From assembly GCF_007197755.1 (NCBI RefSeq), contig NZ_CP041636.1, forward strand, positions 62,001 to 126,000: DNA of 64,000 bases, in the 5' to 3' direction. The notes under the pieces are model-generated. The model saw only the letters and a list, made by a program, of their open reading frames with translations, was not told where the DNA came from and ran no database searches. The translations under genes and the position numbers were made by a program. This stretch comes from Ferrovibrio terrae. GTDB taxonomy: Bacteria; Pseudomonadota; Alphaproteobacteria; Ferrovibrionales; Ferrovibrionaceae. This document shows positions 1 to 64,000 of this stretch, piece by piece; position 1 is the first letter of the stretch; every line of letters starts with the position of its first letter.

Positions 1-626
1 CGCCGGCCTGCGTGGTCGGGCCCGACGATGTGATCCTGGTCAACGGTAAGCCGCTCGCTGGCGCCGCCAAGACGCAGCTCTGGCTCTATCACAAGCCGCG
101 CGGCCTGATGACCACGCATAAGGACCCGCAGGGCCGCCCGACAGTGTTCGACAACCTGCCGCCCGGCCTGCCCCGCGTGATCTCGGTCGGCCGGCTCGAT
201 TTCAATTCCGAAGGTCTGCTGCTGCTGACCAACGACGGCGAACTGGCGCGCCGGCTGGAACTGCCGAGCACCGGCTGGCTGCGCCGCTATCGCGTGCGCG
301 TGAATGGCCTGCCGCACAAGCAGCATCTGACCGAACTGGAACAGGGCGTCACCATCGACGACGTCAACTACGGACCTATCACGGCGAGCGTCGAGCGCAG
401 CCAGGGCGACAATACCTGGCTGGTCGTAGGCCTGCGCGAAGGCAAGAATCGCGAGGTACGCCGCGTGATGGAGCATCTCGGCCACCAGGTCAGCCGCCTG
501 ATCCGCACCGCCTACGGCCCCTTCCAGCTTGGCGCGATCGAGCCCGGCAAGGTGAAGGAAGTACCGGGCAAGGTGCTGAAGGAACAGATCGGCGTCGGCA
601 AGGCGCCGGCGCCCAAAAAGAAATGA
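1..626 (+). CDS. rluB: 23S rRNA pseudouridine synthase, RluB/RsuA family (5' end outside window)
   Basis: It isomerises a uridine of large-subunit rRNA to pseudouridine. The frame is open to the left edge, so the N-terminal S4 RNA-binding domain is mostly missing; only its tail (around VNGKPL) is seen. The catalytic domain has the family motif GRLDFNSEGLLLLTNDG, whose Asp is the nucleophile, and the C-terminal REGKNREVRRVMEHLG motif typical of RsuA/RluB/RluE/RluF. The protein ends in a basic PKKK tail. Its stop overlaps the rsmD start by 4 bases (ATGA), so the two rRNA-modification genes are translationally coupled. The RluB assignment over RluE/F rests on general similarity and on this neighbour, not on a decisive residue. 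Confidence 0.9.
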   Translation, partial: PACVVGPDDVILVNGKPLAGAAKTQLWLYHKPRGLMTTHKDPQGRPTVFDNLPPGLPRVISVGRLDFNSEGLLLLTNDGELARRLELPSTGWLRRYRVRVNGLPHKQHLTELEQGVTIDDVNYGPITASVERSQGDNTWLVVGLREGKNREVRRVMEHLGHQVSRLIRTAYGPFQLGAIEPGKVKEVPGKVLKEQIGVGKAPAPKKK

Positions 627-1219
627 GAATAGTGGGCGGCACACATCGCGGCCGGCCGATTGCGGCGCCGGCCGACGTGACCACGCGCCCGACCATCGAC
701 CGGGTGCGTGAATCGCTGTTCAACATGCTGCTGCATTCGCCGGGCCTGATGACCGAGGACGGCAGGACGCGACTGGACGGCGGCATCATGCTCGATCCCT
801 TTGCCGGCTCTGGTGCGCTGAGCTTCGAGGCGCTGTCGCGCGGCGCGCATCATGCCTACATGTTCGAGATCGATCCGGCGGCGCGGCGCACCATCCTGGG
901 CAACGCCAATACACTCGACATGGCCGGCCGCATCACGCTGCGCGGCCAGGATGCGTTGCATCCGGGCCCGGCGCCAGCTCCTGTCGATCTCGTGCTGATG
1001 GATCCGCCCTATGGCTCAGGGCTCGGCGCACCGGTGCTGACCGCCCTGGCGCAGAACGGCTGGCTGAAACCCGATGCGCTGGTGATCGTGGAGACGGATG
1101 CCAGGAAAGGCAGCTCGGAAGGCAGCTTCGACGCCCCGCCCGGTTTCAGCCTGCTGGAAGAACGCCAGCAGGGCCCGGCGCGCCTGACGTTTCTGCTGCG
1201 CGACAAGACCGTCGCCTGA
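623..1219 (+). CDS. rsmD: 16S rRNA (guanine(966)-N2)-methyltransferase RsmD
   Basis: It transfers a methyl group from S-adenosylmethionine to N2 of G966 in 16S rRNA during 30S assembly. It is 198 aa, the usual family size. It begins with the family signature RIVGGTHRGRPI, followed by TRPTIDRVRESLFNML, the SAM-binding loop LDPFAGSGALSFEAL (about residues 56-70) and the catalytic DPPYGSG motif (about residue 129). Start ATG overlaps the rluB stop. Nothing is unusual; downstream is a short gap and a convergent regulator gene. Confidence 0.96.
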   Translation: MRIVGGTHRGRPIAAPADVTTRPTIDRVRESLFNMLLHSPGLMTEDGRTRLDGGIMLDPFAGSGALSFEALSRGAHHAYMFEIDPAARRTILGNANTLDMAGRITLRGQDALHPGPAPAPVDLVLMDPPYGSGLGAPVLTALAQNGWLKPDALVIVETDARKGSSEGSFDAPPGFSLLEERQQGPARLTFLLRDKTVA

Positions 1220-1243
1220 AGACCCTTATTCAGTCGGCCAGTC

Positions 1244-2323
1244 TTACTCGGTAGGAATGGTGCCGGTCTTGGCCAGGGTGCGCCCCCACTCCCACATCAG
1301 TTCGGCATCGTCTTTGGCCGGCGCCATGACGCTGCTCGGCGCCGGCACCAGTTCGATCCGCGTCACGACCTGCGGCGGCTGATTGCCGGCTTCGCGCGCC
1401 TCGCGCGGTGTCATGCCGAAATAGTCGCGGAACAGGTTGCTGAAATGGCTCGGCGAGACAAAACCGTAATCCATCGCAACGTCGAAGATGCGGCGATGCG
1501 CCTGCAGGGCAATCGCCTTGAAGCAGGCCATCAGGCGCCGGCGCTGGATATGCTCGCGCACGCCGCCCAGCGGCTTGAACAGCCGGTACAGCGTGGCGCG
1601 CGAACAGCGGAACTGGCTGCACAGGCTTTCGACGCCGAGGCCAGGATCGCGCAGATGCCTGTCGATGAAGCTGCACATGGTGCGCAATGTCGCCTGCTGC
1701 GCTGCGCTGGCGGTAATATCGCCGCCCTGCACCAGTGCGCCAAGCAGGCCGAGCGTGCCCTGGGTGATCGACGAGGTCTCGCTCGCTGTTGCCCGCGCCA
1801 GGCAGTGTTTCAGCGCCACCATGTGGTGCGAGAATATCTGCGCACTGGCCGAGTCCTGCGCAAAAATACCGCCCAGTGCATCGGTCAGCTGGGGGATTTC
1901 ACGGCGCACGAGTTCGCGCGGCAAAACCAGCAGCAGAACTTCTGAATCCTCCGATAGCGCTTCGATCTTGTACGCCAGGTTGACCGCGAAGATGTTGCCC
2001 GGCTGCTCCAGATACTCGGCCGACCCATTGACCACCTTGTTGCTGCCACGCACGAAATATTGCAGCGACAGGTGATCGGTATCGTCATTCCGCGCCATCA
2101 TCGCCATGTCGCGCCGGAAACGCTGGGCCTCGAATTTCGAGTCCATGAACAGCGCCTGGCCGAGATGATACTGGTGGATTTCCGGTGGTGATTTCGACTG
2201 CGCGGGGTCGAGCACGGGCTCGGAATCGAAATAGGCGGCTATCGCCTGGCTGAACAGCGGCTGCAGCCATTCATCCGGCGCCATCCCCCGCGCCACCGAT
2301 GCCTTTGGAATTTTCGCTCTCAT
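1244..2323 (-). CDS. AraC-family transcriptional regulator with AraC_binding_2-type sensor domain
   Basis: Cytoplasmic DNA-binding regulator. The start is placed at the ATG giving MRAKIPKASVARG; the frame stays open to 2509, but the extra residues are low-complexity and resemble no domain. Residues about 1-220 form a sensor region resembling the AraC_binding_2 group, and about 240-340 carry two helix-turn-helix motifs (LCSQFRCSRATLYRLFK and VAMDYGFVSPSHFSNLFRDYFGMTPREAR). A poorly conserved tail of about 45 residues follows. It is divergent from the small gene at 2528, with about 200 bases between them, so it may control that gene. The effector is unknown. Confidence 0.85.
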   Translation of the reverse strand: MRAKIPKASVARGMAPDEWLQPLFSQAIAAYFDSEPVLDPAQSKSPPEIHQYHLGQALFMDSKFEAQRFRRDMAMMARNDDTDHLSLQYFVRGSNKVVNGSAEYLEQPGNIFAVNLAYKIEALSEDSEVLLLVLPRELVRREIPQLTDALGGIFAQDSASAQIFSHHMVALKHCLARATASETSSITQGTLGLLGALVQGGDITASAAQQATLRTMCSFIDRHLRDPGLGVESLCSQFRCSRATLYRLFKPLGGVREHIQRRRLMACFKAIALQAHRRIFDVAMDYGFVSPSHFSNLFRDYFGMTPREAREAGNQPPQVVTRIELVPAPSSVMAPAKDDAELMWEWGRTLAKTGTIPTE

Positions 2324-2527
2324 CCTCGTCCGTCCCCGGCGCAAGTTCTCCCATGCAGCCCCCGACAACGCAATCTCGGATTGATCTTCTAGTTCGTAAG
2401 GCGGAGAAGGATGAGACAGGGAGGCAAGGCTTTCGAGCAACTGGGACAAGACATAACGCGTCTGGCCGGCTAAACTTTGTTCTACTGTGGCTTGAAACAG
2501 CCATTTCATTCCCAGAAAGGGGATACC

Positions 2528-2758
2528 ATGACTAGGAAATACGCTCAGATTCCACCGCCGGAATCCGCCAATCCCGCCGGCACCTGCGGCAGCGCCATTG
2601 CCGACAATCCGGTACTTGCATCGCCGGCCAGCATCGATCTGGCGGCCGAGGCCGCCGCTTTTGAGGCCTGTCAGGTTTCGGCCATGCTGGCCGCAGCGGC
2701 GATGTCGCTGACCAATCTGAGCCTCGATGCCATGCCAAGGCTGCTGCAGCGCCCTTAA
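2528..2758 (+). CDS. Small protein of unknown function (76 aa)
   Basis: I do not recognise a family. The case for a gene is the purine-rich ribosome-binding site (AGAAAGGGG) just before the ATG, divergence from an AraC regulator and a 13-bp perfect hairpin after the stop. The first 25 residues are Pro/Ser-rich (KYAQIPPPESANPAG). Residues about 33-68 are strongly Ala-rich and amphipathic (AAEAAAFEACQVSAMLAAAAM), probably one long helix. There are two Cys and no signal peptide. It could be a small structural or membrane-active peptide. Coding status is moderately likely; function is open. Confidence 0.5.
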   Translation: MTRKYAQIPPPESANPAGTCGSAIADNPVLASPASIDLAAEAAAFEACQVSAMLAAAAMSLTNLSLDAMPRLLQRP

Positions 2759-2770
2759 GCGGGCCGCAGA

Positions 2771-2810
2771 CGCGGGGTCCGCCTACCGAGGGGGTGCGGC
2801 GGACCCCGCG
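2771..2810. terminator. Strong GC hairpin between convergent genes (candidate terminator)
   Basis: Left arm CGCGGGGTCCGCC (2771-2783) pairs perfectly with GGCGGACCCCGCG (2798-2810) around a 14-base loop. It lies between the stop of the small gene (2758) and the stop of the minus-strand PPOX gene (2833), where a bidirectional terminator would be expected. No T-tract follows, so intrinsic termination is not certain. Confidence 0.5.
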
Positions 2811-2832
2811 CGCAGCAGCAGCCTCGCCGGCC

Positions 2833-3444
2833 TTACCACATGGACGCTTTGGCGCGCTCCGGCCAGTCGCGGTCGTAGGTTTCACCACCGACGCGCCCCT
2901 TGCTGAGCGCGGCCAGTATCTGCCCCGCGGTGGGCAGCGACTTGGGATCGACATGCAGCGCCGGATTCCACAGGTCGGCACGTACGATGGCCCGGGCGCA
3001 CTGGAAATACACGCTGTCGACGGCGATCACCGCGACCGAACGCGGCGCCTTGCCCTCTATCCTGAAACTGTCGAGCAGCGCCGGATCAGTATCAAGATGG
3101 GCATGACCGTTGATGCGCAGCGTATTGCCCGAACCGGGCACGACAAACAGCAGGCCGACGCGCGGATCACGCACAATGTTGCGCAGCGTGTCGACACGGT
3201 TGTTGCCACGCCGATCCGGCAGCATCAGAGTGCGCTCGTCGTGAATGCGCACGAAGCCGGCCTTGTCGCCACGCGGTGAGCAGTCCAGCCCTTCAGGACC
3301 GGCGGTCGCCACAGTAACGAAGGGTGAAGCTTCGATATAGGCGCGGTATTCCGGCGCGATGTAATCGATCTCTTTGGCAAGCGAGGTTTCCCCCGGCTGA
3401 CCGTAGAGGGCTTCCAGTTCTTCGACGGTTTTGATGATGGTCAT
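2833..3444 (-). CDS. Pyridoxamine 5'-phosphate oxidase-family FMN-binding protein (MSMEG_1061-like)
   Basis: A split-barrel flavoprotein of about 203 aa. The start is set at MTIIKTVEELEALYG, which matches the usual N-terminus of the group; an upstream ATG at 3492 would add 16 unsupported residues. Visible features are IDYIAPEYRAYIEASPFVTVAT, CSPRGDKAGFVRI, LPDRRGNNRVDTLRNI and a C-terminal CARAIVRADLW segment, as in PPOX proteins of the DR2398/MSMEG_1061 subgroup. The family binds FMN or F420 and reduces small molecules or detoxifies. It is not PdxH itself. Substrate unknown. Confidence 0.85.
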   Translation of the reverse strand: MTIIKTVEELEALYGQPGETSLAKEIDYIAPEYRAYIEASPFVTVATAGPEGLDCSPRGDKAGFVRIHDERTLMLPDRRGNNRVDTLRNIVRDPRVGLLFVVPGSGNTLRINGHAHLDTDPALLDSFRIEGKAPRSVAVIAVDSVYFQCARAIVRADLWNPALHVDPKSLPTAGQILAALSKGRVGGETYDRDWPERAKASMW

Positions 3445-3618
3445 GGCGGCATCCCGAATTGCGAGAGACGGATATGACGATCTTTCTGCCATGGTGGCGC
3501 ATCGGAGGCCATGGATCGTGGCGCGGCAGGTCTATGGATTTTGATGAAATTTTATGTGGCTTGCAGCGGCAGTATACTGCATCGCCGGATTAAGGCCGCC
3601 CAGATCATTGGGCACGCT

Positions 3619-4728
3619 TCACTTCACGCGGTTAGGCGCCAACCGCATCAACAGATCGAAATGCCGCGACACACCGAGCTTGCGATAGAGGCCGCGCTGC
3701 TGGGTGCGGATGGTGTGGATGCTGAGCCCGGTCTGGCGCGCGACTTCCTTGGGCGGCATGCCGGAGATCAGGTAATGGGCCAGCCGGGTTTCCGCCGCCG
3801 TCAGCCGATAGGCCTGGCTGGTGGCGCTCAGATCCTGTTCTTCCTGATCGACGATGCGTAAAGCCGCAACAATGCCATTCTCGTCGGTGAAGCGGTTGCG
3901 GACGATCACCGGCACGGCCTGGAGCGCATAGGGCGCACGCCCCGATGGTCGCGCGATGGTGACTTCGCTGCGGGACAGCAGGCTTTGCGGATCGCGTGCG
4001 CTGGCGATGGCGTTGGTAATCAGTTTTCCGATCGCCTGGGTTTCTTCCCAGCCATCGGCCGCGACCGTGCCGGATCTGTGATACAGGCCATCCATGCCGG
4101 CAAAGATGCGTCGCGCCTGATCGTTCAACAGCACACTGCGGCGCTCGGCATCGAGATAGACGATGCCAACATCTTCCTCGCCGCCCTGCAGCAGATGCGG
4201 TTCCAGCGCGGCATAGACCTGGGAAAAGGCCTCGCGCATCCCGTAGGCCATCGCCAGGTGCGGCAGGATGTACGGCAGGGCCGCCGCGCGATCCCGGTCG
4301 AACGGCCCGGCGCTGCCCGCCCGCAGGAAGCGGACATATCCGAGGCGGCCATCCTTGTTGTAGAAGGCGGCTGACAGCATGTAGCGCCATCCGCTCTTGC
4401 GGTATGCGTCGAAGAAGGTGACGGCTTCGCTGCCATCCTGTTCCTGCAGGTCGGCCCAGAACAGCCGGCCGAGATTTTCCGGCAGCCACAGCGGCGCCAG
4501 AAAGGGATCTTGGGCGCAGTGCTCGCTGTCGTAACTGTTGATCAGCGGATAGTCATCTGGAATGCCGTGGATATAGCGCAGCAGCGGCGCGCCCGTCGCA
4601 CCCTGGCGAATGGCCAGCTGGCCATTCTCGGCCCCCAGCTGCCGACTGAGCGTCACCAGGCCGCTTTGCAGCCGGGCGTCGTCGCGCAGAAAACCCTGCA
4701 GGAAATCTTCTACCAGCCCATCAAGCAT
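3619..4728 (-). CDS. LuxR-type (GerE) helix-turn-helix transcriptional regulator
   Basis: A 369-aa regulator starting at MLDGLVEDFLQGFL; the frame extends to 4845 without domain support. The first 300 residues are a sensor region that looks PAS-like in part (residues about 195-300: VGIVYLDAERRSVLLNDQARRIFAG). The last 60 residues are a GerE-type DNA-binding domain (LTAAETRLAHYLISGMPPKEVARQTGLSIHTIRTQ). No autoinducer-binding signature is obvious. It lies downstream of flagellin on the same strand, but a terminator separates them, so a flagellar role is not implied. Ligand and targets unknown. Confidence 0.83.
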   Translation of the reverse strand: MLDGLVEDFLQGFLRDDARLQSGLVTLSRQLGAENGQLAIRQGATGAPLLRYIHGIPDDYPLINSYDSEHCAQDPFLAPLWLPENLGRLFWADLQEQDGSEAVTFFDAYRKSGWRYMLSAAFYNKDGRLGYVRFLRAGSAGPFDRDRAAALPYILPHLAMAYGMREAFSQVYAALEPHLLQGGEEDVGIVYLDAERRSVLLNDQARRIFAGMDGLYHRSGTVAADGWEETQAIGKLITNAIASARDPQSLLSRSEVTIARPSGRAPYALQAVPVIVRNRFTDENGIVAALRIVDQEEQDLSATSQAYRLTAAETRLAHYLISGMPPKEVARQTGLSIHTIRTQQRGLYRKLGVSRHFDLLMRLAPNRVK

Positions 4729-4907
4729 ACCGGCATCCGAGACGCTGGATTTCCATTCCACGACCTCCGGGACCACGGCCTGAAGCAGCCCGATTCCGGC
4801 TTCGAGAATACCAGATTGGTTGCCCGCGCAAACGATGCCCGGCAATGCCTGCCGGCGGTACGGGACGGCGGCCCGAAAAGTATCGCAGTCCTGAAAGGAA
4901 TGAGCCG

Positions 4908-4945
4908 CACAAAAAGAATGGGGGCAGCCTTGCGGCTGCCCCCAT
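4908..4945 (-). terminator. Intrinsic terminator of the flagellin gene
   Basis: Perfect 12-bp stem ATGGGGGCAGCC (4918-4929) / GGCTGCCCCCAT (4934-4945) with a four-base loop. On the minus strand it is followed by TTCTTTTTG. It starts 29 bases after the flagellin stop, as expected for a strongly transcribed monocistronic gene. Confidence 0.88.
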
Positions 4946-4974
4946 CTTTAAGCCTTGGCCTAAGTCTGTGCCGA

Positions 4975-5802
4975 TTAACGGAACAGGCTGAGCAGGGTGT
5001 TCGGCTGCTGGTTGGCGATCGACAGCGCCTGGATGTTGAGCTGCTGGCGGACCTGCAGGGACTGCAGGTTGGCGCTTTCAGCGGCCACGTCGGCGTCGAC
5101 GAGGGCGCCAAGGCCCTTCTTCGCAGCGTCGACCAGGTCGTCGGTGAAGCTCTTCTGCAGGGTCAGCGCGCGGCCTTCGGCAGCGACCGACGCCATCGCG
5201 TTGTTCACCTGGGTCTCAAGCGCGGTCAACGCGGTGTTGGCGGTGCCGAAGTCGGTGGCCGGATCGGCCGCGCCAACCGTGGCGAGGCCGCCGAAGGTGG
5301 CGATTTCGGTTTCGATGTCGACAAAGGTCAGGGTCAGGCTGGTGCCCGACGTGTCGGCCACGAAGGACGCATCAGCGCCAGCGGCAGAAATCAGGTTCTT
5401 GCCGTTGAAGTTCGCCTGCGTGGTGTACGAGGTCATCGTATCCACCAGCTGGGTCACGTCGGCCTGGTAGATGGCGCGCTGGTCGTCGCTGATCGAGCCG
5501 CTGCCGAGCAGGGCGAGCTTGGCGCGCACGTCGCCGATCACGTCGGAGATGCCCTTCAGGGCGGCGTTGGTAACCTGGGCGAGACCTTCACCGCCAGCCA
5601 GCGAGGACTGGACCGAGGCCTTGGCCTTGATGTCGCCACGGATGCCCTGGGCAACGGCGAAAACGGCGGCGTCGTCCTGGGCATCGGCAACGCGATAACC
5701 GGTCTGGACGCGCTTGGAGGTGATGTCGACTTCCTTGTTGACCGCGCGCAGCGAGGACAGGGCGATCAGAGCGCCGACATTGGTATTGACGGAATTTGCC
5801 AT
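4975..5802 (-). CDS. Flagellin (short, Caulobacter FljK-like)
   Basis: Structural subunit of the flagellar filament, exported by the flagellar type III apparatus. It is 275 aa, the size of short alphaproteobacterial flagellins. The N-terminal D0/D1 helices (MANSVNTNVGALIALSSLRAV, SKRVQTGYRVADAQDDAAVFAVAQ) and C-terminal D1/D0 helices (RQQLNIQALSIANQQPNTLLSLFR) are intact; the central variable region is short (about residues 125-190). Start ATG has a strong ribosome-binding site (AGAAAGGAAC). It is monocistronic, with an AT-rich upstream region, a candidate promoter and a terminator. No flagellar assembly genes lie beside it. Confidence 0.96.
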   Translation of the reverse strand: MANSVNTNVGALIALSSLRAVNKEVDITSKRVQTGYRVADAQDDAAVFAVAQGIRGDIKAKASVQSSLAGGEGLAQVTNAALKGISDVIGDVRAKLALLGSGSISDDQRAIYQADVTQLVDTMTSYTTQANFNGKNLISAAGADASFVADTSGTSLTLTFVDIETEIATFGGLATVGAADPATDFGTANTALTALETQVNNAMASVAAEGRALTLQKSFTDDLVDAAKKGLGALVDADVAAESANLQSLQVRQQLNIQALSIANQQPNTLLSLFR

Positions 5803-5910
5803 GACTTAGTTCCTTTCTGGATATTTCGGGACTCTCTCTGAGCTCCAAGCCCTGACAATCAGGACGCCTTCGTTATCGTAGCTTCACTCGAAACGTAAAA
5901 TCGCTATGTT

Positions 5911-5939
5911 TTGGTATATTAACGTTTTTATATACCCAA
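5911..5939. promoter_or_regulatory. Imperfect palindrome over the flagellin promoter -10 region
   Basis: TTGGTATAT (5911-5919) is mirrored by ATATACCCAA (5930-5939) with one extra base in the right arm. It sits across the putative -10 box in the otherwise AT-rich 225-base gap between flagellin and mutL. It could be an operator or part of a structured 5' leader. The rest of the gap shows nothing else recognisable. Confidence 0.3.
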
Positions 5940-5956
5940 AACTTAGTACGCGTCAA
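5929..5956 (-). promoter_or_regulatory. Candidate sigma-70-type promoter of flagellin
   Basis: On the minus strand TTGACG (5956-5951) is followed after 16 bases by TATATA (5934-5929). Initiation a few bases later would leave an untranslated leader of about 120 bases before the flagellin ATG. In Caulobacter the flagellin leader is the target of the regulator FlbT, so a long leader is plausible here; that is inference. I could not find a correctly spaced sigma-54 GG-N10-GC element. Confidence 0.4.
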
Positions 5957-6027
5957 CCGGCATTTGTAGTTGCACTTGCAATTATCTACTCGCCTGAACG
6001 AATAGGCACAAAACATCATACACAAGG

Positions 6028-7962
6028 TCAGCGCCGGCCAAAGAGCTTTTCAATATCGGCCAGTTTGAGTTCGACATAGGTGGGGCGGCCGTGATTGCAC
6101 TGCCCGGAATGCGGCGTGGCCTCCATCTGGCGTAACAGTGCATTCATTTCATCCAGCGTGAGACGCCGACCGGCGCGCACGCTGCCATGACACGCCATGG
6201 TGCCGCAGACTTCCTCAAGCTTTTCCTTCAACGGCAGCACATTACCGTATTCAGCAATCGCGTCGGCCAGATCGCGCACCAGATTCTGCACGGCGACATC
6301 CCCCAGCAAGGCCGGCACTTCGCGCACCACCACGGCGCCTGCACCGAAACCTTCCAGAATCAGCCCGAGTTCCGCCAGTTCAGTTGCACGCGCCGCCAGT
6401 CGGCTCGCTTCTGCTTCGGTGAGTTCGACCACTTCAGGCAGCAGCAGCGCCTGACGCGGCACCTTCCCTGCTTCGAGATTGACCTTCATACGCTCGTAAA
6501 CCAGGCGCTCATGCGCGGCGTGCTGATCGACGATGACAATGCCATCCGCCGTCTGCGCCACAATATATGTCTCGTGCAGCTGACCGCGCGCCGCACCGAG
6601 CGGGTAGCTCTGCAACGGAATGGCCCCGGCATTCGCCATCGCGCCGGCATCTTCGTTGCGGGCCGCAGGCGCGAGGCCGTCGGTCTCGGCCGACATGTCG
6701 CCGGAGAAATCGCCATGCGGCGCATTATAGAGTGCCGCTGCTTCGGCAAGGCCCGGCACGGAAGCAGGCCGCAGGTTGTCATAACCGCGCCAGCGCGACG
6801 AACCGGCCCCACCAAACGTCGACTGGCCAGAAGTCCCAAAGGGCAGCGGCATGGTCGGCATCGACTGAGGCCGCAGCGCGCCGAGCGCTGCCTGCGCCAC
6901 CGTGCTGGATGCGCGATGGCCGGCTTCGGCCAGCGCATGCCGCAAAGCGCCTACAATCAGGCCGCGCACAAGACCGGGATCGCGGAAGCGCACTTCCGCT
7001 TTGGCCGGATGCACGTTGACGTCGACCTGTTCTGCCGGCACCTGCAGAAACAGCGACACTACCGGATGCCGGTCGTGACTAAGGAAATCGGCATAGGCGC
7101 CTTTCACCGCACCGACAAACAGCTTGTCGCGCACCGGACGGCCGTTGACGAACAGATACTGATGCTGGGCATTGCCGCGATTGTAGGTCGGCAGACCGGC
7201 ATAGCCGGTCAGCGTGATGCCTTCACGCTCTGCCCTGATCGCCACGGAATTGTCGGCGAAGTCGCGACCGAGAATCTGCTCGAGCCGCCCCAGCCGCTGC
7301 AGATCCGGACGCTGCGCATCCTGCGGATCGTTGAGCAAATTGTCGGGCACGGCATCGGCGCGGAAACTGGTGCGGCCATCCTGCTGCAGCGTGAATGCGA
7401 TGCCGGCATGAGCCATCGCCAGCCGCTTCACGATTTCCTGCACGGCCAGGTCTTCGGCACGATCGGTCTTGAGGAATTTCAGCCGCGCCGGCACGGCATA
7501 GAACAGGTCGCGGACCTCGATGCGCGTGCCCGGCCCGGCCGCGGCGGGTTTGACCGCGCCGACCTTGCCTGCATCGACTTCGAGTTGCGCGGCACTGTCG
7601 GCGGCCTTTTCGCGGGTGACGATATTGAGCCGCGACACGGCACCGATGGACGGCAGCGCCTCGCCACGAAACCCCAGCCACTGGATATTCAGCAGATCGT
7701 CGCCCGGCAGTTTGGAGGTCGCATGGCGCTCCACCGCCACCGGCAAATCATCCGGCGCCATGCCCCTGCCGTCATCGGCCACGCTGATCAGCGTGCGACC
7801 GCCAGACGCCGTGGCGATATCGATGCGGCGAGCGCCGGCATCGATGGCATTCTCCACCAGTTCCTTCACGGCCGATGCCGGACGCTCGACCACTTCGCCG
7901 GCGGCGATGCGGTTGACCAGCGTTTCGGGCAGCCGCCTTATGCCTGTCTGGGAAACAGCCAC
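6028..7962 (-). CDS. mutL: DNA mismatch repair protein MutL (endonuclease type)
   Basis: Couples MutS mismatch recognition to downstream excision. The start is placed at the GTG giving [13 protein letters not shown], 4 bases after the stop of the upstream peptidase gene; the frame to 8049 only overlaps that gene. The N-terminal GHKL ATPase is complete: [11 protein letters not shown] (about 33-43), [17 protein letters not shown]. The C-terminal dimerisation domain has the metal-dependent nuclease motif [12 protein letters not shown] (about 479-490), with ACHGS and [10 protein letters not shown], so this MutL should nick DNA itself, unlike the E. coli protein. 644 aa. Last gene of the M16-M16-mutL run. 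Confidence 0.96.
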
Positions 7963-7966
7963 GCGC

Positions 7967-9328
7967 TCAGCCCCCCTGCTTTCCGCTGGCCGGCGTTTCG
8001 AGTCCGGCCGGCTGGCCGACAACAACCACGAGATAGTCGTTGCGCGCAAACAGACGCTCGGCCACGCGGCGGATATCGTCCTGCGTCACGCTGTTGATGA
8101 GGCCGGGATAGGCATCGATGTAATCGGGCGGCAGGCCGGTATTCTGAATCGCCACCAGCATGCCGGCGATCGCTGCATTAGAGTTGAGGCGCAACGGGAA
8201 GGAGCCGGTCATGTAGGATTTCGCAGCCGCCAACTCTCTGTCGGTGACGCCCTCCTTGGCCACGCGAGCCAGTTCGGCGCGCACCAGTTTCAGCGCATCG
8301 CCGACCTGTGCATTCGACGTGGCGAGCGAACCGCTGACCAGCGCCGCGGCCTTGTAAGGCGCAAGCTGGGTGCCGACCGAGTAGACCAGGCCACGCTTTT
8401 CGCGCACTTCCTCAAACAGCCTCGAGGTCATGCCGCCGCCGCCCAGCACCTGGTTCAGCACGGTAGCGGCATACCAGTCCGGATCCTCGCGGGCGATGCC
8501 GGGCGCACCGAACAGCAGGATGCTCTGCGGATTGGGGAACGGAATCACCACCGGCTGCGCGGCGGTTTTGGGCACCACCGGCACCGGCAGAGTCACTGAA
8601 GCCTGCATTGGCAACGAACCGAAGCTGGTATCGACCAGCCGGGCGAGATCCTCGGGCGCCACATCGCCAACGGCGCCGATCACGAGGTTTGAGCGGGCCA
8701 GCAGAGACGTCGTGAAACCCGCCAGCGCCGCGCGATCAATGCGCTCAAGGCTTTCGGTGCTCGGCGCCGAGCGGCGACCATAGGGATGATCGCCATAGGC
8801 CAGCTGGGCAAAACGTTCGCCCACCAGGGCATTTGGGCTGGTGCGGCTGCGTTCGTAGGCCACACGGGCCTGGGCCTTCACGCGCTGCACCGGCTCGTCA
8901 TCGAACCGCGGCGCCGTCAATGCCAGTTTCAGCAGGTCGAAGGCGCGTGCCCGATTGACGGTGAGCGTGCGTATCGTCGCCGTGGTGTAATCGCGCTCGG
9001 TGCTGAACCCCATATCGACGGCGGATTCCTGCAGCGCGATCTGGAAATCATCGGCCGAGAGGTCGCCCGCGCCTTCATTCAGCAGGCCGGTGGCGAGTTG
9101 GGCAAGGCCCTCCTGTCCGGCCGGTTCGCTCGAGGATCCGCCGCGCCAGGTCGCCTGCAGCGACAGGATCGGAATGCTGGGCTCGCGCACGAACCACACT
9201 TCGATGCCGAGCGGCGTCTTGATCCGCTCGATTTTCGGACTTGCGGCGGCCGGCAGTGCAGCCCAAAGCAATGAGGAAGCCAGCAGCAGGACGGCAATGA
9301 CAAACCGGCGCATCGGCGTCTCCCTCAA
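7967..9328 (-). CDS. M16-family peptidase homologue lacking the HxxEH zinc motif
   Basis: An exported protein: after a basic start it has a hydrophobic signal ([21 protein letters not shown]). The fold is that of M16 (insulinase/PqqL) peptidases, but where the zinc motif should lie the sequence reads [13 protein letters not shown], so the catalytic His and Glu are absent. The C-terminal half keeps the [23 protein letters not shown] signature. It overlaps the preceding active M16 gene by 4 bases (ATGA), the usual pairing in which the inactive subunit forms a heterodimer with the active one. Substrate unknown. Confidence 0.93.
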
Positions 9329-10662
9329 CTCTGGTCTTTCGGCAGCAGATGCCCGGTGACCGAGCGGCGGATGTCCAGGACGTAGCGTGCCGCCGCCAGC
9401 ACCTGCTCGCGAGTCACGGCATTGACCAGCCTGGGCCAGGCCTCGACATCTTCCACGGTCAGCCCGGTGGTGAGCGCGACGCCGAAGATGCGCGCGGCAC
9501 CCGACAGGCTGTCGCGCGCATAGATCGTCTCGGCCTGCATGCCCGTCCGCGCCAGGCGCATTTCCTCGTCGGTGACGCCATTGGCCAGCAGGTCGGCGAT
9601 CACCTTGTCGAGCGCGGCCTCCACCTCGTCCAGCTTGTGGCCGTTCTTGGGTGAGGCGGCGAAGCCGAAGGTGCTCTGGTCGAGCGACATCAAGCTGTAC
9701 CAGGCGCCGGCGGAAACGGCGGAACCGTCACCCTTCACCAGGGAATTGTGCAGGCGGCCGGTCGGCGCATTGAGGATTTCCGCCAGCATGGCAAGCGGCA
9801 CGGCATGCTGCTTCTCGCCGGCTGAACGGCTCGGCGCCAGATAGCTGCGCCGCATTGAGGGCTGCGCAACGCGGGCATCCGACATGCTGAGACGACGCGC
9901 GGCCAGTTGGTTCGGTTCCTGCGGCCGGAAGCGTGGCGGGATCGGACGCATCGGGATCAGGCCGTAATATTTCTCGGCCAGTGCCTTCAGTTCGGCCGGA
10001 CGCACATCACCGGCCACGATCAGGATGGCGTTGTTCGGCGCATAATGGCTGCGATAAAAGGTCATCGCGTCGTTCAGCGTCAGCCGCTGGATTTCCGCCG
10101 GCCAGCCGATCACCGGGCGTCCATAGGGATGACTGAGATACTGCGCGGCATCCAGCTGCTCGCCGAACAGCGCGCCGGGATTGTTGTCGGTGCGGCTGAG
10201 CCGCTCCTCCATCACCACCTGCAGCTCCGGTTTGGCGTCGGACTCCTTCGGCGCGAGCTGGCTCATGCGATCCGCTTCCATGCTCATCATCAGTTCGAGC
10301 CGGTCGCGCGCGATGGTCTGGAAATAACCGGTATAGTCGGACGAGGTGAAGGCGTTATCGCGACCGCCTTCACGCGCCACGATCTTGGAATACTCGCCCG
10401 GCAGCACATTCGGCGTGCCCTTGAACATCAGATGTTCGAGATAATGCGCGACACCCGACACGCCAGGCTGTTCGTCGGCGGCGCCGACACGATACCAGAC
10501 CATGTGATGCACGATCGGCGCCCGGTGATCCTCGATCAGGATCACCTGCATGCCGTTGCCGAGCATGAACTGCGTCGGGTTGAACACCTGGGCCCGGCTG
10601 TCGGCGGCCATGCCCGCGAGACAAACGATGGCGGACAGGGCAGCGATCAGGCGTTTCGGCAC
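9325..10662 (-). CDS. M16-family zinc metallopeptidase (active subunit)
   Basis: Predicted periplasmic protease of the insulinase/PqqL group, 445 aa. A signal peptide (residues about 1-24, ending in DSRAQ) precedes the catalytic domain. The inverted zinc motif HYLEH is at about 73-77, and the third ligand Glu is expected in VMEERL (about 151-153), the correct spacing. The C-terminal domain carries the substrate-binding arm. It precedes, overlaps and is coupled to the inactive partner, then mutL. The order lipoprotein, M16, M16, mutL looks like a conserved alphaproteobacterial arrangement (recalled, not searched). Confidence 0.95.
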   Translation of the reverse strand: MPKRLIAALSAIVCLAGMAADSRAQVFNPTQFMLGNGMQVILIEDHRAPIVHHMVWYRVGAADEQPGVSGVAHYLEHLMFKGTPNVLPGEYSKIVAREGGRDNAFTSSDYTGYFQTIARDRLELMMSMEADRMSQLAPKESDAKPELQVVMEERLSRTDNNPGALFGEQLDAAQYLSHPYGRPVIGWPAEIQRLTLNDAMTFYRSHYAPNNAILIVAGDVRPAELKALAEKYYGLIPMRPIPPRFRPQEPNQLAARRLSMSDARVAQPSMRRSYLAPSRSAGEKQHAVPLAMLAEILNAPTGRLHNSLVKGDGSAVSAGAWYSLMSLDQSTFGFAASPKNGHKLDEVEAALDKVIADLLANGVTDEEMRLARTGMQAETIYARDSLSGAARIFGVALTTGLTVEDVEAWPRLVNAVTREQVLAAARYVLDIRRSVTGHLLPKDQS

Positions 10663-10690
10663 AGGCAGCTCCGTCGGCTAAAGGACTCCG

Positions 10691-11320
10691 TCAGAAGATT
10701 CCCTCAAGCGGGCCGCGCTCGCGCCGCTTGATGGTCGGGATGGTCCCGGCGCTGAGCGGCTTGCCAGTGGCGGCATTCTCGCGCAGGCGCTGGGCTTCCT
10801 TGGCCGGATCGATGGCCAGGCCAGGTTCCGTCGGTCCCTGCCAGAACATCAGGCGGTCAACGAAGCGGCTGTCGCGTTCGGCCAGCTGGGTGAATTCGTC
10901 ATTCACCTTGCGGCGGATATCGGGATCGACGTTGCCGGCGCGCGCCTGCTGCAACAGGGCCTGCTCACCGGCCGAGCGCGCCGTGGCATTCGGGCCACCA
11001 GTACGGCTGAGCGGCGTGATCTGACCGGCGGCATCGGTGCTGGCGCCGCCAAAGGCCGCAGCGGCGCGATCGCGCGCGGGCACTTCCTGCGGACGCGCGG
11101 CACCCGGCTCGGGCGGACGCAAGCCGAATTCCGGCGGCAGCACCAGCGGCGCCTTGGTCACGACGACGAATTCATCGGGGGATTTCTTGGTGATGCCGAG
11201 CGCATCGCGCGTGCTGTCGCACCCGGCGAGTGCCAGGCTGCCGACGGCGAGCGCGGTGAGGCTGAGCAGCCGCAGTGCGGGCAACCGCAGATGTCGGCCG
11301 GCAAGATTCGGTCGACGCAT
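10691..11320 (-). CDS. DUF3035 lipoprotein (BamF-like outer-membrane assembly component)
   Basis: A 209-aa lipoprotein. The N-terminus is basic and hydrophobic and ends in the lipobox LALAGC (Cys at about residue 34). The mature part begins SPDEFVVVTKAPLVLPPEFGLRPP, the hallmark of DUF3035, a family named BamF in Caulobacter, where it associates with the outer-membrane protein assembly machine. A long Pro/Ala-rich linker follows. It stands just upstream of the M16 pair with a short gap and is probably cotranscribed. Periplasmic face of the outer membrane is inferred from the lipobox (no Asp at +2). Confidence 0.88.
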   Translation of the reverse strand: MRRPNLAGRHLRLPALRLLSLTALAVGSLALAGCDSTRDALGITKKSPDEFVVVTKAPLVLPPEFGLRPPEPGAARPQEVPARDRAAAAFGGASTDAAGQITPLSRTGGPNATARSAGEQALLQQARAGNVDPDIRRKVNDEFTQLAERDSRFVDRLMFWQGPTEPGLAIDPAKEAQRLRENAATGKPLSAGTIPTIKRRERGPLEGIF

Positions 11321-11493
11321 GGAAACAGTCCCTTCTTGAACGCGAGGCGCGAGACCAACTCACACGAGGCCGGGGATTTTAGCCTTGGCACCGGCGGCGG
11401 CACAAGGGCGGCAGGCTGGCGCAGATACTCCGAAACGGCCCGGATTTCCGCGCCCGGAGCAGCCCGTTCACGCCGATATGTGCCGTGAGCGGA

Positions 11494-13452
11494 TCAGCCT
11501 GTCGCCGATGCCCGGCCGGGCAGGCGCACTGTGGCGGCGGTGCCAGCCGATTCGCTGCTTTCGATCGACAGGCTGCCACCATGCAACTCGACGAATTTCC
11601 GGCTGATCGCCAGCCCCAGGCCGGTGCCCTCGCTGCGCCGGCGGATATTCGGATCGCCCTGCCAGAAAGGCTCGAAGATGCGGGACAGGTCTTCCGGGCG
11701 GATGCCAACACCGGTATCGCGCACCCGGATGGTCAAATGGCCATCGCTGTCCTGGTTGCCGGTGACATAGATGGCGCCGCCCTGCGGCGTGAACTTGATG
11801 GCATTGGACAGCAGGTTGAGCAGCACCTGCTTGATCGCCCGCGCATCGATGCGTACCGGCGGCAGGTCGGCAGGGAACTCGTCGATCAGGTCGAGATCGG
11901 CATCCTGCGCCCTGCCCTTGACGATGGTGATGCAGTCGCCGACCACCGTGGTCAGGTCGACATCTTCGAGCGACAGTTCATAGCGCCCGGCCTCGATCTT
12001 CGACATGTCGAGAATATCGTTGATGACATGCAGCAGATGCCGCGCGCTCATCACGATATCCTCGGCATAATCGAAATACCGGTCGGAATTGGCGCCCCAC
12101 ATGCGCAGCGTGATCACCTCGGCGAAGCCGATGATGGCATTCAGCGGCGTGCGCAGCTCGTGACTCATATTGGCGAGGAATTCCGACTTGGCGCGGTTGG
12201 CGGCGATGGCGTGTTCGCGCTCGCGGGCATAGGACGAGGCCAGCCGTTCCAGATCTTCGGCCTGAGCACGCAGGCGGGAATTCGCCTCATCCAGCGCCTT
12301 CTCGGCCAGCTTGCGCTCCGAAATGTCGAGCGCAATGGAAATGATGCCGGTGACCGCACCCTGGGCATCGAACAGCGGCACCTTGCTTTCCAGCATGGTC
12401 AGATGTGGCGCATCCGCCATCTGATAGGTACGTTCGATATTCAGCACCGGCTGACGGCTGGCGATCATCGCCTGTTCGTTTTCTTCGCTGAATTGCACGA
12501 AGGCTTCGCGGTGCTCGGGCTGGATGCCCGGCAGCGGCAACTCGCTCAGATGCCGACCGATGATCTCCTCCGCCGGCAGGCCGAATACATCGGAGCAGCG
12601 ACTGTTCACCAGCATGTAGCGGCCGTCGGCATCTTTCAGCGTCACCGGGGCCGGAATGGCATCCAGCACCACGCGCAGCATTTCGCGGTTGCGTTCCACT
12701 TCTGACAGGTATTCTCCGCTGGCGCCGAGAATGGCGTTGACACGGTCGGTCAGCAGGCCGAATTCGTCGCGCTCATGCCCCTTCGGCGCCGTGATGGCGG
12801 TTTCTTTCGGCCGGCGCGGATCGGCGCGGTCGATCTGCGCCACCAGATTGAGCAGCGGCCGGGTCAGCGTGAAATAGAACAGCACCGCCAGAATGAGCGC
12901 GAGCACGAAGTTGCGCACCAGACCGGTGACGATCACCACGCCGGTGCGATTGATCACGCTGCGGGCCAGCAGCGTGCCGTCGACATGCACACGCATCTCG
13001 CCGACCAGATCGCGATCGCGTGGCCCGAAGAGCGGGCGCACCAGTATCTCTTCCGTCTCGGGCAGCAGGAAAACCAGCACGCGCGTCACCAGCGACGTAT
13101 CCATGGGGGCTTCGACGCTGCCCTGGTCGCGCTCCTGCAGCGCCATGCGGCGGCCGTAATTGTCGTAGATCTCGGCGCGCCAGACCGGCTGATACAGCAA
13201 AAGCCCGCTGACGACGCGCGCGGCCAGCTGTTCATCGAGGGCATATGCTGCCTGAGACGCCGCGTCGTTCAGCATGTCCATCACCTGCGCGACGGTGGCT
13301 TCACGCTGCGTGACTTCGTTGCGGATATCGAGAACGAGCTGGAAGAGGCTGGAGACAAAGCCAAGCACCAGCGCCGCGATGACCGTGACCTTGACCTGGC
13401 GGGCGGAAAGACGGTGACGCGCGGAGCGTCGTGCGGGTACCGGCGCGGTCAT
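11494..13452 (-). CDS. Membrane-bound PAS-domain sensor histidine kinase
   Basis: The start is placed at MTAPVPARRSARHRL; the longer frame to 13605 adds 51 residues with no domain character. One transmembrane helix lies near residues 22-42, followed by a periplasmic region of about 130 residues and a second helix near 177-200. A HAMP-like segment, a PAS domain (LDAIPAPVTLKDADGRYMLVNSRC) and a short coiled coil follow. The H-box is FLANMSHELRTPLNAIIGF, then N-box LLNLLSNAIKFTP, DTGVGI and GTGLGLAIS. No response regulator is adjacent, so the partner is unknown. It interrupts the lspA-BamF neighbourhood. Confidence 0.92.
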   Translation of the reverse strand: MTAPVPARRSARHRLSARQVKVTVIAALVLGFVSSLFQLVLDIRNEVTQREATVAQVMDMLNDAASQAAYALDEQLAARVVSGLLLYQPVWRAEIYDNYGRRMALQERDQGSVEAPMDTSLVTRVLVFLLPETEEILVRPLFGPRDRDLVGEMRVHVDGTLLARSVINRTGVVIVTGLVRNFVLALILAVLFYFTLTRPLLNLVAQIDRADPRRPKETAITAPKGHERDEFGLLTDRVNAILGASGEYLSEVERNREMLRVVLDAIPAPVTLKDADGRYMLVNSRCSDVFGLPAEEIIGRHLSELPLPGIQPEHREAFVQFSEENEQAMIASRQPVLNIERTYQMADAPHLTMLESKVPLFDAQGAVTGIISIALDISERKLAEKALDEANSRLRAQAEDLERLASSYAREREHAIAANRAKSEFLANMSHELRTPLNAIIGFAEVITLRMWGANSDRYFDYAEDIVMSARHLLHVINDILDMSKIEAGRYELSLEDVDLTTVVGDCITIVKGRAQDADLDLIDEFPADLPPVRIDARAIKQVLLNLLSNAIKFTPQGGAIYVTGNQDSDGHLTIRVRDTGVGIRPEDLSRIFEPFWQGDPNIRRRSEGTGLGLAISRKFVELHGGSLSIESSESAGTAATVRLPGRASATG

Positions 13453-13702
13453 GCCCAACCTGCAACGCGAAGTTTGCCTTCGATGCGCAGTTGGGGGGCA
13501 GCCGTCGGCGCGGCAGAAAGCTGGCCGCTGTGCGTCATCCCCCCTGCCCCGGACCGGTCTTGCCGTCCGGTCCACCCCGACCGAAGCATTCGCCTCTCGC
13601 CCCACGCCTCATCTTCAGGGGTGATGCTGCCACCATTCGTGTTCGGGCGCAACGAATCGGCAGAGCAACCACCGAAAGTGGTAATCAGGACTCTCGGGCG
13701 TC

Positions 13703-14179
13703 CTAATCTGCCGTTTTCTGGGGCCGGAAGCCGTCCGCCAGCAAAAGCAGCACGCCCACGACAATGGCGCAGTCCGCCACATTGAAGGCCGGCCAATGCC
13801 AGCCGAATGCGTGAAAGTCGAGGAAGTCGAACACGGCGCCGAAGCGGTAGCGGTCGATCACATTTCCGATAGCGCCGCCGATGATCATGCCGAGCGCCAC
13901 AGCCACCAGCCGGGAATGCGCGCGCCACAGCCACCAGAGCAGCCACACCGTCACCACGAAGGACACCGCGATCAGCGTCCAGCTGCGGCCGGCGCTGTCT
14001 TCGCTGAACATGCCGAAGCTGACGCCGGTATTCCACACCATCACCAGATTGAAGAACGGCGTCACGGTAATACCGGTCGGGTTCTGCTGCATCAGGTCGA
14101 GGAAGTAGACCTTGCTGATCTGGTCGGCGACGAAAATGCCGAGTGCGATCAGCAGGCCGAGCCTGAATGTACGGCTCAT
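13703..14179 (-). CDS. lspA: Lipoprotein signal peptidase (signal peptidase II)
   Basis: Inner-membrane aspartyl protease that removes the signal peptide from prolipoproteins after lipidation. It is 158 aa with four hydrophobic segments. Catalytic aspartates are visible in GNVIDR (D109) and FNVAD (D136), and the conserved VWNTGVSFGMF segment is present. The start overlaps the ileS stop by 4 bases (ATGA), the classic ileS-lspA coupling. The 250-base gap that follows, up to the histidine kinase, holds a 7-bp GGACCGG/CCGGTCC hairpin (13551-13573) but no clear terminator. Confidence 0.97.
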   Translation of the reverse strand: MSRTFRLGLLIALGIFVADQISKVYFLDLMQQNPTGITVTPFFNLVMVWNTGVSFGMFSEDSAGRSWTLIAVSFVVTVWLLWWLWRAHSRLVAVALGMIIGGAIGNVIDRYRFGAVFDFLDFHAFGWHWPAFNVADCAIVVGVLLLLADGFRPQKTAD

Positions 14180-17007
14180 ACGCTCACCGCTTCAACGCAG
14201 CGCTTGCACAGGTCGTCATGGCCGGGCACATGCCCGACTTCTTCCAGCACCTGCCAGCAGCGCTCGCATTTGATCCCCGAGGCCTGCTGCGGCACCACCG
14301 CCACGCCCTTGGCGTCATCGGTGCGGAAGGCGTCGGCCGGGCCGTCACCCACCTGCACGTTGATGCTCGACGTGATACAGATCTCGGCGAAATCGATGCC
14401 GTCCAGCGCCGCTTTGTCTTCCGGCACGACATAGACGGTCGGACCGGCCTGCAGGCTGGCGCCGATACGCTTCTCGGCGCGTTCGATTTCCAGCGCGCCG
14501 GTGACGGCGCGGCGCACGCGGCGCACCCGCTCCCACTTGGCGCCGAGCGCCGCATCCAGCCATTCGGCCGGGATGGTCGGGAACAGTTCACGATGCACGC
14601 TGCCGTCTTCCGATGGATAGCGCGTCAGCCAGACTTCTTCGGCCGTGAAACTGATGAAGGGGGCGAGCCACTTCACCAGGCAGTCGAACAGGTGATCCAG
14701 CACGGTGCGCGCGGCACGGCGGCGGATGCTGCCCGGCGCGTCGCAATAGAGCGCATCCTTGCGGATGTCGAAATAGAAGCCCGAGAGATCGACGGCGCAG
14801 AAATTGTAGAGCGCCACATACATGCGGTGGAAATCATACTGCTCGCAGCTTTCGCGCACGATGGTGCCCAGCTCGGCCAGGCGATGCAGCACCCAGCGCT
14901 CCAGTTCCGGCATCTGCGCATGCGGCAGGCGCTCGGCCTCCTGGAAGCCGGCGAGATTGCCGAGCAGGTAGCGCAGCGTGTTACGCAGGCGGCGATAGGC
15001 GTCCGACTGCGCCTGGATGATGGTCTTGCCGACGCTGAGATCGTCGGAATAGTCCGACGACACCACCCAGAGGCGCAGGATATCGGCGCCCGACTGCTTG
15101 ATCACATCCTGCGGCTCGGTCGTATTGCCGAGCGACTTGGACATCTTGCGGCCCTTCTCGTCCAGCGTGAAACCATGCGTCAGCACGGCGTCATACGGCG
15201 CGCGGCCGCGCGTGCCGCAACTTTCCAGCAGCGAAGAATGGAACCAGCCGCGATGCTGGTCGGAGCCTTCGAGGTACAGCGAGGCCGGCCATTTCAGGTC
15301 AGGGCGCTGCTCGAGCACGAAGCTGTGCGTCGAACCGGAATCGAACCAGACATCGAGAATGTCGGTCACCATCTTCCAGTCGGACGGCGTGTATTTGTTG
15401 CCGAGGAAGTCGGCCGGCTGGGCGGTGAACCAGGCATCGGCGCCGCCCTTCAGGCAGGCTTCCACGATACGCTCGTTCACTTCCTCGTCGCGCAGCAGCT
15501 CGCCGGTTTCCCTGTTCTCGAAGATCGCGATCGGTACGCCCCAGGCACGCTGACGGCTGATCACCCAGTCCGGGCGCTGCTCGATCATCGAATACAGGCG
15601 ATTGCGGCCGCCGGCCGGATAGAACTCGGTGGCGTCGATGGCGGCCAGCGCCTTCTTGCGCAGGTCGTTGGTGGTCATCGAGATGAACCACTGCGGGGTG
15701 TTGCGGAAGATCAGCGGCGCCTTGGAACGCCAGGAATGCGGATACTGGTGGCGCAGGCGGCCCTTGCCGAGCAGGCCGTTGGCCTCGATCAGCGTGGCGA
15801 TCACACGGCCATTGGCGTCACCCTCTTTGCCGGAATCGTCCAGCACGCGGGCCGGCCTGTCGCCACCGAAGATCGGCACATGGCGGAAGTAGCTGCCATC
15901 GGCGTCGACCGTATGCGGTACTTCGATGCCGTTGGCGGTGCCGAGATTGTAGTCGTCGGCGCCATGGCCCGGCGCGATATGCACAAAGCCGGTGCCGGCA
16001 TCCAGCGTGACGAAATCGCCAAACAGCACCGGCACGTCATACTCATAGCCCTGGCCGCGCAGCGGATGCGCGCAGATGGTGCCGGCAAGATCGGTACCCT
16101 TCAGCGTGGCCAGCACGCTGCTGCCTTCGATGGCGCAGGCCTTGCTCACGCTCTCGATCAGGTCTTTCGCGATGATCACCTCATCGCCGACCTTGGCCAG
16201 TGTCTTCTCGCCGACGGCATCGACGCGCAGTCGCACATACTCGGCGTCCTTGGCAGCGGCAATCGCGCGGTTGCCCGGCATGGTCCAGGGCGTGGTGGTC
16301 CAGATCACGACGGACGCACCTTCGGCGGCCTTCGCAACGGTCTTCACCACCGGGAATTTCACGAAGATGGTGGACGAGGTATGCTCGTGATACTCGACCT
16401 CGGCTTCCGCCAGCGCGGTGCGTTCGACGATCGACCACATCACCGGCTTCGAGCCCTTGAACAGGCCGCCGTTCATCAGGAATTTCTGGATCTCGCGCAC
16501 GATCTGGGCTTCGGCCGCGAAGCTCATGGTCGTGTAAGGCTTCTTCCAGTCGCCGATCACGCCGAGGCGCTTGAATTCCTCGCGCTGCACGCCGATCCAG
16601 TGATCGGCGAAATCGCGGCATTCCTTGCGGAACTCGTCGATCGGCACTTCATCCTTGTTCTTGCCGGCGGCGCGGTATTTCTCTTCGATCTTCCATTCGA
16701 TCGGCAGGCCATGGCAGTCCCAGCCCGGCACGTAATTGGCATCGAAGCCCATCATCTGCCGCGAGCGGTTGATCACGTCCTTGAGGATCTTGTTCAGCGC
16801 GTGGCCGATATGCAGGTTGCCGTTGGCATAGGGCGGGCCGTCATGCAGCACGAACAGCTCGCGGCCCTTGGAATCAGCCCGCAGCTTTTCGTAGAGGCCG
16901 ATCTTCTCCCAGCGGGCGAGGATTTCCGGCTCCTTGGCCGGCAGGCCGGCCTTCATCGGGAAATCGGTCGTCGGCAGGAAAACGGTGGAACGGTAGTCGG
17001 TGGTCAT
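14176..17007 (-). CDS. ileS: Isoleucyl-tRNA synthetase
   Basis: Class I synthetase charging tRNA-Ile, 943 aa. HIGH motif in NLHIGHALNK (about 65-74), editing (CP1) domain in the middle, KMSKSLGN near residue 620, and a C-terminal zinc finger (CERCWQVL ... DDLCKRC). All catalytic motifs are intact, and the length is that of the bacterial type 1 enzyme. It is the first gene of the ileS-lspA pair. About 415 bases without a gene lie upstream. Confidence 0.98.
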   Translation of the reverse strand: MTTDYRSTVFLPTTDFPMKAGLPAKEPEILARWEKIGLYEKLRADSKGRELFVLHDGPPYANGNLHIGHALNKILKDVINRSRQMMGFDANYVPGWDCHGLPIEWKIEEKYRAAGKNKDEVPIDEFRKECRDFADHWIGVQREEFKRLGVIGDWKKPYTTMSFAAEAQIVREIQKFLMNGGLFKGSKPVMWSIVERTALAEAEVEYHEHTSSTIFVKFPVVKTVAKAAEGASVVIWTTTPWTMPGNRAIAAAKDAEYVRLRVDAVGEKTLAKVGDEVIIAKDLIESVSKACAIEGSSVLATLKGTDLAGTICAHPLRGQGYEYDVPVLFGDFVTLDAGTGFVHIAPGHGADDYNLGTANGIEVPHTVDADGSYFRHVPIFGGDRPARVLDDSGKEGDANGRVIATLIEANGLLGKGRLRHQYPHSWRSKAPLIFRNTPQWFISMTTNDLRKKALAAIDATEFYPAGGRNRLYSMIEQRPDWVISRQRAWGVPIAIFENRETGELLRDEEVNERIVEACLKGGADAWFTAQPADFLGNKYTPSDWKMVTDILDVWFDSGSTHSFVLEQRPDLKWPASLYLEGSDQHRGWFHSSLLESCGTRGRAPYDAVLTHGFTLDEKGRKMSKSLGNTTEPQDVIKQSGADILRLWVVSSDYSDDLSVGKTIIQAQSDAYRRLRNTLRYLLGNLAGFQEAERLPHAQMPELERWVLHRLAELGTIVRESCEQYDFHRMYVALYNFCAVDLSGFYFDIRKDALYCDAPGSIRRRAARTVLDHLFDCLVKWLAPFISFTAEEVWLTRYPSEDGSVHRELFPTIPAEWLDAALGAKWERVRRVRRAVTGALEIERAEKRIGASLQAGPTVYVVPEDKAALDGIDFAEICITSSINVQVGDGPADAFRTDDAKGVAVVPQQASGIKCERCWQVLEEVGHVPGHDDLCKRCVEAVSV

Positions 17008-17242
17008 GGCTCAACTCGGGTGGCGCGCCAGGCCATCGGCGGCGGCGCGGAATTTCAGGAAAAAGTCGAGGATATCCCGGGCCTTAGAGAAGGACCGGGC
17101 CGCTAATTCGCGGCGCCTGAAGGTCGACCGATATGGCGAATTGCCCAAGCATGGCGATGATTTAGCATTTGAGCCGGGGGCTGTCGAGGTGGGTCGGCCA
17201 TGACGGGGATACCGGCGCGGTAATGCCCAAATTCTCCGTCGC

Positions 17243-17258
17243 CCCCGCGAAAGCGGGG
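17243..17258. repeat. Dispersed palindromic repeat, copy 1
   Basis: CCCCGC GAAA GCGGGG forms a perfect 6-bp stem capped by a GAAA tetraloop. The reverse complement of exactly this unit recurs at 17394-17409. Palindromes built on CCCCGC/GCGGGG are common between genes in alphaproteobacteria, similar to REP elements; copy number in this genome cannot be seen here. Confidence 0.65.
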
Positions 17259-17393
17259 CCCAGTTGGATGGGCTTGTGGCATCCTCAAGGAGAAGCGGAT
17301 CAAGAAATGGCGCAGGGCGTAGAAGCTTGCCTTGATCGAGCAGAGTAATCCTGATTGACGAGACCTGTATCAGGACCTGCAATCCTGACTGAG

Positions 17394-17409
17394 CCCCGCT
17401 TTCGCGGGG
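17394..17409. repeat. Dispersed palindromic repeat, copy 2 (inverted)
   Basis: CCCCGC TTTC GCGGGG is the exact reverse complement of the unit at 17243-17258. It ends 14 bases before the ribF stop, so it could also help terminate or protect the ribF transcript on the minus strand. Confidence 0.65.
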
Positions 17410-17423
17410 ACTACGGGATTAAC

Positions 17424-18365
17424 TCAGGAAGCTGCCAAAACGGCCTTCGCCGCCTCAACATCGGCGGCAATCTGGCGCTTCAGCGGCTCGGGCCCTTCGT
17501 ATTTCAGTTCCGGCCGCAGGAAGGCATGGAATTCGACCCGCAGGCGGCGCTCATACAGATCGCCGCTGAAATCGAACAGATAGACTTCCAGCTTCACATC
17601 GGTCTGGTCGAATGTCGGCCGGACGCCGAGGCTGGCCACGCCGTCATGCACTTCGCCATCCAGCACGCAGCGCACGGCATAGATGCCGAATTTCGGCACC
17701 TGGAAATCGGTCAGGGCCACGTTGGCAGTGGGATAACCCAGCTCGCGACCGCGCTTGTCGCCGTGCTCGACGACGCCGACGATTTCCCACGGCCGGCCGA
17801 GAATTCGGTTGGCGGCCGTCACGTCACCAGCTTCGAGCAAATGCCGCACGCGTGTGGACGAGAACACTTCACCGTCACCCTGTGGCGTCACGACGGTCAC
17901 GCCGATCCTGTGCTTCGCGCCCAGTTCGCGCAGCAGGTCGGTATTGCCGACGCGCGCCTTGCCGAAGGTGAAGTCGTAGCCGACCACCACATGGCTGAGC
18001 CCCAGGTCGCGGGCGAGGATATGGTCGACGAAATCCTGCGGCGACTGCGCCGCAAGTGCCGCATCGAAGGGCATCGCCAGCGTGGCATTGATGCCGAGAT
18101 CGCCCAGGATGCGCGCCTTGGTGTCCAGTGCATCGAGCCGGAAGGACGGAGAAGACGGCACGAAGAAGCGGCGCGGATGCGGCTCGAAGGTGATGACGGC
18201 GCGCGCCCGGGCTTCCCCGGCACGCTCAGCCGCCTTGTCGGCCTCGGCGTGCACGGCATTGATCAGGGCGCGATGGCCCAGATGCACGCCGTCGAAATTA
18301 CCGATGGCCGCCACGGCACCGCGAAGTGCCGGCGGAAAACTGGCGCTGGAACGCAAAAGACGCAT
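17424..18365 (-). CDS. ribF: Bifunctional riboflavin kinase / FAD synthetase
   Basis: Phosphorylates riboflavin to FMN and adenylates FMN to FAD. 313 aa, the usual size. The N-terminal nucleotidyltransferase domain has GNFDGVHLGHRALI (about 22-35) and the SSTRVRHLLEAGDV segment; the C-terminal flavokinase domain has GRPWEIVGVVEHGDKRGRELGYPTANV and the terminal VEFHAFLRPELKY region. No FMN riboswitch is visible upstream. It is followed by the palindrome-rich gap and then ileS, as in many proteobacteria where ribF and ileS are neighbours. Confidence 0.97.
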   Translation of the reverse strand: MRLLRSSASFPPALRGAVAAIGNFDGVHLGHRALINAVHAEADKAAERAGEARARAVITFEPHPRRFFVPSSPSFRLDALDTKARILGDLGINATLAMPFDAALAAQSPQDFVDHILARDLGLSHVVVGYDFTFGKARVGNTDLLRELGAKHRIGVTVVTPQGDGEVFSSTRVRHLLEAGDVTAANRILGRPWEIVGVVEHGDKRGRELGYPTANVALTDFQVPKFGIYAVRCVLDGEVHDGVASLGVRPTFDQTDVKLEVYLFDFSGDLYERRLRVEFHAFLRPELKYEGPEPLKRQIAADVEAAKAVLAAS

Positions 18366-18419
18366 GCTGGTGAACGAACCCCTGACGAATACCCAAAATT
18401 GGGACAGACGGGGGCGCCG

Positions 18420-18857
18420 TCACCTGGCCTTGCGGGAGACCATCATGGTGGCGACGCCGTCGATCACCACAGTATCACCGACCCGGCATTCGCAGGCAAA
18501 GGTCACGCGGCGCTTCTCGGCCACGATTTCGGTCACCGTGACCCTGGCCACCACGGTGTCGCCGATGCGAACCGGCGCCTTGAAGCGCAGGTCCTGCGAG
18601 ACATAGATGCAGCCGGGACCCGGCAGCCTGGTGCCCAGCACCGTGCTGATCAGGCTGGCGCCCAGCATGCCGTGGGCGATGCGGCCCTTGAAGGGAGTCG
18701 CGGCGGCAAAGGCTTCATCCATATGCACCGGATTGGTGTCGCCAGAGACATCCGCGAAGGCGACGATATCGGCTTCGCTCACCGTCTTGGCAAACTCTGC
18801 CGTCATGCCGACCTGCAGGTCTTCCAGGTAATAGCCGTGCAAGGCCTGATAGGTCAT
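18420..18857 (-). CDS. MaoC-like (R)-specific enoyl-CoA hydratase
   Basis: A 145-aa single hot-dog domain protein of the PhaJ/MaoC type that hydrates trans-2-enoyl-CoA to (R)-3-hydroxyacyl-CoA. The hydratase 2 motif is complete: FADVSGDTNPVHMDEAFA (Asp and His catalytic), then FKGRIAHGML. Length matches PhaJ, which feeds polyhydroxyalkanoate synthesis from beta-oxidation. It is too short to be the mesaconyl-CoA hydratase of the ethylmalonyl-CoA pathway, so no direct link to ccr/ecm/mcd is claimed. It sits just upstream of ribF on the same strand. Confidence 0.92.
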   Translation of the reverse strand: MTYQALHGYYLEDLQVGMTAEFAKTVSEADIVAFADVSGDTNPVHMDEAFAAATPFKGRIAHGMLGASLISTVLGTRLPGPGCIYVSQDLRFKAPVRIGDTVVARVTVTEIVAEKRRVTFACECRVGDTVVIDGVATMMVSRKAR

Positions 18858-18988
18858 GGCTGGTCCTTTTGAGATGATTGGGCGAGCGGTTGACGGACTT
18901 TTTTGTGGCGGCGACTATAGCGGCCCGTTCGCCGGACCGGCAACCCGCCTGTTCGCACTTGCAGCATAGACATTTGTATATCCCACCG

Positions 18989-19795
18989 ATGGCCGATATC
19001 CGTGCCCTGAGCACCTTTTCCACACAGAACCGCAGCCAGATCCGCTACGTCCTGACCGATATCGACGACACGCTGACCACGCATGGTCGCCTGCCGGCGG
19101 CGGCCTATGCGGCGCTGGAGCGGCTGGAGGCCGCCGGCTTCAGGGTCATTCCCATCACGGGGCGGCCGGCCGGCTGGTGCGACCTGATCGCGCGATTCTG
19201 GCCGGTGGATGCCATCGTCGGTGAGAATGGCGCGCTCTACATGCGCTACGATCGCCAGGCGAAGAAAATGACGCGGCGTTTTTTCCAGACCGAGGCCGAG
19301 CGGGCCGCTGCGCGGGCCAAACTGACGGCTTTGTCGGAAACCATCCTGCGCGAGGTGCCGGGTACGGCGCTGGCCTCTGATCAGCAGTATCGCGAATGCG
19401 ATCTCGCGGTCGACTTCTGCGAGGACGTGCCGCCGCTGCCGCAGGCCGCGATCGACAGGATCGTCGCGCTGTTCGAAGCGGCCGGCGCCACCGCCAAAGT
19501 CAGTTCGATTCATGTCAACGGCTGGTTCGGCCATTGGGACAAGCTCTCCATGACGCGCGTGCTGTTCGAGGAATGTTACGGGCTGGATCTGGACGCCGTG
19601 CGTGACCAGGTGGTGTTCGCCGGCGACAGCCCGAACGACGCCCCGATGTTCGGCTATTTCCCTTACAGCGTGGGCGTGGCGAATGTGCGGCCGTTCCTGG
19701 ACCGCATCGCGGCCAAACCGGCCTTTATCGCCGATGGCGAAGGCGGCAGCGGCTTTGTCGAACTGGCCGACGCGCTGATCGCGGCGAGGACTTAG
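18989..19795 (+). CDS. HAD-IIB family phosphatase
   Basis: A 268-aa HAD hydrolase with a type IIB cap, the group of sucrose-6-phosphate, mannosyl-3-phosphoglycerate and Cof phosphatases. Motif I is LTDIDDTLT (nucleophile and acid Asp), motif II is in PITGR, and motif IV is GDSPNDAPMF. The start is set at MADIRALSTF; the open frame reaches 18878, but the added residues overlap the promoter region of the divergent MaoC gene. A sugar-phosphate substrate is likely, though not identifiable. It converges on the EAL gene, overlapping by 4 bases. Confidence 0.88.
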   Translation: MADIRALSTFSTQNRSQIRYVLTDIDDTLTTHGRLPAAAYAALERLEAAGFRVIPITGRPAGWCDLIARFWPVDAIVGENGALYMRYDRQAKKMTRRFFQTEAERAAARAKLTALSETILREVPGTALASDQQYRECDLAVDFCEDVPPLPQAAIDRIVALFEAAGATAKVSSIHVNGWFGHWDKLSMTRVLFEECYGLDLDAVRDQVVFAGDSPNDAPMFGYFPYSVGVANVRPFLDRIAAKPAFIADGEGGSGFVELADALIAART

Positions 19796-20901
19796 GCCGC
19801 TTTTGCCATCTTCGGCGGGCCGAACAGCAGACCCTGACCGAACGGGAAATTCAGCTCGGCGAGCTTCAGCAGCTCGCTTTCCTTCTCCACCTTGGCCAGC
19901 ACCGGCAGCAGGTTGTGACGGCGGCAGATCTCGGCCAGATCGGCGGGATCGACCGAAGCCCTGGACACCACGGCCGGATCGGTGAAGCAGTCGGCGTTGA
20001 ATTTCAGGAAGCGCACGCCGAGCTTGGCCATCGCGGGGTAATCAAGGTCGAGACGGCCGATGCCGTCGAAGGACAGCGCGAAGCCCAGTGCCGACAACTG
20101 GCCCAGACGATAGAGGCCGTTGCGGTCGAGGTCGCGCACGCCGTCATAGCTGAATTCCAGCACGATATTGGCGGCATGCTCGCGTTCGCGGGTGAGGAAA
20201 TCGTAGAGCGGATTGAAGGTCTCGATCTGCGCCAGCATGTCGGGCGACAGGTTGAGGAAGAAGCCGACATCCTTGGCGCGCTGCTCCAGCTTGCGCACCA
20301 TCTGCACGCCGCGCAGCAGCATCAGCGCGTCGAATTCGGCGCGCAGGCCGGCGGCATCCAGCGCCTGCAGACAGGCGGCGGCAGGATAGGACTTGCCGTC
20401 GGCATCGCGCGGGCGGGCCAGCAGCTCGAAGAAGCGGATACGGCGCTGCGGCAGGGTGACGATCGGCTGCACATGCAGCTCGACGCGGTTGTTGTTCAGC
20501 GCATCGCGTACGGCATCCAGCAGGGTGCCGTCATCCTGCGGCACGGCGGCGCGCAGCGGGTCGGGCACGGTCAGGCGCGGTTCGTTGGCCGGCGGCGTAT
20601 CCGTGGCCACCAGATGCGGACGGGTCTGCACCGCGTCGGGCGCCACCTCAATCATGGTCGGCACGGCTTCCTGGTCGCGCAGGCGCAGCACTTCCTCGGC
20701 CAGGTCCTCGATTTCAGCAAGCAGACGCTTCTGCACCTTGCGGCGCAGCAGAATCTCACGCGCCGCCCAGAAGGTCATCAGCAGGCCGAGCGCCAGGATG
20801 CCGGGATGCTGCTGCGCCAGGCCCGGCACCAGCCGGGTCAGTGACACACCGGCGACCAGTGCGATCAGCGACAGCGCGGCGAAGGTGAGCAGGGTCGGCA
20901 T
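19792..20901 (-). CDS. Membrane-anchored degenerate EAL-domain protein, TipF-like
   Basis: The start is at MPTLLTFAALSL, preceded by GGAGG. Two N-terminal hydrophobic segments (about residues 3-22 and 34-48) are followed by a charged coiled coil (QKRLLAEIEDLAEEVLRLRDQE), a linker and an EAL fold (about 130-365). The entry motif reads ELLARP, so ExLxR survives, but the metal-binding DDFG loop is replaced by SFDGIG, and both aspartates in sequence are lost. That pattern fits a c-di-GMP receptor rather than a phosphodiesterase. Caulobacter TipF, which binds c-di-GMP and helps start flagellum assembly, has the same architecture; identity is an inference. Confidence 0.75.
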   Translation of the reverse strand: MPTLLTFAALSLIALVAGVSLTRLVPGLAQQHPGILALGLLMTFWAAREILLRRKVQKRLLAEIEDLAEEVLRLRDQEAVPTMIEVAPDAVQTRPHLVATDTPPANEPRLTVPDPLRAAVPQDDGTLLDAVRDALNNNRVELHVQPIVTLPQRRIRFFELLARPRDADGKSYPAAACLQALDAAGLRAEFDALMLLRGVQMVRKLEQRAKDVGFFLNLSPDMLAQIETFNPLYDFLTREREHAANIVLEFSYDGVRDLDRNGLYRLGQLSALGFALSFDGIGRLDLDYPAMAKLGVRFLKFNADCFTDPAVVSRASVDPADLAEICRRHNLLPVLAKVEKESELLKLAELNFPFGQGLLFGPPKMAKAA

Positions 20902-21008
20902 CGAGAAGCCTCCAGGGGCAGGCAACAAGCTGCTGCCCGACCGGGTTAATAACGCTATAGTTAAGCCTGAGGTGCGTTAATGGAGGCTGAATCAGGAGCG
21001 GCCACAGC

Positions 21009-21674
21009 ATGGACACAGAGAATCAAGCGGTTAGCAGGTTGCAGATGCCCTCGATGCGGCGCCGGCTGGTCGGGACGATCGCTTCCCTGCCGCTGATCGC
21101 CGCCGCCCTGGTGGCGCTCGGCCCCTTCGGCAGCAACGTGCAGGCCCAGCAGATGAGCAAACGGGGAGGCGCCACCGGCATGACCGCGCATGATTTCGAA
21201 CTGACCGGGATCGACGGCACGCCGATGCCGCTGAAGCAGTACAAGGGCAAGGTGGTGCTGCTGGTCAACACCGCCTCGCAATGCGGCTTCACCCCGCAAT
21301 ATGCCGACCTGGAAAAGGTCTATAAACAGTATCGCCAGCGCGGCCTGGTCGTGCTCGGCGTGCCGTCGAACGATTTCGGCGGCCAGGAGCCGGGCACCGC
21401 GGCGCAGATCAAGGAATTCTGCGAGGTGAATTTCGACATCGATTTCCCGCTCACTGAGAAGCAGGCCGTGAAGGGTCCGCAGGCGCATCCGCTCTACCGC
21501 TGGATTGCCGCCGAACTGGGCGAGGACGCGCTGCCGAAATGGAATTTCCACAAATACCTGATCGGCGCCGACGGCCGGCTGATCGAGGGCTTTGCCACGC
21601 CGGTGAAACCGACGGATGCCAAGGTCACCACCGCCATCGAAATAGCCCTGCTCAAGGCGAAGGCCGGGGCTTGA
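21009..21674 (+). CDS. Glutathione peroxidase, exported form
   Basis: Thiol peroxidase reducing hydroperoxides, 221 aa. It differs from the usual cytosolic protein by an N-terminal extension of about 45 residues with a basic stretch and a hydrophobic helix (LVGTIASLPLIAAALVALGPF) ending at VQAQ, a likely signal peptide, so it should act in the periplasm. The core has NTASQCGFTPQY (peroxidatic Cys), the VLGVPSNDFGGQEPG segment with the active-site Gln, and KWNFHKYLI with the active-site Trp and Asn. Cys rather than selenocysteine is encoded. Confidence 0.93.
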   Translation: MDTENQAVSRLQMPSMRRRLVGTIASLPLIAAALVALGPFGSNVQAQQMSKRGGATGMTAHDFELTGIDGTPMPLKQYKGKVVLLVNTASQCGFTPQYADLEKVYKQYRQRGLVVLGVPSNDFGGQEPGTAAQIKEFCEVNFDIDFPLTEKQAVKGPQAHPLYRWIAAELGEDALPKWNFHKYLIGADGRLIEGFATPVKPTDAKVTTAIEIALLKAKAGA

Positions 21675-21713
21675 CGCTTACCTTCCCCGTCGCAATCCCG
21701 TAAAGCTGCCGCC

Positions 21714-22571
21714 ATGAACTACCGTCACGCCTTTCATGCCGGCAATTTCGGCGACGTGCTCAAGCATGTCGTGCTGCTGGAACTGCTGGATGCTTTGCAC
21801 CGCAAGCCCAATCCGGTGCATCTGATCGACACCCATGCCGGCATCGGCCTCTACGATCTCGCCGCCGACGAGGCGCAGCGCAGCGGAGAGTATCGCTTCG
21901 GCATTGGCGCGGTGCTGTCCGATCCGCAGGCGGCGAAACTCCTGCCGCGCTACTGGGATGTGCTGCAGCGGCTGAACCCCGAGCTGAAAGCCGGCGGCAG
22001 CGGGTTGCGGCGCTATCCCGGTTCGCCCTGGCTGCTGCAGGACAGCGTACGCGCCGGCGACCGCGTGTCGCTCTGCGAATTGCATCCGCAGGATGCCGAG
22101 ACGCTGAAATACAATATCGGCCGCGATCCGGCCGTGGCGATCCATCATCGCGACGGCTTCGAGGCACTGAAGGCGCTGACGCCGCCGACGCCGCGGCGGG
22201 GACTTGCCCTGATCGACCCGGCGTTTGAGGCGAAGGATGAATTCGACACGCTGACCAGGGCCGTGCTGCTGGCGCATCAGCGCTGGGCCACCGGGCAGCT
22301 GGCGGTGTGGTATCCGATCAAGGACCAGAAAAGCATCGACAGCTGGAAGGCCTCGCTGGCGCGGCAGCTGAAGGTCGAGACGCTGTGCATCGAACTGACG
22401 GTGCGGCCGGCGAAAGACGCGAAGCAGATGAACGGCACCGGCCTGCTGGTGATCAATCCGCCCTGGCAGCTGGGCGAAACCCTGAAGCCGATGCTGGACT
22501 TCCTGAAAAGCCGCATGGCGCGCGAAAGCGGCGCGGCGGCGAAGATCACGAGTTTGGTGAAAGCTTCATAA
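21714..22571 (+). CDS. rlmJ: 23S rRNA (adenine(2030)-N6)-methyltransferase RlmJ
   Basis: SAM-dependent methylation of A2030 in 23S rRNA. 285 aa, the family length. It begins MNYRHAFHAGNFGDVLKHVVL, the characteristic start of RlmJ (formerly YhiR/ComJ), then the SAM site LIDTHAGIGLYDL and the catalytic motif LIDPAFEAKDEF (usually DPPFE; Ala replaces one Pro, as in many alphaproteobacterial copies). Downstream lie a cloverleaf repeat and a terminator-like hairpin. Confidence 0.95.
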   Translation: MNYRHAFHAGNFGDVLKHVVLLELLDALHRKPNPVHLIDTHAGIGLYDLAADEAQRSGEYRFGIGAVLSDPQAAKLLPRYWDVLQRLNPELKAGGSGLRRYPGSPWLLQDSVRAGDRVSLCELHPQDAETLKYNIGRDPAVAIHHRDGFEALKALTPPTPRRGLALIDPAFEAKDEFDTLTRAVLLAHQRWATGQLAVWYPIKDQKSIDSWKASLARQLKVETLCIELTVRPAKDAKQMNGTGLLVINPPWQLGETLKPMLDFLKSRMARESGAAAKITSLVKAS

Positions 22572-22582
22572 ACACAATCGTC

Positions 22583-22647
22583 ATGCTCGGGCCCGGCGGC
22601 TTTGCCGCCATGCATATGCTTTCGCGCAAAGCGCGATGGCCGAGCAT
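22583..22647. repeat. Cloverleaf-like intergenic palindromic element
   Basis: Outer stem ATGCTCGG (22583-22590) / CCGAGCAT (22640-22647) encloses two perfect hairpins: GGCGGC-TTT-GCCGCC (22595-22609) and CGCGC-AAA-GCGCG (22623-22635). Such nested palindromes are typical of dispersed intergenic repeats; it lies in the short gap after rlmJ. I see no other full copy in the window. Confidence 0.6.
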
Positions 22648-22667
22648 CTCATGCCAAATGGCGAAAG

Positions 22668-22702
22668 GCCCTCGGATCAAGTCCGAGGGCGACGCGTTTT
22701 TT
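22668..22702 (+). terminator. Candidate terminator after rlmJ
   Basis: Stem GCCCTCGGA (22668-22676) / TCCGAGGGC (22682-22690) with loop TCAAG, then six bases and a run of six T (22697-22702). The tract is slightly distant for a textbook intrinsic terminator, and the stem belongs to a palindrome family common in alphaproteobacteria, so it may be a repeat recruited as terminator. Confidence 0.5.
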
Positions 22703-23183
22703 AATGAATCGTTCCCGATGGCGGATCGAGATCATCGTCGTCGTCATCCTCGTCATCGAGGTCGTCGTCGAGATCCTGGTCTTCGTCGTCATTCGCGCCG
22801 GTCGGCGGGGTCGCCACCGGGCCAGCCTGGTGATGGCTGAGCCGCCAGGCCTTGCCCTCGCGCACGAACAGGTTGGAGGCGATCAGATACTGGTCCTCCA
22901 CCTTCTCGAAGCAGATCACCAGCGCGACATCGCCCCAGAGCGTGACGCGCGGCCCCATCATCTGCAGCGCCGGCTGCGACGGGTTGGACAGGATGCGGCG
23001 CCAGCCTTCCAGCACAGCTTCGCGGCCCATCAGCGGCGGCCAGCCCGGATGGATGCAGACCACGGGCGCCTTCTTGGCCCACAGCTCTTCCATGGCGGTC
23101 ACGTCACGCGAGGCGAACGCCCGGTAGAAGGCGGCGTTGGTGTCGAGCAGGGCGGTTTCGTCGTCAGGCGGCGGCGTCGGCAT
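22701..23183 (-). CDS. SnoaL/NTF2-fold protein with long acidic tail
   Basis: 160 aa. Residues about 1-122 form a nuclear-transport-factor-2 / SnoaL-like fold of the DUF4440 or ketosteroid-isomerase-like type (LLDTNAAFYRAFASRDVTAMEELWA, CIHPGWPPLMGREAVLEGWRRIL). The last 35 residues are almost entirely Asp and Glu (NDDEDQDLDDDLDDEDDD), an unusual disordered extension. The fold is used both for small enzymes and for binding or association domains, so no reaction can be assigned. Convergent with rlmJ and divergent from the phosphatase gene. Confidence 0.82.
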   Translation of the reverse strand: MPTPPPDDETALLDTNAAFYRAFASRDVTAMEELWAKKAPVVCIHPGWPPLMGREAVLEGWRRILSNPSQPALQMMGPRVTLWGDVALVICFEKVEDQYLIASNLFVREGKAWRLSHHQAGPVATPPTGANDDEDQDLDDDLDDEDDDDDDLDPPSGTIH

Positions 23184-23258
23184 GCCGCCAGTTTAGAATG
23201 CGACCGCGCAGCTTGGTAGTGCCTTGCACCCACTCCTTTGGGATGCTTCCCTCAGGAT

Positions 23259-23756
23259 ATGGCCAAGCCTGCCGCGAAAAAGCCCGACTATGCCGTCCTG
23301 ATGGTCTGCACCGGCAACATCTGCCGTTCGCCCACCGCCGACGGCCTGCTGCGCCATGCCTTGCAGGCGGCCGGGCTGAGCGACCGGGTGCTGGTCGATT
23401 CCGCCGGCACGCATGACTACCATATCGGCGACCCGCCCGACCGCCGCAGCGTTGCCACCGCGCAGCGCTACGGCGTAGATCTGGCCGAGTTGCGCGCCCG
23501 GCAGGTGACAGAAGCCGATTTCGCCAGCTTCGACCTGGTGCTGGCGATGGATGACGGGCATTACCGTCAGCTGCTGCGGCTCTGCCCACCGCAATACCGC
23601 GACCGGGTTAAACTCTATCTGTCCTATGCGCCGCAATTCGGCCGCGACGTGCCGGACCCCTATTACGGCAAGGGTGATGGTTTCGAGAAGGTCTGGCAGA
23701 TGTGCCAGGCCGTGACCGATGCGCTGGTCACGGACATCCGCAGCCGCCTGCGCTGA
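23259..23756 (+). CDS. Low-molecular-weight protein tyrosine phosphatase
   Basis: Cytosolic phosphatase of the LMW-PTP/arsenate reductase-like fold, about 165 aa. The P-loop is VCTGNICRSPTAD (CX5R with conserved Ser), and the general acid Asp sits in DVPDPYYGKGDGFEKV, both intact. The start is uncertain: ATG at 23259 gives MAKPAAKK, while a TTG at 23238 is also open. No tyrosine kinase or exopolysaccharide locus is nearby, so the substrate is unknown. Confidence 0.93.
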   Translation: MAKPAAKKPDYAVLMVCTGNICRSPTADGLLRHALQAAGLSDRVLVDSAGTHDYHIGDPPDRRSVATAQRYGVDLAELRARQVTEADFASFDLVLAMDDGHYRQLLRLCPPQYRDRVKLYLSYAPQFGRDVPDPYYGKGDGFEKVWQMCQAVTDALVTDIRSRLR

Positions 23757-23763
23757 AAACGCC

Positions 23764-24168
23764 TCAGGCCGCGCGGCCTTCCAACCGCCGCTGCATCGCC
23801 AGCATGCCCTGTTCCATCATGCCCTCGATGGCCGGCTTCAGGTCGGCCGGCAGCAGATCGGCGCGCCAGACCACACGGCAACGGCCCGGCCCATCATCGA
23901 TCACCTCGAAAGACGCATTGTGATGGGTCAGGCGACCGCCGACCACCGCATAGGCAAGCCGCCGCCCTGCATCGTCGACATCCACGATCACCTCGCGCGC
24001 AACCATGCCGTTGCCGAAGGTGACGATACGCGCCGCGCCGCCTTCCTCCATGCGGCAGTCGGTGACGAAGCCCGGCGCCAGCCGATGCACGGCACCAACA
24101 TCGCGAAACGCGGCCCAGACGCTGTCGATACCGGCGGCAATCGGCATTTCCTTACGGATGGTCGGCAT
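23764..24168 (-). CDS. SRPBCC (START/Bet v1-like) family protein
   Basis: A 134-aa protein of the polyketide cyclase/dehydrase type helix-grip fold, with a hydrophobic ligand pocket. It opens with IRKEMPIAAGIDSVWAAFRDVGAVHRLAPG, the normal first strand and helix of this family, and ends with the long C-terminal helix (LKPAIEGMMEQGMLAMQRRLEG). No catalytic residue can be assigned. It is probably cotranscribed after the VOC gene (30-base gap). Confidence 0.85.
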   Translation of the reverse strand: MPTIRKEMPIAAGIDSVWAAFRDVGAVHRLAPGFVTDCRMEEGGAARIVTFGNGMVAREVIVDVDDAGRRLAYAVVGGRLTHHNASFEVIDDGPGRCRVVWRADLLPADLKPAIEGMMEQGMLAMQRRLEGRAA

Positions 24169-24197
24169 GAATGCTGCTCCTTCTCAAGCTGCCCAGA

Positions 24198-24587
24198 TCA
24201 GCTTTTCTGGCTGCAATAGGCTTCGATCCGGTAACCGTCCGGGTCGATCGCGAAAGCGGCATAGTAATTGTCGCCGTAATCGGCCCGCAGGCCCGCCGGG
24301 CCGTTATCCTTGCCGCCCTGCGCCAGTGCGGCAGCATGAAAGGCCGCGACGCTTTTGCGGCTCGGCGCATCGAAGCAGAAATGCAGGCCCGAGGCCATGT
24401 CGGCCGGCACCGGCCGGTCGGTCTGGCTGATCCACAGCACCACCGCCCCATTGTCAGCTTCTGGACCATAGCCGAGTGACCCTTCGCCCTCGCTGAGGCA
24501 GGTATAGCCAAGCGGCTTCAGCACGGCGTCGTAAAACGCCTTGGTCTTCGCCGTGTCGCGAACACCGATGGACACGTGATTGAGCAT
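24198..24587 (-). CDS. VOC-family (glyoxalase/bleomycin-resistance fold) protein
   Basis: 129 aa starting at MLNHVSIGVRDTAKTKAFYDAVL, preceded by AGGAGA; a longer frame exists but would overlap the divergent AraC gene. It shows the two beta-alpha-beta modules of the vicinal oxygen chelate fold, with candidate metal ligands H4, H69 (SGLHFCF) and E122 (RIEAYC). The LGYGPEADNGAVVLWISQ segment is typical of the bacterial lactoylglutathione lyase-like group. Substrate unknown. It is divergent from the AraC regulator, which may control it. Confidence 0.88.
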   Translation of the reverse strand: MLNHVSIGVRDTAKTKAFYDAVLKPLGYTCLSEGEGSLGYGPEADNGAVVLWISQTDRPVPADMASGLHFCFDAPSRKSVAAFHAAALAQGGKDNGPAGLRADYGDNYYAAFAIDPDGYRIEAYCSQKS

Positions 24588-24699
24588 TATTTTCTCCTGC
24601 AAACTTTCTGGCAAATTTCCGGCAGCAGTCCGCGCCGGGGGCACACCATGCCCCGGTCTCCGGTTCCCGGGCTTGGGGAAAATTGCTATTCTTGGCCCC

Positions 24700-25590
24700 A
24701 TGCCCGAACTGTCCGACATCGCCTCTGCCGTCCAGCCGGCCAACCCTGTGCCGGCCGCACGCGTCATCGCGCGCGACGCGGACTGGACGCTGAACGAGTT
24801 CGTCTGCCGGGCCGGGCCGCAGGATCGCCCCTTCGAGGAACGGCATGCCAGCGTGGCCATCGCCGCGGTGCTGGAAGGGTCTTTCCAGTATCGTTGCGAC
24901 AGCGGCCGCGCCCTGCTCTATCCCGGCGCGGTGATGCTGGGAAATATTGGTGCCTGCTATGAATGCGGCCATGAACATGGCAGTGGCGACCGCTGCGTCA
25001 GCCTGCAGTTCAGTCCGGCGCTGTTCGAAGAGATCGCTGCCAGCACGGCGAGCAACAGCCGCTTCCGCTTTTCGGCCGCGATGCTGCCGGCGCTGAAATC
25101 GCTCAACCGGCCGATGGCGGAAATGGCAGCGCTGGCTGCCAGCCCCCGCCTGCCCGATCGCATGGCGGTAGAAGAACTGGCCATCGACATGGCGGAAGCC
25201 GTGGTGCAGGCCGCGGCCGGTGGCAATGCCCGCTCGGTCCTGCTGTCGCCGGCCGACAGCCGCCGCATCAGCCGCGTGCTGCGCCATATCGAAATCCATG
25301 CTGCCGAGCCGTTGGACCTGACGACGCTGGCGGCTGTCGCCTGCATGAGCAAATACCATTTCCTGCGCAGCTTCCGGCGCAGCACCGGCGTGACGCCGCA
25401 TCAGTATCTGCTCGGCCTGCGACTGCGCCGGGCGGCGCAGCAGCTGTGCAACAGCACCGCGCCGGTCAGCAGCATTGCCTTCGATGCCGGCTTCGGTGAT
25501 CTGTCGACGTTCAACGCCGGCTTCCGCGCGCAATTTGGCGCCAGCCCCGGACATTTCCGCGCCGCCCACGGCCGGTTGATTGCCGCCTGA
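24700..25590 (+). CDS. AraC-family transcriptional regulator
   Basis: 296 aa starting at MPELSDIAS. The N-terminal half is a cupin-like sensor (EERHASVAIAAVLEGSFQYRC ... GALLY-like strand region), and the C-terminal about 100 residues hold the two AraC helix-turn-helix motifs: LTTLAAVACMSKYHFLRSFR and SSIAFDAGFGDLSTFNAGFR, then the GASPGHFR end signature. It is transcribed away from the VOC-SRPBCC pair across about 110 bases, the usual arrangement for a local regulator. Confidence 0.92.
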   Translation: MPELSDIASAVQPANPVPAARVIARDADWTLNEFVCRAGPQDRPFEERHASVAIAAVLEGSFQYRCDSGRALLYPGAVMLGNIGACYECGHEHGSGDRCVSLQFSPALFEEIAASTASNSRFRFSAAMLPALKSLNRPMAEMAALAASPRLPDRMAVEELAIDMAEAVVQAAAGGNARSVLLSPADSRRISRVLRHIEIHAAEPLDLTTLAAVACMSKYHFLRSFRRSTGVTPHQYLLGLRLRRAAQQLCNSTAPVSSIAFDAGFGDLSTFNAGFRAQFGASPGHFRAAHGRLIAA

Positions 25591-25728
25591 CGGAATACAC
25601 TCAATCTAATATGTGCGGTTCAGCCCCACCGGCCCGATCCGCATAGTGATCGAAAAATTATTTCTTTTTCCGGCCAGCATCGCTTACAAGGGCGCGGTTA
25701 CGCCCATTTTATTTCAGGATCAGACGCC

Positions 25729-25950
25729 ATGCGCGGTTACGTTTTCGCTCTCGCCCTGCTGATTGCCACTGCCACGCCGTTCTTTGCCGCGCAGGCGCAG
25801 GACAGCATTGCGGCCGCCACTGAAGCCTGCATGCGTGATATCCGCAGCGGCCTGAAGGCTGGTCAGAAGCTGACCGAGCAGCAGCGCATGGTGGCCGAGA
25901 CGCAGTGCCGCGCCCGCGCCGAACAGTCGGCGCAGCCCGTCAAGAAGTAA
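25729..25950 (+). CDS. Small exported protein of unknown function (73 aa)
   Basis: A clear signal peptide (YVFALALLIATATPFFAAQAQ) would be removed after AQA, leaving about 50 residues: CMRDIRSGLKAGQKLTEQQ and ETQCRARAEQ. The two cysteines (about residues 34 and 61) could form a disulfide in the periplasm. I do not recognise a family. Its 3' end overlaps the convergent glcF by 11 bases. The coding call rests on the signal peptide and consistent codon use. Confidence 0.65.
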   Translation: MRGYVFALALLIATATPFFAAQAQDSIAAATEACMRDIRSGLKAGQKLTEQQRMVAETQCRARAEQSAQPVKK

Positions 25951-27247
25951 TCGCGGTTTTCCCGGCGAGGCTTTTCGGCGCTGGCCCACCGGTGGCCCAG
26001 TCGAGTAGCTGCACCGTATGCAGCACCGGCTGATTCAGCCCTGAACTGATCTGTACCAGACATCCGATATTGCCGGCCGCCACTGCATCCGCATTGGTCG
26101 AGGCGATATTCTTCACCTTGCGGTCGCGCAACTGCGCCGACAATTCCGGCTGCAGCAGATTGTAAGTGCCCGCCGAGCCACAGCACAGATGCGCTTCCGG
26201 CACATCCTTCACTGTGAAGCCAGCCTGGCTGAGCAACTGCTTGGGCAAAGCCGTGATCTTCTGGCCATGCTGCAGTGAACAGGCGCTGTGATAGGCCACC
26301 GTCACGGCCGGCAGCCCGGCGACGGGCTTCAGGCCGAGATCATGCATCACCTCGGTGATGTCCCTGGTCAGCGCGCCAATCTTCGCCGCCCTGTCTGCCC
26401 AGGCTGGATCGCTGCGCAGCATGAAGCCGTAGTCTTTCACGGTGGTGCCGCAACCCGAGGCATTGATCACCACCGCATCCAGTCCCTCGCCCTCGAGTTC
26501 GGCGGTCCAGGCGGCAATATTCGCTTTCGCCTTGGCATGGGCGTCGTCCTCCTTGCCCATATGATGTGTCAACGCCCCGCAGCAGCCGGCCCCCTGCGCG
26601 ACTACCACCTCGCAGCCATGCCGCGTCAGCAGGCGAATTGTGGCAGCATTGATCTCGGGGTCGAGCACGCGCTGGGCGCAGCCGGTCAGCATCGCCACGC
26701 GCATGCGCCGTTCGCCCCCGGCTTTGAACACCTGCGGGCGATCCACGTCGGACGCCGGCGGTAATGATGCCGGCGCCAGCGCCACCATGGCTTTCAGTTT
26801 CTTCGGCAACATAAAGGCAAACAGCTTGCCGACCTTCGCGAGGCGCAGGCTGAAGCGGAACAGCCCGGGATTGGGCAGCACGCGCGCCAGCACGTTGCGC
26901 AGCAGCCGGTCCATCAGCGGACGTTTGTAAGTCTCTTCGATATGCGCGCGGGCATGATCGACCAGATGCATGTAGTTCACACTGCTCGGGCAGGTCGTCA
27001 TGCAACTGAGGCAGGACAGGCAGCGATCGACATGGCGCACGGTTTCTTCCGTGGCGTCCTGTCCGCCCTCCAGCATCTGCTTGATCAGGTAAATGCGGCC
27101 CCTGGGGGAGTCGCGCTCATCGCCGAGCAGCACATAGGTCGGGCAGGTCGCGGTGCAGAAGCCGCAATGCACGCATTTGCGCAGAATCTCGTTCGACGCG
27201 GCAATGCCGGGATCGGCGAGCTGGGCAAGGGTGAAGGAGGTTTGCAT
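25940..27247 (-). CDS. glcF: Glycolate oxidase iron-sulfur subunit GlcF
   Basis: Electron-transfer subunit of membrane-associated glycolate dehydrogenase. 435 aa. Two ferredoxin-like [4Fe-4S] motifs lie near the N-terminus: CVHCGFCTATCP (C25, 28, 31, 35) and CLSCLSCMTTCP (C76, 79, 82, 86). Two CCG-type domains follow (GAGCCGALTHH near 220 and HLCCGSAGTYN near 355). It is the last gene of gntR-glcD-glcE-glcF, with a 3-base gap after glcE. Confidence 0.97.
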   Translation of the reverse strand: MQTSFTLAQLADPGIAASNEILRKCVHCGFCTATCPTYVLLGDERDSPRGRIYLIKQMLEGGQDATEETVRHVDRCLSCLSCMTTCPSSVNYMHLVDHARAHIEETYKRPLMDRLLRNVLARVLPNPGLFRFSLRLAKVGKLFAFMLPKKLKAMVALAPASLPPASDVDRPQVFKAGGERRMRVAMLTGCAQRVLDPEINAATIRLLTRHGCEVVVAQGAGCCGALTHHMGKEDDAHAKAKANIAAWTAELEGEGLDAVVINASGCGTTVKDYGFMLRSDPAWADRAAKIGALTRDITEVMHDLGLKPVAGLPAVTVAYHSACSLQHGQKITALPKQLLSQAGFTVKDVPEAHLCCGSAGTYNLLQPELSAQLRDRKVKNIASTNADAVAAGNIGCLVQISSGLNQPVLHTVQLLDWATGGPAPKSLAGKTAITS

Positions 27248-27250
27248 GGC

Positions 27251-28486
27251 TCAGGCTCCCGCGCTGGGCGCCATGCGGCCCGGATTGAGGATATTCATCG
27301 GATCGAAGCTGTCCTTCACGCGACGCGACAGCGCGGCCAAAGCTTCCGGCTGCGGCTGGAACACCGGCACGGCGGCGCGTGTGGCGAGATCGGCGCGGAA
27401 CAGCATGGCATGGCCGCCGCCCTGCGCGGCCACCGCATTGCGCACCAGTGCGGCATGGGCGTCGTGTGCGTGCGGCAGCGTCAGCCAGATCAGGCCGCCG
27501 GCCCAGTCGTAGAAGAACCGCGCATCCGGCTCTGCCGCCGTGATGGTGGCAGTGACAATCGGCCCGTTCATCGGCGGCACCGACAGGCGCCACAGCACGC
27601 GATCCTGCGGCAGGGCAAAGGCAGCCACATCGCGAATTTCACGCCACAGCCAGGCTGAATTCATCGAATGCAGTTCTTCCAGCGGGCCATAACCGCCGAG
27701 CAGGTCACGCAACGCCTCGCAGCGCGCCTTCACCGACACATCCGTGCCCTCGATGCGGATCGCGGTGATGGCGGTGCCCGCCTTGGCGACATAGCCGACG
27801 CCGGATTGCGCGGCGATGCCGGCCGGCAGATGAGCCAGACCCGCCACTTCATGCGGCGAGGTGGCGGCGGCCGACAGCGCCTGAATTGCTTTCGTGTCGT
27901 CGAGGCCGAAGATCAGCACGGTGCGAGTCTTTTCCGGCGCAGGCAGCACCTTCAGCGTCACTTCGGTGAGCGCCACCAGCGTGCCGTAGGCGCCGCAGAC
28001 CAGCTTCGGCAGGTCGTAGCCGGTGACGTTCTTCACGACTTTCGCGCCGGCCTTGAATATCTCGCCACGCCCGGACACGCCGGCAAAGCCGAGCAGATGA
28101 TCGCGCACCGCACCAGCCTTGAAGCGACGCGGACCGGCGAGGTTGCAACCGATCGCGCCACCGATGGTGCCGCGTGAAGCAGGCCCGCCCCAGAGCGGGC
28201 CGTAGTCGGGCGGCTCAAAGGCCAGCATCTGGTTGCTGGCGCCGAGCAGTTTCTCGACATCGGAGACCAGCGTGCCCGGCCGCAGGGTCAGCACCAGCTC
28301 GGCGGCTTCGTAGTCCAGAATCCCGCTGAGCCGACCGATATCCAGCGCATATTCCGTCTGCGCCGGGCGGCCGAGGCCGGCCTTGCTGCGATGGCCATGC
28401 AGGCTGAGCGGCTTGCCTTCGGCGGCCGCCCATTTGATCAGATCGGCAACGTCGGTGGTGCCCGAGGGAATGAAGGTTTCAGGCAT
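27251..28486 (-). CDS. glcE: Glycolate oxidase FAD-binding subunit GlcE
   Basis: Second flavin subunit of glycolate dehydrogenase, 411 aa. A PCMH-type FAD-binding domain (LSLHGHRSKAGLGRP, GGPASRGTIGGAIGCNLAGP) and a C-terminal domain are present. It ends SFDPMNILNPGRM, the usual end of FAD-linked oxidases. Spaced 3 bases from glcD and glcF, so all three are cotranslated. Confidence 0.95.
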   Translation of the reverse strand: MPETFIPSGTTDVADLIKWAAAEGKPLSLHGHRSKAGLGRPAQTEYALDIGRLSGILDYEAAELVLTLRPGTLVSDVEKLLGASNQMLAFEPPDYGPLWGGPASRGTIGGAIGCNLAGPRRFKAGAVRDHLLGFAGVSGRGEIFKAGAKVVKNVTGYDLPKLVCGAYGTLVALTEVTLKVLPAPEKTRTVLIFGLDDTKAIQALSAAATSPHEVAGLAHLPAGIAAQSGVGYVAKAGTAITAIRIEGTDVSVKARCEALRDLLGGYGPLEELHSMNSAWLWREIRDVAAFALPQDRVLWRLSVPPMNGPIVTATITAAEPDARFFYDWAGGLIWLTLPHAHDAHAALVRNAVAAQGGGHAMLFRADLATRAAVPVFQPQPEALAALSRRVKDSFDPMNILNPGRMAPSAGA

Positions 28487-28489
28487 GGT

Positions 28490-29977
28490 TCAGAATCTCG
28501 GCAGATCCGGAAAGGCCAGCTGCCCCTTATGCACATGCATGCGTCCGAGTTCGGCGCAACGATGCAGCACGGGGAAGACCTTGCCGGGATTGAGGCGGTG
28601 GTTGGGATCGAAGGCGCATTTGACGCGCATCTGCTGTGCCAGATCGGCCTCGCTGAACATTGCCGGCATCAGGTCGCGCTTTTCCACGCCCACGCCATGC
28701 TCGCCGGTCAGCACGCCGCCAACCTCGACGCAGAGCCGCAGGATATCAGCACCGAATTCCTCGGCGCGCGCCAGTTCGCCCGGATTGTTGGCATCGTAGA
28801 GGATCAGCGGATGCAGGTTGCCGTCGCCGGCATGGAACACATTTGCCACGCGCAGGCCGTATTTTTCCGACAGCTGTCCCATGCGGGTCAGCACCAGCGG
28901 CAGGGTCTTGCGCGGGATGGTGCCGTCCATGCAGAGGTAATCCGGCGAGATGCGACCGACCGCGGGGAATGCCGCCTTGCGCCCGGCCCAGAACGCCAGC
29001 CGCTCGTCTTCGTTCTGCGACACGCGCAAGGACACCGAGCCGCAGCGTTCGGCGATGTCCTTCACGCGCAGCAGCAGGTCATCCACTTCCGCCGGCGGGC
29101 CATCCAGCTCGATGATCAACAGCGCTTCGACATCGCGCGGATAGCCGGCATGGACAAAATCCTCCGCCGCGTGAATGGCGGGGCGATCCATCATTTCCAT
29201 GCCGCCGGGGATGATGCCCGACGCGATGATCCGCGCCACGCAGTTGCCGGCCGACTCTGACGTGGGGAAGCCGGCCAGCACGGCGCGCTGCGTTGTCGGC
29301 TTGGGGAGAATCCGCACCGTCACTTCGGTGATGACGCCGAGCAGGCCTTCCGAACCGCAGATGATGCCCATCAGGTCATAGCCTTCGGCATCGAGATGCT
29401 TGCCGCCCAGCCGCACGATGTCGCCGTTCATCAGCACCATTTCGACGCCGAGAATGTTGTTGGTGGTCAGGCCGTATTTCAGGCAATGCACGCCGCCGGA
29501 ATTCTCCGCCACATTGCCGCCGATGGTGCAGGCGATCTGGCTGCTCGGGTCCGGCGCATAGTAGAAACCGCGATGCTCGACCGCGCGGGTGATGCCGAGA
29601 TTGGTGACGCCGGGCTGCACCACGGCGCAGCGGTTGTCCCAGTCGATATCCAGCACCTTGTTGAACTTGCCAAGACCCAGCAGCACGCCATCGGCCAGCG
29701 GCAGCGCACCGCCCGACAGCGACGTGCCGGCGCCGCGCGGTACGATCTTCACGCCGCGCGCGTTGCAGAGCTTCATCACCTCGGCCACCTGCTGCACGTT
29801 GCTGGGCAACACGGCCACCAGCGGCAACTGACGATAGGCGGTCAGCCCGTCGCATTCGAAGGCGCGCAGGGATGTCTCGTCGGCGATCACGCCCTCGCCC
29901 GGCACGATGCGGCGGAGTGCTGCGATCAGGTCGAGCCGCTGGGCGATGATGTCCTGTTCCGGCGCCGGCATCAGCAT
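28490..29977 (-). CDS. glcD: Glycolate oxidase catalytic subunit GlcD
   Basis: FAD-dependent oxidation of glycolate (and often D-lactate) to glyoxylate. The start is set at MLMPAPEQD, 4 bases after the regulator stop and preceded by AAAGGGG; the frame extends to 30076 inside the regulator gene without support. The FAD-binding region shows IVPRGAGTSLSGGALPLADG and CTIGGNVAENSGGVHCLKYG. The C-terminus has HAGDGNLHPLILYD and the GEHGVGVEKRDLM motif typical of GlcD, and ends HRLNPGKVFP. About 495 aa. Confidence 0.97.
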   Translation of the reverse strand: MLMPAPEQDIIAQRLDLIAALRRIVPGEGVIADETSLRAFECDGLTAYRQLPLVAVLPSNVQQVAEVMKLCNARGVKIVPRGAGTSLSGGALPLADGVLLGLGKFNKVLDIDWDNRCAVVQPGVTNLGITRAVEHRGFYYAPDPSSQIACTIGGNVAENSGGVHCLKYGLTTNNILGVEMVLMNGDIVRLGGKHLDAEGYDLMGIICGSEGLLGVITEVTVRILPKPTTQRAVLAGFPTSESAGNCVARIIASGIIPGGMEMMDRPAIHAAEDFVHAGYPRDVEALLIIELDGPPAEVDDLLLRVKDIAERCGSVSLRVSQNEDERLAFWAGRKAAFPAVGRISPDYLCMDGTIPRKTLPLVLTRMGQLSEKYGLRVANVFHAGDGNLHPLILYDANNPGELARAEEFGADILRLCVEVGGVLTGEHGVGVEKRDLMPAMFSEADLAQQMRVKCAFDPNHRLNPGKVFPVLHRCAELGRMHVHKGQLAFPDLPRF

Positions 29978-29981
29978 GGCG

Positions 29982-30737
29982 TTACCCCTTTTTCTTCTGG
30001 GCTGGTTGCGCAGCCTGATAGCGCGCGGCGGCACCTGCGATATGGCGGCGCGCCGCAAACCCTGCCGCTTCGGCATTGCCCTGCAGGATGGCTTTCACGA
30101 GGTCGAGATGTTCGGCCTGCGCGGCCAGGGTGCTGCCGCTCTGGCGCGCCTCGGGCTGCCAGGTCAGCCGGCGAGTGGCGGAAAAGTGCTGCGCCAGAAA
30201 CGCGGCGAACTGCGCCAGATAGGGGTTATGCGCCGCCGTCGCGATGGCGGCATGGAAGGCATCATCGGCATCGGCACCGTCTCCGCCCTGCTCCAGCGCC
30301 TGCTGCATCTGCATGAAGGCAGCATCGAGGGCTGCGATATCGGCCTTGGTGCGGCGCTGCGCCGCCAGCTCGGCCATGCCGACCTCGATCACGCCGCGCA
30401 GTTCGAAGACATGGGCGAGATCAGCCGTGTCGAGCTGGCCGGTCCCCTTACTCTGGGCGACAATGCGGAAATTGGCCAGGCCGGGTTTCGCCGCCACGAA
30501 GGCACCGGAGCCCTGCCGGCTCTCGACAAAACCGTCGGTCTTCAGCCGGGCGATCGCCTCGCGCACCACGGCGCGGCTGACCGCAAACCGCTCGACCAGC
30601 TGCTTTTCGGTCGGCAGCCGGTCGCCGGGGCCAAGGTCGCCGGCATGAATCAGGGCCGCCAGCCGTCCGGCCAGCGTGGCGCTCAGGCCGGTCGCCCGGG
30701 GCAGCTCGGAGTCGGTCGGCAGGGGCGGGGTCGTCAT
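29982..30737 (-). CDS. GntR/FadR-family regulator of the glc operon
   Basis: 251 aa. An N-terminal winged helix of the GntR type (LGPGDRLPTEKQLVERFAVSRAVVREAIARLKTDG) and a C-terminal FCD ligand-binding domain (residues about 90-235, with metal-ligand candidates in D-x3-H, DDAFHAAI). The group includes GlcC, PdhR and LldR, which respond to small carboxylates. It is the first gene of the operon and is followed 4 bases later by glcD. A perfect palindrome carrying the FadR-subfamily box lies just before its ATG, so autoregulation and control of glcDEF are likely. Glycolate or glyoxylate as effector is inference. Confidence 0.9.
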   Translation of the reverse strand: MTTPPLPTDSELPRATGLSATLAGRLAALIHAGDLGPGDRLPTEKQLVERFAVSRAVVREAIARLKTDGFVESRQGSGAFVAAKPGLANFRIVAQSKGTGQLDTADLAHVFELRGVIEVGMAELAAQRRTKADIAALDAAFMQMQQALEQGGDGADADDAFHAAIATAAHNPYLAQFAAFLAQHFSATRRLTWQPEARQSGSTLAAQAEHLDLVKAILQGNAEAAGFAARRHIAGAAARYQAAQPAQKKKG

Positions 30738-30740
30738 GGG

Positions 30741-30771
30741 ATAAATTTGTCAGGTTGTCTGACAAATTTAT
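30741..30771. promoter_or_regulatory. Palindromic operator of the gntR-glcDEF operon
   Basis: Two perfect 13-base arms, ATAAATTTGTCAG (30741-30753) and CTGACAAATTTAT (30759-30771), flank five bases. Overlapping the right arm is TTGTCTGACAA (30755-30765), an exact match to the FadR-subfamily GntR consensus TNGTNNNACNA. It ends three bases before the regulator ATG and overlaps the predicted transcription start, so bound protein would block initiation. Confidence 0.85.
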
Positions 30772-30795
30772 ACAGCCAGGCGCATCTCAGGGCAA
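30767..30795 (-). promoter_or_regulatory. Candidate promoter of the gntR-glcDEF operon
   Basis: On the minus strand TTGCCC (30795-30790) and TATAAA (30772-30767) are separated by 17 bases. The start would fall near 30760, inside the palindrome, leaving a leader of about 22 bases with no clear Shine-Dalgarno. The -35 box overlaps the T-rich tail of the rpmJ terminator. Confidence 0.5.
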
Positions 30796-30832
30796 AACAA
30801 AACGGCCCGGCTGCAGAGCAGCCGGGCCGTTT
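30788..30832 (-). terminator. Intrinsic terminator of rpmJ
   Basis: Perfect 15-bp stem AAACGGCCCGGCTGC (30800-30814) / GCAGCCGGGCCGTTT (30818-30832) with a three-base loop. Read on the minus strand it is followed by TTTTGTTTTG. It begins 40 bases after the rpmJ stop. Confidence 0.92.
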
Positions 30833-30871
30833 GAAAAACCGGACAAACCGGGGCGTTCGGCCCCAGTCTGA

Positions 30872-30997
30872 TTAACCCTGGCGCGCCTTGAAGCGCGGGT
30901 TGGTCTTGTTGATCACGTAGACGCGGCCCTTGCGGCGCACGACGCGGCAATCGCGGTGGCGGCCCTTGGCCGACTTGAGGGAATTCACGACCTTCAT
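30872..30997 (-). CDS. rpmJ: 50S ribosomal protein L36
   Basis: 41 aa, [19 protein letters not shown] through [14 protein letters not shown], the alphaproteobacterial L36. It is the zinc-independent type: of the usual C-C-C-H set only one Cys remains. The start is fixed by homology; the frame is open to 31105, but the extension is not conserved. Preceded by AGGTATC and followed by a strong terminator. Single-gene transcription unit. Confidence 0.96.
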
Positions 30998-31139
30998 GAT
31001 ACCTGACCTCAGTAACGAAAAACCGGACGCAGTCTTCACCCGCCCGGCGGAAAAGTGGGCCGGAACATACCGGCGGGTCCCCGGACTGTCAACCGGGAAA
31101 CCCACCCGAAATGGCCCGGCCCGCAGAAGAGCTAAAGCC

Positions 31140-33173
31140 TTAGAATTCCTGCCAATCCTCGCCGCTTGCAGGCGCCGCCGCAGGGGCAGCCGGAGTCGCC
31201 TTGCGCTGCGCTGGTGCCGGGCTGCGCGGGGCTGCAGCCTGGGCAGCAGCAGGCATGCCGCCCGCCACCTTGAAGAAGCCGACCAGTTCGGCGAGCTGCC
31301 CGGCCTGGGTATTCAGGCTCTGGGCGGCGGCCGTGGTTTCTTCCACCAGGGCTGCGTTGCGCTGGGTCATTTCGTCCATGCTGCCCACGGCGGTGTTGAT
31401 CTGGTCGAGGCCGGTGGCCTGCTCGCGCGAGGCGGCCGCGATCTCGGCGACGATATCGCTCACCTTCTTGATGGCGTTGACGATGTCGGTCAGCGAGCCG
31501 CCGGTCTGGTTGACCAGCGTGGCACCGGTCTTGACCTGCGCATTGGATTCCGAGATCAGCGATTTGATGTCCTTCGAGGCATTGGCAGACCGCTGCGCCA
31601 GCGCGCGCACTTCCTGCGCGACAACGGCAAAGCCCTTGCCGGCTTCACCGGCACGCGCCGCTTCGACAGACGCATTCAATGCCAGCAGATTGGTCTGGAA
31701 CGCGATCTCGTCGATCAGGCCGACGATGTCGCTGATCTTCTGTGCGCTTGCCTCGATCTGCGTCACGGCGGTGACCGCATCCCGGACCACGCTGCCGCCC
31801 TTTTCGGCGGTGTCGCGCGCGGCGACCGCCAGCTGGTTGGCTGCCTGCGCATTGTCCGCATTCTGCTTCACCGTGGTGGTGATCTCGTGCATCGAGGCAG
31901 CGGTTTCCTCGATCGAAGCGGCCTGCGATTCCGTGCGCTGCGCCAGGTCCTGGCTGCCGGTCGAGATTTCGGTCGACGCCGCCTTCACCGACTGCGTCGT
32001 TTGGGTCAGGCGACCGGCAAACTCACGCAGGCGCTCGGCCATGCCGTTGGCGCTGGATTTCAGCTGACCAAACACGCCGTGATATTCGCCCCGCACGCTG
32101 CGCGTCACGTCGCCATGCGCCATGGCGCCCATCACCTCAGCCAGTTCGCCGGCCATGGTCTGCAGCGTGGCCGCCAGACGGTTGAGCTCCTGGCTGGTGG
32201 ACAGGAAGAAGCCATCCTTGCCGCTTTCATTGATCCGGCCGGTCAGATCGCCATCGGCCACTTTGTTGACCAGCGCGGCAATCTCCTCGCCGGCAGCCTT
32301 CTCGCGCGCCTGCTGCTCGATGCGGCGGCGTTCGGCTTCCTCGCGCTGCTGCGCGATCTCGGATTCGGCGGCCTCGCGGGCAATCATGCTGTCCTTGAAC
32401 ACCTGCACGGCCTTGGCCATTTCGCCGATCTCGTCGCGGCGTTCGCTGCCGGTCACTGCAACACCCGTATCGCCGGTCGCCAGCGTATTCATCACGCCGG
32501 TGATGCGGCTGATCGGCCGCGTCAGGGTGGCAATGACGATATAGAGTGCCAGCGCGACCGACACGGCAATCGCGGCAACAGTGATCGTGATCAGCAGCGG
32601 ACGCTGAGCATTGTAATAGGTGGTCAGTCCGGTGCTGACTTCGACCACGCGTTCGGCATTGCGCTTGGTGACGCCGTCGATCAGGCGATTGACCGCCTGG
32701 CGGTTGGCGCGGTTGGTGTCGTTGTCGCCGTATTCGCGTGCCTCGCCCGGCTTGCCCTCAAGGCCGAGCCTGGCCAGTTCGCGACGGAACTGGATGAACT
32801 GGTTGACCGTGGCGATGAACTGCTTGGCCTCATCGCTGTTGCCGGCCTGCGGGCCGAGCAGAGCAGCCCAGTCCTTCAGCACGGTTTCGATTTCACCGGT
32901 AAAGCGGACGATACCGGCCGAATAGGGTCGGGCGGCAGCGGGGTCGGCTGACATGTAGACGCCACGGGAATCCATCACCACGGCATAGACCAGGGCATTG
33001 AGCCGCTCGCCGTACTGGGTCTGCTTGGCGATGCTTTCCATGACGTTGGTCTGGCGCTCGAAGCGGTCGAGGGAAATGACACCCATCGTGCCAATGGCGG
33101 CGGCGGCAATGGCGAGCAGCGCAACGACAGCGAGTACCCGGGGACCGATTTTCAGGTTCGACGCAAACGACAT
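31140..33173 (-). CDS. Methyl-accepting chemotaxis protein with C-terminal CheR/CheB-docking pentapeptide
   Basis: 677 aa transmembrane chemoreceptor. TM1 about 12-33; periplasmic four-helix-bundle-like region about 34-195; TM2 about 196-217; HAMP ([18 protein letters not shown]); long linker with a second HAMP-like stretch; then the signalling domain with hairpin tip [32 protein letters not shown]. An Ala/Pro-rich linker of about 35 residues ends in DWQEF, which fits the aromatic-x-x-aromatic pentapeptide (NWETF in E. coli Tar) that tethers CheR and CheB. The two other receptors in this window lack it. Ligand unknown. Confidence 0.95.
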
Positions 33174-33550
33174 GGGACTTCCCCCCAGTTTATTCAGCGA
33201 GACTCACAATTGAGATATTCTGCCACAAATATTTGAAAATCCGAGGTTAACAATCAGATACACCGGATTTCCCAAATATCTGGACGCCGTTTCACCCCTA
33301 CGCGCAACCTTTAAAAGGGCACATCTCCGGATTGAATTGTATACGGATCATCCTGATTTCGCCGGATGCGGGCAGGAGCGACCGGCCAAACCTCCCGCCG
33401 GTCGTCAGGCCCGAAACGGGCCATAATCATTCCGGCACGAACCGCATCCCCCCTCCCGGACGTTCGGCTATACTTTCCAGGCACTGTTCAGGAAATTCAG
33501 CGCCTTAACGTCCCGCCCTCCCGCGTTGCCACGCGCCAGCACACCGAGTT
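33174..33550. other. Intergenic region between two divergent genes (chemoreceptor and MFS exporter)
   Basis: 377 bases without a gene. The half nearer the chemoreceptor is AT-rich and holds an imperfect inverted repeat, ATATTTGAAAATCCG (33229-33243) with CGGATTTCCCAAATAT (33264-33279), either a regulator site or part of a structured leader. Near the MFS gene a good -10 box TATACT (33469-33474) is seen, but I find no matching -35. Confidence 0.5.
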
Positions 33551-35209
33551 ATGAGCCAAGCCCCCACGCCCCCCACCACTCCGGCCATCACTCCGGTCGG
33601 TACTTTCGCGCCATTCCAGCACCGGACGTTCCGGCTGTTCTGGACGGCTTCGCTGATCTCGAATATCGGCGTGCTGGTCCAGACCATCGGCGCCAGCTGG
33701 GTCATGATGACCATCAGCGGATCGGCCAGCCTGGTCGCGCTCGTCCAGGGCATGAATGCGCTGCCTGTCATGCTCTTTGCCCTGGCGGCGGGCGCGCTGG
33801 CCGACAATTTCGACCGCCGCCATGTCATGCTCGGTGCCCAAGTCGCGATGCTGGTCTTTTCGCTCATCCTGGCCGCTGCGGTGTATTTCGACTGGATCAC
33901 ACCCTGGCTGCTGCTCGGGCTGACCTTCCTGATCGGTACGGGCTCGGCGATCAACAACCCGTCCTGGCAGGCCAGCGTCCGCGATACCGTGCCGCGCGAC
34001 ACCCTCTCGGCCGCCGTGATCCTCAACAACATGGGTTTCAACGCCACGCGCAGCATCGGTCCCGCCATCGGCGGCACCATCGTCGCCACGCTGGGTGTCA
34101 CGCTGTCCTTCCTCTTCAACGCATTCACCTACCTGCCGATCATCTGGGTTCTGGCGAAATGGAAACCCGACACGGCGAAGTCGGATCTGCCCCGCGAGGA
34201 CTTCCTCAGCGCCATGTCGGCCGGCCTGCGTTATGTGTCGATGTCACCGCAGATCATGGTCGTGCTGTTCAGGACCATCCTGTTCAGTTCCTGCGCGGTG
34301 TCGGTGCTGGCCCTGCTGCCTGTCGTCGCACGCGACCTGCTCGGTGCGGGCGCGCTGACCTATGGCGGCCTGCTCGGCACTTTCGGCGTCGGCGCCATTC
34401 TGGGCGCCCTGATCAATGCCCGCGTGCGCCGGATGCTGACGGATGAAACCATCACGCGGGCGGCCTGCCTGATCTCGATGGCCGCGACCGTCACGCTCGG
34501 CCTCAGCAGCAATATCTATCTCAGCTTTGTCGCGCTCATTCCGGCCGGCGCCTGCTGGGTGATCACGCTGTCGCTGTTCAATATCTCGGTGCAGCTCTCG
34601 GCGCCGCGCTGGGTGGTCGGCCGCGCCATCGCGCTTTACCAGGTGACCAATTTCGGCGGCCTGGCCATCGGCAGCTGGCTCTGGGGCTCACTCGCCGATG
34701 CCCATAGCGTGTCGACCGCGCTGGTCACGGGTGGCCTTGGCCTGCTGCTCTGCGCGGCTGCAGGTTTGCGCTTCACTTTACAGAATGTCGTCTCGGTCGA
34801 CCTCGACCCGCTGGGCCAGTTCCAGGCCCCCGCCACCGGGCTGGACATCAAACCGCAGAGCGGCCCGATTTTCGTGATGGTGGAATACCGCATCCGCCAT
34901 CAGGACGTGGACGAGTTTCTCGCCGTGATGACGCGCCGCCGCCGCATCCGCTTACGCGACGGCGCGCAGCGCTGGGCGCTGCTGCGCCATGTCGAGGATA
35001 CCGAGTTGTGGACGGAGTCCTATCACGTCCCGACCTGGCTGGACTATATCCGGCACAATTCGCGGCGCACCAAGGCGGATGCCGAAGTGATGGAACAGCT
35101 GCGCAAACTGCATCAGGGCGAAGGCCCGCGCGTGCATCGCTGGATCGAGCGTCAGACGGTGCCGCCGACCGAAGACATCCTGCTCAAGCACAATCCGGAA
35201 CTGCCTTAA
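33551..35209 (+). CDS. MFS exporter, MFS_3/EntS-like, with C-terminal soluble domain
   Basis: 552 aa. The first 400 residues hold 10-12 membrane helices (FRLFWTASLISNIGVLVQTIGASW, the DNFDRRHVM inter-helix loop with conserved Asp/Arg, and GTGSAINNPSWQASVRDTVPRDTLSAAVIL), all typical of the enterobactin-exporter branch. About 150 cytosolic residues follow, with an antibiotic-monooxygenase-like fold (VMVEYRIRHQDVDEFLAVMTRRRR), which is usual for this Pfam family. It probably exports a small organic compound; the substrate is unknown. No siderophore genes are nearby. Confidence 0.9.
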   Translation: MSQAPTPPTTPAITPVGTFAPFQHRTFRLFWTASLISNIGVLVQTIGASWVMMTISGSASLVALVQGMNALPVMLFALAAGALADNFDRRHVMLGAQVAMLVFSLILAAAVYFDWITPWLLLGLTFLIGTGSAINNPSWQASVRDTVPRDTLSAAVILNNMGFNATRSIGPAIGGTIVATLGVTLSFLFNAFTYLPIIWVLAKWKPDTAKSDLPREDFLSAMSAGLRYVSMSPQIMVVLFRTILFSSCAVSVLALLPVVARDLLGAGALTYGGLLGTFGVGAILGALINARVRRMLTDETITRAACLISMAATVTLGLSSNIYLSFVALIPAGACWVITLSLFNISVQLSAPRWVVGRAIALYQVTNFGGLAIGSWLWGSLADAHSVSTALVTGGLGLLLCAAAGLRFTLQNVVSVDLDPLGQFQAPATGLDIKPQSGPIFVMVEYRIRHQDVDEFLAVMTRRRRIRLRDGAQRWALLRHVEDTELWTESYHVPTWLDYIRHNSRRTKADAEVMEQLRKLHQGEGPRVHRWIERQTVPPTEDILLKHNPELP

Positions 35210-35243
35210 ATTCGGGAAAGTGTTTCGGGAGACTCTGCAACCA

Positions 35244-37418
35244 CTAACCGAGCCGGAAGAAGCGCACCAGCGTGGCCAGTTCGGCGGCCTGACTCGCCAG
35301 CGCCTGCGCGGAGGCTGAAGTCTCTTCCACCAGGGCGCCATTGCGCTGGGTCATTTCGTCCATGCTGCCGACAGCCGTGTTGATCTGGTCGAGACCGGTG
35401 GCCTGCTCGCGCGAAGCGGCAGCGATCTCGGCAACGATATCCGACACTTTCTTGATCGCCGTGACGATCTCGGTCAGCGACGTGCCGGTCTGATTGACGA
35501 GCGCGGCGCCGGTCCTGACCTGCACATTAGATTCCGCAATCAGCGCCTTGATGTCCTTCGAGGCATTGGCCGAGCGCTGCGCCAGTCCACGCACCTCCTG
35601 TGCCACCACGGCAAACCCCTTGCCGGCCTCGCCGGCGCGGGCGGCTTCCACCGAGGCGTTGAGTGCCAGCAGATTGGTCTGGAAGGCGATCTCGTCGATC
35701 AGACCGACGATATCGGCAATCTTGCGGGCGCTGTCCTCGATGCGGCTGACCGCGGCAACGGCATCACTCACCACACTGCCGCCCTTTTCGGCGGTATCGC
35801 GCGCCGCCACCGCCAGCTGGTTGGCGGCCTGGGCGTTGTCGGCGTTATGCTTCACCGTGGTCGTGATCTCATGCATCGAAGCCGCAGTTTCCTCGATGGA
35901 GGCCGCCTGGCTTTCAGTCCGGCTTGCCAGATCCTGGCTGCCGGTCGAAATTTCAGCCGAAGCCGTCTTTACCGCCTCGGCGTTTTCCGCCAGTCGCCGG
36001 GCAAAGTCGCGCAGGCGTTCGGCCATGCCATTGGCGCTGTCCCTGAGCCGGCCGAATACGCCCTGATACTCGCCGCTGACTTCCCTCGTCAAATCTCCGG
36101 TACTCAATGCTCCAGTGACTTCGGCAAGCTGGCCGGTCACAGCATTTGTCCGGGCAATCATGTCGTTGACCGACTGGCCGACACGCTGCATCACGCCACT
36201 CAGTCCGGCCAGTTCGACGCGCCGCGAAAGATCGCCTTCCGCGGCTGCGGCCACCACCTGGCCTATGGCCTGCTCGAAGCGCCGTTCCTGTGCCTCGCGG
36301 TCGGCCGCAAACTGCGCCCGTTCGACTTCCTGGGCACGCTCAAGGTCAAGTTTCTCCTCTGCGCCGCGTTTGAACACGGCCACTGCACGTGCCATCTCGC
36401 CGACCTCGTCGCGACGTTCCTGGTATGGCAACGCTGTCTGCAGATCGCCCGCCGATACCCGCTGCATCACATCTGTCATGGCGGTGATCGGCGTGGATAT
36501 GCTGCGGCCGAAGAACCAGGCAACCGCAGCACCCACCAGCACCGCGGCCAGCCCGATGGCAATCGTGATCAGATGCGCGCGAGAGACAGTGGCCGTATAG
36601 TCGGTAGAATCCATGACAATGACGACGGAACCAAACGGCTTGTCGGAATAATCGCGCACGGCACCGATCAGCATGGTGCGTGGACCAGCGGTCGTATCGG
36701 CCCGCCGCACGATCATCTGACCACCCAGAGCCGCAGATAAATCCTCCGGACGCGTGAGAGCTGCATCCTCGAAAGTGCCGGCAAACCGCTTCATGCCGTC
36801 CTTATCCTGGACGAACAGCGCCACATCTACGCCGTAGCGCTGCTTGAAGCTGTCGAAGAAGAACTGGCCGAAGGACATACCGAACTCGAAAGAGCCGATA
36901 TGCTTTCCATCATGCAGCATTGGTACCATGCCGCGCACACCCAACCCCTCGACACCGAATTCGAGCCCCTGAGTCGGCTTCCTGCTGGCGTTGGTCGCAA
37001 CGACGGTGTGGCGGAAGGACGACAGGTCGTCGCCGAAGCGGTCCGGCCGGTGCACGCGCAGGAAGGACGTTGCCGGCGGTGTGTGGAACTGCATCTGCAC
37101 TGCGCCGTAATCCTTGCGCAGCGCCTGGAAGGACGGCACGAGCATCTTGGCGAGCCGGTCGCGCTCTCCGGCCGCCATCGCAGCCTGCACATCCGGCATA
37201 TTCGCCACCAGGGCGCTGAGCGCCGTGGCTTTGGCGGCTTCAGCGCCGACGGCCGCAGTGATGTTTTCGTAATAGCTGCGCAGTTCGCGCTGTTCGGCCC
37301 GGTCGACCAGGCCATCCATGACGAACAGCGACGGCGCGACTGCAGCTATCACGGCCATGGCAGAAACGACGACAATGCAGGCGACAAGTCGCCCACGCAA
37401 ACGCATGGTCTTCAGCAT
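35244..37418 (-). CDS. Methyl-accepting chemotaxis protein with Cache-type periplasmic sensor
   Basis: 724 aa. TM1 about 10-35, then a periplasmic domain of about 250 residues with a Cache-like layout ([53 protein letters not shown]), TM2 about 282-305, HAMP ([19 protein letters not shown]), and the signalling domain with [23 protein letters not shown]. It ends [11 protein letters not shown] without a docking pentapeptide. It lies 48 bases after cheW on the same strand and is probably cotranscribed with it. The dCache_3-like subgroup is a guess from pattern; ligand unknown. Confidence 0.94.
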
Positions 37419-37466
37419 GATCCCCCCGAATCAGTGCTAACGCCAACCTGACCGGTTGGCGCTTTG

Positions 37467-37985
37467 TCAGGCGGCGGCAGACACCGACGGCACGCCGCGG
37501 CTGAACAGGCGGTTCACGTCGAGCAGCGCGACCATGCGGTCTTCATGCGTCGCCAGTGCGCTGAGGAAAGTGTGTTCCTCGTCGGCAGCCGTGGCCGGCA
37601 CCGGCTGCAAAGCCGAGGCGTCGAGCGCGAGAATGTCGGACACGGTATCGACCAGCAGACCGACCGACTCGCTGCCGATCTCGACGACGATGACGACATT
37701 GGCGCTGGTCGCCTGGGTCACGCCGCCGCCGAGGCGGACGCGCAGATCGAAGATCGGCACCACGGCGCCGCGCAGGTTGATGACACCGCGCACGAAGGGC
37801 GGCGTGTTGGGCAGCGGCGTCACGTCGGTCCATGCGCGGATTTCGCGAACGCTGAGCAGGTCGAGGCCGTAATTCTGGTCGCCGATGGTGAAGGTGAGCA
37901 CTTCCTGGCTACCGCCGAGAAGAGCACCGGCCCTGTCGGCAGTGGCGGGCAGAGCGGAAGCCGAAACGGTCGCGGGCATGGACAT
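37467..37985 (-). CDS. cheW: CheW chemotaxis adaptor
   Basis: 172 aa; couples chemoreceptors to the kinase CheA. The core starts at VLTFTIGDQNYGLDLLSVREIR, continues with the conserved FVRGVINLRGAVVPIFDLR and VGLLVDTVSDIL, and ends RMVALLDVNRLFS. Start ATG is preceded by AGAAGG. It is upstream of a receptor gene; no cheA, cheY or cheB lies in the window, so it serves a cluster located elsewhere. Confidence 0.96.
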   Translation of the reverse strand: MSMPATVSASALPATADRAGALLGGSQEVLTFTIGDQNYGLDLLSVREIRAWTDVTPLPNTPPFVRGVINLRGAVVPIFDLRVRLGGGVTQATSANVVIVVEIGSESVGLLVDTVSDILALDASALQPVPATAADEEHTFLSALATHEDRMVALLDVNRLFSRGVPSVSAAA

Positions 37986-38210
37986 GGACTGGCACCTTCT
38001 GTTGTCGCGCGGGTCGCTCTTCTGCGGCGGCGCCTCGAAATCTGGTTAGAAACGCCGCCCCCGGTAACAAAGGACGGCGCATGCCCGGTGGGGCGAGTGC
38101 TATGGCTGAACCCTTCGGCGATCGGAACCGGCAGCAGGCCTGACGCGCCCGCCACTTCAGGGAAACCATAAATATGATTGGCAAATTTCCGGTAAAGCTG
38201 CAAACGGAAT

Positions 38211-38225
38211 CGGGCTTAACGCCCG
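38211..38225 (-). terminator. Weak hairpin after the ThDP-enzyme gene
   Basis: CGGGC TTAAC GCCCG, followed on the minus strand only by ATTCCG, lies 60 bases past the stop at 38284. A second imperfect GAGTG/CACTC pair is just before it. It may terminate the operon that ends with the ThDP enzyme. The remaining gap to cheW (37986-38283, 298 bases) shows nothing else. Confidence 0.3.
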
Positions 38226-38283
38226 AGTGTTATCAAGTGTTTAGCACTCTGAGGCGACTCCCCTACCAAAGCTAGTGGCGAGT

Positions 38284-39834
38284 TCAGAAAACCAACTCAA
38301 CGAGTTGTGGTCCCCGGGTTTCGAGAGCCGCGGCGAAAGCCCGGCTGAAATCGCCCATCTCGGTGACGCGGACGGCGGAAACGCCATGCCCCTTGGCCAG
38401 GGCCACCCAGTCCGGGTCGGGGCGGTCGAGCGTCAGCATGTCGACGGCGCGCGGCCCCGGATTGGCCACACCCACATTGGTGAGTTCGCCGCGCAGGATG
38501 TTGTAGGTGCGGTTGGCAAAAATCACGACGGTGATGTTGAGCTGCTCGCGCGCCATGCTCCACAGCGCCTGCAGCGTATAGAAGGCGCTGCCGTCGCCGG
38601 TCAGCGCCACCACCTTCCGGTCAGGACAGGCCACAGCGCAGCCGACCGCCATCGGCAGGCTGTAGCCGATCGAGCCGCCCATATTCTGCAGCCAGTCATG
38701 CGGACCCGAGGCTTCGCTGGCCGCGAAGATGCCGCGCCCCGAGGTCAGCGATTCATCCAGCACGATCGCATGGTCAGGAATCAGCGCGGCGATGGCGGCG
38801 GCGATCTTTTCCACGCTGACGCCGCCCTCGGGCAGCGCCGGCTCAGGCAGCGGCGCGGGCCCCTCGACCTTCCCTTTCGGCGCCTTCAGTGCATCGGCCA
38901 GGCGCTCCAGCGCATCGAGCAGATCGTCATCCACGTCCGCGACCGGCGTGATGCGACAGTGATCGGGCGTCAGCAGGCTGGGCTGGTCCGGATAGGCGAA
39001 GAAAGCGACCGGACGGCGGCAGCCGACCAGCACCATCTCGTCGGTGTCTTTCAGATAGGCCAGCGCCTGCGACAGGATATAGGGCACACGGCCGACGCGC
39101 GGCAGGTCGCCGCCGCGTTCCATGCGCGCACTGGCGCCGGGATTGGAAAGTCTGCAGCCGGTAACCGCGGCGATGCGCGCAGCCACCTCGAGGCAGGGCC
39201 GCAACAGGCCATGGCCGCCAAGCACCAGCATGCCGCGCGACCCGGCTTTCTTCAGCGCCGCAGCAGCAGCGATGATCGCGCTGTCGTCCACCCTGGCGCG
39301 CGGCGGCGGTGCCACGGCCGGCGCCGGGCCGGTCACCTCGGTCCAGGCGGTATCCGCCGGCAGCACCATGGTGGCGATCTTGCCTGACCCGCTGCGTGCC
39401 ACCGTCACCGCTTCGGCGCCCAGCTTGGCCACGTCATGTGCGGCCTTGGCGCGGCCGATCCATTGCGAGACCGGACGGGCGATGCCGTCGATATCCGAGG
39501 TCAGCGGCGCATCATACTGCAGATGATAGGTGGCATGTTCGCCCACCACGTTGACGATGCCGGAATTGGCCTTACGCGCGTTGTGCAGGTTGGCCAGGCC
39601 ATTGGCGAGGCCGGGGCCGAGATGCAGCAGCGTCGCCGCCGGCTTGTGCAGCATGCGCCAGTAGCCGTCGGCCGCGCCGGTCACCACGTTTTCCTGCAGG
39701 CCAAGCACGCAACGGATGCCGGGCACATGATCGAGCGCCGCGACGAAGTGCATCTCGGAGGTGCCGGGATTGGCGAAGCAGGTATCGACGCCGGAAGCAA
39801 CCAGGGTGCGGACGAGGCTTTCAGCGCCGTTCAT
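38284..39834 (-). CDS. Thiamine-diphosphate enzyme, acetolactate synthase large-subunit-like (substrate unknown)
   Basis: 516 aa starting at MNGAESLVRTLVASGVD. It has all three ThDP-family domains: N-terminal pyrimidine-binding with the activating Glu in LGLQENVVTGAADG (about E48), a central domain, and C-terminal diphosphate-binding GDGSAFYTLQALWSMA ending in the NRTYNIL Asn (GDGx25-30N). It is shorter than true acetolactate synthase, lacks an adjacent small subunit, and belongs to the group annotated as ALS-like or benzoylformate-decarboxylase-like. It decarboxylates a 2-oxo acid by analogy. It follows an MCP gene by about 80 bases and may be cotranscribed with it. Confidence 0.85.
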   Translation of the reverse strand: MNGAESLVRTLVASGVDTCFANPGTSEMHFVAALDHVPGIRCVLGLQENVVTGAADGYWRMLHKPAATLLHLGPGLANGLANLHNARKANSGIVNVVGEHATYHLQYDAPLTSDIDGIARPVSQWIGRAKAAHDVAKLGAEAVTVARSGSGKIATMVLPADTAWTEVTGPAPAVAPPPRARVDDSAIIAAAAALKKAGSRGMLVLGGHGLLRPCLEVAARIAAVTGCRLSNPGASARMERGGDLPRVGRVPYILSQALAYLKDTDEMVLVGCRRPVAFFAYPDQPSLLTPDHCRITPVADVDDDLLDALERLADALKAPKGKVEGPAPLPEPALPEGGVSVEKIAAAIAALIPDHAIVLDESLTSGRGIFAASEASGPHDWLQNMGGSIGYSLPMAVGCAVACPDRKVVALTGDGSAFYTLQALWSMAREQLNITVVIFANRTYNILRGELTNVGVANPGPRAVDMLTLDRPDPDWVALAKGHGVSAVRVTEMGDFSRAFAAALETRGPQLVELVF

Positions 39835-39912
39835 GAATATCTCCACATCTTCGATCCGATTGATGAAATCAGATCGTCAGCATGGGGAGCAAGGCTCTGA
39901 CGCCCGGAAAAC

Positions 39913-41832
39913 TCAGCCCGCCTTAAAAAAGCTCACCAGTTCCGCCAGACGCTGCGCTTCGCCGGCCAGCGACTGCGCCGAGGCCGAAGTCTGTTCGACC
40001 AATGCGCCGTTGCGCTGCGTCATTTCGTCCATCTGGCCGACCGCCGTGTTGACCTGCTCCAGACCCGTGGCCTGCTCGCGCGAGGCCGCGGCGATCTCGG
40101 CAACGATGTCGCTCACCTTCTTGATGGAACTCACGATCTCGGTCAGCGACTGACCGGTCTGGTTCACCAGCGCAGCCCCGGTCTTGACCTGACTGTTCGA
40201 TTCCGAGATCAGCGCCTTGATGTCCTTCGACGCATTGGCGGAACGCTGCGCCAGCGCACGCACTTCCTGCGCCACCACGGCAAAGCCCTTGCCGGCTTCA
40301 CCGGCGCGAGCTGCCTCCACCGAAGCATTGAGTGCCAGCAGGTTGGTCTGGAACGCGATTTCGTCGATCAGGCCGACGATGTCGGAAATCTTCTGTGCAC
40401 TGGTTTCGATCTGCGTGACCGCCGAGACCGCATTGGCCACCACGCTGCCGCCCTTCTCTGCGGTGTCGCGCGCCACCACTGCCAGCTGATTGGCAGCCTG
40501 GGCGTTGTCGGCATTCTGTTTCACGGTGGTGGTTATTTCGTGCATCGACGCGGCCGTCTCTTCGATGCTGGCGGCCTGCGATTCCGTGCGGCTGGCCAGA
40601 TCCTGGCTGCCGGATGAAATTTCCCCCGAGGCATCGCGCACGGTGCGCGCGGTCTCGCTCAGTCGGCCGGCGATGTCGGTCAGCTTCTCGGCCGTGCCGT
40701 TCGCATCGTTCTGGATGCGGGCGAACACACCGGAAAAATCACCACTGATGCGCCGCGACAGATCGCCGTCGGTCATGCCTGCCAGCATGGCGCTGATCTG
40801 CTGCAGTGAGTTGTCGGTCACCGTGAGCAGACGATTGATCCCCTCGGCGATGCGGCCGACCGCGCCATTCAGGTTGGCTGTTTCGATACGATCGCCCAGA
40901 TGCCCGCGCACGGCAGCATCGATGACCTTGGCCACCGAGCGGTCGAGGGCTTCCTCCTGACGCGCGCGATCCGCTTCGTTGCGCTCGCGTTCAGCGAGCT
41001 GTTCGGCCTGGGCCTGGCTGCGTTCGAGCTGCAGCGCCTGATTCTGCACGATCTGCGCCTTGAAGATGTCGAGGCTGCGGGCGATATCGCCAACTTCGTC
41101 ACCGCGCTGAAGGCTCGGGATGACCACATCCTGCCGGCCACCGACCAGGTCGGTGATGGTGGCGGTGATCTTGCGCAGCGGCCGGCTGACCAGCAGCATC
41201 GTGCCGAGCATCAGCGCCACCATGAGCGCCAGCAGCAATCCGCCACCGAGGACGACGGCACGCTGTGAATCACGCGCGTAGCCGGCCTCAAGGTTGGCCA
41301 GGCTGAGCGCCAGTGCCATCGTTCCGACATACTCCTTGTCGCGTCCGGCAGTGACCGGCACGGCGACGATATAATGCGTGGCACTGATCGCCGAGACCGG
41401 CTGACCGGATTTCAGCGTCTGCACCAGCGCCGGCGTGATCAGGTTCGCCACCTCGCGGTTGGGCGGGAAAGCCTTGCTCTCGAATTCAAGAATGACTTTC
41501 TGGCCGACATCGAACACTACCGCATTGGCCAGCGCAGAGCCCTCGAACTGCGCCAGGCTTTCCAGCGCCGGCTGGATCGTCTCCGGCTTGTTCCAGCGTA
41601 CGCCGCCGGAAATCTGCTGGGCCACCAGTGTAGCCAACTGCTGATTGCTGTTGCGAAAATCGGCAAGCGTTGCCTCCAGCCGCAGTTTCAACTGCAGGAA
41701 CACCGTGCCGCCAACCATCACACACAGGATCAGGGCGATGACCAGGCCGAGTTTAACGGCCAGACTGAGCCGCAAGCCACTCCGCTTTCCGCCTGTCATC
41801 GCCGCCCCTGTCGTCACGCTTGAATTCTGCAT
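39913..41832 (-). CDS. Methyl-accepting chemotaxis protein coupled to a secreted Cache protein
   Basis: 639 aa. TM1 about 27-47, periplasmic domain about 48-187 (Cache or CHASE8-like: ATLVAQQISGGVRWNKPETI, ALANAVVFDVGQKVILEFES), TM2 about 189-212, HAMP (SRPLRKITATITDLVGGRQ), a second HAMP-like segment, and signalling domain with [23 protein letters not shown]; it ends LAELVSFFKAG. Its ATG overlaps the stop of the upstream exported Cache-type gene by one base (TAATG), so the two are translated together. The signalling domain is nearly the same sequence as in the other two receptors here, while the sensor regions differ. Confidence 0.95.
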   Translation of the reverse strand: MQNSSVTTGAAMTGGKRSGLRLSLAVKLGLVIALILCVMVGGTVFLQLKLRLEATLADFRNSNQQLATLVAQQISGGVRWNKPETIQPALESLAQFEGSALANAVVFDVGQKVILEFESKAFPPNREVANLITPALVQTLKSGQPVSAISATHYIVAVPVTAGRDKEYVGTMALALSLANLEAGYARDSQRAVVLGGGLLLALMVALMLGTMLLVSRPLRKITATITDLVGGRQDVVIPSLQRGDEVGDIARSLDIFKAQIVQNQALQLERSQAQAEQLAERERNEADRARQEEALDRSVAKVIDAAVRGHLGDRIETANLNGAVGRIAEGINRLLTVTDNSLQQISAMLAGMTDGDLSRRISGDFSGVFARIQNDANGTAEKLTDIAGRLSETARTVRDASGEISSGSQDLASRTESQAASIEETAASMHEITTTVKQNADNAQAANQLAVVARDTAEKGGSVVANAVSAVTQIETSAQKISDIVGLIDEIAFQTNLLALNASVEAARAGEAGKGFAVVAQEVRALAQRSANASKDIKALISESNSQVKTGAALVNQTGQSLTEIVSSIKKVSDIVAEIAAASREQATGLEQVNTAVGQMDEMTQRNGALVEQTSASAQSLAGEAQRLAELVSFFKAG

Positions 41833-42431
41833 TACATGTCCATCAGCATTTCGACATCCAGCCCAACAGTCACCGCGCCGATCACGGCCCCGCCGTCGAC
41901 AATCGAGATGCTGACCTGGGTCTGGAATTTCTGGGTCGATTCATCCTTGTCGACCTTGTCCACGAACACGGCCGTCGGACCGACCGAGAAGGTCTTCTGC
42001 CACTTGGCCTCGTCGCCCTGCCAGTAATCCGAGGTCACGTCGCTCTGACCGACATTCAGCCCCTTGTTGTCCATGACGAAGATTTCGGTGACCAGGCCCT
42101 TGCCCTCGGCTTCCTTCTTTTTCAGGAAAGCGGAAAGAACATTTCCCATCACCTCGTTGATCAGGGGTTTGGCGGACGCCTTGGTTTCGGCGCGCCACTG
42201 CTTGTCGAGCGCATCGATCTTGTCCTGCGACAGATCGGCGTGTTTGACGTTCTGCGCCTTCACCGCCGCAATCACGACAGGATCCTTCATCCATTCGCGC
42301 AGGGTTTTTTCGGCCCAGGCCTGCGCCTTGGGAACATGCTTGTCCTGTGCGGAAGCCGGCGCAGCAAATGTCAGCGGCATGGCTGCGGCGAGAACCAGCG
42401 CGATCATGCGGAATGCGAGATGCAGTTTCAT
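41832..42431 (-). CDS. Secreted stand-alone Cache (PDC-like) sensor protein
   Basis: 199 aa. A signal peptide (residues about 1-28, LVLAAAMPLTFAAPASAQ) is followed by helices and then a compact alpha/beta segment with the Cache/PDC pattern: VTEIFVMDNKGLNVGQSD, TSDYWQGDEAKWQKTF, and the paired strands VSISIVDGGAVIGAVTVGLD. There is no transmembrane or signalling domain, so it should be free in the periplasm. It is coupled to the chemoreceptor gene that follows (TAATG), suggesting it binds a small ligand and acts with that receptor; that functional link is inference. Confidence 0.8.
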   Translation of the reverse strand: MKLHLAFRMIALVLAAAMPLTFAAPASAQDKHVPKAQAWAEKTLREWMKDPVVIAAVKAQNVKHADLSQDKIDALDKQWRAETKASAKPLINEVMGNVLSAFLKKKEAEGKGLVTEIFVMDNKGLNVGQSDVTSDYWQGDEAKWQKTFSVGPTAVFVDKVDKDESTQKFQTQVSISIVDGGAVIGAVTVGLDVEMLMDM

Positions 42432-42723
42432 TTTTCCGTCCCCTCTTTGCGGTGCTTAGTCGAACCGATCTGATCGGCGCGAATTGCAGCCATTCGTATT
42501 CTTATTGTGTCTGTCTGGGACATTAATAAAGGGTAATGCGGCGCAAAAGCCTGCGTCGCTCGCTCCGTGTGCGGCGCACAAAATATCTAAGGCTGTGGAA
42601 CCGCTCTGTAACAGCGAACTTCAGCGTGCAGTCCACCGCATCGCGCTTCGCCCATCTGGCTTAAGAGCGTGACTGCAACTCAGTCGCTGTTGAGGCTGTG
42701 CGAGTTTCCGCGCGTAGCGAAAC

Positions 42724-43767
42724 TCAGACGGTGGCGATGGGTGAAGACGGCGAGCCGACCGCGCCGGTGAGATTGAGTGGCGGCGCGGTGAGCAGGAAGC
42801 GGTTGCGTTTGTGCTCTTTCAGATAGGCGGCCAGTTCGGACAGATACCACAATTCGCCCAGCGGCACGCCGAGCTTGAACAGGCAGTGTTCATGCAGCGG
42901 CAGCATGGCGTGGCTGCCCTCGGCATCTTTTGCAGGCAAACCCTCGACTGCGTAATTGTCGGCGATCAGGCAGCTCACCTTGCTGTCGGTGATCCAGTTG
43001 CGCAGTCTGGCGTCGCGGCCGTCGATCACGGCGCAGGAATTCTCCAGCCGGTGATGATCCGGCTTGCGACCCATCGACATCAGCACCTCGCCGAAGCCGG
43101 TGTAGAAGCAGAGCATGTCGCCCTGCTCGACCTCGACCTTCTGCTTGTCCATCGCCTTCATCAGCAGGTCGTAGCCGACCCAGGTGCGCGCATCGCCGCA
43201 CTCGTCATGCAGGTTGACCAGCACGCCACGCCCCTGCAGGCCATGCCGGGCGAAATTATGGATGCCGAGCGCTTCGGTGCCTTTCGACGGAAAGCGCTCC
43301 AGCCGCGGCTCACCGACGCCGCGATCCTCGACATCGGGAATGTCGCTGCCGCCGCGCCAGCCGTTGTAGAAGACGCGCTCGGGCTTGCCGTCGCCATCGG
43401 CATCGAACATCGAGCCGATATGGGCGAAACTGTCCCATTGCGTGGAATACTGCAGATAGAGCAAAGCGGCATCGTCGCTGGAGACATCGGTGACGCGCGG
43501 ATCGAACAGGCCGAGCGGCAGCGCCATGTTCGGCCGGCCTTCACGCACGACGGCAAACAGCTGCGGCGGGAAGCGGCGCGGATTGAGCAGATTGCCACCG
43601 GGATATTCGAGCGGCAGCGACAGGCAGAAGGTGCGGCCCTCACGCACTTCGGCGATGCCCTGCTTCACCTTCTCGGCCGTGATCCAGTTAACGCGGCCGA
43701 TGCGGTCATCGGCACCGAACTCACCCCAGTTCGACCCGTCCGGGCGGTTGGTCCAGCGCTTCGTCAT
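42724..43767 (-). CDS. Cyclase-family (kynurenine formamidase-like) metal-dependent hydrolase
   Basis: 347 aa starting at MTKRWTNRPDGSNWGEFGADD; an upstream ATG at 43830 is unsupported. The cyclase-fold pattern is visible as LQYSTQWDSFAHIGSMFD (replacing the HxGTHxD motif of KynB), VLVNLHDECGD and a late FARHGLQGRGVLV segment. This longer subfamily is widespread in proteobacteria, and its substrates are mostly unknown; KynB itself is about 210 aa, so kynurenine metabolism should not be assumed. The 292-base gap upstream (42432-42723) holds nothing I recognise. Confidence 0.85.
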   Translation of the reverse strand: MTKRWTNRPDGSNWGEFGADDRIGRVNWITAEKVKQGIAEVREGRTFCLSLPLEYPGGNLLNPRRFPPQLFAVVREGRPNMALPLGLFDPRVTDVSSDDAALLYLQYSTQWDSFAHIGSMFDADGDGKPERVFYNGWRGGSDIPDVEDRGVGEPRLERFPSKGTEALGIHNFARHGLQGRGVLVNLHDECGDARTWVGYDLLMKAMDKQKVEVEQGDMLCFYTGFGEVLMSMGRKPDHHRLENSCAVIDGRDARLRNWITDSKVSCLIADNYAVEGLPAKDAEGSHAMLPLHEHCLFKLGVPLGELWYLSELAAYLKEHKRNRFLLTAPPLNLTGAVGSPSSPIATV

Positions 43768-43869
43768 GTCGCGTCCCCAAATAAGGTGATGGCCGGCCGG
43801 GAAGAGTCTCCCGATCCGGCCATCACACACAGTTCTGCCAAATCTTTCAAGGCAAGGCGCAGTCTTTGC

Positions 43870-44412
43870 TTATGCCGCAGCGCGCTCCCGCATTGCACCC
43901 ACGGAATAATTCTTCCAGCGCGCTTCCACGGCGTCATGCAGATCCTTCTGTTGTCCCAAGGCGAAAACCGTTTCAGCAACGAGGAACATCGGGCCGATCA
44001 GGGCCTGCAGCAGATTGTCGGCCAGCGCCGGACGGCGGCCTTCGAAGGCATGGCCAACCAGCTGGAACACCCAGCCGCCAACGAAGAAGGCGGCAAAGGC
44101 AATCCAGCCCGTGGTGCTGCCCTGGGCCGCGATCCACTCGGCCAGCATCAGGAAGACGAAAGAGAGCAGCATCATCAGGCCGCCGATGCGACGGTCGAGC
44201 CACATGTAAAAGATACCGGTGCCGAACCACAGCAGGGTCGCCAGCGTGACCGTGGTTTGGCCATCCCACAGGGTGAGCAGCGGAACCCAGCTCAGCGGGA
44301 TGAAAATGGCAAACACGATGGCCGGAATGCCGACGAAATGCGTGGCGCGGTTGCGGGCATCGCGGTGATAGGCCGAATACATCGCCATCTGTTCGATGAA
44401 GAAGGGGTTCAT
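43870..44412 (-). CDS. Mpo1-like / DUF962 membrane protein
   Basis: 180 aa, starting at MNPFFIEQMAMYSAYHRDARN after a strong GGAGG site. Four to five hydrophobic segments are seen, and the family motifs YHRDARNRATHFVGIPAI and WIFQ-type GGWVFQLVGHAFEGRRPAL. Yeast Mpo1 (YGL010w) is an Fe-dependent 2-hydroxy fatty acid dioxygenase whose His residues are shared (H21, H30, H-containing GHAFEG). The same activity here is an inference. Confidence 0.88.
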   Translation of the reverse strand: MNPFFIEQMAMYSAYHRDARNRATHFVGIPAIVFAIFIPLSWVPLLTLWDGQTTVTLATLLWFGTGIFYMWLDRRIGGLMMLLSFVFLMLAEWIAAQGSTTGWIAFAAFFVGGWVFQLVGHAFEGRRPALADNLLQALIGPMFLVAETVFALGQQKDLHDAVEARWKNYSVGAMRERAAA

Positions 44413-44596
44413 CGCGGTTTCCTCCATTTTTTATCGAGTTGCCGAGTCGCGGTGGCGAGACGGAAAATCGCTTTGCTGTGGATAACCCTAACCCGGTCTA
44501 AAGCATTGTCAATCGTGGCCTTTTCCGGCTTCCGTAAGGTCACGGGGAAACTCGTTGACTCAGATAGGGCGCCGTCTATCCTCGCGGCGTCGCTAT

Positions 44597-44815
44597 CAGT
44601 CTGGCGGGAGAGACGCGAAGCCCGTTCTACACGGGTTTTGCGCGCCGAAGGAGCAACCGCCCCGGAAACTCTCAGGCCAAAGGACCGACCAGACTGGCGA
44701 TGCTCTGGAAAGCGGAACGGGAGTCCAACCCCGGTCCCACCGAAGGCGTAAGGAGACGCGGTACAGCTTCTCCGAATCTCTCAGGTTCCCGGACAGAGGG
44801 GGCGAACGGCGAAAC
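44597..44815 (+). ncRNA. Tandem glycine riboswitch
   Basis: Two aptamers in series upstream of gcvT. The first is closed by CAGTCTGG (44597-44604) / CCAGACTG (44689-44696) and has the hallmark internal strings GGGAGAG, CGCCGAAGGAGCAA and AACTCTCAGGCCAAAGGAC. A linker of a few bases leads to the second, with CACCGAAGGCGTAAGG and AATCTCTCAGGTTCCCGGACAGAGGGG. Glycine binding normally turns on the downstream cleavage-system genes, and that fits here. The expression platform lies in the 45 bases before the TTG start; I did not resolve its fold. Confidence 0.95.
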
Positions 44816-44859
44816 CATCCGCCGGTTCGACTCTGATTCTGTCTGCAAGGGAACCTCGC

Positions 44860-45966
44860 TTGGGCGACACGACCGAAACTCTCAAAGTCACGCCACTCCA
44901 CGCGCTCCACAAGGAACTCGGCGCGCGCATGGTCCCCTTCGCCGGCTATGACATGCCGGTGCAGTACCCGACCGGCATTCTGACCGAACACAAGCACACC
45001 CGTGCCGCCGCAGGCCTGTTCGACGTGTCGCATATGGGTCAGGTGCGCATGACCGGCGCCGATCCGGCGAAAGCCCTGGAAACGCTGGTGCCCGGCGACC
45101 TGCAATCGCTCGATGTCGGCAAGATGCGCTACACGGTCTTCACCAATGACCAGGCCGGGATTCTTGATGACTTCATGGTCAACAAGCGCGACCGCGACCT
45201 GTTCGTCATCTTCAATGCCGGTTGCAAGGATGCCGACCTTGCGCATGCCCGCGCCCATCTGAAGGGCGTCGAGATCGAGTATCTGGACAGCCATGCGCTG
45301 CTGGCCCTGCAGGGTCCGGCCGCCGTCGCGGTGCTTGCCCGCCTGAACAGCGTGGTGCAGGCGATGAGCTTTGGCATGGGCGCCACGCTGGCGCTCGGCA
45401 AATACGAGGCCTTCGTCACGCGCTCCGGCTATACCGGCGAAGACGGTTTCGAGATTTCCGTACCGGGCGACCAGGCCGAAGAGTTTGCGCGCTGGCTGCT
45501 GAGCCAGCCGGAAGTGAAGCCGATCGGCCTCGGCGCACGCGATTCCTTACGCCTCGAAGCCGGGCTCTGCCTCTACGGCCATGAACTTGATCTAACGACC
45601 ACGCCGATTGAAGCCAATCTGAACTGGACGATCTCGAAGCGTCGCCGCGAAGACGGCGGCTTCCCCGGTGCGGCAATCGTGCAGAAGCAGCTGGCGGAGG
45701 GCACGACACGCAAGCTGGTCGGCATCCAGCCCGAGGGCCGCGCGCCGGCCCGCGAAGGCACTGAAGTGCTGAACGACAAGGGCGAGAAGATCGGCGTCAT
45801 TACCTCGGGCGGTTTCGGCCCCAGCGTCGATGCGCCCGTCGCCATGGGCTATGTCGCGCCCCAATACGCCAAAGCCGATACGCCGCTCAGCCTGATGGTG
45901 CGCGGCAAGGCCCTGCCGGCGAAAACCTGCAAACTTCCCTTCATCACCAAACGCTACGCCAAGTAA
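44860..45966 (+). CDS. gcvT: Glycine cleavage system T protein (aminomethyltransferase)
   Basis: 368 aa. Transfers the methylene group from the H-protein arm to tetrahydrofolate, releasing ammonia. Visible: [24 protein letters not shown], the [11 protein letters not shown] strand, and folate-site region [19 protein letters not shown]; the C-terminal barrel ends KTCKLPF. The only start matching homologues is TTG at 44860, about eight bases after AAGGGA, an unusual start that would keep translation low or make it riboswitch-sensitive. First gene of gcvT-H-PA-PB. Confidence 0.95.
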
Positions 45967-45977
45967 GGAGACGATCC

Positions 45978-46349
45978 ATGACCACCCGTTACAGCAAGGA
46001 CCATGAATGGATCCGTCTCGAGGGCGATGTCGCCACCGTGGGGATTTCCGATTACGCGCAGAGTCAGCTCGGCGATGTGGTCTTCGTTGACCTGCCCGCC
46101 AAGGGCAAGACGGTCGCGGCCGGCGCCGAAGTGGCGGTCGTTGAATCGGTGAAGGCGGCGAGCGAAGTCTACGCGCCCGCCGGTGGCGACGTGATCGAGT
46201 CCAACCAGGCGATCGTCGACGATCCGTCGCTGGTCAATCGCGCCGCCCAGACCGATGGCTGGTTCGTCAAGCTCAAGCTCTCCAATAAGGCCGAGCTGGA
46301 CGCCCTGATGGATCAGGCCGCCTACGACGCCTATCTCAAGACTCTCTAA
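45978..46349 (+). CDS. gcvH: Glycine cleavage system H protein
   Basis: 123 aa lipoyl carrier shuttling the aminomethyl group between P, T and L proteins. The lipoylated Lys is K59 in [12 protein letters not shown]. The N-terminus ([20 protein letters not shown]) and C-terminal helices are intact. ATG is preceded by AAGGAG, 11 bases after gcvT. The L protein (Lpd) is not in the window. Confidence 0.98.
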
Positions 46350-46365
46350 CGTGTAAGGAGCGCAC

Positions 46366-47706
46366 ATGCGCTATCTCGGTCTGACCGAAGCCGACCGCCA
46401 CGAGATGCTGGAGACCATCGGCGTCCCCGGCATTGATGCACTGTTCAAGGATGTGCCGGCCGGCGCACTCAATCCCCGCCTCGACCTGCCGCCGCACCAG
46501 GGCGAACTGGAAGTGGAACGCGCCTTTGCCGCCATGGCGAAAAAGAATGTCTCGCCGATGGACGTGCCGTTCTTCCTCGGCGCCGGCGCTTATCGCCACC
46601 ATATTCCGGCCGCAGTCGACCACCTGATCCAGCGCTCGGAATTCCTCACCTCCTATACGCCGTATCAGCCCGAGATCAGCCAGGGCACGCTGCAATATCT
46701 GTTCGAATTCCAGACCCAGGTGAGCATGATCACCGGCATGGAAGTCGCCAATGCCTCGATGTATGACGGCGCCACTTCGGCCGCCGAAGCCGTGCTGATG
46801 GCGCAGCGCATCACCAAGCGCAGCAAGGCGGTGCTGTCGGGCGGCCTGCATCCGCATTACCGCGACACGGTCGCCACGCTGATGGACCAGACCGACCAGC
46901 CGCATGTGGCGGCGCCGGTCGACCTTGCCGGCAACGAAGACCTGTCCACACTGATCGACGACCAGACCGCCTGTGTCGTCGTGCAGAATCCGAGCGTGTT
47001 CGGCCAGCTGCGCGACCTGACCTCGCTGGCCAGGGCCTGCCAGGCCAAGGGCGCGCTGCTCGTGGTCGCCGTCACCGAGATCACCTCGCTCGGCCTGATC
47101 ACGCCGCCCGGCGCGATGGGTGCCGATATCGTGGTGGCGGAAGGCCAGAGCATCGGCGTGCCGCTCAGCTTTGGCGGGCCTTACGTCGGGCTCTTCGCCA
47201 CACGCGAAAAGTATGTGCGCCAAATGCCGGGCCGCCTGTGCGGCGAAACCGTCGACCAGGATGGCCGTCGCGGCTTCGTGCTGACGCTGTCGGCCCGCGA
47301 GCAGCATATCCGCCGCGAAAAGGCGACCTCGAATATCTGCACCAATTCGGGCCTCTGCGCGCTCGCCTTCACCATCCATATGAGCCTGCTGGGCGAGGCA
47401 GGACTGACGAAGCTGGCCGAGATCAACCATGGCAAGGCCGTGCAACTGGCCGAAAAGCTCAGCCAGCTGAAGGGCGTCGCCATCGTGCCGCAGGCTTTCT
47501 ACAACGAATTCGCCATCACGCTGCCACAACCGGCCGCGTCCGTGGTCGAGAAGCTGGTCGAGAAGAAAATCCTCGGCGGCGTGCCGGCCTCTCGCCTGTT
47601 CCCCGGCGACAAGTCGCTGGAGAACGTGCTGCTGGTAACTGTCACCGAGACCAATACCGAAGGCGACATGGACAAACTTGTCGCCGCCCTGAAGGAGGTG
47701 CTGTGA
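46366..47706 (+). CDS. gcvPA: Glycine dehydrogenase (decarboxylating) subunit 1
   Basis: 446 aa, the N-terminal half of the P protein, separated as in many alphaproteobacteria and Gram-positives. The start [19 protein letters not shown] and the [21 protein letters not shown] motif are family signatures; no PLP lysine is expected in this subunit. It pairs with gcvPB to decarboxylate glycine and load the H-protein. Its stop overlaps the gcvPB ATG by one base. Confidence 0.97.
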
Positions 47707-49274
47707 TGAACCGCCAGGGACGCACCACCACGCCGCATGCCGCTGCCAACAGCGCCGTCACCGGCACCATCACCGGCAATCGCGGCCTGCAGATGGAAGA
47801 AGCGCTGATCTTCGAGATCGGCGAAGATGGCCGCACCGGCGTCGACCTGCCCGACGCACCCAATGTGAAAGACCGCCTCGGCGGCCTGAAGCGCCAGGGC
47901 AAGATCGGCCTGCCAGGCCTCTCCGAGCCGCAGGTGATCCGCCATTTCGTGCGGCTGAGCCAGAAGAACTACTCCATCGATGCCGGCCTGTATCCGCTCG
48001 GCTCCTGCACGATGAAGCACAATCCGCGCCTCAACGAGAAGATGGCGCGCCTGCCGGGCCTCGGCGACGTGCATCCGCTGCAGCCGGTCTCGACCGTGCA
48101 GGGCGCACTGGAGGTGATCGACCAGCTCGCCGGCTGGCTCAAGACGCTGACCGGCATGCCGGCAGTGGCGATGTCCCCCGCGGCCGGTGCGCATGGCGAA
48201 CTCTGCGGCCTCATGGCGATCCGCGCGGCCTTGAAAGCCCGCGGCGACGTGCGCAAACGCATCCTGGCGCCTGAGTCCGCGCATGGCACCAATCCGGCGA
48301 CCGCTGCGCTCTGCGGCTACACAGTCGATCCGATCCCGGCCACCGCCGACGGCCGCGTCGACCTCGACGCCCTGCAGGCCAAGCTCGGCCCGGATGTGGC
48401 GGCGATCATGCTGACCAATCCGAATACCTGCGGCTTGTTCGAACGCGACATCAAAAAGGTCGCCGACATGGTGCATGCGGCCGGCGCCTTCTTCTACTGC
48501 GACGGCGCCAATTTCAACGCCATCGTTGGCAAGGTGCGGCCGGGCGATCTCGGCATCGACGCCATGCATATCAACCTGCACAAGACCTTCTCGACGCCGC
48601 ACGGCGGCGGCGGTCCGGGTTCGGGTCCTGTCGTGCTGTCGGACTCGCTGAAGGACTTCGTGCCGGTGCCCTATGTCGTTCACGGCAAGAATGGCCTTGA
48701 GCTGGTGGAAAACGGCGATGCCAAGAGCTTTGGCCGCATGAAGAGCTTCCATGGCCAGATGGGCATGTTCATCCGGGCGCTCGCCTACATGATGAGCCAT
48801 GGCGCCGACGGCCTGAAGCGGGTGGCGGAGGACAGCGTGCTGTCGGCCAACTACGTACTGGCCAGCCTCAAGGATGTAATGAGCCCGAGCTTCGAGGGCC
48901 CCTGCATGCACGAGGCGCTGTTCGACGACCGCTTCCTGAAGGATACCGGCGTCACCACGCTGGATTTCGCCAAGGCGATGATCGACGAGGGCTACCATCC
49001 GATGACGGTCTATTTCCCCCTCGTCGTGCATGGCGCCATGCTGATCGAGCCGACCGAAAGCGAGAGCAAGGACAGCGTGGACGCCTTCGTGACCACGCTG
49101 CGCGGCCTGGCCGAAAAGGCCAAGGCCGGCGGCGAGAATGTGGCGATGTTCCAGGCCGCCCCGCAGCTCACGCCGCGCCGGCGCCTGGATGAAACCCGCG
49201 CCGCCCGCGCGCCGGTGCTGCGCTGGAAGCCGGGCAGCAACGGCGCGCCGATTGATAAGGCCGCGGCGGAGTAA
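47706..49274 (+). CDS. gcvPB: Glycine dehydrogenase (decarboxylating) subunit 2
   Basis: 522 aa, the PLP-bearing half of the P protein. The Schiff-base lysine is K293 in HINLHKTFSTPHGGGGPGSG. Other motifs: YPLGSCTMKHNPRLNEK and ESAHGTNPATAALCGY. The ATG lies in TGATG with the gcvPA stop, so they are translationally coupled. Last gene of the riboswitch-controlled operon; palindromic repeat sequence follows. Confidence 0.97.
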   Translation: MNRQGRTTTPHAAANSAVTGTITGNRGLQMEEALIFEIGEDGRTGVDLPDAPNVKDRLGGLKRQGKIGLPGLSEPQVIRHFVRLSQKNYSIDAGLYPLGSCTMKHNPRLNEKMARLPGLGDVHPLQPVSTVQGALEVIDQLAGWLKTLTGMPAVAMSPAAGAHGELCGLMAIRAALKARGDVRKRILAPESAHGTNPATAALCGYTVDPIPATADGRVDLDALQAKLGPDVAAIMLTNPNTCGLFERDIKKVADMVHAAGAFFYCDGANFNAIVGKVRPGDLGIDAMHINLHKTFSTPHGGGGPGSGPVVLSDSLKDFVPVPYVVHGKNGLELVENGDAKSFGRMKSFHGQMGMFIRALAYMMSHGADGLKRVAEDSVLSANYVLASLKDVMSPSFEGPCMHEALFDDRFLKDTGVTTLDFAKAMIDEGYHPMTVYFPLVVHGAMLIEPTESESKDSVDAFVTTLRGLAEKAKAGGENVAMFQAAPQLTPRRRLDETRAARAPVLRWKPGSNGAPIDKAAAE

Positions 49275-49360
49275 GCAACGCCGAAACTCCTCACCCTCCG
49301 ATCGCAAATGCGATGGGCCCATCCCTCACCTACGCAGTGGGAGAGGGAATGAACAAAACA

Positions 49361-49384
49361 CCCTCTCCCGCAAGCGGGAGAGGG
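49361..49384. repeat. Palindromic repeat between convergent genes (possible terminator)
   Basis: CCCTCTCCCGC (49361-49371) / GCGGGAGAGGG (49374-49384) with a two-base AA loop. It is nested in outer complementary strings near 49290 (CTCACCC) and 49386 (GGGTGAGG), a composite element common between genes in GC-rich proteobacteria. On the minus strand TGTTTTGTT follows, so it could end the PhnB-like transcript. Confidence 0.6.
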
Positions 49385-49398
49385 TGGGGTGAGGGCCT

Positions 49399-49794
49399 TT
49401 ACGGCAAATTCAGCTGCCAGCTCACGCCGAAGCGATCCTGCAGCCAGGTGAAAAGCTGGCTGAAGCCGTAATTGTTAGGGGGCATCAGTTCCATGCCGCC
49501 GGCCGCCAGTGCGGCGTGCCAGCGGCGCAGATCGGCCTCGCTGTCGCAATCGACGAAGAATGAAAACGATGGCGTGAAGGCGAAGGCATGTTTCGCCGGG
49601 CTGTCGATGCAGATCACATCCTGTCCGGCAACGGTGAAATCGGCGCGCATCACCGTGCCTTCCGGCCCGGGTCCGGCAGCAGTATAGCGCTGGATGTCGG
49701 TGACCTTTGCCCCGGGAAACAGCGAGACGTAGAAATTCATCGCCTCTTCGGCATTCTGCTCCTGAAACATCAGGAATGGCCGCAGTCGCGTCAT
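49399..49794 (-). CDS. PhnB-like VOC-fold protein
   Basis: 131 aa starting at MTRLRPFLMFQ, where the second of two ATGs sits five bases after AGGAGG; an ATG at 49818 is also in frame but lies before the ribosome-binding site. This is the 3-demethylubiquinone-9 methyltransferase-like / PhnB group: EAMNFYVSLFPGAKV, CIDSPAKHAFAFTPSFSFFVDC and GVSWQLNLP at the end. It is a VOC dimer with no proven enzymatic role, convergent with gcvPB. Confidence 0.92.
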   Translation of the reverse strand: MTRLRPFLMFQEQNAEEAMNFYVSLFPGAKVTDIQRYTAAGPGPEGTVMRADFTVAGQDVICIDSPAKHAFAFTPSFSFFVDCDSEADLRRWHAALAAGGMELMPPNNYGFSQLFTWLQDRFGVSWQLNLP

Positions 49795-49890
49795 CATTTC
49801 CTCCTGCTTCTCATGCAAGGGAGGATTCCAGTCGTCGGCCGAAATGTAAACAGCCTATAGGGCTGACAGAATTTTACAGTAGGGCTTCCG

Positions 49891-51072
49891 TCAATCGAAG
49901 AGCGGGAAACTGACGAAAACGCACGTGCCAGCGCTGGAGCTTTCGATATCCATGCGTCCGCTGAGCTGTTCCGCGAGCATGCTCACGAAGCTCAGCCCCT
50001 TGCTACCTGCCCGCCTCTCGCCCATGCCGGGGCCGTTATCCTGCACCGTGAGCTTTGCTTCCTGATTCACGGCATTGACACTGAAGCGCACGGCAATCAT
50101 GCGATCCGGCCGTTCAATGGCCGCGTATTTTATGCAGTTGGTCAGCAACTCATTCAGGATCAGGCCGATCGGCACGATGCGGTCGGCGCGCAGGTTGCGC
50201 GTCTCGAATTCGCGCGCCACTTTCGGGCCCTCACCCAGTGAACGTTCCATGTTGTCGCAGAGCGCGCCGAGATAAGCGCTGATCTCGACGACGCTGTCGC
50301 CACCCCGCACCATCAGCAGGTCATGGGCCAGGCCGATGGCGGCCACGCGCTCCATGACATCCTTGTATTCGGCGCGCTGCGCCTCGTTGCTCGCGCGCAG
50401 ACTGCGCAGGCTGAGCAGGGACATGATCATCTGAAAGTAGTTTTTAACCCGGTGATTCTGTTCCTGCAGCATGACATCGGCCTGCACCAGCCGCGCATTC
50501 GCCTCCTCCTTGGCCTTGTTCTTCTGCTGCTTGATCTCGCTGTGCTGGATCGCCAGGGCCAGGATGAAACCCATGGTGTGAAGAAAGGCGGCATCATCGT
50601 CGCTGAAGGCATCCTGTTCGGTACTGTCGACTTCAAGCACACCCCATACGACGCCGTTGACGGCGACCGGAACATTCAGCACCGACAGAATGCCATGCTT
50701 TTTCAGCAACGGGTGATAGCGGAATTCGGCGTCTGCCGGCAGGTTGCCCAGCAGCACCGGCGCATTGATCTGGAACGCGCGGCCGGGTGGCGACCCCATA
50801 TCGATGGCGAGCACCGCCATCTCTGCAGTATCGGTGACCTCCCAGCCTTTTCCGGCCAGCAGCACCAGTTCCGCGCGTTCCTTGACGTAGCGCAGCACCT
50901 TGGAATGGCGTACGCCGATCGCACGCGCCGCCTGCTCCGCGGCAATCTCCAGCAGCCGCGTCATATCGCGCGCCTGCGCTGCAACACGGGCGAATTCGAG
51001 CAGGATAACCTGATGCTGTCGAAGGCGTGGGGCCAATCCGCCTCCCGACCGCAACGATGTCTGGTCAGTCAT
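49891..51072 (-). CDS. Soluble GAF-domain sensor histidine kinase, HisKA_2 type
   Basis: 393 aa without membrane helices. A GAF domain (residues about 25-180, with LSVLNVPVAVNGVVWGVLEV) is followed by a coiled segment and the HisKA_2 box EQNHRVKNYFQMIMSLLSLR, in which His is the phospho-acceptor, then the HATPase (LILNELLTNCIKYA, DNGPGMG, GLSFVSMLAEQLSG). In alphaproteobacteria such kinases often feed the general stress response or light signalling. No response regulator is adjacent. About 125 bases separate it from the divergent mscS. Confidence 0.92.
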   Translation of the reverse strand: MTDQTSLRSGGGLAPRLRQHQVILLEFARVAAQARDMTRLLEIAAEQAARAIGVRHSKVLRYVKERAELVLLAGKGWEVTDTAEMAVLAIDMGSPPGRAFQINAPVLLGNLPADAEFRYHPLLKKHGILSVLNVPVAVNGVVWGVLEVDSTEQDAFSDDDAAFLHTMGFILALAIQHSEIKQQKNKAKEEANARLVQADVMLQEQNHRVKNYFQMIMSLLSLRSLRASNEAQRAEYKDVMERVAAIGLAHDLLMVRGGDSVVEISAYLGALCDNMERSLGEGPKVAREFETRNLRADRIVPIGLILNELLTNCIKYAAIERPDRMIAVRFSVNAVNQEAKLTVQDNGPGMGERRAGSKGLSFVSMLAEQLSGRMDIESSSAGTCVFVSFPLFD

Positions 51073-51199
51073 GGCTTTCGCTCACTCTCATGTGGGAGGG
51101 TCAGGGCAACACGGCGAAATCTTGATGATCCCGGTGACAGCCCGTCGGTCAGTGTAACACGAGACTTGGCCGGAAAACTGACACCTTTCTCGCGTTTTC

Positions 51200-52357
51200 G
51201 TGAAACTCTTCGCGGCTTACCGCCTTTTATTCAGCATGATGGAAATCCGCGAAGCTTTTACCCTCTTGATCGACGAACTGAAATGGATGCCGGACTGGGC
51301 GGCCAGCCTGATCATCCTCGGCGTCGCCCCTTTCCTGTCCAACCTGCTGCATCGCCTGTTGTTCCGCTTCGTCACCAACTGGGTGGCGCATATGGACCTG
51401 CTCTGGCGGGCTCTGGTAGCGCGCACCGAAGGCCCGACGCGGCTTGGTTTCCTGATCGCCGGACTCAGCCTGGCTGCCAGCATTGCGCCGCTGCCGCCGG
51501 GCTGGGGCGAGATCGTGCGGCAGGTGCTGTCGGTCGGCTTCATCGCGCTGCTGGGCTGGATGGCGCTGACCGCCTTCCATGTCTGGATGGTGGTGCATCT
51601 GCGCCGCTTCAAGCTGGATACCGCCGACAACCTGCTGGCACGCAAGCATGTGACACAAACCAGGATGCTGCAGCGCGTGATGAACGTGCTGATCATCGTG
51701 ATCACCGCTTCGATCGCGCTGATGACCTTCGACAGCGTCCGGCAATACGGTGTCTCGCTGCTCGCCTCGGCCGGCGCGGCCGGTCTGATTGTCGGCCTGG
51801 CGCTGCAGCCGGTGCTGAAAAACCTGATCGCCGGCATCCAGCTCGCCATCACCCAGCCGATCCGCATCGACGATGCCCTGATCGTCGAGAATGAGTGGGG
51901 CAATGTCGAGGAGATCACCTCGACCTATGTGGTCGTGCGGCTGTGGGACTGGCGCCGGCTGATTTTGCCGCTCAGCTATTTCATCGAAAAGCCGTTCCAG
52001 AACTGGACGCGCGACAATGCCGACCTGATCGGCACTGTGATGCTGTATCTCGACCATACCGCGCCGGTCGAGGCGATCCGGGCCAGGACCCAGGAGATTC
52101 TCGGCGCGTCGCCGTTATGGGACAAACGGGTGCTGGCGGTGCAGGTGACCGATTTCAAGCAAACGACAATGGAAGTGCGTATCCTGGCCAGCGCCGGTTC
52201 GGCGCCGCGCGCCTTTGATCTGCGCTGCGAAATCCGCGAGAAGATCATCGCCTTCCTGCAGCAGGAGCATCCGCATGCCCTGCCACGCTTCCGCACCGAC
52301 ACACCGCAGGGGGCGTCACCGGATGCGACACCCGGCCCGGCACTACAGTCGCGCTAG
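51200..52357 (+). CDS. MscS-family mechanosensitive channel
   Basis: About 385 aa. Four hydrophobic segments: about 30-50, 75-100, 109-135 and 165-185. The pore-lining TM3 is SLLASAGAAGLIVGLALQPVLKNLIAGIQLAI, followed by the beta domain (IRIDDALIVENEWGNVEEITSTYVVVRLWDWRRLILP) and a C-terminal alpha/beta region. The start is uncertain: GTG at 51200 or one of two ATGs at 51236/51239; no good ribosome-binding site precedes any of them. Releases solutes on hypo-osmotic shock, by family. Its 3' end overlaps the ROK gene by 15 bases, tail to tail. Confidence 0.9.
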   Translation: MKLFAAYRLLFSMMEIREAFTLLIDELKWMPDWAASLIILGVAPFLSNLLHRLLFRFVTNWVAHMDLLWRALVARTEGPTRLGFLIAGLSLAASIAPLPPGWGEIVRQVLSVGFIALLGWMALTAFHVWMVVHLRRFKLDTADNLLARKHVTQTRMLQRVMNVLIIVITASIALMTFDSVRQYGVSLLASAGAAGLIVGLALQPVLKNLIAGIQLAITQPIRIDDALIVENEWGNVEEITSTYVVVRLWDWRRLILPLSYFIEKPFQNWTRDNADLIGTVMLYLDHTAPVEAIRARTQEILGASPLWDKRVLAVQVTDFKQTTMEVRILASAGSAPRAFDLRCEIREKIIAFLQQEHPHALPRFRTDTPQGASPDATPGPALQSR

Positions 52358-53443
52358 GCTTCGGGCTTTATCTGGCAGGTTGGTATAGCTGGCATTGCCC
52401 AGACCGGTACCAATGGTCAGCGCGGCCCAGCGCTTCACGTCGCGCATGCGGAACACCTCGCTCAACCCCTGCACCACGGCATCGTTATGCAGCGCCACGC
52501 TGATGCTGCGTCCGGCGATGCGTGGCATGCGCTCATGCAGGGCTTCGGTCAGATTGAAATCCTCGCCTTCCCAGTTGCCGGGCAGGTTCTGTGCGCCCCG
52601 CTTGATCCAGCCATCGCCGGCGATCACGCCGGGGCAGCCGACGGCGATCACCGGCGCCAGCCGCAGCTTCTTCTTGTCCGCGCGATCCGACAGTTCGCGC
52701 ATCATGCCGCCCAGATGGTCCAGCACCGCCTCGCGTCCCAGCTTTTCATCGCGGTGGCGCCAGTGCAGCAGGCGCTCCACCTTCGCGGTATCACCCAGCC
52801 TGTCCTTGCGCCGGATGGTGACGATACCGCAACGGATATTCGTGCCGCCGATATCGATGGCGACAAAGCCATCATGGTCGCGCATCACATCGGGTGCCAG
52901 CAGCTGCAGGCCGCCGAGCAGCCCGGCCTCGTCGGGATGGTGGCTGAGCGGCACCATCCCGACATCGAGGTCGGCCTGCCGCAACAGCGTAGCGGCACGC
53001 AGGATGGCGATCTCGCCGATCCGGCTGCGCCGCAGCCCGCCGCCGACGACAATGCGCTCCACGCCCTTCCAGGATTGCTGACGCAGGAAGCGCTGCGAGA
53101 CCGCCGCCAGGTTCTGCGCGAATTCCTCGATGGCCCCCTGCACGATGGCGGCGGCGCCGAGGTCGTCGCCGGTCAGGATGGCATCAAGTTCGGATTTCGA
53201 CATGTCGCGCGTCGAGGCCATGGCGGCAGCGCCTTTGGCGTCCTTGCGAATCTCTTCCAGCAGTTTGCGGAAAGCGCGGCCGCTGGCCTTGTCGCCGACG
53301 AAACCCTCGGCATCGCGCAGTTCGAGATTGTAGCTATCGACATGCACATGCGGCAGGTCGGCGGCGCCATGATAGGGCAGCGCCACTGCTTCGGGTTCGC
53401 GACCATCGCCGCGCGTCTGCTGTCTTGCCGTGGAAGCCGCCAC
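52343..53443 (-). CDS. ROK-family sugar-kinase-like protein with circularly permuted domain order
   Basis: 366 aa. Motifs run in an order shifted from normal ROK proteins: VGGG at 133-136 in ERIVVGGGLRR and the Ala/Gly-rich end DEAGLLGGLQL come first; then the phosphate-1 loop AIDIGGTN (195-202), CPG (270-272), HNDAVVQGLSEV with the likely catalytic Asp321, and the adenosine loop GTGLGN (345-350) close to the C-terminus. Normal ROK proteins start with the DxGGT loop and end with the GGG region. All catalytic motifs are retained, so activity is plausible; the substrate may be a sugar. The CxCGxxGC zinc motif is absent. Confidence 0.8.
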   Translation of the reverse strand: MAASTARQQTRGDGREPEAVALPYHGAADLPHVHVDSYNLELRDAEGFVGDKASGRAFRKLLEEIRKDAKGAAAMASTRDMSKSELDAILTGDDLGAAAIVQGAIEEFAQNLAAVSQRFLRQQSWKGVERIVVGGGLRRSRIGEIAILRAATLLRQADLDVGMVPLSHHPDEAGLLGGLQLLAPDVMRDHDGFVAIDIGGTNIRCGIVTIRRKDRLGDTAKVERLLHWRHRDEKLGREAVLDHLGGMMRELSDRADKKKLRLAPVIAVGCPGVIAGDGWIKRGAQNLPGNWEGEDFNLTEALHERMPRIAGRSISVALHNDAVVQGLSEVFRMRDVKRWAALTIGTGLGNASYTNLPDKARSLARL

Positions 53444-53488
53444 ATCGCCCTCGCAATCCGCCGGGCGCGGAATGCGGCCAGCGAAGCG

Positions 53489-53824
53489 TTAACGCTCGAT
53501 GCGGGCCAGCAGTGCCATCAGGATATAGGCGATCAGGGCAAAGCCGAAGCCGGGCAGCAGGATATTGCTGACGACAAAGCCCCAGTCGACACCGCAGGTG
53601 GTGGGAATGCCGCTGCCGCGGCTCATGTCGATCGGGATATTGCCCTGCGCGGCCGGCACCGGGCGGCACAGGCCCATCGGCTCGTAGCCATGGGTGCGCA
53701 GCAGCAGGGTACCATACAGCAGCACCGGCAGGCCGAGGCCGGCCACCAGGCTGGTCACGATCCGGCCACCAATGCTGCGGGGACGAATCAGGCGGGATAG
53801 GTGCGACAGCACATCTGTCTCCAC
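53489..53824 (-). CDS. Small two-helix membrane protein, unknown function
   Basis: 111 aa. Hydrophobic helices at about 24-42 (VTSLVAGLGLPVLLYGTLLL) and 84-106 (VVSNILLPGFGFALIAYILMALLA) enclose a loop of about 40 residues with two Cys (C53, C77) that could pair if the loop is periplasmic. I do not recognise a family. It lies between the ROK gene and the AAA/APH gene on the same strand, with gaps of about 45 and 50 bases. Confidence 0.65.
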   Translation of the reverse strand: METDVLSHLSRLIRPRSIGGRIVTSLVAGLGLPVLLYGTLLLRTHGYEPMGLCRPVPAAQGNIPIDMSRGSGIPTTCGVDWGFVVSNILLPGFGFALIAYILMALLARIER

Positions 53825-53875
53825 AATGCGGGAAGTCCTGATAGCAGGACGGACGGCCAGACGCCAGAGCGGCGC

Positions 53876-55372
53876 TCAGCCGACCGGCAGCGCAGCCCGT
53901 GCCCGCGCCAGCGTTGCAGTCCGGTCGCCGGCTGCATCGACGGCGCTCCAGGCGTGCTCGACCTCCGATGGCGGCTGCAGATGCTCAAGCTGCCAGTGCA
54001 CCACGGCGGCGGTGGCATCGGAAGCATCGCCCTCTCGGCCGGCAACGCGACGAATCAACACCTCGCGGGGTGCCTCGAGCCAGAGGCCGCCGAACGCGAC
54101 GCTGCAGCTTTTGGCAGCGGCGGCTACCGCCGCGCGCTCGTCCAGCCGGCCAAAGACGGCATCCAGCACGACGCTGCTGCCGGCCTGCAGCAGGCGTTCC
54201 GCGCCATCCAGCAGGGCAGCATATGTCTGCCGGCTGGCCTCTGCAGTATAGCTTTCGGGCGGCAGCCGCTGCGTCAGCGCCCGGCCCTGCAGCTGCTTGC
54301 GCAGCACATCGCTGCGCAGCACCACCGCGCCCCAGGGATAACCACCAAGTGCGGCCGCCAGCTCGCGCGCCACCGTGGTTTTGCCGGTACCGGAATAGCC
54401 GCCCACCGCCACCAGACGCGCGCCTTCGGATCGCAGCGCACGCTGCGCCAGTGCCAGATAGCCGCGCGCGTCCTGCCGCCCCGCCGGCGTCATCGCGGCG
54501 ATATGGCAGCGAATGGCAGCGCGCAGCGCGACATAGAGCGGCAGCAGCGGCAGGCCGTCATAGTCACCGCTGGCTTCGAGATAGCGATTCAGTGCGCGAT
54601 TGGCGAGATCGGTGCAGCCATGATGCAGCAGGTCCATCAGCAGGAAGGCGAGATCATACAGCGTGTCGATCTCGGCCAGGCCGTCATCGAATTCCAGACA
54701 GTCGAACAGCGTCGGCCTGTCCTCGATCAGGGCGATGTTGCGCAGATGCAGGTCGCCATGGCCATGCCGCATGCGGCCTGCCGCCTTGCGCGTGGCCAGC
54801 AGCGGCCGCTGGCGCTCAAACTCGGTCTGCAACGCCGCACGGAACGCGGCCAACTCGGCATCGGACAGGCAATCCGGCGCGCGACGCTCGAAGGCAGCAT
54901 CGTTGAATGCGAGTGTGCGGGTGACGGTGTCTGTCGCCTCGGCATCGACTGTTTCGGCTTGCGCATGGAACGCCGCGATGGTGTCGGCCAGCATCTCGAT
55001 CAGTGCCGCGCCCAGCTTTCCCGCCGCCGCAAGATGGTCGAAGGTCGCATCGGACGGAAAGCGCCGCATCTCGATCAGCCATTCCACCGGCTCGCCCTGC
55101 CCAACGAAGCTGAGCTGGCCGGAGGCATCGCGACAGACCGCGCGGCAGCCAAGATAAAGCTCGGGCGCCGTGCGCCGGTTCAGCTCGACCTCGCGTTCGC
55201 AGGCGGCGCGGCGCTGCTGCAGGGTTGCGAAATCGAGATACGGCAGCGTAAGTGCCTTTTTCAGCTTCCAGGCGCGGTCGCCGCTCAGGAAAATGCGCGA
55301 GACATGGGTTTCCGCCACCTGCAGGGGCGGGTCGAACAGCCGGTCGATATCTGTCGGATTTGGGTCCGTCAT
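53876..55372 (-). CDS. Fusion of aminoglycoside-phosphotransferase-like kinase and AAA/zeta-like P-loop ATPase
   Basis: 498 aa. The N-terminal 310 residues have an APH/choline-kinase-like fold: HVSRIFLSGDRAWKLKKAL (ATP lobe), the Brenner motif HGDLHLRN near 216-223 and CLEFDDGLAEIDTLYDLAFL (DFG equivalent). The C-terminal 180 residues are a P-loop kinase domain with GGYSGTGKTTVARELA near 322-337. The pair is a known domain architecture, annotated as a bifunctional aminoglycoside phosphotransferase/ATP-binding protein; the substrate is not known, and resistance should not be inferred. Confidence 0.9.
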   Translation of the reverse strand: MTDPNPTDIDRLFDPPLQVAETHVSRIFLSGDRAWKLKKALTLPYLDFATLQQRRAACEREVELNRRTAPELYLGCRAVCRDASGQLSFVGQGEPVEWLIEMRRFPSDATFDHLAAAGKLGAALIEMLADTIAAFHAQAETVDAEATDTVTRTLAFNDAAFERRAPDCLSDAELAAFRAALQTEFERQRPLLATRKAAGRMRHGHGDLHLRNIALIEDRPTLFDCLEFDDGLAEIDTLYDLAFLLMDLLHHGCTDLANRALNRYLEASGDYDGLPLLPLYVALRAAIRCHIAAMTPAGRQDARGYLALAQRALRSEGARLVAVGGYSGTGKTTVARELAAALGGYPWGAVVLRSDVLRKQLQGRALTQRLPPESYTAEASRQTYAALLDGAERLLQAGSSVVLDAVFGRLDERAAVAAAAKSCSVAFGGLWLEAPREVLIRRVAGREGDASDATAAVVHWQLEHLQPPSEVEHAWSAVDAAGDRTATLARARAALPVG

Positions 55373-55430
55373 GCCGGCAGTCTAACCCGGCAGGCGCGGC
55401 AGATGTTTGACCAAACGCAAAAGACTTCGT

Positions 55431-56069
55431 TCAGCGCCGGAGCGCCTGCATCCGCCGGTCGTGCCAGCGCGACAGAGCCAAGGCCGCCAGTGCGCCGATC
55501 AGGGCCATGAACATGTCGGACTGCGTGTCCCACTGGTCGCCCTGCGTGCCGAGGAATTCGTCTGCGCCCTGGCCCAGGCTGAGCGCGGCGGCCCATTCGA
55601 TCAGTTCGTAGACCGCGCTGATCGCCAGGCAAATGCAGACCACGAGAAAGCCGATCAGCTTGCGGCCTTCGATGCGGAAGACGCGGATCAGCAGTTCGCG
55701 CGCGACAATCGCCGGCACGAAACCCTGTGCCAGATGGCCGATGCGGTCATACGGGTTGCGCTCCAGCGACAGCCAATCCTGCAGCCAGAAGCCGAGCGGC
55801 ACGCGGGCATAGGTATAGGCGCCGCCGAGCATCAGGATCAGGCCATGCAGCGTGATCAGCGACATAGCAAGATCGGTGAAGCGGAAACGCGGCCGCATAT
55901 AGAACAGGATCGGCCAGGCGATCACCGCCGGCAGCACTTCCATCAGCCAGGTCAGGCGATCGGACGGCCCGAAGCTGCTGAGCAGCAGGCCGGCAGCCCA
56001 GAGTGCTGTGAGAAGCCAGAACAAAAGGTCAGGCCGCTTTTGACCAGCTGCGGTCCACCAGCGCCACAA
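55431..56069 (-). CDS. DUF2238 (YjdF-like) membrane protein
   Basis: 212 aa with five to six hydrophobic segments (WLLTALWAAGLLLSSF, LMEVLPAVIAWPILFYM, LISLITLHGLILMLGG, AISAVYELIEWAAALSL). The family signature NPYDRIGHLAQGFVPAIVARELLIR and GTQGDQWDTQSDMFMA are clear. Function unknown. With the ATG at 56069 it overlaps the ecm 3' end by 41 bases; a TTG at 56024, five bases after the ecm stop, would avoid the overlap and still give about 197 aa. Confidence 0.86.
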   Translation of the reverse strand: MWRWWTAAGQKRPDLLFWLLTALWAAGLLLSSFGPSDRLTWLMEVLPAVIAWPILFYMRPRFRFTDLAMSLITLHGLILMLGGAYTYARVPLGFWLQDWLSLERNPYDRIGHLAQGFVPAIVARELLIRVFRIEGRKLIGFLVVCICLAISAVYELIEWAAALSLGQGADEFLGTQGDQWDTQSDMFMALIGALAALALSRWHDRRMQALRR

Positions 56070-58092
56070 TGGCGCGCATGATCTGGGTCAGGTTGTAATC
56101 CTTCGGCGTAAAGACCCCGGCAATACCCGACGCCTTCAATCGCGCCTCGTCTTCAGGCGGGATGATGCCGCCGACCACCACCGGCACGCCACCGATGCCC
56201 TCGGCGCGCATGCGGTGGATCACATCCGTGGCGAGCTCGACATGGCTGCCCGACAGGATCGAGAGTCCGACGAGATGCACGCCTTCTTCCAGTGCGGCGG
56301 CGACGATCTGCTCCGGCGTCAGGCGGATACCTTCATAGACCACTTCCATGCCGCAATCGCGCGCCTTCACGGCGATCTGCTCGGCGCCGTTGGAATGGCC
56401 ATCGAGGCCGGGCTTGCCAACCAGCAGCTTCAGCGGACGACCGAGGCGTTTCGCGACGGCCTTCACTTCCTCGCGCAGGTCGTCCATGCCGTCGTTGCTG
56501 AGCGCGCCGCTGGCGGCCGACACGCCGGTCGGGGCGCGATATTCGCCGAACACCTTGCGCAAACATGCCGCCCATTCGCCGGTGGTGATGCCGGCTTTAG
56601 CGGCATGGATGCTGGGTTCCATGATATTGCGACCGTCGCGGGCCGCCGCTTCGAGATTCTTCAGCGCAGCCTCGACGGCTGCCTGGTCGCGCTTGGCGCG
56701 CCACTCTTTCAGTCGCTCGATCTGCTCGGCTTCCGACGCCGGATCGACCGTCATGATGGCGCCGCCTTCGGTGCCGACCAGCGGCGACGGCGCGCTTTCG
56801 GTGAACTTGTTGACGCCGACGACTGTAATACCGCCGGTTTCAATGCCCCGCACGCGGCTGGTATTGCTCTCGACCAGCGACTGCTTGAGATAGCCGCTCT
56901 CGACTGCCTGGATCGCGCCGCCCATCTCCTCGATGCGCTTCAGTTCGGCGCGCGCGGCCTCTTTCAGCTCGTTGACCTTGGCATCGATGGCCGGATTGCC
57001 GTCGAACAGGTCGCCGTATTCCAGCAGGTCGGTTTCATAGGCGACGATCTGCTGCAGGCGCAGCGACCATTGCTGATCCCACGGACGGGGCAGGCCGAGT
57101 GCCTCATTCCAGGCCGGCAACTGCACGGCACGGGCACGGGCTTTCTTCGACAGCACCACGGCCAGCATTTCGAGCAGGATGCGGTAGACGTTGTTTTCCG
57201 GCTGTGGTTCGGTCAGGCCGAGCGAATTGACCTGCACACCATAGCGGAACATCAGCGCCTTGGGATCGGTGACGCCATAGCGCTCGCGACCGATCTCTTC
57301 CCACAGATCGACGAAGGCGCGCATCTTGCAGATTTCGGTGACGAAACGAATGCCGGCATTGACGAAGAAGCTGATGCGGCCAAAGGCCTGCGCGAAATCT
57401 TCCGGCGGCACCTGGCCCGAGTCCTTCACGGCATCCAGCACCGCGATCGCGGTGGCGAGCGCATAGGCCAGTTCCTGCACCGGCGTCGCGCCGGCTTCCT
57501 GCAGGTGATAGCTGCAGACGTTGGTGGGATTCCACTTGGGCAATTCGCGATAGGTGAAAGCGATCACGTCGGTGATCAGCCGCATCGAGGCCGCCGGCGG
57601 ATAGATGTAGGTGCCGCGCGACAGATATTCCTTGATGATGTCGTTCTGCACCGTGCCGTTCAGGTCGGCGCGTTTGGCACCCTGCTCTTCGGCGACAGCG
57701 ATATAGAGCGCCAGCAGCCAGGCAGCCGGCGCATTGATGGTCATCGAGGTATTCATCTGCGCCAGCGGGATCTGGTCGAACAGCACCCGCATGTCGCCCA
57801 GATGGCTGACCGGCACGCCGACCTTGCCCACTTCGCCGCGCGCCAGCACATGGTCGCTGTCGTAGCCGGTCTGGGTCGGCAGGTCGAAGGCGACCGACAG
57901 CCCGGTCTGGCCACGGCCCAGATTGGTCCGGTACAGCTCATTCGAGGCCGTGGCCGAGGAATGGCCCGAATAGGTACGGAACAACCAGGGCTTTTCCCGG
58001 TTATTGTCAGACCCCTTTTCGCGAGTGCGAAGAGGTTCGGCCTGAGTCGGGTCCGTCGGGCGAGTCGCAGACATAATTTTATTCCGAGTCAA
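56029..58092 (-). CDS. ecm: Ethylmalonyl-CoA mutase (MeaA)
   Basis: B12-dependent mutase converting (2R)-ethylmalonyl-CoA to (2S)-methylsuccinyl-CoA. 687 aa, a single-chain MCM-like protein: substrate domain (WLFRTYSGHSSATASNELYR, NTSMTINAPAAWLLALYI, GTVQNDIIKEYLSRGTYIYP) and C-terminal cobalamin domain with base-off motif GKPGLDGHSNGAEQIA (DxHxxG), then LSGSH and VVVGGIIPPED. The FDLPTQTGYDSD stretch and the neighbouring ccr and mcd support Ecm over methylmalonyl-CoA mutase. It starts divergently from ccr. Alternative starts lie a few codons in (MSATRPTDP). Confidence 0.95.
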   Translation of the reverse strand: MTRNKIMSATRPTDPTQAEPLRTREKGSDNNREKPWLFRTYSGHSSATASNELYRTNLGRGQTGLSVAFDLPTQTGYDSDHVLARGEVGKVGVPVSHLGDMRVLFDQIPLAQMNTSMTINAPAAWLLALYIAVAEEQGAKRADLNGTVQNDIIKEYLSRGTYIYPPAASMRLITDVIAFTYRELPKWNPTNVCSYHLQEAGATPVQELAYALATAIAVLDAVKDSGQVPPEDFAQAFGRISFFVNAGIRFVTEICKMRAFVDLWEEIGRERYGVTDPKALMFRYGVQVNSLGLTEPQPENNVYRILLEMLAVVLSKKARARAVQLPAWNEALGLPRPWDQQWSLRLQQIVAYETDLLEYGDLFDGNPAIDAKVNELKEAARAELKRIEEMGGAIQAVESGYLKQSLVESNTSRVRGIETGGITVVGVNKFTESAPSPLVGTEGGAIMTVDPASEAEQIERLKEWRAKRDQAAVEAALKNLEAAARDGRNIMEPSIHAAKAGITTGEWAACLRKVFGEYRAPTGVSAASGALSNDGMDDLREEVKAVAKRLGRPLKLLVGKPGLDGHSNGAEQIAVKARDCGMEVVYEGIRLTPEQIVAAALEEGVHLVGLSILSGSHVELATDVIHRMRAEGIGGVPVVVGGIIPPEDEARLKASGIAGVFTPKDYNLTQIMRAIVALVDRSWSKAA

Positions 58093-58335
58093 GTTGACGT
58101 TAGGATATTTAGTTTCTCGTTGCGTCGGCCTTGAGAAATATCATAACTTGTGTTGCATTGCAAAACGATCTTGCCATTTTTTCGCCACTGCAAAAAGATA
58201 GGCCAAGGTCTTGCTAGGTACCGTCTCGCGGCGCTGCACAAGGCTAATCCCGGCCAGTGCGGCCCAACAAGACCAGAAATGACGCTCCCGGTGATAACCG
58301 TGAGCGTAACAGGGAAACAACGAGGGAGTTTCGTC
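58093..58335. promoter_or_regulatory. Divergent ecm / ccr control region
   Basis: 243 bases. Two direct copies of TGCAAAA(A) occur at about 58158-58164 and 58189-58195, the first within ATTGCAAAACG next to TTGCATTGC. These resemble the TTTGC/GCAAA boxes bound by RamB/ScfR-type regulators of acyl-CoA metabolism, but no regulator of that family is in the window. A weak TTGCCA-N18-AAGATA promoter pair faces ccr. A GGTACC palindrome lies at about 58214. Confidence 0.35.
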
Positions 58336-59670
58336 ATGTCGAATGCGGGTGGATCGGTTGTCACGCTGGCGACCAGCAACGGAGCCCCGGCCGGTCAAGC
58401 TGCAGCGCCTGCCAAGGGCGCGCTGAAGGACCTTTACGAGGTCGGCGAGATTCCGCCGGTCGGCCATGTGCCGAAGCAGATGTATGGCTGGGCGATCCGC
58501 CGCGAGCGCCATGGGCCGCCGGAAGAGTCGATGCAGCTGGAAGTGCTGCCCACGCCCGAGATCGATGCCGACGAGGTGCTGATCCTCGTGATGGCTGCGG
58601 GCGTGAACTACAACGGCGTCTGGGCTGGCCTGGGCGTGCCGATTTCGCCCTTCGACGTGCACAAGGCCGAATATCACATTGCCGGTTCGGATGCTTCGGG
58701 CATCGTTTACAAGGTCGGCCGCCGCGTGAAGCGCTGGAAGATCGGCGATGAAGTCATTGTCCACTGCAACCAGGATGACGGCGACGACGAGGAGTGCAAC
58801 GGCGGCGACCCGATGAATTCGCCGACCCAGCGCATCTGGGGCTACGAAACCCCGGATGGCAGCTTCGCGCAGTTCGCCCGCGTGCAGTCGCGCCAGCTGA
58901 TGCCGCGTCCCAAGCATCTCACCTGGGAAGAAAGCGCCTGCTACACGCTGACGCTCGCCACCGCCTATCGCATGCTGTTCGGTCATCGCCCGCACATCCT
59001 GCGGCCGGGCCACAACGTGCTGGTCTGGGGCGCCGCCGGCGGCCTCGGCTCGATGGCGATCCAGCTGATCGCCATTTCCGGCGCCAATGCCATCGGCATC
59101 ATCTCGGATGAATCGAAGCGCGATTTCGTCATGAGCCTGGGCGCCAAGGGCGTGATCAACCGTAACGACTTCGATTGCTGGGGCCAGCTGCCGCCGGTGA
59201 TGGATACCGAGAAATACGGCGAGTACATGAAGAAGTGCCGTGCTTTCGGCAAGGCGATCTGGGACATCACCGGCAAGGGCAACGATGTCGATTTCGTTTT
59301 CGAACATCCGGGCGAACAGACTTTCCCGGTCTCCTGTTTCGTGGTGAAGCGCGGCGGCATGGTGGTGTTCTGCGCCGGCACGACGGGCTTCAACATCACC
59401 TTCGACGCGCGCTTCGTGTGGATGCGCCAGAAGCGCATCCAGGGCAGCCATTTCGCCAACCTGCTGCAGGCCAGCCAGGCCAACCAGCTGGTGATCGAAC
59501 GCCGCCTCGATCCCTGCATGTCGGAAGTGTTCAGCTGGGCCGATATCCCGCGCGCCCATACCAAAATGTGGAAGAACCAGCACAAGCCCGGCAACATGGC
59601 TGTGCTGGTCAGCGCCAAGGTGCCTGGCCTGCGCACCATTGAGGATGCGATCGAAGCAGGGAATTCATAA
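58336..59670 (+). CDS. ccr: Crotonyl-CoA carboxylase/reductase
   Basis: NADPH-dependent reductive carboxylation of crotonyl-CoA to (2S)-ethylmalonyl-CoA, the key step of the ethylmalonyl-CoA pathway. 444 aa starting at MSNAGGSVVTLAT after GAGGGAG; the frame open to 58150 lies in the promoter region. MDR fold: NYNGVWAGLGVPISPFDVHK (Asn of the CO2 pocket), WGYETPDGSFAQFARVQ, nucleotide loop VWGAAGGLGSMAIQL and GSHFANLLQASQAN with the conserved His. Followed by mcd after 82 bases. Confidence 0.97.
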   Translation: MSNAGGSVVTLATSNGAPAGQAAAPAKGALKDLYEVGEIPPVGHVPKQMYGWAIRRERHGPPEESMQLEVLPTPEIDADEVLILVMAAGVNYNGVWAGLGVPISPFDVHKAEYHIAGSDASGIVYKVGRRVKRWKIGDEVIVHCNQDDGDDEECNGGDPMNSPTQRIWGYETPDGSFAQFARVQSRQLMPRPKHLTWEESACYTLTLATAYRMLFGHRPHILRPGHNVLVWGAAGGLGSMAIQLIAISGANAIGIISDESKRDFVMSLGAKGVINRNDFDCWGQLPPVMDTEKYGEYMKKCRAFGKAIWDITGKGNDVDFVFEHPGEQTFPVSCFVVKRGGMVVFCAGTTGFNITFDARFVWMRQKRIQGSHFANLLQASQANQLVIERRLDPCMSEVFSWADIPRAHTKMWKNQHKPGNMAVLVSAKVPGLRTIEDAIEAGNS

Positions 59671-59687
59671 TCCCTCTCGACGTTGAC

Positions 59688-59715
59688 CGGTTGGCGGGAG
59701 CGATCCCGCCAACCG
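59688..59715. terminator. Hairpin between ccr and mcd (attenuator or stabiliser)
   Basis: Perfect 12-bp stem CGGTTGGCGGGA (59688-59699) / TCCCGCCAACCG (59704-59715) with a four-base GCGA loop and no T-tract. A hairpin without a U-run between genes of one operon more often protects upstream mRNA or adjusts the ratio of the two products than ends transcription. Confidence 0.55.
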
Positions 59716-59743
59716 ACATTTTCCAAGCCGATATTTTCCAAGC
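59714..59743 (+). repeat. Tandem 15-bp direct repeat before mcd
   Basis: CGACATTTTCCAAGC (59714-59728) is immediately repeated as CGATATTTTCCAAGC (59729-59743), one mismatch. It ends nine bases before the mcd ATG and joins directly to the hairpin at 59688-59715. It could be a slippage duplication or a regulatory site doubled in place. Confidence 0.75.
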
Positions 59744-59752
59744 GAGCCCCAT

Positions 59753-61453
59753 ATGTCCGCTGCAGTCAAATCCGCTCCCGCCGTCGATAGCCTGGTGATC
59801 GCCGACCTGCTGCCGACCTGCGGCAAGGCGCTGGAGGCAGCCGAGACATTGCTTGCCCATGCCACGGCAGCGGTGGCGCAGCTGGTGCGTGACTCCAACG
59901 GCAATATCGACCCCGCCAAGCTGGAAGACGAGCAGTTCGCCGCGCATGGCCTGGCCTGGCTCGCCACCTATGTGGCGACGCTGAAGGAAAGCCTGCACTG
60001 GGCCGAGCGTATCCAGGCCGACGGCAAGCTGCGCGAACTCGAGCAGCTGATCCTGCAGGCCGGTTTCGGCGAATATCTCGCGCAGATGCAGGGCGGCATC
60101 AGCATGAGCCAGGTGGAAATCTGCCGCCTCGCTGATCTGGGCGTCGCCGCCGATGCGCAGCAGGCGCTGCTGACACCTGCCGTAAAGGCGCTGGTGGCTG
60201 GCGGCAACACGCCGGCGGTGCGCAGCCGCATTGCCCAACTGGTGAAGGACGGCCTCGACACCGGCGATTTCGGCGAACTCGGCCTTGATGAAACCATGGC
60301 CATGGTGCGCGAGCAGTTCCGCCGCTTCGGTGAGGACAAGGTCATCCCCTATGCGCATGACTGGCACCGCAAGGATGAATTCATCCCGATGAGCGTGGTC
60401 GACGAGATGGCCGAACTCGGCGTCTTCGGCCTGACCATCCCGGAAGAATACGGCGGCCATGGCATGGGCAAGACCGCCATGTGCGTCGTCTCCGAAGAAC
60501 TCAGCCGCTGCTATATCGGCGTTGGCAGCCTCGGCACCCGCGCCGAGATCGCCGCCGAACTGATCCTGCGCGGCGGCACCGAAGAGCAGAAGAAGAAATG
60601 GCTGCCGAAGCTCGCCTCGGGCGAGACGCTGCCGACTGCCGTCTTTACCGAGCCGAATACAGGCTCCGATCTGGGTTCGCTACGTACGCGCGCCGTAAAA
60701 GACGGCGATGTCTACAAGGTGACCGGCAACAAGACCTGGATCACGCATGCCGCCCGCACCGATCTGATGACCCTGCTGGCGCGCACAGATCCAAACGAGA
60801 AGAGCTACAAGGGCCTGTCGATGTTCCTGGCCGAGAAGCCGCGCGGCGACGACGCCAACCCTTTCCCGGCTGATGGCATGACCGGCGGCGAGATCGAAGT
60901 ACTGGGCTATCGCGGCATGAAGGAATACGAGATCGGCTTCGACGGTTTCGAAGTGAAGGCCGAGAACCTGCTGGGCCAGCGCGAAGGCCAGGGCTTCAAG
61001 CAGCTGATGGAGACTTTTGAATCGGCCCGCATCCAGACCGGCGCCCGTGCGCTCGGCGTCGCGCAATGCGCACTGGAACTCGGCCTGAAATACGCCAACG
61101 AGCGCGTGCAGTTCGGCAAGCCGATCTACAGCTTCCCGCGCGTGCATGGCAAGATCGCCTGGATGGCGGTGGAAACCATGATGGCGCGGCAGCTCTGCTA
61201 CTTCGCCGCGCGTGAGAAAGATCAGGGCCGCCGCTGCGACCTCGAAGCCGGCATGGCCAAGCTGCTGGCCGCGCGCATCGCCTGGGCGAACGCCGACAAC
61301 GCCCTGCAGGTGCATGGCGGCAACGGTTATGCCGAAGAATATCCGATCAGCCGCGTGCTGTGCGACGCGCGTATCCTCAACATCTTCGAGGGTGCTGCCG
61401 AAATCCAGGCGCAGGTGATCGCCCGCCGCCTGCTGGAAACCCGCAATAGCTGA
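59753..61453 (+). CDS. mcd: (2S)-Methylsuccinyl-CoA dehydrogenase
   Basis: FAD-dependent oxidation of methylsuccinyl-CoA to mesaconyl-CoA. 566 aa, about 170 longer at the N-terminus than ordinary acyl-CoA dehydrogenases; such an extension (LLPTCGKALEAAETLLAHATA through VAADAQQALLTPAVKALV) is characteristic of Mcd. The catalytic domain shows LTIPEEYGGHGMG, FTEPNTGSDLGSLRTRA, RIQTGARALGVAQ and QVHGGNGYAEEYPISRVLCDAR. It follows ccr, with a hairpin and tandem repeat between. No clear ribosome-binding site precedes the ATG. Confidence 0.95.
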   Translation: MSAAVKSAPAVDSLVIADLLPTCGKALEAAETLLAHATAAVAQLVRDSNGNIDPAKLEDEQFAAHGLAWLATYVATLKESLHWAERIQADGKLRELEQLILQAGFGEYLAQMQGGISMSQVEICRLADLGVAADAQQALLTPAVKALVAGGNTPAVRSRIAQLVKDGLDTGDFGELGLDETMAMVREQFRRFGEDKVIPYAHDWHRKDEFIPMSVVDEMAELGVFGLTIPEEYGGHGMGKTAMCVVSEELSRCYIGVGSLGTRAEIAAELILRGGTEEQKKKWLPKLASGETLPTAVFTEPNTGSDLGSLRTRAVKDGDVYKVTGNKTWITHAARTDLMTLLARTDPNEKSYKGLSMFLAEKPRGDDANPFPADGMTGGEIEVLGYRGMKEYEIGFDGFEVKAENLLGQREGQGFKQLMETFESARIQTGARALGVAQCALELGLKYANERVQFGKPIYSFPRVHGKIAWMAVETMMARQLCYFAAREKDQGRRCDLEAGMAKLLAARIAWANADNALQVHGGNGYAEEYPISRVLCDARILNIFEGAAEIQAQVIARRLLETRNS

Positions 61454-61462
61454 TTCCTGGGG

Positions 61463-62404
61463 CTAATTCGTAAAGGCCATGTCAGTCGGGTTGCTGCCGC
61501 AGACCAGTATAGCGACCTTCTCGCCCGGCTTCGGCACATAGCGTTTCGACACCAGCGCGGCAAACGCCGCCGCGCCGCCGGGTTCGGTCACCAGCCGCAG
61601 TTTCTCCCACAGCGCCTTCTGCGCATCGCGGATCGCGTCATCCGTCACCAGCACGGACTCGGCCACGCCCTTTTGCGCGATCGGGAACATCAGGCTGCCG
61701 ATCATCTTCGGCGCCAGCGAGTCCGCCGCGATGCCGCCAGCCGGGGCCTCGACCGGCTTGCCGGCCTTGAGCGCCATGTTCAGCGTCGGCGCTGTTTCGG
61801 GTTCCACCGCCACCACCTTCACCTTGCCGCCATACCATGCTGCAATGCCGCCGATCAGCCCGCCACCACCGACCGCGACCAGCAGCGTGTCGATCTCCGG
61901 CACCTGTTCTTCCAGTTCCAGCCCGACACTGCCCTGCCCGATCAGCGTCTCTGGCTGGTCATAGGCATGGATCGCCAGCGCGCCGCTTTGCTTCAGCCAT
62001 TCCTCGCTGGCCGCCAGCGCATCGGCATAGCGGTCGCCGCCCACCACCAGGTCGGCGCCATAGCTTTTGATTCTGGCGATCTTCATTGGCGCAGCGATGC
62101 TGGGCACGAAAATCCGGGCCGGCACATTCAGCACCATGGCGGCATAGGCTACCGCCGCGCCGTGGTTACCGCCGGACGCCGCCACCACACCGGCAGCGGG
62201 CAGCCTGCCGGCTAACAGCCCGGTGAAGGCGCCGCGCGGCTTGAAGGAGCCGGAATGCTGCAGCAGCTCCAGCTTGAGCTGCAGGCTCTCGACCGGCAGG
62301 CCGAAATCCGCCCCCGCCACGGCCATCACCGGGGTGCGGCGTATATAAGGTGCGATCTTCGGATAGTTGGCGGCGATGGCGGCGCGGTCGATCTGATGTG
62401 TCAT
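61463..62404 (-). CDS. Threonine/serine dehydratase-like PLP enzyme
   Basis: 313 aa fold-type II enzyme starting at MTHQIDRAAIAANYPKIAPYI. PLP lysine in SGSFKPRGA, phosphate loop VAVGGGGLIGGIA, and SGGNHGAAVAYAAM. It lacks the C-terminal ACT regulatory domain of IlvA, so it is of the catabolic TdcB/serine-racemase-like type; threonine to 2-oxobutyrate or serine to pyruvate are the likely reactions. The neighbouring mcd is convergent, 9 bases away. Confidence 0.88.
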   Translation of the reverse strand: MTHQIDRAAIAANYPKIAPYIRRTPVMAVAGADFGLPVESLQLKLELLQHSGSFKPRGAFTGLLAGRLPAAGVVAASGGNHGAAVAYAAMVLNVPARIFVPSIAAPMKIARIKSYGADLVVGGDRYADALAASEEWLKQSGALAIHAYDQPETLIGQGSVGLELEEQVPEIDTLLVAVGGGGLIGGIAAWYGGKVKVVAVEPETAPTLNMALKAGKPVEAPAGGIAADSLAPKMIGSLMFPIAQKGVAESVLVTDDAIRDAQKALWEKLRLVTEPGGAAAFAALVSKRYVPKPGEKVAILVCGSNPTDMAFTN

Positions 62405-62445
62405 GGTGATATGGCTAAAGGGCATCCGGCCATTTGACAAGATAC

Positions 62446-62889
62446 CTAGCCTTCGGCCTCGCCCAGCAGATGCATGATCGCCTGCATGGCGGCCAGCAGT
62501 TCGCGCTGCTTCTGCTCGCCCAATGGCCGCAGCCAGCGTGCCACTTCCGCACTTGCGGCCTGATCCAGCGGCGCAATCGCGGCACGTCCGGCCGGTGTCA
62601 GACGCAATTGCAGCTCGCGGCGATCCTGCCGGCCGATTTCGCGCTGCAGGAAGCCGCTGCGCTCGAAGCGATGCAGGATGCGGCTGAGATATCCCAGATC
62701 AAGGCCAAGCCGGCGGTTCAGCGCCGTGGCCGTGACCACCTCCTCGTCGGCCAGTTCGAACAGCACGCGGATTTCGGTCAGGGAGAAGCTGCCCTGCGAC
62801 AGGCTTTCATCCAGCAGGCCGATGCAATGCGTATAGAAGCGGTTGAACTGCCGCACGGTGGCAATGCGCCGGGTGCGAGGGCCCGTCAT
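62446..62889 (-). CDS. MarR-family transcriptional regulator
   Basis: 147 aa starting at MTGPRTRRIATVRQFNRFYT; a longer frame to 63081 overlaps the transporter gene and is unsupported. Winged helix: LTEIRVLFELADEEVVTATALNRRLGLDLGYLSRILHRFE with the wing at GRQDRRELQLRLTPAG. Its start overlaps the EamA transporter stop by 4 bases (ATGA), so it probably regulates that transporter and itself. Effector unknown. Confidence 0.9.
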   Translation of the reverse strand: MTGPRTRRIATVRQFNRFYTHCIGLLDESLSQGSFSLTEIRVLFELADEEVVTATALNRRLGLDLGYLSRILHRFERSGFLQREIGRQDRRELQLRLTPAGRAAIAPLDQAASAEVARWLRPLGEQKQRELLAAMQAIMHLLGEAEG

Positions 62890-63803
62890 GCCGGACGGCG
62901 TCGTGCAGGCGGCAACGTCGCGATGGCGAAGCCGGAGAGAATCAGCAGGATGCCCAGGGCGTGAAAACCCTGCACCGGCTCGCCGAGCAAGGCAAACGCC
63001 AGCAGCGCGGTGAATACCGCCACCAGATGAAAGGAAACGCCGGTCACAGTTGCGCCCAGCAGGGCGACGCAGCGGTTCCACAGGATGAAGGCCAAAAGGG
63101 ATGCAAAGACGCCGATATAGAGCACGGCGGCCACCGAAGCCGCATCAAGGGGTATCACGGCCCCGGCCTGTAGCTCCCAGAGCCAGAACGGCAGCAGCAC
63201 AGCCAGGCCGGTCATCATCGTCGACGCCAGGAAAACCAGCGGATCGAGCGCGGGGTCGCGCCGCCGCAGCAACACCGAATAGACGGCGTAATTCAGGATC
63301 GCCAGCAGCACCAGCAGGTCCGCCTGCTCGAACTGCAGGGCGAACAGCGTGGCCATGGTGCCGCGCGAGACAATCCAGCAGATGCCGATGAACGAGATCA
63401 CGATGCCGGCAAGCGTCTGACGCGACACCCTTTCGCGGCCCAGCAGAAAAGCGGCAACCGGGATCATCAGAGGCAGGGTGGAATTCAGGAAGGCCACGTT
63501 CACCGCCGGCACGGTCTGCAGCGCCACATAGGCCAGCGCGTTGTAGCCGGCAATGCCGAAGGCGCCACAGGCAAGGATCAGCCAGCGCTGACGCCACAGC
63601 AGGCCGCGCTGGCGCCACAGGCCCTGCAGGACGAAGGGCAGCAGGATCAGCAGCGCGACCAGCCAGCGTCCGACCGCGAGCGTGACGGGCGGGATGGTAT
63701 CGGCAAACCCGCGGCCCAGTACCAGGTTACCGGCCCAGAAGGCCGGCGGTAGCCAGAGCAGCAGATAGGGTCGCCGCCAGACCGTCTGAAGCCACGCAGT
63801 CAT
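62886..63803 (-). CDS. EamA/DMT-superfamily transporter
   Basis: 305 aa with ten hydrophobic segments in two EamA repeats (LPPAFWAGNLVLGRGFADTIPP and the second from about residue 155). Conserved elements include AYVALQTVPAVNVAFLNSTLPLMIPV and the second-half ASLLAFILWNRCVALLGA. Likely efflux or uptake of a small metabolite. Translationally coupled with the following marR gene. It starts just after the stop of the AlaX-like gene. Confidence 0.93.
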   Translation of the reverse strand: MTAWLQTVWRRPYLLLWLPPAFWAGNLVLGRGFADTIPPVTLAVGRWLVALLILLPFVLQGLWRQRGLLWRQRWLILACGAFGIAGYNALAYVALQTVPAVNVAFLNSTLPLMIPVAAFLLGRERVSRQTLAGIVISFIGICWIVSRGTMATLFALQFEQADLLVLLAILNYAVYSVLLRRRDPALDPLVFLASTMMTGLAVLLPFWLWELQAGAVIPLDAASVAAVLYIGVFASLLAFILWNRCVALLGATVTGVSFHLVAVFTALLAFALLGEPVQGFHALGILLILSGFAIATLPPARRRPA

Positions 63804-63804
63804 G

Positions 63805-64000
63805 TCAGCCCTCGAGGCCGATGCGCATGCGACGGTTGTGCCGGCCCTTGTTGTCGATCTTCAGAATACGGATCGGCCGCGAACCGCCGGTGGACGTGAG
63901 ATGTGTGCCGCCGCAGGCCTGTCGGTCGAGTCCGGCAATCTCAATGATGCGGATCAGGCCGTCGGTGGTCGGCGGCGGTGTGACTGACCGCGAGCGCAGC
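63805..64000 (-). CDS. AlaX-like alanyl-tRNA editing protein (C-terminal part; 5' end outside window)
   Basis: Only the last 64 codons are in the window. They read ...CGGTH then TSTGGSRPIRILKIDNKGR and end RMRIGLEG. The CGGTH zinc motif (CxxxH) and the GGSRPIRI segment are typical of the alanyl-tRNA synthetase-type editing domain in free-standing AlaX proteins, which remove serine or glycine mischarged on tRNA-Ala. It is not full-length AlaRS because no C-Ala domain follows. The stop lies one base before the EamA ATG, so the two are close-coupled. Confidence 0.85.
   Translation of the reverse strand, partial: LRSRSVTPPPTTDGLIRIIEIAGLDRQACGGTHLTSTGGSRPIRILKIDNKGRHNRRMRIGLEG

Follow-up and report, generated by a model that had tools for sequence, protein, structure and literature searches.

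A reading frame of Ferrovibrio terrae encodes a protein that carries the motifs of ROK kinases in reversed order, with the part that should end the chain placed first. This raises the question of whether the protein arose by natural circular permutation of a ROK kinase and, if so, whether it could still work as an enzyme. The frame lies in a window of 64,000 nucleotides, the whole stretch of DNA analysed here (NCBI RefSeq assembly GCF_007197755.1, contig NZ_CP041636.1, positions 62,001 to 126,000). We reconfirmed the frame (366 aa, with a putative GTG start) and its motifs: VGGG (133-136), DIGGT, CPG, HND and GTGLGN all lie where the initial annotation had placed them (Table 1). The start codon was chosen by a script as the nearest one upstream of a conserved His, a rule that agrees with the annotated lengths of seven copies (355-361 aa). 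Residue numbers are those of the 366-aa protein and equal the AF2 model number plus 20.

Table 1. Features of the reading frame, in window coordinates.
Feature	Position	Strand	Evidence or conservation
Reading frame, circularly permuted ROK-type protein, 366 aa	52343..53443	minus	reading frame, motifs, Pfam
Residues 25-188, counterpart of the canonical ROK C-terminal half, placed first	52880..53371	minus	profile match, half-alone model
H25-G26 near the new N-terminus, just past the break point	53366..53371	minus	His 43/43, Gly 42/43 (Ala in one)
GGG 134-136, ADENOSINE-type motif	53036..53044	minus	invariant
Residues 171-177 (DEAGLLG), counterpart of the canonical D.GLxGA end	52913..52933	minus	D171, L175, G177 invariant
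Residues 178-196, junction of old C- and N-termini	52856..52912	minus	19 residues, 42/42 measurable proteins
Residues 193-356, counterpart of the canonical ROK N-terminal half, placed second	52376..52867	minus	Pfam, profile, structure
DIGGT 197-201, PHOSPHATE 1 loop	52841..52855	minus	D197, G199, G200 invariant
CPG 270-272	52628..52636	minus	invariant
HND 319-321, with D321 as presumed catalytic base	52481..52489	minus	invariant
GTGLGN 345-350, PHOSPHATE 2 loop	52394..52411	minus	invariant

For comparison we used a first-round set of 47 loci, own copy included, which hold 43 distinct proteins and four repeats. In the alignment of these 43, D197, G199, G200, N320, D321, GTGLG and GGG are invariant, and so are Y38, G47, F48, G50, D51 and S54. 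We take GTGLGN to be the PHOSPHATE 2 loop of the ASKHA fold and the GGG of the other half to be its ADENOSINE motif; under this naming, the earlier description of GTGLGN as an adenosine loop has to be dropped. The motif names PHOSPHATE 1, PHOSPHATE 2 and ADENOSINE are those of PMC1079889.

The Pfam ROK profile (PF00480) aligns residues 194-352 with its positions 2-138 of 294 (37.8 bits against a curated score of 22.9, E 2.1e-9), and 42 of the 43 family proteins match it at E <= 0.01. The confinement of this match to one half, together with the lack of any Pfam ROK match for the first halves of two proteins taken alone, could be explained by fusion of an unrelated domain to the front of a truncated ROK N-terminal domain. 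Exchanging the halves hardly moves the Pfam score (37.8 to 38.1, 31.9 to 31.9 and 27.4 to 28.4 bits), and a fourth protein has no Pfam ROK match with its halves in either order. Since Pfam shows no gain on exchange, profile-profile comparison was needed for the permutation to be shown.

We compared a family profile, built from the 43 distinct proteins including the window's own copy, with a canonical ROK profile. Of the 31 sequences in the latter, six come from E. coli and the other 25 are alphaproteobacterial members of a single Mak-like group; NagC was cut short by its locus end, Mlc and NagC were trimmed at the front, and loci L072, L073, L075, L076 and L077 were left out. Its loci were collected by tblastn, an earlier regular expression having found 7 of 30. 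In native order, residues 193-357 of the family profile matched ROK positions 3-142 (Prob 95.0) and residues 82-187 matched positions 195-291 (Prob 77.2). With the halves exchanged, there was a single collinear match to positions 3-291 (Prob 97.7, score 90.9). The first half alone scored 43.5 against the ROK profile, compared with a maximum of 19.07 in 30 column shuffles and 17.3 for reversed columns. Against single E. coli ROK sequences, this half matched Mak 201-301 (30.2), NanK 205-287 (24.5) and NagK 164-299 (22.4), the controls Glk, Ppx and three unrelated proteins scoring 10.9-19.3; AlsK at 20.4 is barely above the best control (Ppx, 19.3), and Mlc at 15.7 falls within the control range.

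Structure prediction, which the initial annotation had proposed as a check, gave an AlphaFold model on the 43 natural sequences with pLDDT 88 and pTM 0.88. Its second half matches N-terminal halves of ROK structures, and the first half, when modelled alone, matches C-terminal halves less strongly. The best structural match of the second half is the N-terminal half of N-acetylmannosamine kinase 2yhy (Z 12.4, 147 residues, rmsd 2.0 A). For the first half modelled alone (pLDDT 79), the top VIA match is a putative sugar kinase, 3r8e, over its residues 124-300 (Z 8.1, rmsd 5.1 A over 137 residues), with the N-acetylmannosamine kinases 5nck and 6q26 in rows 2 and 3, and this half also aligns with 2gup 136-286 (Z 7.5, 131 residues, rmsd 5.5 A). 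By their titles, eight of the 11 best rows belong to ROK-type or bacterial sugar kinases, 2ap1 being taken as one of them, and the other three are pantothenate kinases. VIA Z values of 6-8 are middling for this half, are shared with pantothenate kinases and come with large rmsd. Because of these middling values and a best Foldseek E of 0.045, the ROK assignment of the first half is carried by the sequence profile, with which the structure agrees. The cut can also be read from the order of strands in the model, where the chain closes with the PHOSPHATE-2 hairpin (model strands 318-324 and 328-335) and opens with model strand 13-18, which we assign to the same lobe.

Both halves of the ROK fold are thus found by profile, by structure models and by single-sequence comparison. 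Against the C-terminal third of the ROK profile, the first half scores far higher than shuffled columns do, its model alone matches the C-terminal part of ROK-type structures, and its GGG, D171, L175 and G177 are invariant. These sequence and model data largely refute a fusion of a truncated ROK domain to an unrelated one, an arrangement in which residues 1-190 would have no ROK counterpart, and we regard it as very improbable. An assembly or frameshift artefact that reordered the parts of one gene is refuted, and we give it next to no weight: we found no point in its favour, the same order recurs in 47 of 47 first-round loci from several genera, and in 203 of the 205 plasmid records with a match, at least 80% of the query is covered at a single place. 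The reversed, non-canonical order is common to all 43 distinct proteins. Consistent with the proposal that the old termini meet at about residues 180-195, the junction lies at residues 178-196; measured from D[DE]xGLxG to DxGGT, it has an identical length wherever it can be measured (Table 1). Taken together, the profile-profile alignment, the models and the shared order support a natural circular permutation of a ROK kinase, with the halves of this protein swapped relative to its relatives.

Sequence and model place the break between the PHOSPHATE-2 loop and the canonical ExGH position. All 43 chains end 8-32 residues past GTGLG, in line with the earlier proposal of a break after GTGLGN. In canonical proteins, GTGxG and ExGH are 18 residues apart (16 in one of 29), and the new ends of the permuted protein are in or near this stretch. 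ExGH is a sugar-binding motif in ROK proteins. A pattern search of the whole chain finds it in 1 of the 43 permuted proteins, against 30 of 31 canonical ones; for the zinc motif CxCGxxGCxE the counts are 0 of 43 and 28 of 31. The ROK signature, which we take to be PS01125 and to span the GTGxG to ExGH region, was found as a pattern in 29 of 31 canonical and in no permuted protein. The initial statement that all key motifs survive therefore does not extend to these three. By eye, the expected ExGH place falls at residues 29-32, where residue 29 is acidic in 27 of 43 proteins and residue 32 is His in 4 of 43; in the profile alignment it falls at about residues 23-26, beside the invariant H25. 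The register is uncertain in both, and that H25 took over the ExGH place may be suggested only as speculation. Judged by these motifs, the ATP side looks intact and the sugar side rebuilt.

All three ASKHA motifs, PHOSPHATE 1, PHOSPHATE 2 and ADENOSINE, and the catalytic Asp are present in 43 of 43 proteins. Because the phosphate loops, the catalytic Asp and GGG are invariant throughout, the protein would be expected to be active as a kinase but to have a changed substrate pocket, or another substrate or binding mode, and the loss of ExGH and of the zinc motif argues against an ordinary hexose kinase. Sequence and model show the old termini joined by a 19-residue linker and the new termini within the second RNase H-like domain, where the chain was opened between the PHOSPHATE-2 hairpin and the ExGH place. 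To judge from the invariant residues, the two lobes would form an ATP-binding cleft of the normal kind, in which D321, acting as general base, would help to move the gamma phosphate of ATP onto a hydroxyl group of some small sugar or polyol. The ExGH side of the pocket was lost or rebuilt through the break, so that substrate binding probably differs from that in ordinary ROK hexokinases.

The lost ExGH and zinc motifs could alternatively point to a ROK-like sensor or regulator that no longer catalyses a reaction. Repressors are numerous among ROK proteins, and the gene has no widely conserved metabolic neighbour. However, the catalytic and phosphate-binding motifs are invariant in all 43 proteins, and Pfam finds no DNA-binding domain in the window protein or in the family table, so that we consider a role other than that of a kinase unlikely. 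Somewhat less likely again is a permuted polyphosphate-dependent glucokinase or glucomannokinase. Such an enzyme is suggested by the best PDB sequence match, the polyphosphate/ATP-glucomannokinase 1woq (E 5.1e-4), and by an NCBIfam polyphosphate-glucose phosphotransferase model (19.4 bits, cut-off 250), but both matches are weak and confined to the half common to ROK kinases, and the NCBIfam allose kinase model scores higher (22.5 bits, cut-off 253). We retain, with a probability of roughly 77% for the whole, the explanation that the protein is a permuted ROK/ASKHA protein, putatively an active kinase with an altered sugar pocket, whose gene probably belongs to the EcfG regulon at most sampled alphaproteobacterial loci outside Ferrovibrio. 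A more specific version, to which we give somewhat less than even odds, is that a one-time permutation spread in alphaproteobacteria and Comamonadaceae, severing the ROK signature and removing the ExGH clamp, and left a stress-induced kinase with a new substrate.

A family match was found in 7 of 41 genomes searched, own one included. A scan of named genomes, using patterns from the window protein only, gave 40 loci in Ferrovibrio, Reyranella and relatives, Variovorax, Xenophilus, Pseudorhodoferax, Pseudacidovorax, Polaromonas and others. Searches with the family profile were made within Pseudomonadota: 22 genomes in a sample of 398 have a family member at E <= 1.9e-133, and the other 35 matching genomes have E >= 3.1e-7 and cover only profile positions within 154-359, with no values between. 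Positions 154-359 are the old N-terminal half, as ordinary ROK proteins would match. Among 289 alphaproteobacteria, 11 have a member, and within Ferrovibrio its presence is patchy (4 of 10 genomes, own one included). The 205 matching plasmid records come mostly from Rhizobium (111) and Sinorhizobium (79), and the 25 plasmid matches listed are annotated as 'ROK family protein' or not at all. The family spans soil and plant-associated proteobacteria, among them alphaproteobacteria and Comamonadaceae. It is therefore not confined to alphaproteobacteria, the class named in the initial annotation.

The window gene has dN/dS values of 0.083, 0.083 and 0.14 against three congeneric copies. A tree of the shared half was made from 15 canonical rows and a subset of 13 permuted proteins out of the 43; Mlc and L121 were dropped because the pattern was missing. 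The 13 permuted rows group against the 15 canonical ones with support of 94/91, subject to long-branch warnings, which is in keeping with a single origin of the permuted family.

Upstream regions suggest when the gene may be expressed. EcfG is the sigma factor of the alphaproteobacterial general stress response, with the promoter GGAAC-N16-CGTT (PMC7083833, PMC3892343), and PMC3892343 describes it as exclusive to alphaproteobacteria. In a first scan, the motif occurred in 11 of 42 loci outside Comamonadaceae, where shuffles predict 0.14, and in none of 32 from Comamonadaceae, to which L131 was assigned by its neighbours. Within 300 bases upstream, the strict motif (spacer 15-17) is present at 11 of 37 loci counted as alphaproteobacterial versus 6 of 279 other genes, these being the genes with free upstream in the same loci. 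The pattern was widened after the upstream sequences had been inspected, using the box variants named in PMC7083833 (GCAAC; TGTT, CATT, GGTT) and a spacer of 15-17, which is wider than the N16 given there. With these variants and a limit of 200 bases, 27 of the 37 loci carry the motif versus 23 of 281 other genes, the control genes coming from script-based gene calling and the loci not being independent (several per genus, two from one genome).

None of 37 loci outside alphaproteobacteria carries the widened motif within 200 bases, and they serve as a negative control since EcfG is exclusive to alphaproteobacteria. Control patterns over the same distance gave 0/37 (backwards), 1/37 (spacer 25-27), 0/37 (spacer 6-8) and 3/37 (boxes swapped) in the alphaproteobacterial loci, and spacer 6-8 gave 3/37 in the others. 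L128, whose record says Betaproteobacteria (UNVERIFIED_ORG), carries the variant motif and was counted as alphaproteobacterial because its neighbourhood is like that of Shinella; counted otherwise, the figures become 26/36 versus 1/38. The strict motif is also found beyond the 37 loci in Sinorhizobium meliloti and S. medicae, and in the Sinorhizobium records Ak57 and ml29 it ends 53 bases before the annotated start. SM_b20472, considered as the Sinorhizobium copy of the permuted gene, was ruled out, as it is arcB2.

The variant motif is absent from 10 of the 37 loci, the window's own among them, and neither the window gene nor three other Ferrovibrio copies have an EcfG-like site within 300 bases. 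Counted over the whole of the own genome, the strict motif shows no enrichment (60 sites versus 109 for the backwards pattern), so that single sites there mean little. At most sampled alphaproteobacterial loci outside Ferrovibrio, the gene is predicted, on promoter motifs, to be part of the EcfG general stress regulon, probably with stress switching it on in what seem to be many family members.

In the window, the 3' end of the gene runs 15 bases into a convergent gene for an MscS-type channel (51200-52357), and its start lies 45 bases downstream of a 111-aa membrane-protein-like frame on the same strand (53489-53824), for which Pfam gave no match at E 0.001. In Ferrovibrio, sharing a transcript with this upstream gene appears the more likely arrangement. 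An ordinary ROK gene is also present in the same genome, at 3223867-3224754, and PHROGs gave no match. Neighbouring genes were called by codon-usage scoring, which replaced an earlier calling prone to antisense artefacts, and no operon partner recurs widely across families in the sampled loci. A divergent otsB stands beside the permuted gene in one R. leguminosarum plasmid, one Shinella plasmid, one record named Roseateles sp. XES5 and the genome of L113, and in no other of 129 loci; some of these lack the permuted gene, and the flanks are short in many. A ferritin-like protein, annotated as such in L127, lies within 6 kb in four loci. Elsewhere the neighbours include a betaine-type transporter, a hemerythrin, an MscS-type channel and a NAGGN peptidase, which vary by group; such stress or osmotic neighbours may be due to chance.

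We found no description of a ROK permutation among open-licence PubMed Central papers, taken without supplements or preprints. Circular permutation within kinase fold groups in general is treated in PMC1079889, with no mention of ROK. Both halves of the permuted protein are homologous to ROK proteins (PF00480; E. coli NagK, NanK, Mak, AlsK), with which it has in common DxGGT, a CPG-like region, the ND catalytic pair, GTGxG, GGG and D.GLxG. In contrast to ROK proteins, its halves are reversed, the signature and CxCGxxGCxE are missing in 43 of 43 proteins, and ExGH is missing in 42 of 43. The Arthrobacter enzyme 1woq, whose sequence match lies over the old N-terminal half, also aligns structurally (VIA Z 11.0, 145 residues, rmsd 2.1 A), but it has the canonical order and its match covers one half only. 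The N-acetylmannosamine kinases 2yhy, 5nck and 6q26 are likewise canonical in order, unlike the permuted protein, and presumably keep ExGH and the zinc motif; in E. coli NanK the zinc motif is retained, and AGHIGH carries a His where Glu would stand.

Actin, Hsp70, CoaX, FtsA and PilM align with the model from residue 8-12 to 315-338 (Z about 9, identity 4-13%), and such alignment over most of the length would be expected if one of two similar domains had moved in front. The annotation 'ROK family protein' hides the permutation, although more than half of the Pfam model is unmatched, and the EcfG-type promoters offer a physiological lead, stress, to the role of the putative enzyme. Natural circular permutants can be used to ask which connections a fold needs. 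Here the cut affects one of the most thoroughly studied kinase folds, close to where nucleotide and sugar bind, and its conservation makes catalysis, hinge motion and substrate choice directly comparable with those of ordinary ROK enzymes.

Among the 37 loci counted as alphaproteobacterial, 27 carry a general-stress (EcfG-type) promoter motif, with the published box variants allowed, upstream of the permuted gene; 0 of 37 non-alphaproteobacterial copies do. The alphaproteobacterial set comprised the window and the family loci L011-L014, L016, L125-L129 and L132-L161, minus L141, L142, L146 and L150; L128 was counted here although its record says Betaproteobacteria.

Elsewhere in the window's genome, such a motif is found at G000:C1:1248612, ~150 bases ahead of the Pfam match of otsB, and at G000:C1:1372850, ~70 bases ahead of the genome's best match to an EcfG-like sigma factor. 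Because the motif is not enriched across this genome (60 sites, versus 109 for the backwards pattern), both of these sites may be due to chance. In Rhizobiaceae-type records, a divergent otsB (trehalose-phosphatase) adjoins the permuted gene itself (L113, L125, L128, L129).

A box of the form G(C/A)AAC-N16-NGTT is common to the copies at L132, L134-L136, L138-L140, L160 and L161, with a conserved GG(T/C)TCCC held in its spacer. L140 carries CATT as the second box, where the others have NGTT. The source genomes of these copies are large, and we would guess them to be Bradyrhizobium-like.

The surroundings of the permuted gene in the window are listed below. We treated the antisense frame as mechanical, like other long antisense frames of the same stretch.

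Features around the permuted gene (window coordinates)
Feature	Position	Strand	Relation to permuted gene
498-aa protein, C-terminal AAA_33 kinase-like domain	53876-55372	-	just upstream
437-aa ORF	52487-53800	+	antisense, through the gene

Two genomes, G499 and G483, each contain the permuted gene twice (L133, L134, L137). G483 has an additional short piece (profile positions 12-48) ~4 kb from one copy, possibly a relic of duplication. On pSymB of S. meliloti R14 (L124, 7001-8045), the copy yields two tblastn pieces and the record lists no gene there, whereas the gene is annotated in strain Ak57 and its reading frame is open in 1021.
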